DNA of 32,219 nucleotides, taken from the IMG/VR virus record IMGVR_UViG_3300035689_000060, positions 1 through 32,219 of that record; one strand, 5' to 3'. Shown piece after piece: positions 1-32,219 of this stretch. The notes below the pieces were generated by a model that made no database searches, had not been told where the DNA came from, and saw nothing but the letters and a program-made list of their open reading frames with translations. Positions within the stretch are counted from its first letter, which is position 1. Every line of letters starts with the position of its first letter. The position numbers were made by a program, and so were the translations under genes. Source of the stretch: a virus.

Positions 1-103
1 CCTGATTGATTAAAAGTTCTGCTTCTAGTTCAGGTGTGAGTTCTTCAGTTTCAAGAAGCGCAGCTAGATACTGCGCCTCCTGTGTGATTTCATATAAGTT
101 CAT
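1..103 (-). CDS. Gp157-like protein, N-terminal part (cut by window start)
   Basis: Starts at ATG 103-101, which overlaps the ERF gene stop as ATGA, and stays open to base 1 (34 codons, beginning MNLYEITQEAQYLAALLE). This matches the N-terminus of the siphovirus Gp157 family, a coiled-coil protein usually found next to ERF annealing proteins. The missing C-terminal half is at the other end of the window (31871-32219, same strand). Joining the ends directly puts the reading frame one base out and stops after two codons, and by family comparison about a dozen residues are missing, so a few tens of bases are probably absent between the ends. The family's biochemical role is not firmly established; a link to phage recombination or resistance has been suggested. 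Confidence 0.8.
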   Translation of the reverse strand, partial: MNLYEITQEAQYLAALLETEELTPELEAELLINQ

Positions 104-651
104 AGTAGTCCGTCTAGGGTATCTGTTTGATCTTTGGTTAACGTGTATTTTTTCAGTGCCTCCTTGGCTGTCTTCTGCTGATCAGGTGTGCCATTCAAGT
201 ACTGCACTATCCCTGCGAACTGCGCTTCTGTAGGTGCTACCTTAGCAGGTGGAGGTGATTGTCTCAAGGGCTTCATGGCTGCCTCTGCATCATCATCTGA
301 GATGGCTAGGTTCAGGACTGAAGTCAAGCCATATCTCCTAGCATAACTCAAGGCACTACCCTGAGCCTGTGGATCATTTTGCCGTACTACTTGCAAGGTG
401 TAGGTAGCCGATAAATACTCACCACTATCTGCGTGAATCAGCATAGTAGTGAGACCATCCCCATCGGGGAACTGTGAGATGACTAGCCCTGCCTTCTCCA
501 TTGGTTCAGAGATCTCTGTGATGATGTGCGGAAGGCTTGCGTAGTTTGACTTGAAGAAGGGGTTCTTTGCATCTTTGCTGATGCGCCCGACCATAGCGTG
601 AAACTTGGCTAGTCCTTGGGTGAGGTTTTGAATACTTGGTGATCTTTCCAT
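100..651 (-). CDS. ERF-family single-strand annealing protein
   Basis: A 183-residue recombinase of the ERF family, which anneals complementary single strands during phage recombination and genome circularisation. The family core is clear: FFKSNYASL near residues 32-40, then DPQAQGSALSYARRYGLTS at about 93-111 followed by an acidic ISDDDAEAA stretch. The C-terminus (about 127-183) is a lysine-rich, likely helical tail ending GLL. The start at 651 follows an A-rich leader without a Shine-Dalgarno site (AAACAAACCAAATGG). The stop overlaps the Gp157-like start (ATGA), so the two are co-translated. An SSB-like protein (25231-25518) and a RusA resolvase (27478-27819) elsewhere would complete a recombination set. 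Confidence 0.92.
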   Translation of the reverse strand: MERSPSIQNLTQGLAKFHAMVGRISKDAKNPFFKSNYASLPHIITEISEPMEKAGLVISQFPDGDGLTTMLIHADSGEYLSATYTLQVVRQNDPQAQGSALSYARRYGLTSVLNLAISDDDAEAAMKPLRQSPPPAKVAPTEAQFAGIVQYLNGTPDQQKTAKEALKKYTLTKDQTDTLDGLL

Positions 652-668
652 TTGGTTTGTTTATTTGG

Positions 669-923
669 TTAATAGTTTCTTTCAATTTCTAGTTCTAGTT
701 CCATCAGCATAGACCGGGTAGGGATTACCTCATAGCCATGCTCATAGGATGACAAGCTTCTAGTGTACTCGATGGTGATTTCCATCTCACCATAGGCAGG
801 GGCAAATTCGCTTTCATCTTCACCGGTGTGTTCAATGGTGTAGTCACCTATCCAAAGGTAGTCTTGACCTTCGTAGGTAAATGTGATCTCTTGATCGAAG
901 AAGTTTTCTGTTTCGTAGTTCAT
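669..923 (-). CDS. small acidic hypothetical protein
   Basis: An 84-residue acidic, aromatic-rich protein with alternating hydrophobic residues (ITFTYEGQDYLWIGDYTIEH), suggesting a small beta-sheet fold. I do not recognise the family. It lies 17 bp upstream of the ERF gene and downstream of a UUCG-type hairpin, so it may be co-transcribed with ERF. Start at 923 follows an A-rich leader (AAAAAAAATG). Confidence 0.65.
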   Translation of the reverse strand: MNYETENFFDQEITFTYEGQDYLWIGDYTIEHTGEDESEFAPAYGEMEITIEYTRSLSSYEHGYEVIPTRSMLMELELEIERNY

Positions 924-942
924 TTTTTTTAGGTTTAAAGTG

Positions 943-958
943 AAGCCCCGAAGGGCTT
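943..958 (-). terminator. C(UUCG)G hairpin between genes
   Basis: A 6-bp perfect stem, AAGCCC-TTCG-GGGCTT when read on the minus strand, closing the very stable cUUCGg tetraloop. On the minus strand no U-run follows (CACTTT). On the plus strand the loop is CGAA and the stem is followed by TTATTT. It could be a weak bidirectional terminator, or a stabiliser/processing hairpin between the 113-aa gene and the 84-aa gene. Confidence 0.5.
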
Positions 959-962
959 TTAT

Positions 963-1304
963 TTACTTGATAAATTTGTAAGGCTTATCCCAATCTCCTA
1001 CGTGTAGATTAACGTAATAATTAGGTACGCTTCCGTAATCGCCATCCTCTACCATTATATACTGATCCTTTCTAGCGTAGTCCACAATTAGCTTTAAAAA
1101 AGCAAGTTGTTCGCCTTGGTAATGGCTGCTTACGTGGTAAATGTTAATCGATCTGTAATCAAAACCAAAGTCGATGTCTCCTGATAATACCACAATTCGA
1201 ACTCCGCTGTAATCGCTACGGGTTACTGAAAATTTGAAATTTGGAAAAGTTGACTTTAGATCTTTTCTGATTTCTGCTACTTGATTTTTGTCGATGTAAG
1301 GCAT
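963..1304 (-). CDS. LPD29-like small protein
   Basis: A 113-residue protein. Its first half (VAEIRKDLKSTFPNFKFSV, then RSDYSGVRIVVLSGD) resembles the LPD29 domain (large polyvalent protein-associated domain 29), which occurs alone or inside phage and mobile-element polyvalent proteins and has no known activity. The C-terminal part is rich in Tyr and Asp. It is the first gene of the minus-strand block that faces the plus-strand genes across the AT-rich gap at 1305-1456. Start at 1304 follows CAAAAAAAATG. The domain match is from memory. Confidence 0.65.
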   Translation of the reverse strand: MPYIDKNQVAEIRKDLKSTFPNFKFSVTRSDYSGVRIVVLSGDIDFGFDYRSINIYHVSSHYQGEQLAFLKLIVDYARKDQYIMVEDGDYGSVPNYYVNLHVGDWDKPYKFIK

Positions 1305-1456
1305 TTTTTTTGGGGTTTAGGTTAGATGTCCTTGTTTGTTGAGTCAAATATCTAACTTATAAATGAAATAAAAAAGAGTTTTAAAAAATATTTTCGACAA
1401 AAAGTGAGATTTTTTTCAAGCCTATCTTTTTATCCCTATAACTTGCAGATAAAAAA
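1305..1456. promoter_or_regulatory. divergent AT-rich promoter region
   Basis: A 152-bp AT-rich gap between the divergent 113-aa (minus) and 83-aa (plus) genes; promoters for both must lie here or further back. A possible plus -7 element, TATCTTTT (one mismatch to TAnnTTTG), sits near 1423-1430 without a well-spaced -33. On the minus strand a GATATTTG (one mismatch) lies near 1345-1352. A 7-bp inverted repeat GTTAGAT (1321-1327) / ATCTAAC (1350-1356) with a 22-bp spacer could be an operator. Confidence 0.4.
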
Positions 1457-1708
1457 ATGGAAGAATCAGAGATCTTAAACCCCTTTGGATACGGCAAAGC
1501 CTCAAGAGTCATAGACGAAAACCGAAAGCCTACGGAATGGTGGATAGATTACATTTCTATCAATCAAGTAATAGCAGAGAATGAGTTCTACGTTTTGTTT
1601 GAAGATGGCTTCCTGATCAAGAAGGGAAAGTCAAAGTTCCAAAGCAGTCAATACCTGAAAGGGGATAGGTTTAGATCCTTCAGGGATTTTCATGAACAGG
1701 TAGGGTAA
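1457..1708 (+). CDS. hypothetical protein, first plus-strand gene
   Basis: An 83-residue protein with a Trp/Tyr-rich centre (EWWIDYISINQVIAENEFYV) and a basic C-terminal half (IKKGKSKFQSS). I do not recognise it. It opens the only plus-strand block in the window and no longer ORF competes on the other strand. Start follows GCAGATAAAAAAATGG, an A-rich leader like those of the minus genes. It lies 11 bp before the next gene and is likely co-transcribed with it. Confidence 0.65.
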   Translation: MEESEILNPFGYGKASRVIDENRKPTEWWIDYISINQVIAENEFYVLFEDGFLIKKGKSKFQSSQYLKGDRFRSFRDFHEQVG

Positions 1709-1719
1709 TCCTTTCTTCT

Positions 1720-2016
1720 ATGAAAACTTTTGAAAAACTAGAATTCCTATCTATGGATGATTTTTCCTTTCAAGTATCAGCCTATCTTCTGAGCATTCGT
1801 GAAATGCTTATCAACAAAAATCTGAAGTACGGCAATTCTGCCCTTCAACCCTTGGGTGTGTTCAGTCAGTTGTCCGCAAAAGAAGGACTACTGGTCAGGA
1901 TAGATGACAAACTTAAAAGAATAAAGAATGGCAGCCTTGAAAAGGATGATGAAGATGTCATTAATGATCTTATAGGCTACCTAGTCCTGCTCAAGATTCA
2001 GGATAAAGTTAAATAG
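1720..2016 (+). CDS. Nmad1/DUF1599-like or MazG-like helical protein
   Basis: A 98-residue helical protein with a pattern I associate with the DUF1599/Nmad1 (nucleotide modification associated domain 1) and MazG-like phage proteins: KNLKYGNSALQPLGVFSQ at about 34-51, then LLVRIDDKLKRIKNG at about 57-71 and DDEDVINDLIGYLVLLKI at the end. The acidic ED...D positions would suit metal and nucleotide binding, as in all-alpha NTP pyrophosphatases. If the Nmad1 link holds, it would fit the DNA modification genes on the other strand. Family assignment is from memory and tentative; substrate unknown. Confidence 0.6.
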   Translation: MKTFEKLEFLSMDDFSFQVSAYLLSIREMLINKNLKYGNSALQPLGVFSQLSAKEGLLVRIDDKLKRIKNGSLEKDDEDVINDLIGYLVLLKIQDKVK

Positions 2017-2091
2017 AGTTTACAAAAAGGGGGTAGAATGTAAGATATCCTACGCATTAAAGAGAAAAAATAAACTAATGAATGAATAATT

Positions 2092-2289
2092 ATGCCTGAT
2101 ATTACGATGTGCATGGGGACAAATTGTCCCTACAGAGAAGGATGCTACAGGTTTACCGCTAAGCCGGGAGACTATCAATCGTACTTCATGACCCCACCAT
2201 TTACTAAGGATGGCTGTGAGATGTATTGGGGTGATACCCAGTCACAGATCTGGAATCAGCTTCAGGATATACTCAAAAAAAAGGAATAG
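2092..2289 (+). CDS. small cysteine-rich protein
   Basis: A 65-residue protein with four Cys in the first 45 residues (C7, C12, C18, C42) in the context MCMGTNCPYREGCYRF, followed by SYFMTPPFTKDGCEMYWGD. The spacing suggests a small metal-binding site. Related short proteins occur in Bacteroidota phages, but I know of no function. The gap before it (2017-2091) shows no other gene. It is the last gene of the plus-strand block. Confidence 0.65.
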   Translation: MPDITMCMGTNCPYREGCYRFTAKPGDYQSYFMTPPFTKDGCEMYWGDTQSQIWNQLQDILKKKE

Positions 2290-2292
2290 AAC

Positions 2293-2311
2293 TGTAGACA
2301 ACTTGTCTACA
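2293..2311. repeat. 19-bp near-perfect palindrome
   Basis: TGTAGACAA-C-TTGTCTACA: two 9-bp perfect arms around a single base, 3 bp after the stop of the plus-strand Cys-rich gene. It may be a protein-binding operator, because the loop is too short for a good terminator as written (a hairpin would need to open the inner pairs), or part of the transcript end of the plus block. No U-run follows. Confidence 0.55.
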
Positions 2312-2333
2312 CTTGGTAAAAATTCATGCACTT

Positions 2334-2352
2334 ATTCGGAAAAAAACCGAAT
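2334..2352. terminator. weak hairpin between convergent genes
   Basis: ATTCGG-A7-CCGAAT: a 6-bp stem with an A-only (U-only on the minus strand) loop, located between the convergent 65-aa plus gene and the 81-aa minus gene and touching the latter's stop codon at 2352-2354. A weak bidirectional terminator is the natural reading, but there is no U-tract after the stem. Confidence 0.35.
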
Positions 2353-2597
2353 TAGTCTAGCTGCCCTTCCTGATCAAGGTGAAGCAGTTCATCCCGGATT
2401 TCTTGGTAACTGCCCCGAATCAGGCAGGAGGTTTTATCATAAAAGTACATGACCTGTATATCATTCACCAACTCCTGCACATAGGCGATATCCTCTATCC
2501 TAACCATGCGCCTAACAAATTCATGCTTAACTTCTAGGCCTAGTTCTTTCCAGTCCATCGTGCTACCTGCTAGCATTACATCGATTTCAATCCACAT
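2352..2597 (-). CDS. hypothetical protein
   Basis: An 81-residue acidic protein (MWIEIDVMLAGSTMDWKELG...), predicted mixed alpha/beta, with one Cys. I do not recognise it. It is the last gene of the long minus-strand run and starts one base after the stop of the spanin-like gene, so it is very probably translated from the same message. Confidence 0.6.
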   Translation of the reverse strand: MWIEIDVMLAGSTMDWKELGLEVKHEFVRRMVRIEDIAYVQELVNDIQVMYFYDKTSCLIRGSYQEIRDELLHLDQEGQLD

Positions 2598-2598
2598 A

Positions 2599-3147
2599 TC
2601 AAAAAAGCTTTTTAGATATCCCCAAGCTGTGAATTTTTGTCACGGGTTGATATCCGTATTGAAATAAATATTTATTGTCCAGATAGGAAACTTTTACGCT
2701 AGGATCAAGAAGGGAATTAACCCCGGCACCTAGGTAGATCCCCTTGGGCTTTTTGATAATTGTCTCTGTTTTTGTTTCGGTTATAGTGTTGGTCACCACA
2801 GGAATCTTGAAATCATTCGTAGCAGTCATTTTTAGGACTTCTCCAAGGACTTCACCGCTCACATGGGTACTTCCATACTCCGAAGGAATGGAGGCCTTAA
2901 ACAGGCTAATTTTAGGCTGATAATTTATTAGGACTGTATCCCTAAGAATCTGTGATTTTATCCACATTTTCGGCACATAAACTGTGTCCCGAACTTGAGT
3001 GTAAATTGTGTCACTTTCTACCTTCGTTTCAAACTTGTATACGGTCTCCTGCTCTGGTCTAGGGTACACCACAAAAGCTAGGATCACCCCTGCAATAAAG
3101 GATAGGATGGCTATCTGAATTTTTTGGTTGTCTGTAGAAAATTCCAT
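2599..3147 (-). CDS. membrane-anchored protein, spanin-like candidate
   Basis: A 182-residue protein. Residues 11-28 (IQIAILSFIAGVILAFVV) form one clear N-terminal membrane anchor with a short cytosolic stretch before it. The rest is a periplasm-type region with repeated DT-x-Y/V motifs (ESDTIYTQVRDTVYVP, RDTVLINY). The C-terminus alternates hydrophobic residues (GIYLGAGVNSLLDPSVKVSYL) and ends LGISKKLF, with the terminal Phe typical of outer-membrane beta signals. Its position behind the endolysin and holin-like genes suggests a role in lysis, perhaps bridging inner and outer membrane. No lipobox is seen and there is no typical coiled-coil spanin domain, so this is inference. Start overlaps the preceding stop (TAATG). 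Confidence 0.6.
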   Translation of the reverse strand: MEFSTDNQKIQIAILSFIAGVILAFVVYPRPEQETVYKFETKVESDTIYTQVRDTVYVPKMWIKSQILRDTVLINYQPKISLFKASIPSEYGSTHVSGEVLGEVLKMTATNDFKIPVVTNTITETKTETIIKKPKGIYLGAGVNSLLDPSVKVSYLDNKYLFQYGYQPVTKIHSLGISKKLF

Positions 3148-3368
3148 TACTGCTCTATGAATAAATTGTCCTGCTCTAGTATTTTTCTAAGTTCTTCACG
3201 GCACCATTTATAAGCCTTGTAAGTTTCGTCACTTAGTTCTTTGTATTTTAGTTCCGATCTTAGCAATTGATCAAAGTCCCAGATGGCACTTTTGTAATTG
3301 TGCCCGTTAATAGCTGCTTGAAAATCTGTATTATCTTCAGGCAAATCAAATTCTAGTATTGCTTTCAT
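3147..3368 (-). CDS. small conserved phage protein
   Basis: A 73-residue helical protein, MKAILEFDLPEDNTDFQAAINGHN then AIWDFDQLLRSELKYKE. This N-terminal pattern (EFDLPED...A..G..Y..A.WD.D..LR..LKY) recurs in short hypothetical proteins of many phages, usually near the end of the late region; the function is unknown. ATGA overlap with the phosphoesterase stop and TAATG overlap with the downstream gene indicate tight translational coupling. Confidence 0.75.
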   Translation of the reverse strand: MKAILEFDLPEDNTDFQAAINGHNYKSAIWDFDQLLRSELKYKELSDETYKAYKWCREELRKILEQDNLFIEQ

Positions 3369-4246
3369 AGTGGGAATTTATTTGAGTCGATTAATAAGTC
3401 ATAATTTTCTGCTCCATCCTTAACAACCCTTCTGCCATTAAAGACTAGAATTCTGCCACCTACAGGTTTAACCGGTGCTCCTCTTTCTATGTGCCATCCC
3501 TGAGACCCATCTCCATATTCTTCTTTGTATGTACCGGTTATGGCTAGGTGAATCTGCCTTTGCTCAAGTTCATAGACTCGCTTACCTTGATTGTAATGCA
3601 AAGAATCCCGGACATCATTACGGCATGAATTTTCATGGATGTGACCCATTACAAATATATCCATGTTCTCATAAATTTCTAGTGCCCTAGTCAAGTTGAT
3701 TGCCCCACGAGTAACAATGCCACCGCCTGCGCTCCCATGAAAATATTTCATAGTCTTGCTCATAGAAGTGCTATGCCTTAATTCATATTTAAAAACAATC
3801 CACCCACCATATCCACCCACATAAACTTGGCTTTTGTTTTTGTAATTTAGTAGATCTACAAATCTCTGGAGGATGTCGGTTTCTTGATATTTTATAATCG
3901 AGGTTTCGTGATTACCGTACCCGATCACAGTCAAGATAGATGCATAAGGGCTGAACCAATCTACGGCAGTTTCCACAATTGAGTCAAGGTACTTGGCATT
4001 GTTATGCTCAGGTAAAATGTCGCTTTTGTTTCCCCTTTTGTCTCCCTTCCCTTGCATTAAACAGAAAAGGTCTCCATTGATGAAGACCGGAATATTCTGC
4101 TCAAGGCAATAATCTAAATGTCGCTTCAGCATTACCCGGTCGCACTTAGGATTATCCCAGTGTAAATCCGAAAGTAAGGCTACACGATTTTCTTCTTTGC
4201 TTAAAGAAATGCTGTGAACATTCCTAGCAATTTTGGTTAGTTCCAT
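3365..4246 (-). CDS. calcineurin-like metallophosphoesterase
   Basis: A 293-residue metallophosphoesterase. All core motifs are visible: D27-L-H29 (SDLHWDN), G58-D59, GNHE at 111-114, H170 (YFHGSAGG), and GHIH at 201-204, together binding two metal ions. The substrate (nucleic acid, nucleotide or protein phosphate) cannot be told from sequence. An ORF extension to 4339 exists, but the start at 4246 is preferred because its ATG overlaps the endolysin stop as TAATG and the extension would run through the endolysin C-terminus. It sits in the lysis region, an uncommon place for such an enzyme. Confidence 0.88.
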   Translation of the reverse strand: MELTKIARNVHSISLSKEENRVALLSDLHWDNPKCDRVMLKRHLDYCLEQNIPVFINGDLFCLMQGKGDKRGNKSDILPEHNNAKYLDSIVETAVDWFSPYASILTVIGYGNHETSIIKYQETDILQRFVDLLNYKNKSQVYVGGYGGWIVFKYELRHSTSMSKTMKYFHGSAGGGIVTRGAINLTRALEIYENMDIFVMGHIHENSCRNDVRDSLHYNQGKRVYELEQRQIHLAITGTYKEEYGDGSQGWHIERGAPVKPVGGRILVFNGRRVVKDGAENYDLLIDSNKFPL

Positions 4247-4707
4247 TAAATGGGTATATAGGTTGTTTTGCCTCCCGACCGAACGGCCTTTAGCTTTTGC
4301 TTTCTGTTTCCGCTTTTCACGAATGAGACATGAACCCAATCAGGGTTAAAGTCTGTGCCAAACTCCCAAATCAATTGATCAAAGTCTAGCTTATTTTTTA
4401 TGAAATCAAATACCATTCTGTTGGTCACTTCTCCATTCCCTCCATCCATATCGATATCTATGGCTTGCCCCTTACAATGCTGAGACGATGCGCTACCTTT
4501 TATGAAAGCATTTAAAGCCTTTGATCTGTACCCACTCGAGATAAAAATAGGTACCCCGAAGTGTTCCCGGATAGGCTCGAATACCTTATCTGCAAGCAGC
4601 TTGAAGTTCTCAAGATGCTCTGCCGTTGGGGTGTTGTCTATTCCGTGTCTCTTGGCTGTGTCACTTCTGGTGATTTCAGCAAGATTAAGATGGGGACTGA
4701 TTTTCAT
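4246..4707 (-). CDS. M15-family peptidase endolysin
   Basis: A 153-residue zinc peptidase of the Peptidase_M15_3 / D-alanyl-D-alanine carboxypeptidase-like type that cleaves peptidoglycan cross-links. Visible motifs: SGYRS (58-62), SSQHCKGQAIDID with zinc ligands H77 and D84, and WVHVS with the third ligand H126. There is no signal peptide, so release would need a holin. The start overlaps the holin-like gene by 23 bp, and the stop overlaps the phosphoesterase start (TAATG). The last 25 residues are basic (KSGNRKQKLKAVRSGGK). Confidence 0.92.
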   Translation of the reverse strand: MKISPHLNLAEITRSDTAKRHGIDNTPTAEHLENFKLLADKVFEPIREHFGVPIFISSGYRSKALNAFIKGSASSQHCKGQAIDIDMDGGNGEVTNRMVFDFIKNKLDFDQLIWEFGTDFNPDWVHVSFVKSGNRKQKLKAVRSGGKTTYIPI

Positions 4708-4921
4708 TTTTGTCTGTAGGTTTTTTAAATATCTTTTCGGCAGCCGTGATCCCCAAAGCAGCAGCAGACAGGGCAGCTACTGAATAGACTAAAGGTTCGT
4801 TTTGATTTCTGATAAGAGTATAGGATAAAGCAATTGCACTAATTACACCTACTAGCCTTTTGCTAGAAGCTTCACCACTTTCAGATAGAAATCCTTTTGC
4901 CCATTTAAAGAAGTTTTTCAT
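4685..4921 (-). CDS. holin-like small membrane protein
   Basis: A 78-residue protein with two likely membrane helices (about 22-39, RLVGVISAIALSYTLI, and 46-64, VYSVAALSAAALGITAAE), an amphipathic N-terminus and a charged hydrophilic tail (KKPTDKNENQSPS). This size and topology, and the position directly upstream of the endolysin with overlapping frames, suit a class II-type holin. ATGA overlap with the 41-aa basic protein. Holins are poorly conserved, so the call rests on topology and context. Confidence 0.7.
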   Translation of the reverse strand: MKNFFKWAKGFLSESGEASSKRLVGVISAIALSYTLIRNQNEPLVYSVAALSAAALGITAAEKIFKKPTDKNENQSPS

Positions 4922-5043
4922 CTGCCTTGTCCCCTGTATTTTTTAGGCTTGTTTAAACTTTTTGAATAGGACTTTTTTGCCTTTCCATTTCTCCTTTTAC
5001 CGAAGCTAATTTTGATCTGCGCTACTGCCTTAGCCTTTGCCAT
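4918..5043 (-). CDS. 41-aa basic protein ending RGQGR
   Basis: A 41-residue strongly basic protein (MAKAKAVAQIKISFGKRRNG..., ending KKYRGQGR). Short basic proteins with this KxYRGQGR ending occur in Bacteroidota phages near the connector or lysis genes; function unknown, nucleic-acid or membrane-surface binding are possible. Start ATG 5043-5041 overlaps the end of the 62-aa membrane gene; the stop overlaps the holin start as ATGA, which supports it as a real gene. Confidence 0.75.
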   Translation of the reverse strand: MAKAKAVAQIKISFGKRRNGKAKKSYSKSLNKPKKYRGQGR

Positions 5044-5218
5044 TGCTTTTCTTTATTTCTGCCCGTAACTTATAACCCAAATAAATAATTGAAAGAATAG
5101 AAATAATGGATGTAAAAACTACGTTTACAAATTGAAGCCCAGCCATAGCCGTGACATTGGCAAACATTGCCAAGAAGGTGGAGGGTACTCCGAGTTCATC
5201 GCTTTTCAATATATTCAT
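5030..5218 (-). CDS. small membrane protein, possible second holin/antiholin
   Basis: A 62-residue protein with a hydrophobic middle (about 14-50, containing AMFANVTAMAGLQFVNVVF and SIISILSIIYLGYKL) long enough for two short membrane helices, and a basic tail (KLRAEIKKSNGKG). It lies just upstream of the 41-aa protein and the holin-like gene. It could be an antiholin, a second holin or a structural membrane protein. Start is 4 bp after the upstream stop. Confidence 0.65.
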   Translation of the reverse strand: MNILKSDELGVPSTFLAMFANVTAMAGLQFVNVVFTSIISILSIIYLGYKLRAEIKKSNGKG

Positions 5219-5222
5219 CTCT

Positions 5223-5657
5223 TTAATTAGTTGGAACTTGACAAAGGTTCAAAGGAATAGGAGCAGTTATTTCTATGTCAATACTTACCCCGGCTGCAAA
5301 GTCATCAAAGCGTTCCTGAAAGAATTCTACAGATGCCTGTGGAGGTGTATTAAATGAGTAGGTATTATCTAGTTTTAATTTTGCCAAAACATCCAATGCT
5401 ACTAAAAGCTGATCGCTTTGAACCTGAAGCCTATTGCTTTTATCTTCAGTCAAGAGATCCGCAAACAGAAGCACCAAGCGATATCGCATAGTAGTATTTG
5501 AATACTGCGAAGGCCTTACAACTGTCCAAAAAACAGGGTAGACAATTTCACCCCCGTTATCTGTGTAGTCATAAATATCACCCTCTCCGAACGTCCGGAT
5601 CATCGGATGCGCTTCTTGGATTGCTTTTAGTTTTGCTACTAGATTTGCTAGGGTCAT
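5223..5657 (-). CDS. putative tail completion/terminator protein
   Basis: A 144-residue protein with a family pattern I know from Bacteroidota phages: LLFADLLTEDKSNRLQVQSD in the middle, then SVEFFQERFDDFAAGVSIDI and a C-terminal PIPLNLCQVP. It follows the portal and connector genes, the usual place for neck or tail-terminator proteins, and its size suits a gpU/gp17-like fold. Function is inferred from position. A 54-bp gap separates it from the connector gene. Confidence 0.65.
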   Translation of the reverse strand: MTLANLVAKLKAIQEAHPMIRTFGEGDIYDYTDNGGEIVYPVFWTVVRPSQYSNTTMRYRLVLLFADLLTEDKSNRLQVQSDQLLVALDVLAKLKLDNTYSFNTPPQASVEFFQERFDDFAAGVSIDIEITAPIPLNLCQVPTN

Positions 5658-5711
5658 CTTGCTTGCTTAAGAATTCTTTTAGTTTCTTTTCGTTTTTCGA
5701 GTAGGCCATTT

Positions 5712-6305
5712 TTAGAATGGTTTTTTGTATCGATTTCCTTGGTATCTTTCAGAATATGGCCTGTAATCTTCATAGTCACCACGGCCTAAATTGATAGCTA
5801 CTTTGTATTGATTGCTCACAGGCTGAATCGTAGTAACATCGCTGCCCGGATTCAAGTACTCAGGATAGAGTGTATTGTTTGCGGTCAAGTAATTGATAGA
5901 TCTTTCCGCATACCATTCAGCGTATCCCTTGTAGTATTGGCTTATGCTCTGCAATTCTGCAAAGGTTGGTTCTGTGATGTTCTCTGATTTGCGCTTTACT
6001 ACTCCCTTATTTACGAACTTGTACTGCATCGCCATAGGCAGTTCACCCAGAACGTAATTAAACAGGGTGTCTGTTAGGTAGTCATCTAACAAGGTCTTAT
6101 AAACCGCATTTCCTCCGCTTGTAATGGTACCCGCTACGATCAAAGAAAGGATCTTATCATAAAGCGCAGTCCCACATATGGGATGGATGTACCTATCTTG
6201 CGTCATCTTGATCACCTGAGTTACGTTCTTCAGGTCAATATTTGCGGAAGCTACGGTGAAATCCTTGAAGGATTGCTCCGAAATCATTAATACATTTGCG
6301 CTCAT
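5712..6305 (-). CDS. DUF6712-like head-tail connector
   Basis: A 197-residue helical protein resembling the DUF6712 group of Bacteroidota phage connectors (TQDRYIHPICGTALYDKIL, then TLLDDYLTDTLFNYVLGELP). These are thought to form the adaptor ring under the portal. An upstream extension to 6341 exists, but ATG 6305-6303 overlaps the portal stop as ATGA and the product then begins MSANVLMISEQ, so this start is preferred. The C-terminus is Tyr/Arg-rich (RGDYEDYRPYSERYQGNRY). Confidence 0.78.
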   Translation of the reverse strand: MSANVLMISEQSFKDFTVASANIDLKNVTQVIKMTQDRYIHPICGTALYDKILSLIVAGTITSGGNAVYKTLLDDYLTDTLFNYVLGELPMAMQYKFVNKGVVKRKSENITEPTFAELQSISQYYKGYAEWYAERSINYLTANNTLYPEYLNPGSDVTTIQPVSNQYKVAINLGRGDYEDYRPYSERYQGNRYKKPF

Positions 6306-8320
6306 CGTGATGTCTTTTCTACTACTACATTGCGTCTCCACTCATGACGGCAGAATGGTGTCCTTACCCCTGTATTTGGGTTCGTGTACCATCCACCGCA
6401 AAGCTGAAAAACGGAATAGCCTAGTTGGTTTGAGATGTTTTGAATTTCTTCACGGGTAAATAAAAGGCTGTCTCCATCCTTGTATAGTTTCTCGCAAAGG
6501 GGACGGCTTCCGCTAGCTGCTGCTGGTACGTTTGGCCTTTCTTCATAGCTGTATAGCACCTTGAATGAAGTCACAGGTTGAAGCCTTTTGATAGCTGCTT
6601 CCCCTGTTCTAGTTACAGATCTTGTGATTAATCCTTCACGGCTGATTTTTTCTACTAGTACCTGATCATCTATCAAGGTATTGATTCTTGAGATCACAGA
6701 TGCTTCATCTATGCCTACCGCCTTGGCGATTTGTGGCACGGTCACATTCTCATTTCTTTGGATCTGAGTTATGATTTTTTTCTGCACCTCATTCAAAAGG
6801 TATTCAGCGAATAGATCCTGCTTTACAAATTCATCCATGCTGTTAAAAACTAGCCTGTCATTTTGGATGATTTTAAACTTGCTTTTGCTTACCCCTTTTC
6901 CTTCAAAGTAGCTTAGGATTTCATCATCCTTTTCTGTGTGGCTACATGAAAGTTGAATAGTTTCTACAGGGGCAGGCAAAGGAGGATTTGATTGGCTGAT
7001 ATTTGCCGGGGTTACTATATCATTTCTATTAGGCAATCCAATCAAGCTGCGAAGTTCGTTTACATCCATACTCTCCACTACCTTGGTAGCGATCAAAGGG
7101 GATAGGCTGTTCAATGAGTTGATGATGTCCTGAGTTCCTGCTGATTCTTTCTTTTCGATAGGTGCAAGGCCTAGCTTCTCTCGGATTTCATCCTGAGTCA
7201 TGTTGGCTGAGATAATCGCTTCTGAGAATTCAAAAGAGATAGGCTCTGTAGGTTTTAATTCAAGATCAGCGATGATGTCGTTAAACTTAAATAGGTAGTT
7301 TACCACTTCCTCAAGTGCTCGCTGCTTTGCATTTACATAGGTGTTCTGGAATAGCTGGTAGGCTTCACGCATTTCAGATCTGCCTCCTAGTTGGCCTTCG
7401 GTTTTTATGCCGAATAGCATAGGGCTTGTGATCTTGTGACCGCTAAAAATTTCAGTTTGAACAGTTAAGTTTAAAAGGTCGAAGTGCTTATCAAGTTCAG
7501 TTCCTGATAGGTCAATTATAGACGGCTCATTCTCTTTGCTATCGTTAAAAGCTAGCATGAACTTACCTGCGTTTTTAGATCCGCTGAACTTGTTCTGGAA
7601 TTGTCGCTCAATTCTATCTTCTTCCTCTTGGCTTACCTTTCCCCCGTTAAGGTTGATCAGCTTACTTGAGAACATCCCATTATTTATGGTGTTTAGGTGG
7701 TACTCACCTATCGAGATATCAAGTTCAATATAGGATATCGCACCCCGGTAATCAGGAAGGGAATAGGTATTCACCCCTGCACGATATTCTTTGAAGTAAA
7801 GTATCTGCGATCCTGTTGGATTGTTAGGATCAAATGCCGGGTAGGTTTCGTAGTCTGGTCTAGGGTTTACGTTATCATTCTTCAGCCAATTGTCAGATAC
7901 ATAAAACTCGCTATTATCTGAGTTCGTTCTTACTTTGTAGTAATCCACATGGTAAAGTTCTGCGATCTCGCCTGTGCCCTTAGTCCATATGACCTGTAGA
8001 TAATATCCTCCAAAAATAGTTAGGTCAGTCACAAGCTTATTAGTGACCTCATTTAGGCTTTCTCGCTTGGTGTTTACCTTGTCAATAATACCAAAGGCTT
8101 TTGCCTTCTGCATTTCATCTTCAGCCTTCACAGTCCACCCGTTTCCGCAGATGTAATCTACCTTCCCGGTTACAATTGCGTTATGCTTTGCGCTATTATT
8201 GTAGATCCTGAGCAGGTAGTTTGGGTAGTCATTCCGCTCACCATAAAAAATGTAATCTTTCCCTTTTACTTCCTTGTAAATAGGTAAAGGCACTTCATCA
8301 AATTTTAGGAATTTTATCAT
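6302..8320 (-). CDS. portal protein with winged-helix and CRHEW C-terminal domains
   Basis: A 672-residue portal protein. Residues about 1-400 form the portal body (N-terminal IFYGERNDYPNYLLRIYNNS, then GKVDYICGNGW, and GIKTEGQLGGRSE later), the dodecameric vertex through which DNA passes. Residues about 400-510 are a linker region. About 515-570 (KKIITQIQRNENVTVPQIAK) look like a winged helix. The last 80 residues (SRPLCEKLY ... TREEIQNIS ... GGWY ... CRHEW) resemble the C-terminal domain of MuF-type minor head proteins. This portal-plus-minor-head arrangement replaces a separate MuF gene. ATGA overlaps on both sides. It lies downstream of capsid and tape measure, which is unusual. Confidence 0.85.
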   Translation of the reverse strand: MIKFLKFDEVPLPIYKEVKGKDYIFYGERNDYPNYLLRIYNNSAKHNAIVTGKVDYICGNGWTVKAEDEMQKAKAFGIIDKVNTKRESLNEVTNKLVTDLTIFGGYYLQVIWTKGTGEIAELYHVDYYKVRTNSDNSEFYVSDNWLKNDNVNPRPDYETYPAFDPNNPTGSQILYFKEYRAGVNTYSLPDYRGAISYIELDISIGEYHLNTINNGMFSSKLINLNGGKVSQEEEDRIERQFQNKFSGSKNAGKFMLAFNDSKENEPSIIDLSGTELDKHFDLLNLTVQTEIFSGHKITSPMLFGIKTEGQLGGRSEMREAYQLFQNTYVNAKQRALEEVVNYLFKFNDIIADLELKPTEPISFEFSEAIISANMTQDEIREKLGLAPIEKKESAGTQDIINSLNSLSPLIATKVVESMDVNELRSLIGLPNRNDIVTPANISQSNPPLPAPVETIQLSCSHTEKDDEILSYFEGKGVSKSKFKIIQNDRLVFNSMDEFVKQDLFAEYLLNEVQKKIITQIQRNENVTVPQIAKAVGIDEASVISRINTLIDDQVLVEKISREGLITRSVTRTGEAAIKRLQPVTSFKVLYSYEERPNVPAAASGSRPLCEKLYKDGDSLLFTREEIQNISNQLGYSVFQLCGGWYTNPNTGVRTPFCRHEWRRNVVVEKTSR

Positions 8321-8676
8321 GTTGTGGTATAGGTTTTATAGTCACCATTATAACCGTTATATCTTATTACCCCGGCTGTGCTTAAGTTAGGTGCCGTCAA
8401 TTGCATTTTTCCCGTAGCGATAATTTCAGCACCGCTTCCTGATTGGGTCACATAGTACCTCCAGAATCCGATGGTTCTATTCTCAAAGTTTGCTGTGGTG
8501 ATTGCAAATTTTGATACTCGATCTTTGAATGTGCTAATATCCGTTAAGGTCAAGGTCACTTCCTCATTGGTTACCTCATGGTTAAACCTGAAGATGTAGA
8601 CATTGCTACTTGTTTCCCTCTTATCTGTAAGGGTTACATAAATAGAAGAATTAGCCCCCTGTGGTATTGCGATCAT
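8317..8676 (-). CDS. small structural protein
   Basis: A 119-residue, beta-rich protein (IPQGANSSIYVTLTDKRET, then ISTFKDRVSKFAI and a Tyr/Gly-rich end). It lies between the tail tube and the portal and overlaps the portal start as ATGA. Related proteins occur in Bacteroidota phage structural modules, without a known role; a neck or decoration function is possible. A candidate promoter lies immediately upstream. Confidence 0.65.
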   Translation of the reverse strand: MIAIPQGANSSIYVTLTDKRETSSNVYIFRFNHEVTNEEVTLTLTDISTFKDRVSKFAITTANFENRTIGFWRYYVTQSGSGAEIIATGKMQLTAPNLSTAGVIRYNGYNGDYKTYTTT

Positions 8677-8681
8677 AACTA

Positions 8682-8712
8682 GAAATATAAAAACCTAAAC
8701 TATGTACACAAA
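8682..8712 (-). promoter_or_regulatory. candidate Bacteroidota promoter upstream of portal operon
   Basis: On the minus strand TTTG at 8712-8709, a 19-bp spacer, then TATATTTC at 8689-8682 (one mismatch to TAnnTTTG). It directly follows the terminator at 8709-8739 and shares its T-run. Transcription would start at or within a few bases of the 119-aa gene's ATG (8676), which would make the message nearly leaderless. Confidence 0.35.
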
Positions 8713-8739
8713 AAAAAACACCCCCAGAATCGAGGGTGC
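8709..8739 (-). terminator. rho-independent terminator after tail tube gene
   Basis: Minus strand: CACCC-N10-GGGTG stem followed by nine T (8718-8710). It ends the capsid/tail-tube transcript about 30 bp after the tube gene stop and insulates it from the portal operon. Confidence 0.85.
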
Positions 8740-8768
8740 TTTCACATCTAACCTATAAACCAAATATA

Positions 8769-9272
8769 TTAGGTAATCGGGATGACTGCTGTCACTTTTG
8801 GACAAAGTTCCTTCTCGTTACCTGTAAAGGTCAAAGTGTATCCTGATCTATCACCGAAGGCAGTACCTGAAGCACTTCCTCCACCTGTTAGATCCAAACC
8901 ATTTCCAACACCCAAGAACCAATTCTCTCCATTATTATCTGTAGCAATTACTGCAAGTCTGTTTTTTCCCAAAAGAACGATTTCGTTTCTGGTGTTTACC
9001 TGCAATTTGTTAAGGATAATTTCGAGAGTCTGAGCGTAGAAAATAGTACCATTCTGCACGTTAGTATTTACAGCCTCTGCGAAGTTAGAAGATTCTTTCA
9101 CAAGATCGTACTTGTAGAATCTCTTGGTAGCGTCCATAGTCAAAGTAGTCACTACTCCTGCTGCTATGGTTACTGTAGCCAAATCTTCATAAGGTGCAAA
9201 GTACACTGCGGTTAAACCGCCTACGCTATCTTTGCAATCAAGCGTATAACTTTGAGTTAAGGCACAAGGCAT
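8769..9272 (-). CDS. putative major tail tube protein
   Basis: A 167-residue, beta-rich protein with few charged residues (N-terminal MPCALTQSYTLDCKDSVGG, C-terminal YTLTFTGNEKELCPKVTAVI). Size, beta-content and a place next to the major capsid, between two terminator-like hairpins that would give it a strong separate transcript, fit a tail tube or other abundant virion protein. Similar MPCALTQGY... proteins occur in Bacteroidota phages. It could also be a capsid decoration protein; mass spectrometry of virions would decide. Confidence 0.65.
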   Translation of the reverse strand: MPCALTQSYTLDCKDSVGGLTAVYFAPYEDLATVTIAAGVVTTLTMDATKRFYKYDLVKESSNFAEAVNTNVQNGTIFYAQTLEIILNKLQVNTRNEIVLLGKNRLAVIATDNNGENWFLGVGNGLDLTGGGSASGTAFGDRSGYTLTFTGNEKELCPKVTAVIPIT

Positions 9273-9297
9273 ATTTATATTTTATTTAATAAGTGAA

Positions 9298-9321
9298 GGG
9301 GAAGACGCCACCATCTTCCCC
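9298..9321 (-). terminator. 8-bp GGGGAAGA/TCTTCCCC hairpin downstream of capsid gene
   Basis: A perfect 8-bp stem with an 8-nt loop between the capsid stop (9330) and the tail-tube start (9272). No U-run follows on the minus strand (TTCACTTATT). It may partially terminate, or protect the 3' end of the capsid message, setting the capsid:tube ratio. It resembles the hairpin at 14042-14061. Confidence 0.6.
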
Positions 9322-9329
9322 GATTTTAT

Positions 9330-10286
9330 TTAAGGTGCAACGTACTTCTTCCAGAACACTACTTGGTCAGGGAAGGCAAGTTGTACACCTAGTTTGAATT
9401 CTACTACGAATCTCATTTCGTCTGCCTCCTTGGCATAGAACAGTTCGAAGCGATCTTGCTCGTTCAAAAGGTCAGTACCAAGGTACATGTTGCTCATGCT
9501 CAAACCTACTAGGTAATCAGTTCCGTTCAATCCGTTTACACCAATCAACTTTACGTTTGTTCCCGGTACTACTAGTTCCATGTTAGCTGCATCTACAGGG
9601 TAGTGGAACAAGTTAGCGTTTCTCAAAGCAAGTACATACTCTCTGAAGGTATCATTACCTGCAAAGATCACTACATCTGATTTGTCCAACAATTCAGCAG
9701 GAAGGGCAGCAAATACTGCATCTACTGCTGCGATTACAGTTGAAGTAGTCAAGGTAGTAACATTGGCAGAGTTTCCATTGATAGGATCACCTGCACCACC
9801 AAAGCCTAGGGCATTGATGATAGTACCGAAGCCCATGAACTTGTTCAATTGAGCGTTTCCAGATCCTGTATCACCTTGCCAAATTGCAGTCTCAAGAGCA
9901 GCACCGATTCTTTCTACTTTCTGAGCAGAATATTCTTGTGCATAAGCCATGTAGTCATAAGTAGATCCTTCTCTAAGTGCCTTTTGGGTGTACTTAGCTT
10001 CGAAAGTTTTAGGGCAGATGCTTTCCTGAATCTTGATTTTTCCTACTGTGATCAATCGCTGAGTGATTGTAGTAGTTCCAGAAGAGTTAAAACCACAAGT
10101 ACCGCCTGCTTGGAATATAGCGTCTGTAGTCATGATGTTAATAGTCTCCGCAGATTTGATACCCACTTGTACGTTGCCAAGTGCTTCGATCAAAGAAGCG
10201 GTTTTTGCTGAGAAGATAGCAGCTGAAGTCAACTGCAATTCGTTCTCCTTTACATAGTTAGTTAATGCTGAAAGGTCTAATGCCAT
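9330..10286 (-). CDS. major capsid protein
   Basis: A 318-residue major head protein, probably HK97 fold. Sequence signs: N-terminal helix (MALDLSALTNYVKENELQL), central ERIGAALETAIWQGDTGSG (long spine-helix region), SDVVIFAGNDTFREYVLALR, and a C-terminal beta-rich P-domain ending FPDQVVFWKKYVAP. It follows protease and scaffold genes, the normal order protease-scaffold-capsid. Codon use is regular and A-rich starts are used. Confidence comes from context and the family resemblance to Bacteroidota phage capsid proteins. Confidence 0.85.
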   Translation of the reverse strand: MALDLSALTNYVKENELQLTSAAIFSAKTASLIEALGNVQVGIKSAETINIMTTDAIFQAGGTCGFNSSGTTTITQRLITVGKIKIQESICPKTFEAKYTQKALREGSTYDYMAYAQEYSAQKVERIGAALETAIWQGDTGSGNAQLNKFMGFGTIINALGFGGAGDPINGNSANVTTLTTSTVIAAVDAVFAALPAELLDKSDVVIFAGNDTFREYVLALRNANLFHYPVDAANMELVVPGTNVKLIGVNGLNGTDYLVGLSMSNMYLGTDLLNEQDRFELFYAKEADEMRFVVEFKLGVQLAFPDQVVFWKKYVAP

Positions 10287-10292
10287 TGTCGT

Positions 10293-10874
10293 TTATTTTT
10301 TAAGTGTTGAAAATGCTTTTTGAAGGTTGTTATACCTATCGTTTTTTTCTGTTTTTAATTGCTTAGCGAATTGGTTAGGAGCAGTGATTGCTTTGTCGCT
10401 TGGCTCTTTTGCAAATGATTCAAGAACTTCAGCAGATAGTTTTACTGCTTCTTTTACATCTTCTGCTTTTTCTTCCATCGCCTTTACCTTTGCGCTTAGT
10501 TCTTCTACCTTTTTCTCAAGGTATCCCATAGCCTCTTCAAATTTGGCCATAGCCTCATCCTTCTTAGGCTCTTCCGCTGGTACTTCCGCTGCTTCAATTT
10601 CGATTTCTACCTTTGGCTCACCGCTTTTAACCTCAGCTATTTTACCTGCTTCAGTTACGATTACGATTTCACCGCTTTCTAGTTGATGCTCTCCAACCGG
10701 TGCAGGGATCTGTACCCCATCTTCACCAATTACGAAAATATCACCTGACTCAAGATCGTATGCAACGGCTGTACCGTCTACTAGCTTACCTTCTACCAAA
10801 GCGAAGGCTGCTTTCTTTTCTTCTTCTGAGAACAGAAGTTGCTTAATCTGTACTAGTGCTTCTTTTGCGTTCAT
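10293..10874 (-). CDS. scaffold-like coiled-coil protein
   Basis: A 193-residue very acidic protein. Residues about 30-85 are beta-rich (LVDGTAVAYDLESGDIFVIG). About 88-155 are a Glu/Lys/Ala coiled coil (KFEEAMGYLEKKVEELSAKV), and the end is basic (KTEKNDRYNNLQKAFSTLKK), as in scaffolds that bind capsid through a basic C-terminus. It lies between the protease and the capsid genes, 6 bp upstream of the latter. A scaffold role is inferred from composition and position. Confidence 0.75.
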   Translation of the reverse strand: MNAKEALVQIKQLLFSEEEKKAAFALVEGKLVDGTAVAYDLESGDIFVIGEDGVQIPAPVGEHQLESGEIVIVTEAGKIAEVKSGEPKVEIEIEAAEVPAEEPKKDEAMAKFEEAMGYLEKKVEELSAKVKAMEEKAEDVKEAVKLSAEVLESFAKEPSDKAITAPNQFAKQLKTEKNDRYNNLQKAFSTLKK

Positions 10875-10894
10875 AATTGTAAATATTTAGTTAG

Positions 10895-11929
10895 TTAATT
10901 TTGTTCAATTTGACTCAAAATTTTAAAAATCTGTGCCATGATTTGCTCTTCTTTTTGCACGATCATTCCTGCCTTTTCGTAACGAAACAAACCCTCCACG
11001 CTAAAGCCTTTGAAAGTCCCTGCTTTTACTTCTCCCCAGAGTTTGTCATTTTCAACTTTGAAGGAACCGAACCAAGATCCATCCGCAACATCTTCAAATC
11101 CTGTAGGAGGGTTTACCCCTCTTTCCCTGTCAATGATGTAGCTTTCAAACATGTATACCCCATCCGCCTTCTTGCCGTGTTCAATGTTGACCTTTGCCTG
11201 ATATCCTTTTTTGAAAAACCGCTGCACGATCTTCTTGATCTGCTCCCCGGTAAACATCACATAGTACTCCCCATCTTCGTCCCTTCTGTAGATCGGTAGA
11301 TCTGCAATCATCAAAGGCCCAGAAACAATTCTTTGATCTTCATCCTGAACTGCGAAGGATAGGTGTGTGCTGAATTGTTCTTGATTAATTTTAGCTTCTG
11401 CCCATCTAAGCATAGGTTCACCACCCCAAAGAAGATAACTGATAGTTCCGCAAGCTTCTGTGTCATCTGGATTGTAATCCTCGGCAGCCCTGCTCAAATA
11501 AGAATAGGTTCTTTTGATCGTGTCCATTGAAAGGTTTTCACCGTTCATGATCTGTTGTGCCCGAACCTTGCCAACCTGAGTAGCGCATCTATTCCCTATA
11601 GCCTCATTCAAACGGATTCCCCGTTCTGCATTATCCTTTGCGCTCTGTGGGTAGTCATTATAGGAATCTTCTTGGAATCTACCTTCCCATTGACTTGAGC
11701 AGATAGCTACCGCTTGATCGGATTCCTTCCCTTCATTGATCATGTACTCAATGCATCTAGGAAGAAAGTCTTCTTTGCTTTCCCCTTGGCTAGGCTCTAC
11801 AAACTGCTCAGAAAATGCTAGAAAGTTTCTCTGGATTGCAGGGCTTTCCACCAAGGCTACAAAATCAACTTCTTCTTCGCCATCAATATCGTCAGCGATA
11901 AACATTTTATAAAGTGGTAATTTATCCAT
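10895..11929 (-). CDS. XkdF-like prohead protease with two inserted small domains
   Basis: A 344-residue protein with three parts. About 55-82 (EDFLPRCIEYMINEGKE...AICSSQWE) is a short Cys-containing motif seen in several phage head proteins. About 92-178 (SAKDNAERGIRLNEAIGN, VGKVRAQQI, TIKRTYSYLSRA, LLWGG) is a helical domain often fused to phage head proteins. About 190-325 is an XkdF-like serine protease: conserved H (NIEHGKK), ESYIIDRERG, GSWFGSFKV and GFSVEG with the likely nucleophilic Ser. It would cut scaffold and capsid during head maturation. It directly precedes the scaffold gene. Confidence 0.82.
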   Translation of the reverse strand: MDKLPLYKMFIADDIDGEEEVDFVALVESPAIQRNFLAFSEQFVEPSQGESKEDFLPRCIEYMINEGKESDQAVAICSSQWEGRFQEDSYNDYPQSAKDNAERGIRLNEAIGNRCATQVGKVRAQQIMNGENLSMDTIKRTYSYLSRAAEDYNPDDTEACGTISYLLWGGEPMLRWAEAKINQEQFSTHLSFAVQDEDQRIVSGPLMIADLPIYRRDEDGEYYVMFTGEQIKKIVQRFFKKGYQAKVNIEHGKKADGVYMFESYIIDRERGVNPPTGFEDVADGSWFGSFKVENDKLWGEVKAGTFKGFSVEGLFRYEKAGMIVQKEEQIMAQIFKILSQIEQN

Positions 11930-11940
11930 ATCTCTAAGTA

Positions 11941-14019
11941 TTAAAATCCTGCCCTTCGTTCAATATCAGCAACTCGCTTTTGAGTGCCTGTCACTTCACT
12001 TTCTACCACATAGGCTTTGATTGGTGTTTGGTTTTGCATCACAGTTCCCAAAGCGGTAACAGGACTAGATCCAATCGTAGGTACTTGACCACCTACACCC
12101 GGTGCAGTTGCTGAAATATTAGGTGCTGAAACAGCCCCTCCACCACCACCACCGCCCGGTACTTGTACGGCTGTGATTGCCTTAACTGCTTTCAATCCAC
12201 TTGCTAGAATTGTTGCTACGTTTGCAACTTTCGCTACCACATCAAAAGGGGAAGGAAGGACAGACTTTGCAGATAGTGCTTCAGTAACACCGACATAGGT
12301 ATTTGTCAAAGCAGAAGCAATTCCCAAGGCCTTTCCCGCTGCTGTTTGTTTACCTGCAAGTTCAGATAGTGATGCAAGTAATTGAGAAGCAGCCTGTGCC
12401 TGAGATATTTTTAAATCGTATTCAGCCTTGTCTATGGCTATTCGTGCATCTGAATTTTCTTTTATTCCTTGCGTATATTCAATATCTGAAATTAAATTTT
12501 TATCGTAGTACTCTTTTAGTAGCGCATCCTTTTGATCTAGCAGACTTCTTTCTAACATTAAATCATCATCTGCCTCTTTCATTTGGGCATCTAATTCATC
12601 AAGTTTTTTGATGGCATCCGCTTCTGCAAATGTCAATTCAAGGGCATCGAGTTCTTGTTTGTTTCGAATCTCAAGTTGCTTTTGAATAGCTAGTTTTTGG
12701 TCTGCTCTTAGCTTGGTATCTTCTGCTAGATCCGCTAGTTCCTGCTCTTGCTGTGCAATTAATTCCGCTCTTGCCTTTTCGTTTTCGTCTTTGATTCCCT
12801 GAAGCCTTGTTTCAACTAGGATCTCATTTAGTCGCTTTGCAAATTCGGTATCTTCCGCTGCGGTTTTTTCTTTTAGTTCCTTTTGTTCCTCAGCAAGTTT
12901 CTTTTCCGCTGCTAGTTTTTCTTCATTAATTTTTTCCTGTTCAGCCTTTGCCTTTTCCGCTCTGGTCTTTGCTTCCGCTGCCTGCTTTTCCGCTGCTGCC
13001 TTTGCTTCGTCCGCTTCTTTTTTATTGTATGCAGCAGTTTCAAAGGTTAAATTATTCAGCAATTCTTTTCTTCTTTTCTGCCGTTCCTCTGTGGTCTTTC
13101 CATCTAGCCTGTCTGAGGCTATCAAGTCCTGAATCTCTTGCTGAGTTTGCTTTCTCTTAAGTTCAAAAATCTCTTTCTCCTTACCACCTTGTGCCGATAG
13201 TAATTTGATTTGCGTTTCTATGCTTTCATTTCTTGCTGCTGTTCCTTTTGTAAGTGACTCAAGTTCCCTGTTCGCCTTACTTGTGATGCCAAAGAAATCC
13301 GTAACCTTTTGGACTAGTCCTCCTATCGTATCCGAAAATCCTTTTAGCCCCGGCATTAAATTTAGAACAGCATCTTTGATAGCACCAAAGTTTTGCACCA
13401 AAGAAATTAAGCCAAGTACCAAAGCAGGAATTCCCAAAGAAATCAAAGCCCCTCTAAGCACCTTCATAGATATTGCTGCTGCCTTACTTGCTAGTGAACT
13501 TGCATTTGTAGCTGCTGCCTGCGCTGTATTTGCTACTGTGTTGGCTCCTACTGCTGCCGTATCTGCCGTAGTTGCTGCTGTCTTCTGTGCAGTAGTTCCT
13601 ATCAATCCCTTGAAGGAAGATTTTAGCTGATCTGTGACCTTGCCAAGATCCGCAAGCTGAGATAACCCCTGAGATAAAGCCATTGCAGACTGTACCTTCA
13701 AAAGGGCTTTCTGAACATCTTCAGATTCTGAACCGAATAATCCCATAGCCCCCTGAACGGCACCTACTGCCCCGGCTGCTAAACTTGCTGCGCTTGTTAA
13801 GGCTTGGAATCTTTTACCCGGATCGAATAGCTGAGCCTGTTCATTTGCATCTTCTATGCTATCCCTGATCCCTGCTACTTTCTTTGCAGCATCTACGGCT
13901 TCAGTAGATAACTCCCCAAACTTGGCACGAGCGTTTTGAAGTTCAAGCGTTGCCTCCTTTAATTGTTTCTTTAAAGGTTTTACATCTGCATCGAGTATGA
14001 TCTTATTTTCTTCAGCCAT
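11941..14019 (-). CDS. tail tape measure protein
   Basis: A 692-residue protein rich in long helices: coiled coils at about 5-65 and 325-550 (repeated AEAKTRAEKAKAEQEKINEE type), a hydrophobic segment near 185-215 (SLGIPALVLGLISLVQNFG), a poly-Gly run near 640, and a C-terminus TPIKAYVVESEVTGTQKR typical of tape measures in Bacteroidota phages. At about 0.15 nm per residue this would set a tail of roughly 100 nm, so a siphovirus is likely. It lies between the fibre and protease genes, separated from its usual neighbours (tube, tail chaperone). Confidence 0.88.
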   Translation of the reverse strand: MAEENKIILDADVKPLKKQLKEATLELQNARAKFGELSTEAVDAAKKVAGIRDSIEDANEQAQLFDPGKRFQALTSAASLAAGAVGAVQGAMGLFGSESEDVQKALLKVQSAMALSQGLSQLADLGKVTDQLKSSFKGLIGTTAQKTAATTADTAAVGANTVANTAQAAATNASSLASKAAAISMKVLRGALISLGIPALVLGLISLVQNFGAIKDAVLNLMPGLKGFSDTIGGLVQKVTDFFGITSKANRELESLTKGTAARNESIETQIKLLSAQGGKEKEIFELKRKQTQQEIQDLIASDRLDGKTTEERQKRRKELLNNLTFETAAYNKKEADEAKAAAEKQAAEAKTRAEKAKAEQEKINEEKLAAEKKLAEEQKELKEKTAAEDTEFAKRLNEILVETRLQGIKDENEKARAELIAQQEQELADLAEDTKLRADQKLAIQKQLEIRNKQELDALELTFAEADAIKKLDELDAQMKEADDDLMLERSLLDQKDALLKEYYDKNLISDIEYTQGIKENSDARIAIDKAEYDLKISQAQAASQLLASLSELAGKQTAAGKALGIASALTNTYVGVTEALSAKSVLPSPFDVVAKVANVATILASGLKAVKAITAVQVPGGGGGGGAVSAPNISATAPGVGGQVPTIGSSPVTALGTVMQNQTPIKAYVVESEVTGTQKRVADIERRAGF

Positions 14020-14041
14020 TGGTGTGGGTTTTTAAAGGTTA

Positions 14042-14061
14042 GGGGAATCGATTGATTCCCC
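14042..14061 (-). terminator. 8-bp GGGGAATC/GATTCCCC hairpin upstream of tape measure gene
   Basis: A perfect 8-bp stem with a 4-nt loop in the gap between the 46-aa gene and the tape measure start. On the minus strand it is followed by TAACCTTTAAAA, not a U-run. Its GGGGAA...TTCCCC form matches the hairpin at 9298-9321. It is a terminator-like or RNA-processing element separating the fibre transcript from the tape measure. Confidence 0.55.
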
Positions 14062-14066
14062 ATTTG

Positions 14067-14207
14067 TTATTCTGTTTCTTCCTTCGGGTTCTGCTCCTGC
14101 ACTTGCTGTGCTAGGAATTGGATGAAGGACATCCCGTACTTTGTTGGCAACTCTTGTGCCCATGCTTCAAGCATTTTGATTTGTTCTTCGTTAAGCGTTA
14201 CTTTCAT
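14067..14207 (-). CDS. 46-aa acidic helical protein
   Basis: A 46-residue protein (MKVTLNEEQIKMLEAWAQEL..., ending QNPKEETE). Start ATG 14207-14205 overlaps the fibre gene stop as ATGA, and codon composition matches the neighbours. It looks like two amphipathic helices. Function unknown; it could be a small assembly partner of the fibre or tape measure. Confidence 0.65.
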   Translation of the reverse strand: MKVTLNEEQIKMLEAWAQELPTKYGMSFIQFLAQQVQEQNPKEETE

Positions 14208-16462
14208 TTGATTTGGTTTTTAAGTGAACTGATTTCTTCTTCTAGTTTTTCGATTTTTGCCATTGCTTCCTGAAGTACTTTGATAGTAGCGTGATGAAGG
14301 TCAGCAGTATAGATAGATTTTAAAGGTTCTTCTTCGCTTATTATCTCATTCCCTTCTTCATCTAGTTCAGGCTTTGTATTCCATCCATCTACATCTACAA
14401 ATTCAGGTGCTACAGCTTCAACTTGCTGCGCAATTACCCCAATATTAAAATCATCATGAGTTTGGTCAATGTACTTGAATTTAACTATCTCAATAGCCTT
14501 AAATTTATCCCAATAAGACTCAAGAGGCTCAATATCCTTCTTAGTTCTTTCATCTGATAGGTTTACATTATTTGTTTGATAGTTTGCTAAACCACCATTT
14601 GAACGAATTGTAGCCCTGATAGTACTTCCTGAATTGTCTCGACAATACAAAAATTCACTGCTTGTATTATTTGGGGCTGCATTGTATTGTAAAAATATTC
14701 CATAAGGAGCACTAGCATTTGTATTTATAAACTGAGTATTCCAATCAGCTAGAGTCTGATTAAATTCATGACTAGGATTTGTAGGGCCAAAATATGTCCC
14801 ATTATTACTAGCCTTCAAATACCCCCCCGAAGTGATGCGCATTCGTTCTGAAGGTACTGATATAGTATTAGCTACTGTTCCAAAGATTAGGTATGAACCT
14901 TGTTCTCCTGCAGTTGCTCCTTCTTGTCCACCAACAATAAATGCTCTATTTCTTTTTCCATCTACATTATTAGAATTATAAAAAGCTATTCCACCCATAG
15001 CTTCACCAAAAGCCATTCCACCACCAATAGTTAAAAATGCTCCACGAGTACTGGAAGGTGATTGAATTTGAACTTCTGAACCATTCCCGCCACTAATTCC
15101 AGTCAAATCTGCATCTTGCACAGTAGTTCCAAATACTGCTCTATATAAAGAACCATTTGCTTCAACTGTTCCGGACACTTGTAATTTTGCCCCAGGACTA
15201 GCCGTGCCGATGCCTACAATGCCTGTTACCCTTTTAAACGTCATTAAAGGAGTGTCTACACCGCTGTTCACAGCATCAAGACGCAAATCACCATTGACCG
15301 CCGTATCAAGTTTAAAGGTAAATCCAAAAGTAGGATTGCCTTCATCTCTTATTGCAATTACAGGAGCATAACTAACACTTGAGGGGGCAAGAATATGTAG
15401 TTTTCCCGCAGTTGGTGAAACACCGATTCCCACGCTACTTGAAAAGGTAGCTGCGCCTGTGTCCGCTATTGTAAGCCTAGCTAATCCTGAAGTCAATAAT
15501 TCTAAATTACCATAAGATGAAGCACCGACATAAGATGAAGATACTTTTGCCCCCGTACTTGTAGCATAAAGTTCTAATACTTTTCTAGCAGCACCTGGAT
15601 CAAGACTAACTAATATCCCTCCACTTGCAACTGTCAAACCTGATCCTTCAGGTGTGATTGTACCTATTCCTACACTACCCGTAAAATTAGCACTAGTACC
15701 ACCTAAAGCACCTGTCAAAGTTCCACCTGCTAGGGGAAGGTAAGTAGAAGCAGCACTTCCTGTAGTTAGGTAGGTAGAAGAATCTACACTCCCATCAGCC
15801 TTCAAGAATTGGCTTGAAGTCCCACCTGTTTTTACGATTGTACCTGCTTCAAAATTACCTCCCGAAATAGTCATAGCATTACCGCTTCCGCTAGTCTTTT
15901 GAACTCGTATAGCTTCGCCATTACCTGCCTTGATTACATCCAAAGCAAAACCACTTCCACTCCCGTGTGAGATAATCATCGTATCCGAACTTCCACTAGT
16001 AGTGAAGGTCTTCTGTGCCGTGATTGTTTGAGCAGTTCCTAGCGTTACATATCCACTTAAATCTGTGCTATAGTTAGGGATGTTTAATGTGTTACCTACC
16101 AAGGTAGATGCACCGCTTGTACCTGTAGTGGTTAAGGTAATTGCTCCCTGCTTTGAATTAAATGTAGACCAATCAGCAGATGACAAAGCACCTCTATTTG
16201 TAGCGGATGCAGTAGGTAGATTGATAGTGATATTCCCAGAACTTGTAATAGGTGAACCGCTCACGCTTACATCTGTTCCGCTGCTTCCTAGAGTGATACC
16301 TACAGAAGTAACCCCTAGATCAAGGTTACCCTGCATGAAGGTTTGAATGCTTGAGATGGTTGCTTTGTTAGTTGTTACCGCACCGCTCACCACGATAGGT
16401 ACTACATCGCTGTTTACAACCGTGCCCCGATCTACTAGTTGACTTATTCGCTTATCTGCCAT
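14204..16462 (-). CDS. tail fibre with C-terminal S74 intramolecular chaperone
   Basis: A 752-residue tail fibre. The N-terminus (MADKRISQLVDRGTVVNSDV) is a fibre attachment type seen in Bacteroidota phages. Residues about 60-630 are Ser/Thr/Gly-rich beta repeats (IGTITPEG, IGIGVSPTAGKL, VGIGTASPGAKL units), as in triple-beta-helix fibres. From S636 (LSDERTKKDIEPL) to the end is a peptidase S74 / endosialidase chaperone domain with FNIGVIAQQVEAVAPE and a C-terminal coiled coil. It trimerises the fibre and cuts itself off before S636. The fibre probably binds host surface glycans. It is the last large gene of the tail block before the tape measure. Confidence 0.92.
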   Translation of the reverse strand: MADKRISQLVDRGTVVNSDVVPIVVSGAVTTNKATISSIQTFMQGNLDLGVTSVGITLGSSGTDVSVSGSPITSSGNITINLPTASATNRGALSSADWSTFNSKQGAITLTTTGTSGASTLVGNTLNIPNYSTDLSGYVTLGTAQTITAQKTFTTSGSSDTMIISHGSGSGFALDVIKAGNGEAIRVQKTSGSGNAMTISGGNFEAGTIVKTGGTSSQFLKADGSVDSSTYLTTGSAASTYLPLAGGTLTGALGGTSANFTGSVGIGTITPEGSGLTVASGGILVSLDPGAARKVLELYATSTGAKVSSSYVGASSYGNLELLTSGLARLTIADTGAATFSSSVGIGVSPTAGKLHILAPSSVSYAPVIAIRDEGNPTFGFTFKLDTAVNGDLRLDAVNSGVDTPLMTFKRVTGIVGIGTASPGAKLQVSGTVEANGSLYRAVFGTTVQDADLTGISGGNGSEVQIQSPSSTRGAFLTIGGGMAFGEAMGGIAFYNSNNVDGKRNRAFIVGGQEGATAGEQGSYLIFGTVANTISVPSERMRITSGGYLKASNNGTYFGPTNPSHEFNQTLADWNTQFINTNASAPYGIFLQYNAAPNNTSSEFLYCRDNSGSTIRATIRSNGGLANYQTNNVNLSDERTKKDIEPLESYWDKFKAIEIVKFKYIDQTHDDFNIGVIAQQVEAVAPEFVDVDGWNTKPELDEEGNEIISEEEPLKSIYTADLHHATIKVLQEAMAKIEKLEEEISSLKNQIK

Positions 16463-16467
16463 AATTC

Positions 16468-18648
16468 TTAAATATAAAACTTGTTTGACCCGTTTTCTTG
16501 TAACATATAGAAGTCATTCTCCAATAGGATAAAATCATAATCCTGAGGCTCAAGTTCACCTAGGATCTTAAATAGCGAAACATAGCTTAGTCCGTTTGCA
16601 ATCGGGTTGTACTTATCTACCTTTTGCAATTGAAAGAAGTGATTGCCTACCTTTATGATCGTCCTAAAATCTAAGTTTGAAATATCTGTAGGAGTTAAGT
16701 AGAAATAACCCTCCAGAAGCCTGCTGTTTCTGTCACCTATGGAAGTGATTAGGTTATCGTAATATTCCGTGTACAAATTTGAATTCTCTGGATATGCTCC
16801 TATCGAAAAATAGACTTCCTTAGGGTAGCTGAATAGCTGATCAAAAGCAGGATCTGTCAAGCTGTTAACGTGACCCGCATAAGGGTAGGAATTATAAGTC
16901 ACAGCCCCTGATGCATACTGAATCTGCCAAGTTGTAGGGCATGGAGTTTGAGGCGCAAAGAATACTATTCTCGGCTTAAAGTTGTCTGGAATCTTTACGT
17001 TGTTTTCAACTTTGTATAGGTGTACCATCACTCGCCCTGCTACTTCTTCACGCATTACAGGGGGTGCAAAAACTACCTTTACAGATTTGGTTTCTGTGAC
17101 AAAATCATTCGGGATAATTTCCCGTTTCTCCCCATAGCCTTCGTTAAATTTGGTCTTATAGCTTTGACTCCAATAGTCTGAATCATCGTCAAACATTAAC
17201 CGGTATTCCTTTGCACTCAATTCACTCAAGGGGGTTATTACTACCTCTTGAGATACATCTAGTTTGTCGCTCCAATCAAGTGCTTCATCTTTAAAGGTTT
17301 TAAAGAACTCATTATAAGGGATGATCTCCAGAATATTTGTTTGCAGCTTGTCCTGAGTTATGTACAAATTGTACATTGAAATTATAGACTTTAGGAAGTC
17401 ACGCTGCTTCATAGATTTCGGCATCGTGTAGTTGATCTTCATCGTGTCACCCTCCACTACATCAACCGCCACGGGGATCGTGCTACCAATTTTTAGAACT
17501 CCGCCCGGTGCGACTGTCAAGGTGTTCTGGATGTTGGCATTATAGCCTGCACCCCCAACGGCAGCACCTGTTAATCTTACTTCGAAGTAGTCATTTAGCG
17601 CAAGGGTAACCCCTCCTGATATTGCTATGTTGTAGGTATAGGTTCCTCCTAGTGGTACTATGGTTACTGTCTCACTTTCAGATAGAATTTGCGAACCATT
17701 TTTTAAAATAGAAACAGTCCAAAGGTTCTTTGTAAAAGTTGCTAAAGAAGTAAAACTTAGGCTTACATTAAAGTTCAAGCCCGTGTTTAAACCCTGAGTT
17801 TTATTGTAGGTGAATCTATTACCTGCCCCGTTTATCGTAAAGCTAGGAGCAGATACGCTATTAAAAACTAGGAGTTGTGAGAAGCTAGGTGTGGAGGTTA
17901 CATTCTGAGTAAGTAGGTTGGTTCTCTGATCTAGCAAATTCAGCACTTCCCTAGTGATGCTCTTTTCAGCAGTCAATAAAATCAACTTCTTAAAAAAGAA
18001 CGATTCAAAAAATTTTGGCTCCTGAATCTCAAATTCTGCTTCCTCAAATATCCGCTCTAGGATCTCAGTTACAAATACAGCAGGCTTAAAGTTTTTTAAA
18101 GGGTAGTTTATTCCATTAGCACTGTAGCCGTAATCCACCAAAGGGTAGACATAGTTCTGCGCCCCAGATACCCATTCAGTCCGTGACCAACTTGCTTCTA
18201 AATTTGCCTGATTGTAGGTATGGTCATAGTCATCAAAGTCTAGGTCTGCTAGGGTTAGGTCACCCAAGGCATCTAGGATGTCTCTCAGCCTGCCGAACAT
18301 ATTCACTTCATAGGTAATATCCCCTTCCCTATTGACTATCTTAGACATCCTTAAAACACCATCAAATATTTTGACGTTATCTAGGAAGATTTGGCTTTGC
18401 GCCTGCTTTGCCGGGTTGAAATTAGACAAGATGTTAGCCCCTGCCACGATATCATTTGCTACAGAGATATCAAAGATGTTCCCGAATAGCTGCTGGTTTC
18501 TCGCAGTACTTGGTAGGGTTAAAGTCTTTGAAAAGCTGGTGTTCCTTCTTTCGATATCGCTGATATCTGCCACCGAAAAGGTGAATTCTACATCTATATC
18601 CCCAAGGGTGTCAGCCTCGTATCCTTCTATAAATAGTCTTGCGCTCAT
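16468..18648 (-). CDS. large baseplate/tail protein
   Basis: A 726-residue protein of a tail family known to me from Bacteroidota phages, with RNTSFSKTLTLPSTARNQQLFGNIFDI near residues 35-60 and a C-terminal LENDFYMLQENGSNKFYI. The middle (about 260-400) is beta-rich and Ser/Thr/Gly-rich. Position between the 396-aa tail protein and the fibre suggests a tail-tip hub or distal component connecting to the fibre. ATGA overlap with the preceding gene; 5 bp to the fibre start. The exact role is inferred. Confidence 0.7.
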   Translation of the reverse strand: MSARLFIEGYEADTLGDIDVEFTFSVADISDIERRNTSFSKTLTLPSTARNQQLFGNIFDISVANDIVAGANILSNFNPAKQAQSQIFLDNVKIFDGVLRMSKIVNREGDITYEVNMFGRLRDILDALGDLTLADLDFDDYDHTYNQANLEASWSRTEWVSGAQNYVYPLVDYGYSANGINYPLKNFKPAVFVTEILERIFEEAEFEIQEPKFFESFFFKKLILLTAEKSITREVLNLLDQRTNLLTQNVTSTPSFSQLLVFNSVSAPSFTINGAGNRFTYNKTQGLNTGLNFNVSLSFTSLATFTKNLWTVSILKNGSQILSESETVTIVPLGGTYTYNIAISGGVTLALNDYFEVRLTGAAVGGAGYNANIQNTLTVAPGGVLKIGSTIPVAVDVVEGDTMKINYTMPKSMKQRDFLKSIISMYNLYITQDKLQTNILEIIPYNEFFKTFKDEALDWSDKLDVSQEVVITPLSELSAKEYRLMFDDDSDYWSQSYKTKFNEGYGEKREIIPNDFVTETKSVKVVFAPPVMREEVAGRVMVHLYKVENNVKIPDNFKPRIVFFAPQTPCPTTWQIQYASGAVTYNSYPYAGHVNSLTDPAFDQLFSYPKEVYFSIGAYPENSNLYTEYYDNLITSIGDRNSRLLEGYFYLTPTDISNLDFRTIIKVGNHFFQLQKVDKYNPIANGLSYVSLFKILGELEPQDYDFILLENDFYMLQENGSNKFYI

Positions 18649-19835
18649 ATTACCTGTCGATTGTTTATAAGCTGAAATTCGAGGTCTAGTTCAATGTTGA
18701 ATACTTTGTCCACCGCAGTCTTTTTAACCTCGTAGGAAGTAGCTGAAGGCTTCGCAGGTATCCATGATGGGGTGATGTAATTATCATTCACCAAATTCAT
18801 GTAGACCAAAGGGGATGAATACAACTCCCGAAGGATCTCGGCCTGTGAATCCGTTAAATAGTCGCTTATGATCTTCCACTTTTGAGTTTCTTTTGTGTAG
18901 TAGATCGGGTTGATATTTTTTACCCTGATCCCGTCCGATTCATAGATGCTGCCTGAGTAGTTCCGCTCGTATCCTTTCTTTTCAACATCGAAGGTAGTCT
19001 TGCTTACTAGGTCAAAGTTAAAGAAGTCATAAACCCCGTACTTGTTTAGGTAAGCCAAACGCATCGGATCAAATTTACCGCAGGACTGAATGAAGATAGT
19101 TGCAAACTTTGCCCTTCTTGCTGATCCGTTATTCCAATTTGCGAAAAGCTGAATATTGTCGATGCTTCCCCCGTAGGTCAAAGGTGTGATCTGGAAGTAG
19201 GTCACGCAAGGTACAACCGCTGGAGGGTTAGGGCTTACCGCAATAGTGTAGGTTGCTGTAGTTGCGTTTGCATAGGTGACCAATAATTCGACATTTGTCA
19301 AAAGGCCTGTATTGATAAACCCTAAAACAGTTGCATCTGTTTCCCTTGATTTGATTGTAGTCCATTCTGTTAATGGTAGGTAACTTGTGTTGCTTACCCC
19401 ATTGTATTTGCTTATGTCCGCAGCAAAACTATTTTCTTCTAGCAAAGGCAAAGAAGCAGCCAATGCATATTTCGTAGCACTCACCACCTCTGATGCTGAG
19501 ACGATCTGAAACACCCCTGCAACTTCGTAGTACTCATAGCATTTTAGATAGTAGCCTTTGATTACGTTGGTGTTACTTGCCTGAGTTGCTACCTGATAGA
19601 ATCCGCTTGAGTAGGTGAAGTTTACAGATACAAATTTGCTCACATCAAATTCTACAGAATCCGCAGGGTTAGCCGGTGAATCGTAGAATGCCTGAGTGAT
19701 CAATTCGTTTGCAGTATTGAATACCTTCACAACATATTTAAACCCGGATAGGTTTGCATTGTCGCTGCTGATCGTATAGTTGATCCGATTGAATGCAGGC
19801 AGGATACTATTTGTAGGCTGAACTAGGGTTATCAT
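18645..19835 (-). CDS. tail-tip protein
   Basis: A 396-residue beta-rich protein (N-terminal MITLVQPTNSILPAFNRINY, later TPLTYGGSIDNIQLFANWN and YEVKKTAVDKVFNIELDLEF at the end). It is flanked by ATGA overlaps with the gp10-like and the 726-aa genes, the same trio seen in Bacteroidota phages of this kind. Probably a distal-tail or baseplate component; no enzymatic motif is seen. Confidence 0.65.
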   Translation of the reverse strand: MITLVQPTNSILPAFNRINYTISSDNANLSGFKYVVKVFNTANELITQAFYDSPANPADSVEFDVSKFVSVNFTYSSGFYQVATQASNTNVIKGYYLKCYEYYEVAGVFQIVSASEVVSATKYALAASLPLLEENSFAADISKYNGVSNTSYLPLTEWTTIKSRETDATVLGFINTGLLTNVELLVTYANATTATYTIAVSPNPPAVVPCVTYFQITPLTYGGSIDNIQLFANWNNGSARRAKFATIFIQSCGKFDPMRLAYLNKYGVYDFFNFDLVSKTTFDVEKKGYERNYSGSIYESDGIRVKNINPIYYTKETQKWKIISDYLTDSQAEILRELYSSPLVYMNLVNDNYITPSWIPAKPSATSYEVKKTAVDKVFNIELDLEFQLINNRQVI

Positions 19836-20479
19836 TTGCTTATTTTTAAAGTCAAGGAATTAAATCCAATGTTTTGAATGTCGATGTTGAATTCAGGTGT
19901 TGCTTCATCAATTGATTTCTTCACAAACTGCTTACCCTCAATACCGTACTTTTTAATGTAGTATGCTAGCCTCTTTGCACTGCTTGAAATCTGTGGTAGC
20001 ATCTGCCTACCTACAACCGTTTCATCTCCATACTTAATTCTAAGGTTAGTCGCATCTATCTCCATGTTCTTGCGCTTCATCCATCCTTCTAAGCCTTGCA
20101 GTGCCTCGACAGGCATCCCGTATGTTTTGAATTGGTAGAATCTACCCTCAGCATTTGGGAAGGTCTTCCGCCTGTTTCTAATACCCTTCACCCCTTTGTC
20201 TTGGTAATCTGAGTACTCAGCACCTACGCTAATTTCTAACCGGTAACCCGTCTTAGTTTCACTTACTTTTAAAACCCTAAAAGATCCTGCAAGCTTTCCT
20301 TCATCTACCGGGGAATACTTTGCTAGATTATCCACTACAGATATACCTAGCTTTTGCATGGCATCTGTAATATTTTTAACAAGGGCACCTTCTACAGCAG
20401 CTATAAATTCGTTACCCTTCAGCCTTACGCCTCCGATGTTGACTAGTCCGTCTACCTGTTCCTTTGTTGCAACTGCCAT
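19832..20479 (-). CDS. HK97 gp10-like neck/tail completion protein
   Basis: A 215-residue protein resembling the HK97 gp10 family: an N-terminal helical region with VVDNLAKYSPVDEGKLAGSF, then a beta core EISVGAEYSDYQDKGVKG, typical of the gp10-like fold. It would take part in head-tail joining or tail completion. The start overlaps the tail chaperone's second frame by 28 bp. Its place between chaperone and tail-tip genes, away from the portal, is unusual. Confidence 0.75.
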   Translation of the reverse strand: MAVATKEQVDGLVNIGGVRLKGNEFIAAVEGALVKNITDAMQKLGISVVDNLAKYSPVDEGKLAGSFRVLKVSETKTGYRLEISVGAEYSDYQDKGVKGIRNRRKTFPNAEGRFYQFKTYGMPVEALQGLEGWMKRKNMEIDATNLRIKYGDETVVGRQMLPQISSSAKRLAYYIKKYGIEGKQFVKKSIDEATPEFNIDIQNIGFNSLTLKISK

Positions 20480-20733
20480 TTCTTGTATTCGAGATCCTTG
20501 TGTTTATTGTAATCCTTCAAATATGCTAGGCAGTTTAGATACTCCACTACCCGTAAATCGTAAGCCTCATTAACCGTTATGTTGTTGAAGTCTGCCACCT
20601 GTTTTGTGCTGTAGATCCAACCCCAGCGCGCCATAAACGGGCTGCTTTCTCCGCCATCTCCTTGTTCTGAATTGAGTAGGTTATGGTACTGCTTATTAAC
20701 TCGTTGAATAATTGACAAAAAAAAAGCATGCAC
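20452..20733 (-). CDS. tail assembly chaperone, second frame (frameshift extension or separate ORF)
   Basis: The open frame runs 20733-20452, in the -1 frame relative to the upstream chaperone. Its conserved-looking part begins at M34 (ATG 20634) with MARWGWIYSTKQVADFNN, then VVEYLNCLAYLKDYNKHKD and a basic end. Two models fit. In the first, a -1 shift at the T9 run (20717-20725) joins it to residues 1-154 of the upstream ORF, giving a 242-residue fusion analogous to lambda G/GT. In the second, it is translated alone from 20634 (60 aa). Residues between T9 and M34 look less protein-like, which keeps the second model open. It also overlaps the gp10-like gene start. Confidence 0.7.
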   Translation of the reverse strand: MHAFFLSIIQRVNKQYHNLLNSEQGDGGESSPFMARWGWIYSTKQVADFNNITVNEAYDLRVVEYLNCLAYLKDYNKHKDLEYKKWQLQQRNR

Positions 20734-21179
20734 CCGTAAACCTGCAAGAAGTTAGCCTCTAGCAAATCATCTGCTACCACCTCATGAGGCACCACCCCAT
20801 AGCCCTTGTATTTGTCACCCTCCATAGGAAGAAAGAAGCAGGCAGCAATCTTATTCAACTGCATGATCTCACCGCTGAAGGAAAGGATATCGATGTACTG
20901 CCCTGCTGTTATCTCCTGAAGTTCGTAACAAAACTTGTATCTATTTGTTACGGTTTGCAAGTAGTCCACAGGCTTTGACTCAGGGATATTGTTGAAGAAA
21001 GATAGCTTTTCGCCATACTCCTGTATTAAGTCCCTGTACTTGTAGTCATCGTACTCCCGCTCATTTTTACCCTCTATCACCGCTAACATTTTCTGCTGCT
21101 TTTCGATGATGTTTAGGTTTTGGCTTGCCTCGATATCGTACAAGGTTATGAACTGCCCAACGGTTAATTTATCCCACAT
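20577..21179 (-). CDS. tail assembly chaperone, zero-frame product
   Basis: A 200-residue mostly helical protein (MWDKLTVGQFITLYDIEASQ..., middle ELQEITAGQYIDILSFSGE). The MxxLTVGQF...LYDIE start is typical of tail assembly chaperones in Bacteroidota phages, which coat the tape measure during tail building. It carries a T9 run after residue M151. Unshifted, it continues 46 more codons to ARLWRAGVGSTAQNRW...; shifted by -1, it joins the second frame. It lies downstream of terminase and before the gp10-like gene. Confidence 0.78.
   Translation of the reverse strand: MWDKLTVGQFITLYDIEASQNLNIIEKQQKMLAVIEGKNEREYDDYKYRDLIQEYGEKLSFFNNIPESKPVDYLQTVTNRYKFCYELQEITAGQYIDILSFSGEIMQLNKIAACFFLPMEGDKYKGYGVVPHEVVADDLLEANFLQVYGCMLFFCQLFNELISSTITYSIQNKEMAEKAARLWRAGVGSTAQNRWQTSTT
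20717..20725 (-). promoter_or_regulatory. T9 slippery run in tail chaperone
   Basis: Nine consecutive T on the minus strand, read CTT TTT TTT TGT in the zero frame. A -1 slip (T TTT TTT heptamer) or RNA polymerase slippage would enter the second frame reading TTT TTT TTG TCA. It is the only T9 run I found inside a coding sequence in this window; the other T9 is in the terminator at 8710-8718. An assembly error in the homopolymer cannot be excluded. Confidence 0.55.
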
Positions 21180-21211
21180 GATTCTAAATATATTTTGTTT
21201 GGTTTATGTTT

Positions 21212-22372
21212 CTATCTGAAAGAATACCTACCTAGATGGCTCTTGGATATCTTGTTCACTACTGAATAGCGAAGCGCATCCAGAGCGTGATTGAAATTAT
21301 CCACGGGCTTGTTGGTCATCTGCCCGTTTTTATCTTCTATGTATTTGTAGTTTCTTAGTTCCTTGATCAAGTTGAAACTGCTTTCGGTTGCTATCAGCTT
21401 GTATCTTCTGATTATGTCAATCCCTATGTTGATAGATCCTTTGATCGTTGGCTTTACATTCCATCCCATCCGATAGATCTCTTCTATACTTTTTGGCTCT
21501 GCTGAATCGGCATAGATTTCATTGCTACGATCCAACCCCAGAACTTTCATTTCGTTTGCGATGTCTTGGTTAGTCATTCCTGTGCGATATAGCAGTTCAT
21601 CCACGTACATATTATCATCTAAGATGTAGGTTCTTACCAAGCTGGTAGGATCACTTGAGTATCCAAAGTCAAGCCCGTAGCTTACTAGCTTTGCTTCCTT
21701 TGGGATTTCTTTTGTAGTACTGAAAGTATATACTAGGGATCTAGCCTGCCCCCGTTCTCCAAGTCCGTAGACCCTCCAATAGTTTTCATCTATCCCTTTG
21801 AGCCTTTCGATTTCTTCTTTGATTACATCGCCTAAAAAGGGGTTATCCTTGTAGGTGGTTTGGAAGAAATCAACATCTGATCTAGTCAGCACCTGATCGT
21901 AGATCCAGTGAAACTCTTCAGATGGATTGTAGTCAAGAATCACCTTTTCATTTGTACGGAAAAGTAGCTGAGTCCAATCTTCATGAGTCAATTCGTTTGC
22001 TTCGTTTGCAAAAAGTAGATCCCGCTTTCTACCCCTGATTTTTTGAGGCATATCCAAAGAAATAAACTCGATTGTGTTTTCGTTTAGCCTATATTCGTTA
22101 TTGCTTTTGCTGTGATCATCTTCAGAGTAGATGTCATGATCCTTGAGGATCTGAAAAAAGTCTCTCATGACCGTACCCCTCAAAGCCGGGAAGGACTTCC
22201 TACAGATCGTGATTATCTTCCCCTCATTCCTTTGGCAGTAGCTGAAGATTATCCACAGGAGGATATTAAAAGTTTTGCCTGATCGGGTACCTCCTTGCTG
22301 CACTACTATCTTAGCCGTGCTTTCTTCTAGGTGCCTGAATACCTTGTTGGTTTTTAGTTTAATCTGCGCCAT
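21212..22372 (-). CDS. terL: terminase large subunit
   Basis: A 386-residue packaging ATPase/nuclease of the Terminase_3 type. Walker A GGTRSGKT at 27-34, Walker B DLLFANE at 118-124 (acidic E124), followed by a motif III-like region near LDYNPSEEFHW (147-156). The C-terminal RNase H-like nuclease has metal-binding acids D235 (GLDFGYSSDPT), D289 (YADSAEP) and D365 (NHALDALRY). The protein is somewhat short but contains both domains intact. It overlaps the small subunit by 14 bp. Portal is about 13 kb away, an unusual separation. Confidence 0.95.
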   Translation of the reverse strand: MAQIKLKTNKVFRHLEESTAKIVVQQGGTRSGKTFNILLWIIFSYCQRNEGKIITICRKSFPALRGTVMRDFFQILKDHDIYSEDDHSKSNNEYRLNENTIEFISLDMPQKIRGRKRDLLFANEANELTHEDWTQLLFRTNEKVILDYNPSEEFHWIYDQVLTRSDVDFFQTTYKDNPFLGDVIKEEIERLKGIDENYWRVYGLGERGQARSLVYTFSTTKEIPKEAKLVSYGLDFGYSSDPTSLVRTYILDDNMYVDELLYRTGMTNQDIANEMKVLGLDRSNEIYADSAEPKSIEEIYRMGWNVKPTIKGSINIGIDIIRRYKLIATESSFNLIKELRNYKYIEDKNGQMTNKPVDNFNHALDALRYSVVNKISKSHLGRYSFR

Positions 22373-22694
22373 CTATAATGGTCACCTCAAATAGTTTCTT
22401 CCCATCTGCCCCGGTCACTTCCTGCCTTTCTACATAGCCTCTGGATTTGCCTTGAGTTTTAAGAAAGAAAATGATGGCGGTAGTATCCCCGCCATCTATC
22501 TTCTGGTCTAGCTTACTTTCTACAAAATCAAGCCTAGTATTCCTGCCTTCAATTACAGCCTGTTCTAAGCCCTCCTGCTCGATCCATTTGTATAGGGTTA
22601 CTCTATCTACCTGCAATGATCTTGCAGCCGTAGACAGGTTCCCAAATGCCTTCACGATGGCTTTCTCTATTACAGATGTATCAGGCTTTTTCAT
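22359..22694 (-). CDS. terminase small subunit-like HTH protein
   Basis: A 111-residue DNA-binding protein with an N-terminal helix-turn-helix (GNLSTAARSLQVDRVTLYKW, about 18-37), a middle helical region (LDFVESKLDQKIDGGDTTAI) and a C-terminal TGADGKKLFEVTIIDG tail. This layout (HTH, then FVESKLxxxIxxGDxxAIxFxLKTxGKxRGY) is typical of small terminases that recognise the packaging site. The overlap with TerL supports the call. Confidence 0.85.
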   Translation of the reverse strand: MKKPDTSVIEKAIVKAFGNLSTAARSLQVDRVTLYKWIEQEGLEQAVIEGRNTRLDFVESKLDQKIDGGDTTAIIFFLKTQGKSRGYVERQEVTGADGKKLFEVTIIDGAD

Positions 22695-22712
22695 AGTGTT
22701 GAGTTTTGATAA

Positions 22713-23495
22713 TTATTCAAGTCCTTTAAACGCTTTCAACGGATAAAAAACTAAGCTGTTTCTGTATCCCCCTTCATGTGTTGGAACGATAGGAGTAACC
22801 CCGTGAACATTCCTCCAAGCCGGGTAGACAAGCATAGAGTTATCACTTGAATCCATTGTTGCAGCATAATCCGGAACTGTTGTATTCCCCCCGGTTGCAT
22901 TCTTTTTCTTAGCTATAATTACGTTCACGCATCCTTCAAGATTACCTGCATCCCTGTGGAAGGGTGCCGGGATATTATAGTTAGAAATTGAACTTGTGAA
23001 TAGATCGCTAAACCTCCACTTCTTTGGAATATTTTTTTCAATAATACCCTTTTGCCTTTCGTAAATTTCAGGTGCAAGTTCCTTGATTATTTGCTCACTC
23101 TCTTTGCATAGCATCAGCATGGCTTTGATAAAGGTCTGAGCAGTCTTTACGTTATGAACACTTGAGATCGTAGCGTATGGTCTTCTCATGTGTGGCTTAG
23201 GAGGAACGCTTCCAATGATCGTGGAATATTGCAGCACTTCATTTTCTGAGTTCAAAAATCCACTAGACCTTTTCATTATAGATTTAGGTACGTTTTTAGT
23301 TCTAAGTTCATAATCTGCCAACTCAGCAAGTTTACCAGCCTTTTCGGAATACTTTGAAATATCCTTCAGGTAAAATCCTACAAGTTCACCATTATCGTAA
23401 AACAAAGAATCTTCTGTTATGTTCGGGTCGATGTGTCCGCAAACCTCACCAATCTGAATATTGTGAGAGACTTTTACTAATTCAATTCTTTTCAT
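22713..23495 (-). CDS. TET/JBP-like 2OG-Fe(II) dioxygenase
   Basis: A 260-residue dioxygenase. The C-terminal half holds the iron and 2-oxoglutarate sites: H180-R-D182 (PAPFHRDAGN), H231 (WRNVHGVTPI) and R245 (GGYRNSLVFYPL), with NATGGNTTVPDY between. The HRDxGN...HGVTPI...R arrangement is that of the TET/JBP family, which oxidises the methyl group of 5-methylpyrimidines in DNA. A longer frame to 23561 exists, but ATG 23495 (MKRIELVKVSHNIQ) is preferred because the extension would run into the preceding gene's end. It sits next to an FkbM methyltransferase and ParB-like gene; a C5-cytosine methyltransferase (27989-28906) could supply 5mC as substrate. Confidence 0.82.
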   Translation of the reverse strand: MKRIELVKVSHNIQIGEVCGHIDPNITEDSLFYDNGELVGFYLKDISKYSEKAGKLAELADYELRTKNVPKSIMKRSSGFLNSENEVLQYSTIIGSVPPKPHMRRPYATISSVHNVKTAQTFIKAMLMLCKESEQIIKELAPEIYERQKGIIEKNIPKKWRFSDLFTSSISNYNIPAPFHRDAGNLEGCVNVIIAKKKNATGGNTTVPDYAATMDSSDNSMLVYPAWRNVHGVTPIVPTHEGGYRNSLVFYPLKAFKGLE

Positions 23496-23499
23496 TTTT

Positions 23500-24198
23500 T
23501 TATTTGTTAAAAGCAAAAACATTTGTGCATGCAGGGAACCATGATTTCTGCCAAGTATCATAATCTCTTGATTTGAATTTACCGGTGTTCCCTACATCTT
23601 TAAAATCTGAATATTGGTTTTGATGTTTTTCAATTATATTCCAGAATCTAGGTAGGCTTCCATCGATATCAAAACTCCACTCGTAAACCAATTTTTTAAA
23701 TACTTTATTGGTATTCTCTAGGATCAGCATTTCTGCTCCTTCAATATCCATCTTGCAACAATCAAATTTTGCTGCCTCCTCATCGAAGTTTAAACATTTT
23801 ACTTTGATGCCTTTATTATTCCATTTTTTGACTATTGAGTTTCTCCATACGTTGCCGTTATTACCTATGAATAAAACTAATTCTTTTGTTTGATCATGGA
23901 CTAATGCATGCTGTTCAATATCTGCCCTAAACCCATTTAGCATTAAGTTCTTTTGAATCATCTCGCAGTTATAAGGATCTGGTTCGTATATGGTTACCTG
24001 AGCCCCTTTTGAACAAGCTAGCAAAGCAAAGGCACCTACATTCCCTCCGCAGTCCATCCATCTTTCCCCCTTATCAATAGTCATTCCTTTTTTCAGGTAG
24101 GTTTTATTGCCTATGACTTCTTCGAATGTTTTTATATCCGAAAATCCTTCCCGGTAAAAGAAATGAATTCCATCTATAGACCCTCTTTTTAAAATCAT
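23500..24198 (-). CDS. FkbM-type SAM-dependent methyltransferase
   Basis: A 232-residue methyltransferase of the FkbM group, which usually methylates hydroxyl groups. Motif I MDCGGNVGAFA (48-58), acidic motif YEPDP (71-75) and the family hallmark KMDIEGAE (149-156) are all present; the C-terminal part is aromatic-rich. The start overlaps the ParB-like stop as ATGA and its stop is 4 bp from the TET/JBP-like start, so these three are one translational unit. In this setting it might methylate an oxidised base in DNA, or a phage/host glycan. The substrate is inference. Confidence 0.85.
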   Translation of the reverse strand: MILKRGSIDGIHFFYREGFSDIKTFEEVIGNKTYLKKGMTIDKGERWMDCGGNVGAFALLACSKGAQVTIYEPDPYNCEMIQKNLMLNGFRADIEQHALVHDQTKELVLFIGNNGNVWRNSIVKKWNNKGIKVKCLNFDEEAAKFDCCKMDIEGAEMLILENTNKVFKKLVYEWSFDIDGSLPRFWNIIEKHQNQYSDFKDVGNTGKFKSRDYDTWQKSWFPACTNVFAFNK

Positions 24199-24773
24199 AA
24201 CTTTTGCTTTTCTGCCTTAAGATGTTCTATAATCATAGCACCAACATAGGCACCCTGTTCCCTCCAGAACTTGACTAGTTCAAAAGCTTCTTCATAGTGC
24301 TCAAGATCAAATTCTATTTGAATAGCTTTCTTTACCCCGGAAGTCATATCTTCTAGCTGCCCATTCGCCTCATCATCATCTAAGATATCATAGTCTGGAG
24401 TCTCACCCCAATTTGGAACTTCTAAACCCCACTCATTTAACAATTCAGGTTCCCATTCGTTCGCAAGCATATCCCAATCCCATTCACCGAAGCCTACATT
24501 ATCCTTAATTATAAACTGCTTTTGTTCATCTTCTGTGAGATCATCCGCAAAGATGATAGGAACTTCCTTGAGACCTGCTTCCTTACATGCCTTCAGCCTC
24601 ATGTTACCACCTAGCACAATCATGTCGGCATTCACCACGATAGGCCTAATCTCAAGCATCTTTGGGAACTCCTGAATAGAATTGACTAGCTTTCTGAACT
24701 TGTCATCCTTGATGATACGGGGGTTGTTCGGATTACTTTTTATCTCCGAAAGTTTGCAGCTTCTGATTTCCAT
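24195..24773 (-). CDS. ParB-like nuclease-domain protein
   Basis: A 192-residue protein with an N-terminal ParB/sulfiredoxin domain: ...LSEIKSNPNNPRIIKDDKF (14-19 NPNNPR), GGNMRLKACKEAGLKEVPII (55-74, the GGxxRxxA nucleotide/phosphate loop). The C-terminal half is acidic and likely regulatory. In phages such domains accompany DNA modification genes and are thought to bind or cut nucleic acid or act as NTPases. TAATG overlap with the 64-aa gene and ATGA overlap with the FkbM gene. Not a partition protein: no ParA or centromere-like repeats are seen. Confidence 0.85.
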   Translation of the reverse strand: MEIRSCKLSEIKSNPNNPRIIKDDKFRKLVNSIQEFPKMLEIRPIVVNADMIVLGGNMRLKACKEAGLKEVPIIFADDLTEDEQKQFIIKDNVGFGEWDWDMLANEWEPELLNEWGLEVPNWGETPDYDILDDDEANGQLEDMTSGVKKAIQIEFDLEHYEEAFELVKFWREQGAYVGAMIIEHLKAEKQKL

Positions 24774-24967
24774 TAGTCTAGCTTTTCGTTTGCTACTTGT
24801 AAAGTTTCCACAGGTGTCACATCCTTTTCTTCTAATTTGTTCGGGATACCTGCATCATCTAAAAGCTTCTTGAAAAGGTGTGCTAGATCAAAGATTCCAT
24901 CTTCATTGTCAAGGGTGATGCTGATCACTTTTTTCTCGCTGTTAAAATTTAATTGAAAGTTTGCCAT
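24773..24967 (-). CDS. small hypothetical protein
   Basis: A 64-residue acidic protein (MANFQLNFNSEKKVISITLD...). Predicted beta strand followed by helices; no motif recognised. Overlaps the ParB-like start (TAATG), so it is co-translated with the modification genes. Similar short proteins often lead such operons, but no role is known. Confidence 0.6.
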   Translation of the reverse strand: MANFQLNFNSEKKVISITLDNEDGIFDLAHLFKKLLDDAGIPNKLEEKDVTPVETLQVANEKLD

Positions 24968-24973
24968 GGTTTT

Positions 24974-25231
24974 TTATTTAGGTTGATTCATTTTTTGTTC
25001 GTGCTTTTCCTCAAGGTATTCCCGGTAGCTTTTGGTGTCCCCCATAGTATCGTGACAGATCCTGCACAAGGCCATAAGGTTTTCTATGTAATCCGCTGTT
25101 TTGCTGCCACCCATTCCCCTTGCTTTGATATGATGAATGTCTACTGCCTGAGATCCGCAGGATTCACAGGGAATAAAATCAGCTATCGTGTAGCCAAAAT
25201 ATTCCATATAAATCTTGGTATGCTTTTTCAT
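24974..25231 (-). CDS. HNH endonuclease
   Basis: An 85-residue HNH nuclease. Zinc-type pairs C22-x-x-C25 and C56-x-x-C59, the core H33-H34 (DIHHIKARGMGG), N51 (ENLMALCRICHD) and H60 are present. Such small HNH proteins cut DNA and are often needed with terminase for packaging, though here it lies with the modification genes. The start overlaps the SSB-like stop as TAATG. Confidence 0.85.
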   Translation of the reverse strand: MKKHTKIYMEYFGYTIADFIPCESCGSQAVDIHHIKARGMGGSKTADYIENLMALCRICHDTMGDTKSYREYLEEKHEQKMNQPK

Positions 25232-25518
25232 TAAAAGGGTAGATCGTAATCTTCAGCTTCATAGGTCACCGGTGCTGTAGGCATCTTGTTAACCTCAGGG
25301 TTTAAATTTTCTTCTTTTTTGTAATCGTTTAGGGTAATGGCTACATCCTTTCCGTATTTATTTGGTTCATCAAAAACATTGATAGAAATGTTCACATACT
25401 TCTTTCCCTCATAGGTGTATGCGTGTGCCTCAGCATCGCTGATACAAAAAGAAGATGTCATCCAAGTAGGGTTTCTTTTCTTTCCACTTCCTAATTTTAC
25501 TTTTGGTTTGGTTTCCAT
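25231..25518 (-). CDS. SSB-like protein with acidic DLPF tail
   Basis: A 95-residue protein with a basic start (KPKVKLGSGKKRNPTW), a beta-rich middle (KKYVNISINVFDEPNKYGKD) and a Pro/Glu-rich linker ending EAEDYDLPF. The acidic tail ending in DLPF imitates the DDDIPF tip of bacterial SSB, which recruits replication and repair proteins. A single-strand DNA binding role next to recombination genes is plausible; the fold itself is not proven. It starts one base from the preceding stop. Confidence 0.6.
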   Translation of the reverse strand: METKPKVKLGSGKKRNPTWMTSSFCISDAEAHAYTYEGKKYVNISINVFDEPNKYGKDVAITLNDYKKEENLNPEVNKMPTAPVTYEAEDYDLPF

Positions 25519-25519
25519 A

Positions 25520-25837
25520 TTATGTGGTTTTAGGTTTTCTTCCTCTTTTCACCGGGGCTACTGCTTCCTCCTGTACTTCGGCACTTTCTTCCTCCTGCTG
25601 CCGATACCAAGTAGTATTTTCTTCGTTTGTGTACCATCCGTATAGATAGTTTACCAATTCCATTCGACAGCTACTGCACCAATGGCTGAAGTTGTGCTTT
25701 GGGTTAACATAGGTGGTATACAGGTAGATCAATTCCGTGTAGACTTCCTTGTCATAATTACGGATAAATGCGTGCTTCTTGTAGCTTTCGTACAAAGGCA
25801 TGTGCTTCTTGAATAGTTCTAAATCTTCAGGTGTCAT
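25520..25837 (-). CDS. hypothetical protein with CxxC and basic tail
   Basis: A 105-residue protein. A CxxC (HWCSSCRMEL) lies near 53-56, with aromatic residues around it, and the end has an acidic stretch (EEESAEVQEEAVAP) then an AT-hook-like KRGRKPK. Related proteins occur in Bacteroidota phage early regions. DNA binding is possible through the tail. ATGA overlap with the upstream gene. Confidence 0.6.
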   Translation of the reverse strand: MTPEDLELFKKHMPLYESYKKHAFIRNYDKEVYTELIYLYTTYVNPKHNFSHWCSSCRMELVNYLYGWYTNEENTTWYRQQEEESAEVQEEAVAPVKRGRKPKTT

Positions 25838-26040
25838 AGTTTTTGTAGTTTGTTTTTAACTTCTTCCCAATATTCATATTCTTTTGTTCCATACTTAGAC
25901 AATACTTTTAAGATTTCATCTACTGCTATTATTGCACATCTATTTGCAGCGTGTAAATCTCTTACATCATTGTACCCATGTATGCATTCACTCATTTTAA
26001 ATTTGATCAGCAATTGATCTGCCTTTGCACTTGGTGTCAT
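25834..26040 (-). CDS. small helical phage protein
   Basis: A 68-residue helical protein with an AANRCAIIAVDEIL centre and a WEEVKNKL end, a pattern (AKxCAxIAVDEIIxxL...WxxVKxxI) that recurs in short phage proteins without known function. ATGA overlaps on both sides. Confidence 0.65.
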   Translation of the reverse strand: MTPSAKADQLLIKFKMSECIHGYNDVRDLHAANRCAIIAVDEILKVLSKYGTKEYEYWEEVKNKLQKL

Positions 26041-26303
26041 AGTTCAAACTTATTAGTAAAATGATCCTCCACATAAAGATAGATAAAGGGTGCTGCGCTA
26101 GATATAAATATCGCTTCTAGTAAATCCGTTTTTAAAATTAGAAAAAAGAAGCTGATCCAGAAGGACATGCAAAAGGAACAGCTGAAGGGCTTGACCAACT
26201 TCCTACCTGTGACTTCTTTAAAAAATTTAGGAAAGTTCAGGATGTAGAAGTAGATCAGGGTTATCCCAATTGATCCTAGTACACTAACTGCGATTTGATA
26301 CAT
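26037..26303 (-). CDS. membrane protein with CSFCMSFW motif
   Basis: An 88-residue protein with three likely membrane segments (about 2-24, 45-60 and 64-78). A KPFSCSFCMSFWISFF motif lies at the second, reminiscent of the C-x-x-C-x-x-FW motif in DUF1360-type membrane proteins. Its role is unknown; superinfection or membrane targeting is only a guess. It overlaps the sigma-like gene end by 28 bp. Confidence 0.65.
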   Translation of the reverse strand: MYQIAVSVLGSIGITLIYFYILNFPKFFKEVTGRKLVKPFSCSFCMSFWISFFFLILKTDLLEAIFISSAAPFIYLYVEDHFTNKFEL

Positions 26304-26761
26304 GATCTAATTTTTTTAATTGTGATAAAAATTGAAGTGTGTGGGATTCCTGTTTGCTTACTTACCTTCCGGACTGAGCCAAGTTCCACATATAAACTTA
26401 GGATCTCCTGATCGTACCAATACAAGCCCTGCACTATCTTTGCTATCCCATCCGCTACTTCTTGACTGTTATCGATTTGCTGTTCTTCTTTTACGAACTT
26501 CATAATATCCTCCACAGGTACAAGGCTCCCGTATAGCCTGCCAAACTTCCCGTACTTTGAATTCGTTTGATTGCAGCAGATTCGCACTATCCAGAACTTG
26601 AAGACCTGCTTTCCTTTGGCTTCTAGTTCCCTGAGTTTGTCTGCATCATACTCCAGGACTATGACTGCTACCTCCTGCCTGAGATCTTCCCATAAGTCTT
26701 TCCCTATATTCTGAAATACATATTTAAACTCCTGATCGTATAGCCATCCTATCGCTTTCAT
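26276..26761 (-). CDS. sigma-70-like transcription factor
   Basis: A 161-residue protein with an N-terminal helical region like sigma region 2 (LWEDLRQEVAVIVLEYDADKL, KFWIVRICCNQTNS) and a C-terminal region 4-like HTH (YDQEILSLYVELGSVRKVSKQ, then GIPHTSIFITIKKIRSC). This resembles short phage sigma-like factors. It may redirect host RNA polymerase to late genes. The longer frame to 26821 was rejected, because ATG 26761 overlaps the upstream stop as ATGA. Its target promoters are unknown. Confidence 0.65.
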   Translation of the reverse strand: MKAIGWLYDQEFKYVFQNIGKDLWEDLRQEVAVIVLEYDADKLRELEAKGKQVFKFWIVRICCNQTNSKYGKFGRLYGSLVPVEDIMKFVKEEQQIDNSQEVADGIAKIVQGLYWYDQEILSLYVELGSVRKVSKQTGIPHTSIFITIKKIRSCIKSQLVY

Positions 26762-27009
26762 TTTAGGCTGATTACTTCGCCTGTGGGAAGCCCTGCAAAA
26801 TCGCAAAGCCATCCATTCCATTCAAACCTGATCTCCTTCTCACGGCCGTAATATGAGGCTGCTAGGAGTCTTATCTGCCTCTGGACTATCTCTATACTTT
26901 GAAAGCTACCTTTTCCCTTATTCATCCATGCAGACCATTCACCGCTTGAAAGCTTGTAGCGGATTTCAAGTGAATAATCTAGTGATGATTTGGGAAGCCC
27001 TCTAGCCAT
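26758..27009 (-). CDS. hypothetical protein
   Basis: An 83-residue protein, basic first half with LEIRYKLSSGEWSAW and a Trp/Phe-rich second half (IRFEWNGWLCDFAGLPTGEV). No motif recognised. It is the first gene after the structured RNA region and overlaps the sigma-like start as ATGA. Its start follows an A-rich leader (AATAGAAAATGG). Confidence 0.6.
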   Translation of the reverse strand: MARGLPKSSLDYSLEIRYKLSSGEWSAWMNKGKGSFQSIEIVQRQIRLLAASYYGREKEIRFEWNGWLCDFAGLPTGEVISLK

Positions 27010-27028
27010 TTTCTATTTTTTTATTTGT

Positions 27029-27040
27029 GGCATTTATGCC
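27029..27040 (-). other. small hairpin upstream of 83-aa gene
   Basis: GGCAT-AA-ATGCC on the minus strand, a 5-bp stem with a 2-base loop about 20 bp before the 83-aa start. It may block or position ribosomes, or be the 3' end of the structured RNA; no U-run follows. Confidence 0.35.
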
Positions 27041-27050
27041 GTAATAAGAA

Positions 27051-27106
27051 AGGCTACCTACTAACAACTCACATCCCAATTGTAGGCAGGTGGGATCACT
27101 TAGCCT
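27051..27106 (-). ncRNA. H-type pseudoknot RNA candidate
   Basis: Three perfectly complementary segments, interleaved. Outer stem AGGCTA (27051-27056) with TAGCCT (27101-27106); CCTAC (27057-27061) with GTAGG (27082-27086); ATCCCA (27073-27078) with TGGGAT (27091-27096). The last two cross, making an H-type pseudoknot inside a closing stem, in 56 nt. It begins 2 nt after the tRNA-like element on the minus strand. Function unknown; it could be regulatory or part of one RNA with the tRNA-like fold. Confidence 0.5.
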
Positions 27107-27108
27107 CG

Positions 27109-27213
27109 TAGTCATGGCAGGATTCCAACCTGCACGCACAAATATAGGGTATCTCATTGTGCCATCACTTTTACAAGCAGTTCCGATGTGTGTCTACATT
27201 CCACCACATGACT
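27109..27213 (-). tRNA. tRNA-like element (type II, aberrant anticodon arm)
   Basis: A 105-nt minus-strand cloverleaf. A perfect 7-bp acceptor AGTCATG/CATGACT with discriminator A; D arm GTG-N9-CAC in a Leu-like context (TGGTGGAATGTAGACAC); a long variable arm GCACAA/TTGTGC; and a perfect T arm GCAGG-TTGGAAT-CCTGC. The anticodon arm is abnormal: stem CATCG/TGATG (one G-U) encloses 16 nt instead of 7. The T loop has G in place of the invariant C56, and the D loop carries only one G of the usual GG. No CCA is encoded. It is probably a degenerate or decoy tRNA rather than a decoding one. It starts inside the XRE gene's stop codon. Confidence 0.55.
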
Positions 27214-27412
27214 ATATCTTTTCTTTGATCACTACCTCCAGACCTATAGCCTCACAAATCATCCTAAGATTGAACAGGCTTATGCTTTCCCATCCATTCT
27301 CTACCTGATTGATAGGTGCATGGCTTATCCCCAGCTTCTTGCATAGTTCTAGCTGCGTGTATCCGCTTTTCTTTCTTGATCTTCTAATTAGTAATCCTTC
27401 TTCTACGCTCAT
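27212..27412 (-). CDS. XRE/Cro-like HTH repressor
   Basis: A 66-residue Cro/CI-type repressor. The HTH is clear: YTQLELCKKLGISHAPINQVENGW, about residues 18-41, followed by SLFNLRMICEAIGLEV, standard for HTH_3. There is no dimerisation or protease domain. A strong -7 box and an inverted repeat lie just upstream (27430-27458), so it probably represses itself. Its TAG stop shares two bases with the tRNA-like element, so the same transcript would contain the structured RNA. Confidence 0.85.
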   Translation of the reverse strand: MSVEEGLLIRRSRKKSGYTQLELCKKLGISHAPINQVENGWESISLFNLRMICEAIGLEVVIKEKI

Positions 27413-27429
27413 TTGGTTTGTTATTTATT

Positions 27430-27458
27430 CAAATATAGGATTAAAATTAATATCCTAT
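27430..27458 (-). promoter_or_regulatory. XRE promoter and operator
   Basis: Minus-strand -7 box TATATTTG (27437-27430), exact match to TAnnTTTG. A 7-bp inverted repeat ATAGGAT (27435-27441) / ATCCTAT (27452-27458) with a 10-bp spacer overlaps it, about 20 bp upstream of the XRE start. The repeat half-sites on one face of the helix suit binding of a small Cro-like dimer and autoregulation. No good -33 TTTG at normal spacing was found. Confidence 0.6.
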
Positions 27459-27477
27459 TTTAAAAGGTGAATTTTGT

Positions 27478-27819
27478 CTAAAATGGTAGCATTTTAAATA
27501 TTCCCATGCTGATAAATTCGTCCCCCTTTTTAACTAAGCACTTCCTGACATTCAATTCAAAAACCATTTTGTCATTAAAGCCGTACTTTTTCTGTGCTAG
27601 ATCTAGCGTTGCCTTGATCGGGTTATCTATATCCGCTGATTTGGTGGAGAAACCAAAGAACAGTTCAACCCTCAGCATCTGCTCAGGATCTACTTTGCCC
27701 TTTGGCATTTTCAAAAGCATCATTCTTTCAAATTCAATGTAGGCCTTGGTTCGGAATCTTCGACCCCGGTAGGCTTCATTTACTGAAAGAGGCTTCTGGT
27801 TTATATTGAATTGAATCAT
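27478..27819 (-). CDS. RusA-like Holliday junction resolvase
   Basis: A 113-residue resolvase of the RusA family, which cuts Holliday junctions. The acidic metal site is visible: D63-x-D65-N (SADIDNPIKATLDLAQ) followed by D83 (GFNDKMV). The N-terminus MIQFNINQKPLSVNEAY is typical (PxxxNxxY). Length is normal. ATGA overlap with the 58-aa membrane gene stop. It would act with ERF in recombination. Confidence 0.9.
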   Translation of the reverse strand: MIQFNINQKPLSVNEAYRGRRFRTKAYIEFERMMLLKMPKGKVDPEQMLRVELFFGFSTKSADIDNPIKATLDLAQKKYGFNDKMVFELNVRKCLVKKGDEFISMGIFKMLPF

Positions 27820-27992
27820 TTGCAGGCCTTATAAACAAAATCCATAGCTATCGTAACCGCAGCTATGATAAATATAAACCATAGACCGCAGTCAAATTCA
27901 AAGTGCAAAAGGGTAAAGATAGTTAGCAGCGTAGTCTGGATGCTGAATAGATCCTGCTTTTTAGGAGTTAAATTTTCAATTAACTTTTTCAT
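27816..27992 (-). CDS. 58-aa membrane protein
   Basis: A 58-residue protein with a basic N-terminus (MKKLIENLTPKKQ) and two hydrophobic segments (SIQTTLLTIFTLLHF, then LWFIFIIAAVTIAMDFVY). Start ATG 27992 overlaps the methyltransferase stop as ATGA and its TGA overlaps the RusA start as ATGA, so it is a real coupled gene although short. Function unknown. Confidence 0.72.
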   Translation of the reverse strand: MKKLIENLTPKKQDLFSIQTTLLTIFTLLHFEFDCGLWFIFIIAAVTIAMDFVYKACK

Positions 27993-28906
27993 ATACTTAG
28001 CTGTTTATTTAGTTCGTTATTCTGACTTATGGCTTTAAAAATCTGATAGGCTACCTGTGGAACTATAGCGTTTCCTCCTGCTTTGATTGATTCGTTTCTC
28101 CATTTAGAAAAGGTAATTCCGTCCAGTCTTTCGGAAAGCCCATCATCTCCATCACAAATTGGGGAGACAGTTGGGAACATTTGGAAGTTTGTTCTAAATA
28201 ATTTATTGCATCCTTTAAATTGTTGTTTATTGGATTGTGGTTTTTTCTTGGAGCATTCCCCCTCCTGCCAGCTTTCATGTCCATAGCGCAAGGAGTTGGA
28301 AGAAGTCCCATACTCATCGCTCTGTTCAATGTCACAGAGTGCATTGAACCTTCCTTCACCTGTGTTGACTTCATCGTATTTGATGCGTTTGTCGCATCGA
28401 AGCATGTTGGAGTAGGTAGCATTGTAGGCAATGAACCAAATTCTATCCCTTCTGTGGGGAGCGTTAACACTTGCAGCTGGAAGTAAAAACGGTGTGACTT
28501 CGTAGCCTTGAGCTTCCAAATCAGATTGCACTTCATCGAATACCATCCCTCCATTCCAATTAACAAGCCCACGAACATTTTCGCCCACGATGTAGGTCGG
28601 CTGAATTTCTCGAATTGCTCTAAGCATCTCAGGCCAGAGGTGTCTGTCATCCTCCTTGCCGAGTCTCTTGCCTGCGGATGAATAGGGTTGACAGGGGAAC
28701 CCGCCTGTAAGGATATCAATTGATCCTCTGTGAATAGTGAAATCTGTCTTTGTAATGTCATGATAAGTGATTGCATTAGGCCAATAATAATTAAGTACTT
28801 TTTGTCCGAAGGGATTCCATTCGCAATGAAATACGTTTTCCCATCCCATCCATTCTGAGGCTAAGTCAAAGCCTCCTATTCCGCTGAATAGTGAGCCGTG
28901 TCTCAT
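27989..28906 (-). CDS. C5-cytosine DNA methyltransferase
   Basis: A 305-residue methyltransferase that transfers methyl from SAM to cytosine C5. Motif I LFSGIGGFDLA (6-16), motif IV GGFPCQPYS with catalytic C72, motif VI ENV (109-111), motif VIII HRRDRIWF (151-158) and motif X GGNAIVPQVAYQIF near 275-290 are all intact. The target-recognition region (about 160-270) is poorly conserved and is dual-coding with a second frame. Recognition sequence is not predictable. It may protect DNA from host restriction and supply 5mC to the TET/JBP-like oxygenase. Overlaps on both sides with neighbouring genes. Confidence 0.93.
   Translation of the reverse strand: MRHGSLFSGIGGFDLASEWMGWENVFHCEWNPFGQKVLNYYWPNAITYHDITKTDFTIHRGSIDILTGGFPCQPYSSAGKRLGKEDDRHLWPEMLRAIREIQPTYIVGENVRGLVNWNGGMVFDEVQSDLEAQGYEVTPFLLPAASVNAPHRRDRIWFIAYNATYSNMLRCDKRIKYDEVNTGEGRFNALCDIEQSDEYGTSSNSLRYGHESWQEGECSKKKPQSNKQQFKGCNKLFRTNFQMFPTVSPICDGDDGLSERLDGITFSKWRNESIKAGGNAIVPQVAYQIFKAISQNNELNKQLSI
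28063..28761 (-). CDS. nested out-of-frame gene inside the C5-methyltransferase
   Basis: A 232-residue frame (+1 relative to the methyltransferase) lying wholly inside it. Its sequence has family-like features instead of random shadow content: N-terminal MTLQRQISLFTED, RRMTDTSGLRCLEQFEKFSR, GWYSMKCNLIWKLKATKS, YFQLQVLTLPTEGIEFG, the repeated LPTPT/LPTPC motifs each followed by D, and LSPQFVMEMMGFPKDWTELP near the end. I recall proteins with this pattern (WSxxCxLxWKLKxTK...LPTPTAxD...LNPRFVAEMMGFP) adjacent to or overlapping C5-MTases in Bacteroidota phages. A longer start at 28776 is possible; 28761 is preferred by the MTxxxQISLF start. Function unknown. Confidence 0.65.
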   Translation of the reverse strand: MTLQRQISLFTEDQLISLQAGSPVNPIHPQARDSARRMTDTSGLRCLEQFEKFSRPTSWAKMFVGLLIGMEGWYSMKCNLIWKLKATKSHRFYFQLQVLTLPTEGIEFGSLPTMLPTPTCFDATNASNTMKSTQVKEGSMHSVTLNRAMSMGLLPTPCAMDMKAGRRGNAPRKNHNPINNNLKDAINYLEQTSKCSQLSPQFVMEMMGFPKDWTELPFLNGETNQSKQEETL

Positions 28907-29532
28907 ATTAGCTTATCTAAGTTTCTATTTTCCTTAATCGATTCTAGAATAAATAACTTCCAGATTTTATTCTTTGACTTTGCCCCTACGGTGACTTCAT
29001 CTATGTATCTAGTGCTGATCCTTAACTCCCTGCGAACATCCTTTTCAATGTCTTCTACCGGGTACTCCCAAGGCTTCAGGATTCCTTTCTCTTGGAACTT
29101 ATTAAACCAATTGCCTCCCCACTCAGCTAGATCCTTGCAGAACCCGCTTTCCTTTGCGCTTTGGTAGTTGTCCCTGAAGATCTGCTTTCCGATTTCTATC
29201 CATTGCGCTATCTCTTCCTCTGTAGGTTCTCTATCTACCCGGTTCATTGCCTGTACCTCCTGAACTATTTGGCTCTGGTGGTGTGCGTAGTATTGGTTGA
29301 TCCATACACTCACATTCTTTTCGTTCACATGGTAGAAGTCACCATACTGCCCACGCATCCCTGCATGAAGGATGTAATCCACTCGGCTTTCATTCATCCA
29401 TCCGTAGCTACTAAATAGCTTGTTCAGGCAGTTAAGTAATTCGACCCCGTCTTCTTGGCTGTACTCTTTAAATTGCTTAAGCCCGCAGACAAATTCCATT
29501 TTTTGCAGGTGCTTTAAAATTATTCCTTTCAT
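28903..29532 (-). CDS. hypothetical early protein
   Basis: A 209-residue helical protein (MKGIILKHLQKMEFVCGLKQ..., central SRVDYILHAGMRGQYGDFYH, NVSVWINQYY). It follows the replication initiator with an ATGA overlap and precedes the methyltransferase with another, the place of a helicase loader or replication accessory in related phages. I see no nucleotide-binding motif. The call is only that it is real and probably linked to replication. Confidence 0.65.
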   Translation of the reverse strand: MKGIILKHLQKMEFVCGLKQFKEYSQEDGVELLNCLNKLFSSYGWMNESRVDYILHAGMRGQYGDFYHVNEKNVSVWINQYYAHHQSQIVQEVQAMNRVDREPTEEEIAQWIEIGKQIFRDNYQSAKESGFCKDLAEWGGNWFNKFQEKGILKPWEYPVEDIEKDVRRELRISTRYIDEVTVGAKSKNKIWKLFILESIKENRNLDKLI

Positions 29533-30290
29533 AGGTTAGATTGTTTTTTTAGTTCTTCTTCTCTTAGTAGTTCCTGATACATATCAGCAAATATGTTTTT
29601 GCTTTTAGGCTTTTCTTCTTTCGGCCTGTAGGTAGGCTTGTTTGTTACTTTGCTTTGAAAGTTAATAGAATTTTTAATAAAATAATTAAAATCCCTTTTT
29701 AAATCCTGAATCGCTTTGAATTCTTTTCCTTCATTTACTGCTAGGTATTCCTGAATAAATTTAGCTAGATCAGAATCTGAAATATTGTGGAGGCTTTTTA
29801 GTTGATTAGCAAAAGGAATCTGCATAGGTTTTTCAATAAAAAATTCTTCCTCTATAATATATCTATTTAAGATTATTTCATTCTTTAATTCTTTTATTTC
29901 TTTAGTTGGTTTCACTTGCGTTTCACTTGCGTTCCAGATGCGTTTCACTTGCGTTTCACTATCGTTTCGCTCACCTTGGTAAGTGTCATATTTACAGATA
30001 GTTAGCCGTGTTGTTACCGTTTCGCTTTTTAGCAGAATCATTGAATCCTTCTCGAGCATTTTTAAAAATCTTAAAACCTTAGATTTGTTAATTTTCCACC
30101 TATTTGCCCAAGTTTCGTAGGAGTAAATTACCTCACCCCTGCTTACTTCTAGTAGCTGTCCCTTGATTAATACCCTTTTCGGTTCTATGTTTGCTGACAT
30201 CAAAATATCTAGCCACCACTTAAGGTATTCAGGCTTTGACCATATCCAATGATCTTGCAGCTGCCTGTGTAATTTTATCCATCCGCTCAT
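29529..30290 (-). CDS. replication initiator with N-terminal winged helix
   Basis: A 253-residue replisome-organiser-type protein. The N-terminus (SGWIKLHRQLQDHWIWSKPE..., RGEVIYSYETWANRWKINKS, then VLRFLKMLEKDSMI) is the winged-helix DNA-binding domain common to phage DnaD/RepA-like initiators. The middle is charged and low in conservation; here the gene carries tandem 11-bp iterons (29909-29974). About 165-215 (NISDSDLAKFIQEYLAVNEG) is helical and may contact helicase. The C-terminus is Lys/Glu-rich. It follows the leader with a terminator hairpin (30302-30340), so expression may be attenuated. Confidence 0.82.
   Translation of the reverse strand: MSGWIKLHRQLQDHWIWSKPEYLKWWLDILMSANIEPKRVLIKGQLLEVSRGEVIYSYETWANRWKINKSKVLRFLKMLEKDSMILLKSETVTTRLTICKYDTYQGERNDSETQVKRIWNASETQVKPTKEIKELKNEIILNRYIIEEEFFIEKPMQIPFANQLKSLHNISDSDLAKFIQEYLAVNEGKEFKAIQDLKRDFNYFIKNSINFQSKVTNKPTYRPKEEKPKSKNIFADMYQELLREEELKKQSNL
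29909..29974. other. candidate replication origin: six tandem 11-bp iterons
   Basis: Six consecutive 11-mers of GTTTCACTTGC type starting at 29909, 29920, 29931, 29942, 29953 and 29964. Three are identical, the others are GTTCCAGATGC, GTTTCACTATC and GTTTCGCTCAC. A seventh, GTTTCGCTTTT, begins at 30019, exactly 110 bp (10 units) from the first. An AT-rich tract flanks them (about 29830-29908), as expected for a DNA unwinding element. The 11-bp spacing matches one helical turn, not a codon multiple. An origin inside the initiator gene is known from phage lambda O. Confidence 0.7.
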
Positions 30291-30301
30291 TTTTTGAAAA
30301 T

Positions 30302-30334
30302 AAAAAAGCCCAACAGGTGAGAGTCTGTCGGGCT
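30302..30334 (-). terminator. strong rho-independent terminator in initiator leader
   Basis: Minus strand: AGCCCGACAG-8-nt loop-CTGTTGGGCT, 10 bp including one G-U pair, followed by TTTTTTATTTT. On the plus strand the G-U becomes an A-C mismatch, so it is built for the minus transcript. It lies 11 bp upstream of the replication initiator's start, so initiator expression needs readthrough or a promoter past it. Confidence 0.88.
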
Positions 30335-30390
30335 AGGTTAAAATAAACCTCTGGAATCATTCTTGCCTCTCACCGCAGGAATAATTCGAT
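30302..30390 (-). ncRNA. structured leader or small RNA with complementary hairpin loops
   Basis: From a candidate -7 box (TATATTCG, 30401-30394) to the terminator is about 87 nt. It can fold as a first hairpin with an 8-nt loop GGTGAGAG (30374-30367), a small AGGTT/AACCT hairpin (30336-30352 region), and the terminator whose loop reads ACTCTCAC (30324-30317). The two 8-nt loops are complementary over seven bases (GTGAGAG/CTCTCAC; eight if the first stem base opens), so a kissing interaction or a switch that disrupts the terminator is possible. The first hairpin stem is short (3+3 bp around a C-A mismatch). Confidence 0.45.
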
Positions 30391-30393
30391 ATT

Positions 30394-30428
30394 CGAATAT
30401 AGAAATTTTTTTCCATTATCCTACTAAA
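30394..30428 (-). promoter_or_regulatory. candidate promoter for the leader RNA
   Basis: TTTAG at 30428-30424, a 22-bp spacer and TATATTCG at 30401-30394 on the minus strand (each one mismatch to the Bacteroidota consensus). Start of transcription would fall near 30388, at the beginning of the structured leader. Confidence 0.35.
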
Positions 30429-30565
30429 TTCCTTCTTTTTAGTTGGTTATAAATGCACATATAGCTTACTCCAAATTCTATGGCTATGACCTTTGTAGGT
30501 ATTCGATCCTGCCATCTTTCAAAGATCACTTCCTTTTCGTATTCGGTTAGGTTTCGCCTTCTCAT
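30416..30565 (-). CDS. 49-aa HTH protein
   Basis: A 49-residue basic protein, MRRRNLTEYEKEVIFERWQD then IPTKVIAIEFGVSYMCIYNQ, a homeodomain-like helix-turn-helix ending in a basic tail. Start ATG 30565 overlaps the 68-aa gene stop as ATGA. Such mini-HTH proteins are common in phage early regions and may regulate the adjacent leader. Too small to carry any other domain. Confidence 0.7.
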   Translation of the reverse strand: MRRRNLTEYEKEVIFERWQDRIPTKVIAIEFGVSYMCIYNQLKRRNLVG

Positions 30566-30768
30566 TTGGATAGGCGATAATTTGCTACCCTCTTATCGTT
30601 TACGGTGATCATGTCCGTAACTATGTCGAAGCCTTCCTCCCGGATGTTAGCTATCCTAGCAGCAAGCCTAAAGCAGCCAAACATATTCAAGGCATCTAGC
30701 TGCGTAATAGATTTGCCATTTAGCAGCCATCCCTTGATCAAAGCGGTTTGTGAGTCAGTGGATTTCAT
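30562..30768 (-). CDS. small HTH domain protein (HTH_39-like)
   Basis: A 68-residue protein matching the PF14090-type helix-turn-helix pattern: LIKGWLLNGKSITQLDALNM (Q..L...G..IT..DAL), FGCFRLAARIANIREEGFDI (FG..RLAARI..LR..G..I), then a C-terminal VANYRLSK. Probably a DNA-binding regulator. ATGA overlaps with both neighbours. Confidence 0.78.
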   Translation of the reverse strand: MKSTDSQTALIKGWLLNGKSITQLDALNMFGCFRLAARIANIREEGFDIVTDMITVNDKRVANYRLSK

Positions 30769-31070
30769 AGGGATAAAATAAATTTTTTAGCCTCATTTAA
30801 ATGCTTATTGAATTCTTCTTCCGTGATCTCCAGATAGTTCTCAGGCTTTACCACATACTGCACATAGCGTAGATTCTCCAAGCGGATGCTAGGGAATAAC
30901 TCCAGAGCCAAAATACTTTCCTTGCTGCTAGGGTAGAATGTTACAGCTAGGCTAGTATTTTTGTCTATCAGCTTGTAGTGAGTGTACTCATTAATAGTAA
31001 AGTAGGTAGACAGGGTGAAATCAGATTCAACATCTACTGTTCTAAGGGTTTTGATTTTTAGATTTTCCAT
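30765..31070 (-). CDS. hypothetical early protein
   Basis: A 101-residue protein with mixed beta/alpha pattern (STYFTINEYTHYKLIDKNTS, LFPSIRLENLRYVQYVVKPE, then EEFNKHLNEAKKF). I do not recognise the family. The leader ACCAAAATCCAAAATGG before 1070 is the A-rich type. ATGA overlap with the HTH_39-like gene. Confidence 0.6.
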   Translation of the reverse strand: MENLKIKTLRTVDVESDFTLSTYFTINEYTHYKLIDKNTSLAVTFYPSSKESILALELFPSIRLENLRYVQYVVKPENYLEITEEEFNKHLNEAKKFILSL

Positions 31071-31082
31071 TTTGGATTTTGG

Positions 31083-31256
31083 TTAGTTGTTTAAAATAGT
31101 TAATACTTCTTCTTTAGTCATCTGGATCTCAGATGAAAATTCAGGTAGGTAGTAGAACTCACCACCTCTGAAAAATAGAGTTCCTTCGCCTCTAAATTTA
31201 GGATGCTTCACAAAGAATCTGTGACCTACTTTCTTGAGTGATTCTAGCTTTTGCAT
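31083..31256 (-). CDS. 57-aa hypothetical protein
   Basis: A 57-residue protein (MQKLESLKKVGHRFFVKHPK then FRGEGTLFFRGGEFYYL), ending TKEEVLTILNN. Coding start ATG 31256-31254 is 1 bp after the 33-aa gene stop. Basic first half, beta-rich middle; no motif recognised. Too short to appear as a long ORF but coupled in the operon. Confidence 0.6.
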   Translation of the reverse strand: MQKLESLKKVGHRFFVKHPKFRGEGTLFFRGGEFYYLPEFSSEIQMTKEEVLTILNN

Positions 31257-31257
31257 A

Positions 31258-31359
31258 TTACAATAATTTAAGGCCTAGCATGTAGCCAAGTGCAAAGATG
31301 GGCGAAAGGGCAAGGATCGTGTAAAGAATTTTGCCTGTAATCTGGAGTGCTTTTTTCAT
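31258..31359 (-). CDS. 33-aa single-span membrane peptide
   Basis: A 33-residue protein, MKKALQITGKILYTILALSP followed by IFALGYMLGLKLL: basic start and one membrane-length hydrophobic segment. A-rich leader (CCAAAATCCAAATG... type) and tight spacing to the 57-aa gene support it. It is the first gene behind the promoter at 31388-31417. Function unknown, possibly an early membrane-acting peptide. Confidence 0.55.
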   Translation of the reverse strand: MKKALQITGKILYTILALSPIFALGYMLGLKLL

Positions 31360-31387
31360 TTGGATTTTGGTTATGGTTAATGATGAA

Positions 31388-31417
31388 CAAAACTAATAAA
31401 TAAATTAGAATAACAAA
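31388..31417 (-). promoter_or_regulatory. Bacteroidota promoter for early operon
   Basis: Minus-strand -33 TTTG at 31417-31414, 18-bp spacer, -7 TAGTTTTG at 31395-31388 (exact TAnnTTTG). The 18-bp spacing is within the range reported for Flavobacterium. Transcription would start near 31381, ahead of the 33-aa peptide, and drive the operon toward the replication genes. Confidence 0.65.
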
Positions 31418-31425
31418 CTATTTTA

Positions 31426-31755
31426 TCACAAATATTTTTGAATCAATTTTTTATCTGTAGCCTCCTTGACTAAATCCGCCACTAGCTTAAACTTAATTTC
31501 TAGATCTTCAGCTATTTCTTTCTTGGAGTAACCCCAGCAGTACAGGGTAATTACCCGGTTGACTAGTTCCCTCGGCATCTCGTTTACTAGGTTGCTTCTC
31601 GGGTTATTGCATTGAACTTCTAACACCCCGTATAGGATGTAGTTTACAGTAGTTATCCTGATCCCCATGATCTCCGCTATCTGGTGCTTCGTGTTGCCTT
31701 GGGTGTATAGTTCCCGTACCAATGGGACTAGGCTTTCGTGCTTGCAAGCTGCCAT
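31426..31755 (-). CDS. double helix-turn-helix regulator
   Basis: A 109-residue protein with two HTH-like units: VRELYTQGNTKHQIAEIMGI (residues about 13-32) and VITLYCWGYSKKEIAEDLEI (about 68-87). The two repeats share L-Y-x-x-G-x-x-K-x-x-I-A-E, so it probably arose by duplication. Likely a DNA-binding regulator of early genes. It overlaps the 48-aa gene by 28 bp and precedes the strong promoter. Confidence 0.75.
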   Translation of the reverse strand: MAACKHESLVPLVRELYTQGNTKHQIAEIMGIRITTVNYILYGVLEVQCNNPRSNLVNEMPRELVNRVITLYCWGYSKKEIAEDLEIKFKLVADLVKEATDKKLIQKYL

Positions 31756-31874
31756 ATTTTCTCAAAGGTTTCGTTAAAAGGTAGCTTTTCAGTTTGGTAG
31801 GTAGACCTAACCCCCTTGGGGGCTAGATCACCGGGTCTCTGAATAAATTTTCCTAGGTATAGATAGTTGCTCAT
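31728..31874 (-). CDS. 48-aa hypothetical protein
   Basis: A 48-residue protein (MSNYLYLGKFIQRPGDLAPK then GVRSTYQTEKLPFNETFEKI). Its ATG overlaps the Gp157-like stop as ATGA and its end overlaps the double-HTH start by 28 bp, which supports translation. No family recognised. Confidence 0.6.
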   Translation of the reverse strand: MSNYLYLGKFIQRPGDLAPKGVRSTYQTEKLPFNETFEKIWQLASTKA

Positions 31875-32219
31875 TTGATTTGCAGATTAAAATTTTCAAT
31901 AATTCTAGCACCAAATACAGTCTCGCCTTTTTTGATTGCTTCTTTGATTGCCATCTTATCAGCAGTTACTACATTCTTCACATTCTGAAATAAAGAAGGC
32001 AGGGCTTCTACTACATCTACCTCCACCGCTTCGGATCTTCTCAATGAGATCTTAAATAAAGGTGAATCTATCTTCTCGATTCCGCTTACTAGCATGGCTT
32101 TCTTGAGGCTTTCTGTTAACCATGTGACCTTCTTATCCCGGCTTTCTTTCATAGCCTTGAGTCGCTTAATTTCAGCATCTATCTGATCGCTTTCCCCTTG
32201 GTAGTTGCTTATCACCTTA
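31871..32219 (-). CDS. Gp157-like protein, C-terminal part (cut by window end)
   Basis: Open from the window end and stopping at 31871; the visible part reads KVISNYQGESDQIDAEIKRL, then a coiled coil and SPLFKISLRRSEAVEVDVVE, DKMAIKEAIKKGETVFGARI, matching the Gp157 C-terminus. A GTG at 32215 would give an internal start, but the frame is open further and the N-terminus is at 103-1. Together they show that the window ends are neighbours in the phage chromosome. Confidence 0.85.
   Translation of the reverse strand, partial: KVISNYQGESDQIDAEIKRLKAMKESRDKKVTWLTESLKKAMLVSGIEKIDSPLFKISLRRSEAVEVDVVEALPSLFQNVKNVVTADKMAIKEAIKKGETVFGARIIENFNLQIK

Follow-up and report, generated by a model that had tools for sequence, protein, structure and literature searches.

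What does an RNA with the shape of a tRNA, but hardly the means to decode, do in the genome of a lake phage? When a phage genome holds a tRNA that looks odd or whose type is undetermined, it is usually dismissed as a pseudogene. An earlier note on the 32,219-nt stretch of viral DNA analysed here (the window; IMG/VR record IMGVR_UViG_3300035689_000060) had described a tRNA-like cloverleaf at 27109-27213 with an expanded anticodon loop, and had left its role between a decoy, an RNA stabiliser and a decaying tRNA. Here we describe the architecture of this element, which we call module A, its relatives and its genomic setting, and weigh the functions that these suggest.

A tRNA-Leu-like cloverleaf with a replaced anticodon arm

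Infernal-type scoring, proposed as a check by the earlier note, placed a tRNA-Leu-like cloverleaf at 27213-27109 when the region was searched alone against Rfam, with 33.5 bits for RF00005 (gathering cut-off 29; the E-value of 1.5e-5 refers to 286 bases against all of Rfam). The fold is thus present where it had been reported; the strand, previously unstated, is minus, the strand of all main phage genes and of an adjoining HTH repressor-like gene. Our model R1, whose training set includes the window, matched 27109-27214 with 122.5 bits (E 5e-32) and nothing else in the window. The filters of a whole-window Rfam scan missed the cloverleaf, and ARAGORN made no call for it, nor did it find a tRNA for module A with introns allowed at the default score. 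In a cmscan of the region at E<=10 nothing but tRNA exceeded its gathering score, and the Rfam scans gave no match to the tmRNA model RF00023 at module A. As the folding energy of the window copy alone is not unusual (z -0.84), the case for module A depends on its relatives. Its parts, all on the minus strand, are as follows:

27109..27214 (-), tRNA-like RNA element (module A), U(-1) to A73, from Rfam, model R1 and covariation
27207..27213 (-), acceptor stem 5' strand AGTCATG, pairing with 27116-27110
27190..27204 (-), D arm GTG-GAATGTAGA-CAC, supported by covariation in relatives
27163..27188 (-), module replacing the anticodon arm, CATC [GGAACT] GCTT GTAA AAGT GATG, from covariation and identity in relatives
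27136..27162 (-), long variable-arm hairpin GCACAA...TTGTGC with a conserved loop, supported by compensatory changes
27117..27133 (-), T arm GCAGG-TTGGAAT-CCTGC, the stem covarying at three pairs
27110..27116 (-), acceptor stem 3' strand CATGACT, with A73 next to it at 27109

The acceptor, D and T arms are all present. The 7-bp acceptor stem stood as described, except that its register had been off by one; the correct pairing is AGTCATG/CATGACT followed by the discriminator A73. The reported change of T-loop C56 to G (TTGGAAT) and the shortening of the D loop (GAATGTAGA against GAATTGGTAGA) were both confirmed. The D loop lacks GG and is shorter than that of tRNA-Leu, and the conserved elbow, formed by a D-loop GG and a TTCRANY T loop, is therefore absent from module A.

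The largest departure from a tRNA lies in the anticodon arm. Between the strands of the "anticodon" stem there are 16-18 nt, as opposed to the 5-bp stem and 7-nt loop with U33 of a tRNA. What had been taken for a 16-nt anticodon loop is not an anticodon loop, and the segment is better read as a stem that leads through an asymmetric bulge to a capped hairpin, which in RNA reads CAUC-[GGAACU]-GCUU-GUAA-AAGU-GAUG. The outer stem covaries among the relatives (CG/UA and CG/AU) and the 6-nt bulge GGAACU is invariant. The hairpin cap occurs as GUAA, GUUAA and GUCAA, variants that would fit a GNRA-like loop with an optional flipped-out base. The inner 4-bp helix GCUU/AAGU is invariant throughout the 30-relative alignment, so its support comes from prediction and from a single change, in L410, of its first pair from G-U to A-U. 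With the anticodon loop absent and the elbow contacts gone and drifting, the earlier view that a decoding tRNA is unlikely holds. Two other readings of this arm were considered and rejected. An intron in the anticodon loop would make the insert the most conserved segment of the element, and ARAGORN with introns was negative. Mimicry of tRNA-Tyr through the loop (UUGUAAAA) is rejected as well, since the GUUAA and GUCAA that some relatives carry instead of GUAA break the GUA anticodon while suiting a GNRA-like cap.

Aligning 30 distinct relatives on the cloverleaf left 97.3% of cells paired, as compared with just 31-47% when the structure was slid along the alignment. Every helix is kept and five helices covary, with compensatory changes at 15 of 31 pairs; those in the acceptor and T stems answer the covariation check that the earlier note had called for. 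The covariation score of 0.233 exceeds that of shuffles (0.095) and was reached by none of 500 shuffles, and RNAalifold independently returned a nearly identical fold. In the acceptor, the sixth pair switches between GC, UA and UG in 12 of the 30 relatives and the fourth between CG and UA, and 25 of the 30 can form an additional U(-1):A73 pair. The middle pair of the D stem is UA in 20 relatives and CG in 10, and the variable arm shows compensatory changes at all seven of its pairs around a conserved loop motif, AGATAACCTTA.

Few parts of a tRNA are as conserved as the T loop. In module A it is the least conserved region (identity 0.56-0.60), with 16 versions among the 30 relatives, and the "anticodon loop" varies least. 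In a set of 14 relatives recruited without use of the loop sequence, identity was 0.98 for the inner part of the replacement module, 0.87 for the variable loop and 0.60 for the T loop. Selection on module A is inverted relative to that on a tRNA. Five covarying helices and a replaced arm that is the best conserved part of the molecule speak against the suggestion of a decaying tRNA. Across the wider family described below, a non-TTC T loop occurs in 30 of the 56 members without a D-loop GG and in 8 of the 75 others (Fisher p about 1.5e-7, a value that ignores relatedness and is largely driven by the window's sub-family). We read this as loss of the elbow, then drift, with strong constraint having come to act on the replaced arm. 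All non-chance occurrences of the replacement module lie inside a tRNA-like body; these bodies include a second one, whose T loop is canonical and whose stem is different (ACCC/GGGT).

The site between the repressor and an 83-aa gene

Module A lies within a compact set of minus-strand features:

27430..27437 (-), candidate promoter -7 element TATATTTG, from the sequence, upstream of the repressor
27212..27412 (-), 66-aa HTH repressor-like gene (PF01381, E 8e-10)
27050..27107 (-), module B, a separate 58-nt pseudoknotted RNA directly downstream of module A, supported by covariation
26758..27009 (-), 83-aa gene, downstream of both RNA modules

The overlap with the repressor stop codon that had been noted before proved exact: the UAG at 27214-27212 is U(-1)-A1-G2 of module A, a layout that recurs in many relatives. 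By motif class TATATTTG is presumably a Bacteroidota-type -7 element, and judged from its sequence it likely drives a unit composed of the repressor and the RNA.

Module B is well supported as an RNA in its own right. Its 12 variants are 99.1% paired, the pseudoknot helix covaries (UA/CG and AU/GC), as does the hairpin, and it had no match in Rfam. Some loci have it together with module A, whereas others lack module A. It is present in at least 37 viral stretches (including L010, L245, L397, L414 and L425), often directly after a tRNA-like element and with a T-rich stretch following. Module B may be a terminator or a 3'-end protector.

The 83-aa gene, which had no match in Pfam or PHROG, served as the anchor by which relatives of the locus were located. 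Among 56 distinct intergenic regions between repressor and 83-aa gene, 25 are empty, 10 hold both modules, 8 module A only and 6 module B only; one of these last (L125) additionally carries a different tRNA-like element. The remainder contain small genes, an HNH gene or a tRNA-like element other than module A. The repressor ORF of several relatives extends to the start of the 83-aa gene with no spacer between them, which indicates that the RNA cassettes were inserted precisely where the repressor gene ends. About half of the close relatives are without the element, and module A is therefore dispensable. No integrase was present among the ten genes scanned around module A (24-30 kb). At the same intergenic site in L203, L171 and L105, a homing-type HNH-like gene adjoins a tRNA-like element, with a duplicated CATGACTAC end, which points to an insertion hot spot there.

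A phage RNA family with constant ends and exchanged middles

Module A falls within a broader set of phage RNAs, defined by a Leu-like 5' half (TGGYGGAA..GACRC) and a pairing T arm and acceptor around a middle that is not an anticodon arm; we call them tRNA-bodied cargo RNAs. A pattern for the D arm only found 62 viral stretches. Downstream of it, a perfect 7-bp acceptor and 5-bp T arm were present in 25 of 36 unique non-window cases, a few of which are ordinary tRNA-Leu, compared with 0.17% of shuffles. At least 10 different acceptor sequences occur among these matches. The acceptor AGTCAGG accounts for 10 of these 25; its dominance among the elements collected is partly ascertainment because this sequence was a search key. 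The pattern TAGTCAGGTGGYGGAAT found at least 120 IMG/VR stretches with the ends of module A.

Scripted searches of the fetched loci yielded about 200 distinct non-canonical elements. Where a tRNA has its anticodon and variable arms these elements carry a middle, and the middles fall into about 106 unrelated clusters; in the first set measured their length was 17-140 nt. Orthologues have conserved middles. The body is retained: a T stands at position 48 in 100 of the 104 cluster representatives, which fits the retention of a tRNA-Leu core, a D-loop GG occurs together with a TTC T loop in 67 members, and most have A73. The D loop is a second site of exchange, and its inserts assort independently of the middles: one insert of 33 nt occurs beside three unrelated middles, another beside two. 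L356, considered as a D-armless member, proved to carry a D-loop insert instead. As a class the middles show mild structure only (mean fold z -0.83), and we found neither a convincing sequence motif common to them nor a partner protein common to unrelated carriers across the family. Antisense action of module A on its own genome was rejected, since the best complementarity of its replacement module there was no better than that of shuffled loops.

In 11 of 11 multi-copy phage records searched, all copies lie on one strand; about three quarters of the elements run in the same direction as each flanking gene, and overlap with an ORF of at least 150 aa is seen in 4 of 210. The motif TAnnTTTG, which we take to be a -7 type promoter element of Bacteroidota, lies no more than 15 nt upstream of 18 of the 210, with 1.4 expected. 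Some genomes are rich in copies. In a 4-kb segment of one (G006, locus L430, positions 1500-5600) there are nine or so elements whose ends are almost identical and whose middles are mostly unrelated, and no canonical tRNA was called there. Another (G001) has seven or so interspersed with a large tRNA complement.

Two recurrent features were seen alongside these. A second conserved middle, found in L007, L121, L215, L223, L235 and L269, consists of a 7-bp covarying stem (CATACAA/TTGTATG and variants) around GAGTTCTGCRGGCTC; its D and T loops are canonical, and the L007 copy occupies the genomic spot of the window element. In L427, L428, L426, L267 and L292 a short hairpin with a varying stem and a GAAAGA or GAATAGA loop lies about 5 nt upstream; the loop motif is present in 21 of the non-canonical set, and the hairpin is a possible processing signal.

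Bacterial genomes hold almost no such elements. A search of 257 Gb of prokaryote genomes returned 20 matches, of which about 6 are real elements, all in MAG contigs. Among isolate phages (INPHARED), the best whole-query matches, which this verdict covers, were rejected as ordinary tRNAs or as cyanophage tRNA-Leu pieces beside an integrase; weaker matches were inspected in part. A text search of the open-access literature found no account of phage tRNA-bodied RNAs with replaced anticodon limbs. The family of tRNA-ended, middle-swapped phage RNAs is apparently both widespread and undescribed.

Likely function and its alternatives

Several known RNAs resemble module A in part. It shares with tRNA-Leu (RF00005) the acceptor, D and T arms, A73, T48, a GAAT..TAGAC D loop and a long variable arm; unlike tRNA-Leu, it has a conserved bulged hairpin in place of the anticodon loop, and its sub-family has a drifting T loop and no GG in the D loop. 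With tmRNA (RF00023) it has in common tRNA-like ends and the replacement of the anticodon limb by other RNA. However, tmRNA is some 230-400 nt long, whereas module A has 106 nt, a formed D stem and U-A instead of G-U as third pair, and lacks both a tag reading frame and an RF00023 match. A tmRNA-like gene (RF00023, 68.5 bits) was seen in L278 (5724-6218), inside a large tRNA array that also holds family elements. The bacterial Y RNA YrlA is a noncoding tRNA mimic with D- and T-arm features; module A differs in its intact acceptor stem and tRNA termini, and its Rfam match is to tRNA only. No Ro60 gene was seen near module A in a non-systematic look. The stable RNAs C and D of phage T4 (species 1 and 2) are small phage RNAs in a tRNA cluster, and T4 rnaC (NC_000866 70908-71046) ends in a perfect T arm, CCGGG-TTCGAAT-CCCGG. 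No counterpart of the acceptor or D arm was found in RNA C by eye and it scored 17.5 bits for tRNA-Sec; with a T arm alone in common, RNAs C and D were rejected as family members. In engineered tRNA scaffolds, an arbitrary RNA in the anticodon limb is stabilised by the tRNA body. Module A, in contrast, is natural and phage-borne, and its cargo is conserved and covarying.

We favour, as the somewhat more probable account, that the tRNA body is a scaffold for processing and stability and that the exchangeable module carries the function. The acceptor, D and T arms of tRNA-Leu would be kept as a closed scaffold, and the conserved folded module in place of the anticodon and variable arms would be the functional part. 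Module A, beginning at the repressor stop codon, would be co-transcribed with the repressor from the repressor promoter. Its tRNA-like ends would most likely allow host tRNA-maturation enzymes, presumably RNases P and Z, to release and protect a stable RNA, in which the bulge GGAACU, the GNRA-capped hairpin and the variable-arm loop may form a surface that serves as ligand or decoy for a factor of the host or of a competitor. The lost G19-C56 elbow of the window's sub-family weakens this scaffold model, as it would weaken RNase P/Z or CCA handling. Also against it are the dispensability of module A, the mild structure of the middles as a class, and the failure to find a target by complementarity in its own genome or a partner protein common to the family.

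The main rival, which we consider unlikely, is that the tRNA body is itself active, as a decoy or sponge for LeuRS, EF-Tu, RNase P/Z or a tRNA-targeting defence nuclease, with the middle serving only to block use in translation. Phage tRNAs are known to counter the tRNA-cutting defences PrrC and PARIS, and this precedent, the Leu-type core of most members and the position of multi-copy elements among large tRNA sets all favour such a role. Members whose core is intact suit it better than does the sub-family of the window, which has lost the elbow and combines a freely drifting T loop with a nearly invariant middle. The conservation of middles between orthologues is a further difficulty, and an anticodon-loop nuclease decoy is opposed by the removal of the very loop that is usually cleaved. 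A regulatory element in the 3' UTR, whose fold or cleavage controls the repressor mRNA, would explain the exact and recurrent placement of the stop codon on U(-1)A1G2; if RNase P cleaved ahead of A1, the UAG would be severed and a non-stop mRNA would result. Yet other members have their own promoters or lie beside unrelated genes, and nearly half of the distinct intergenic regions at the same spot are without an insert, which makes this account improbable.

The remaining two explanations deny the RNA a function, or deny that RNA is what matters. Degenerate T and D loops and a patchy presence are what functionless debris of a tRNA-Leu or of a selfish tRNA gene would leave, but compensatory changes in 15 pairs, a middle that is the best conserved part and promoters at the 5' end of some members render this origin very improbable. 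We give equally little credence to a DNA-level element, that is, a site of recombination or integration, or a mobile cassette with inverted-repeat ends that resemble a tRNA. Ends far more conserved than the cargo, different RNAs and HNH genes at one spot, and tRNA-Leu pieces in cyanophage attP sites are in its favour. Against it, all copies in 11 phages lie on a single strand, the changes are compensatory and do not preserve identity, and the conserved T48 and the promoter placement are intelligible only for an RNA.

Returning to the scaffold with an exchangeable module, we propose tentatively, as a possibility, that freshwater Bacteroidota phages use a fixed tRNA-Leu body with two exchangeable slots, the D loop and the anticodon limb, to field several diversified modules per genome against hosts or rival phages. 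The data suggest that many odd phage tRNAs belong to a large family of structured RNAs in which the tRNA body is constant and the cargo exchanged, and that many of these are located within phage tRNA arrays or next to them. Such RNAs, if expressed, would amount to natural tRNA scaffolds and a new source of phage-host effector RNAs, and would offer a route to understanding why some phage tRNA arrays hold non-decoding RNAs, such as the long-unexplained stable RNAs of T4.
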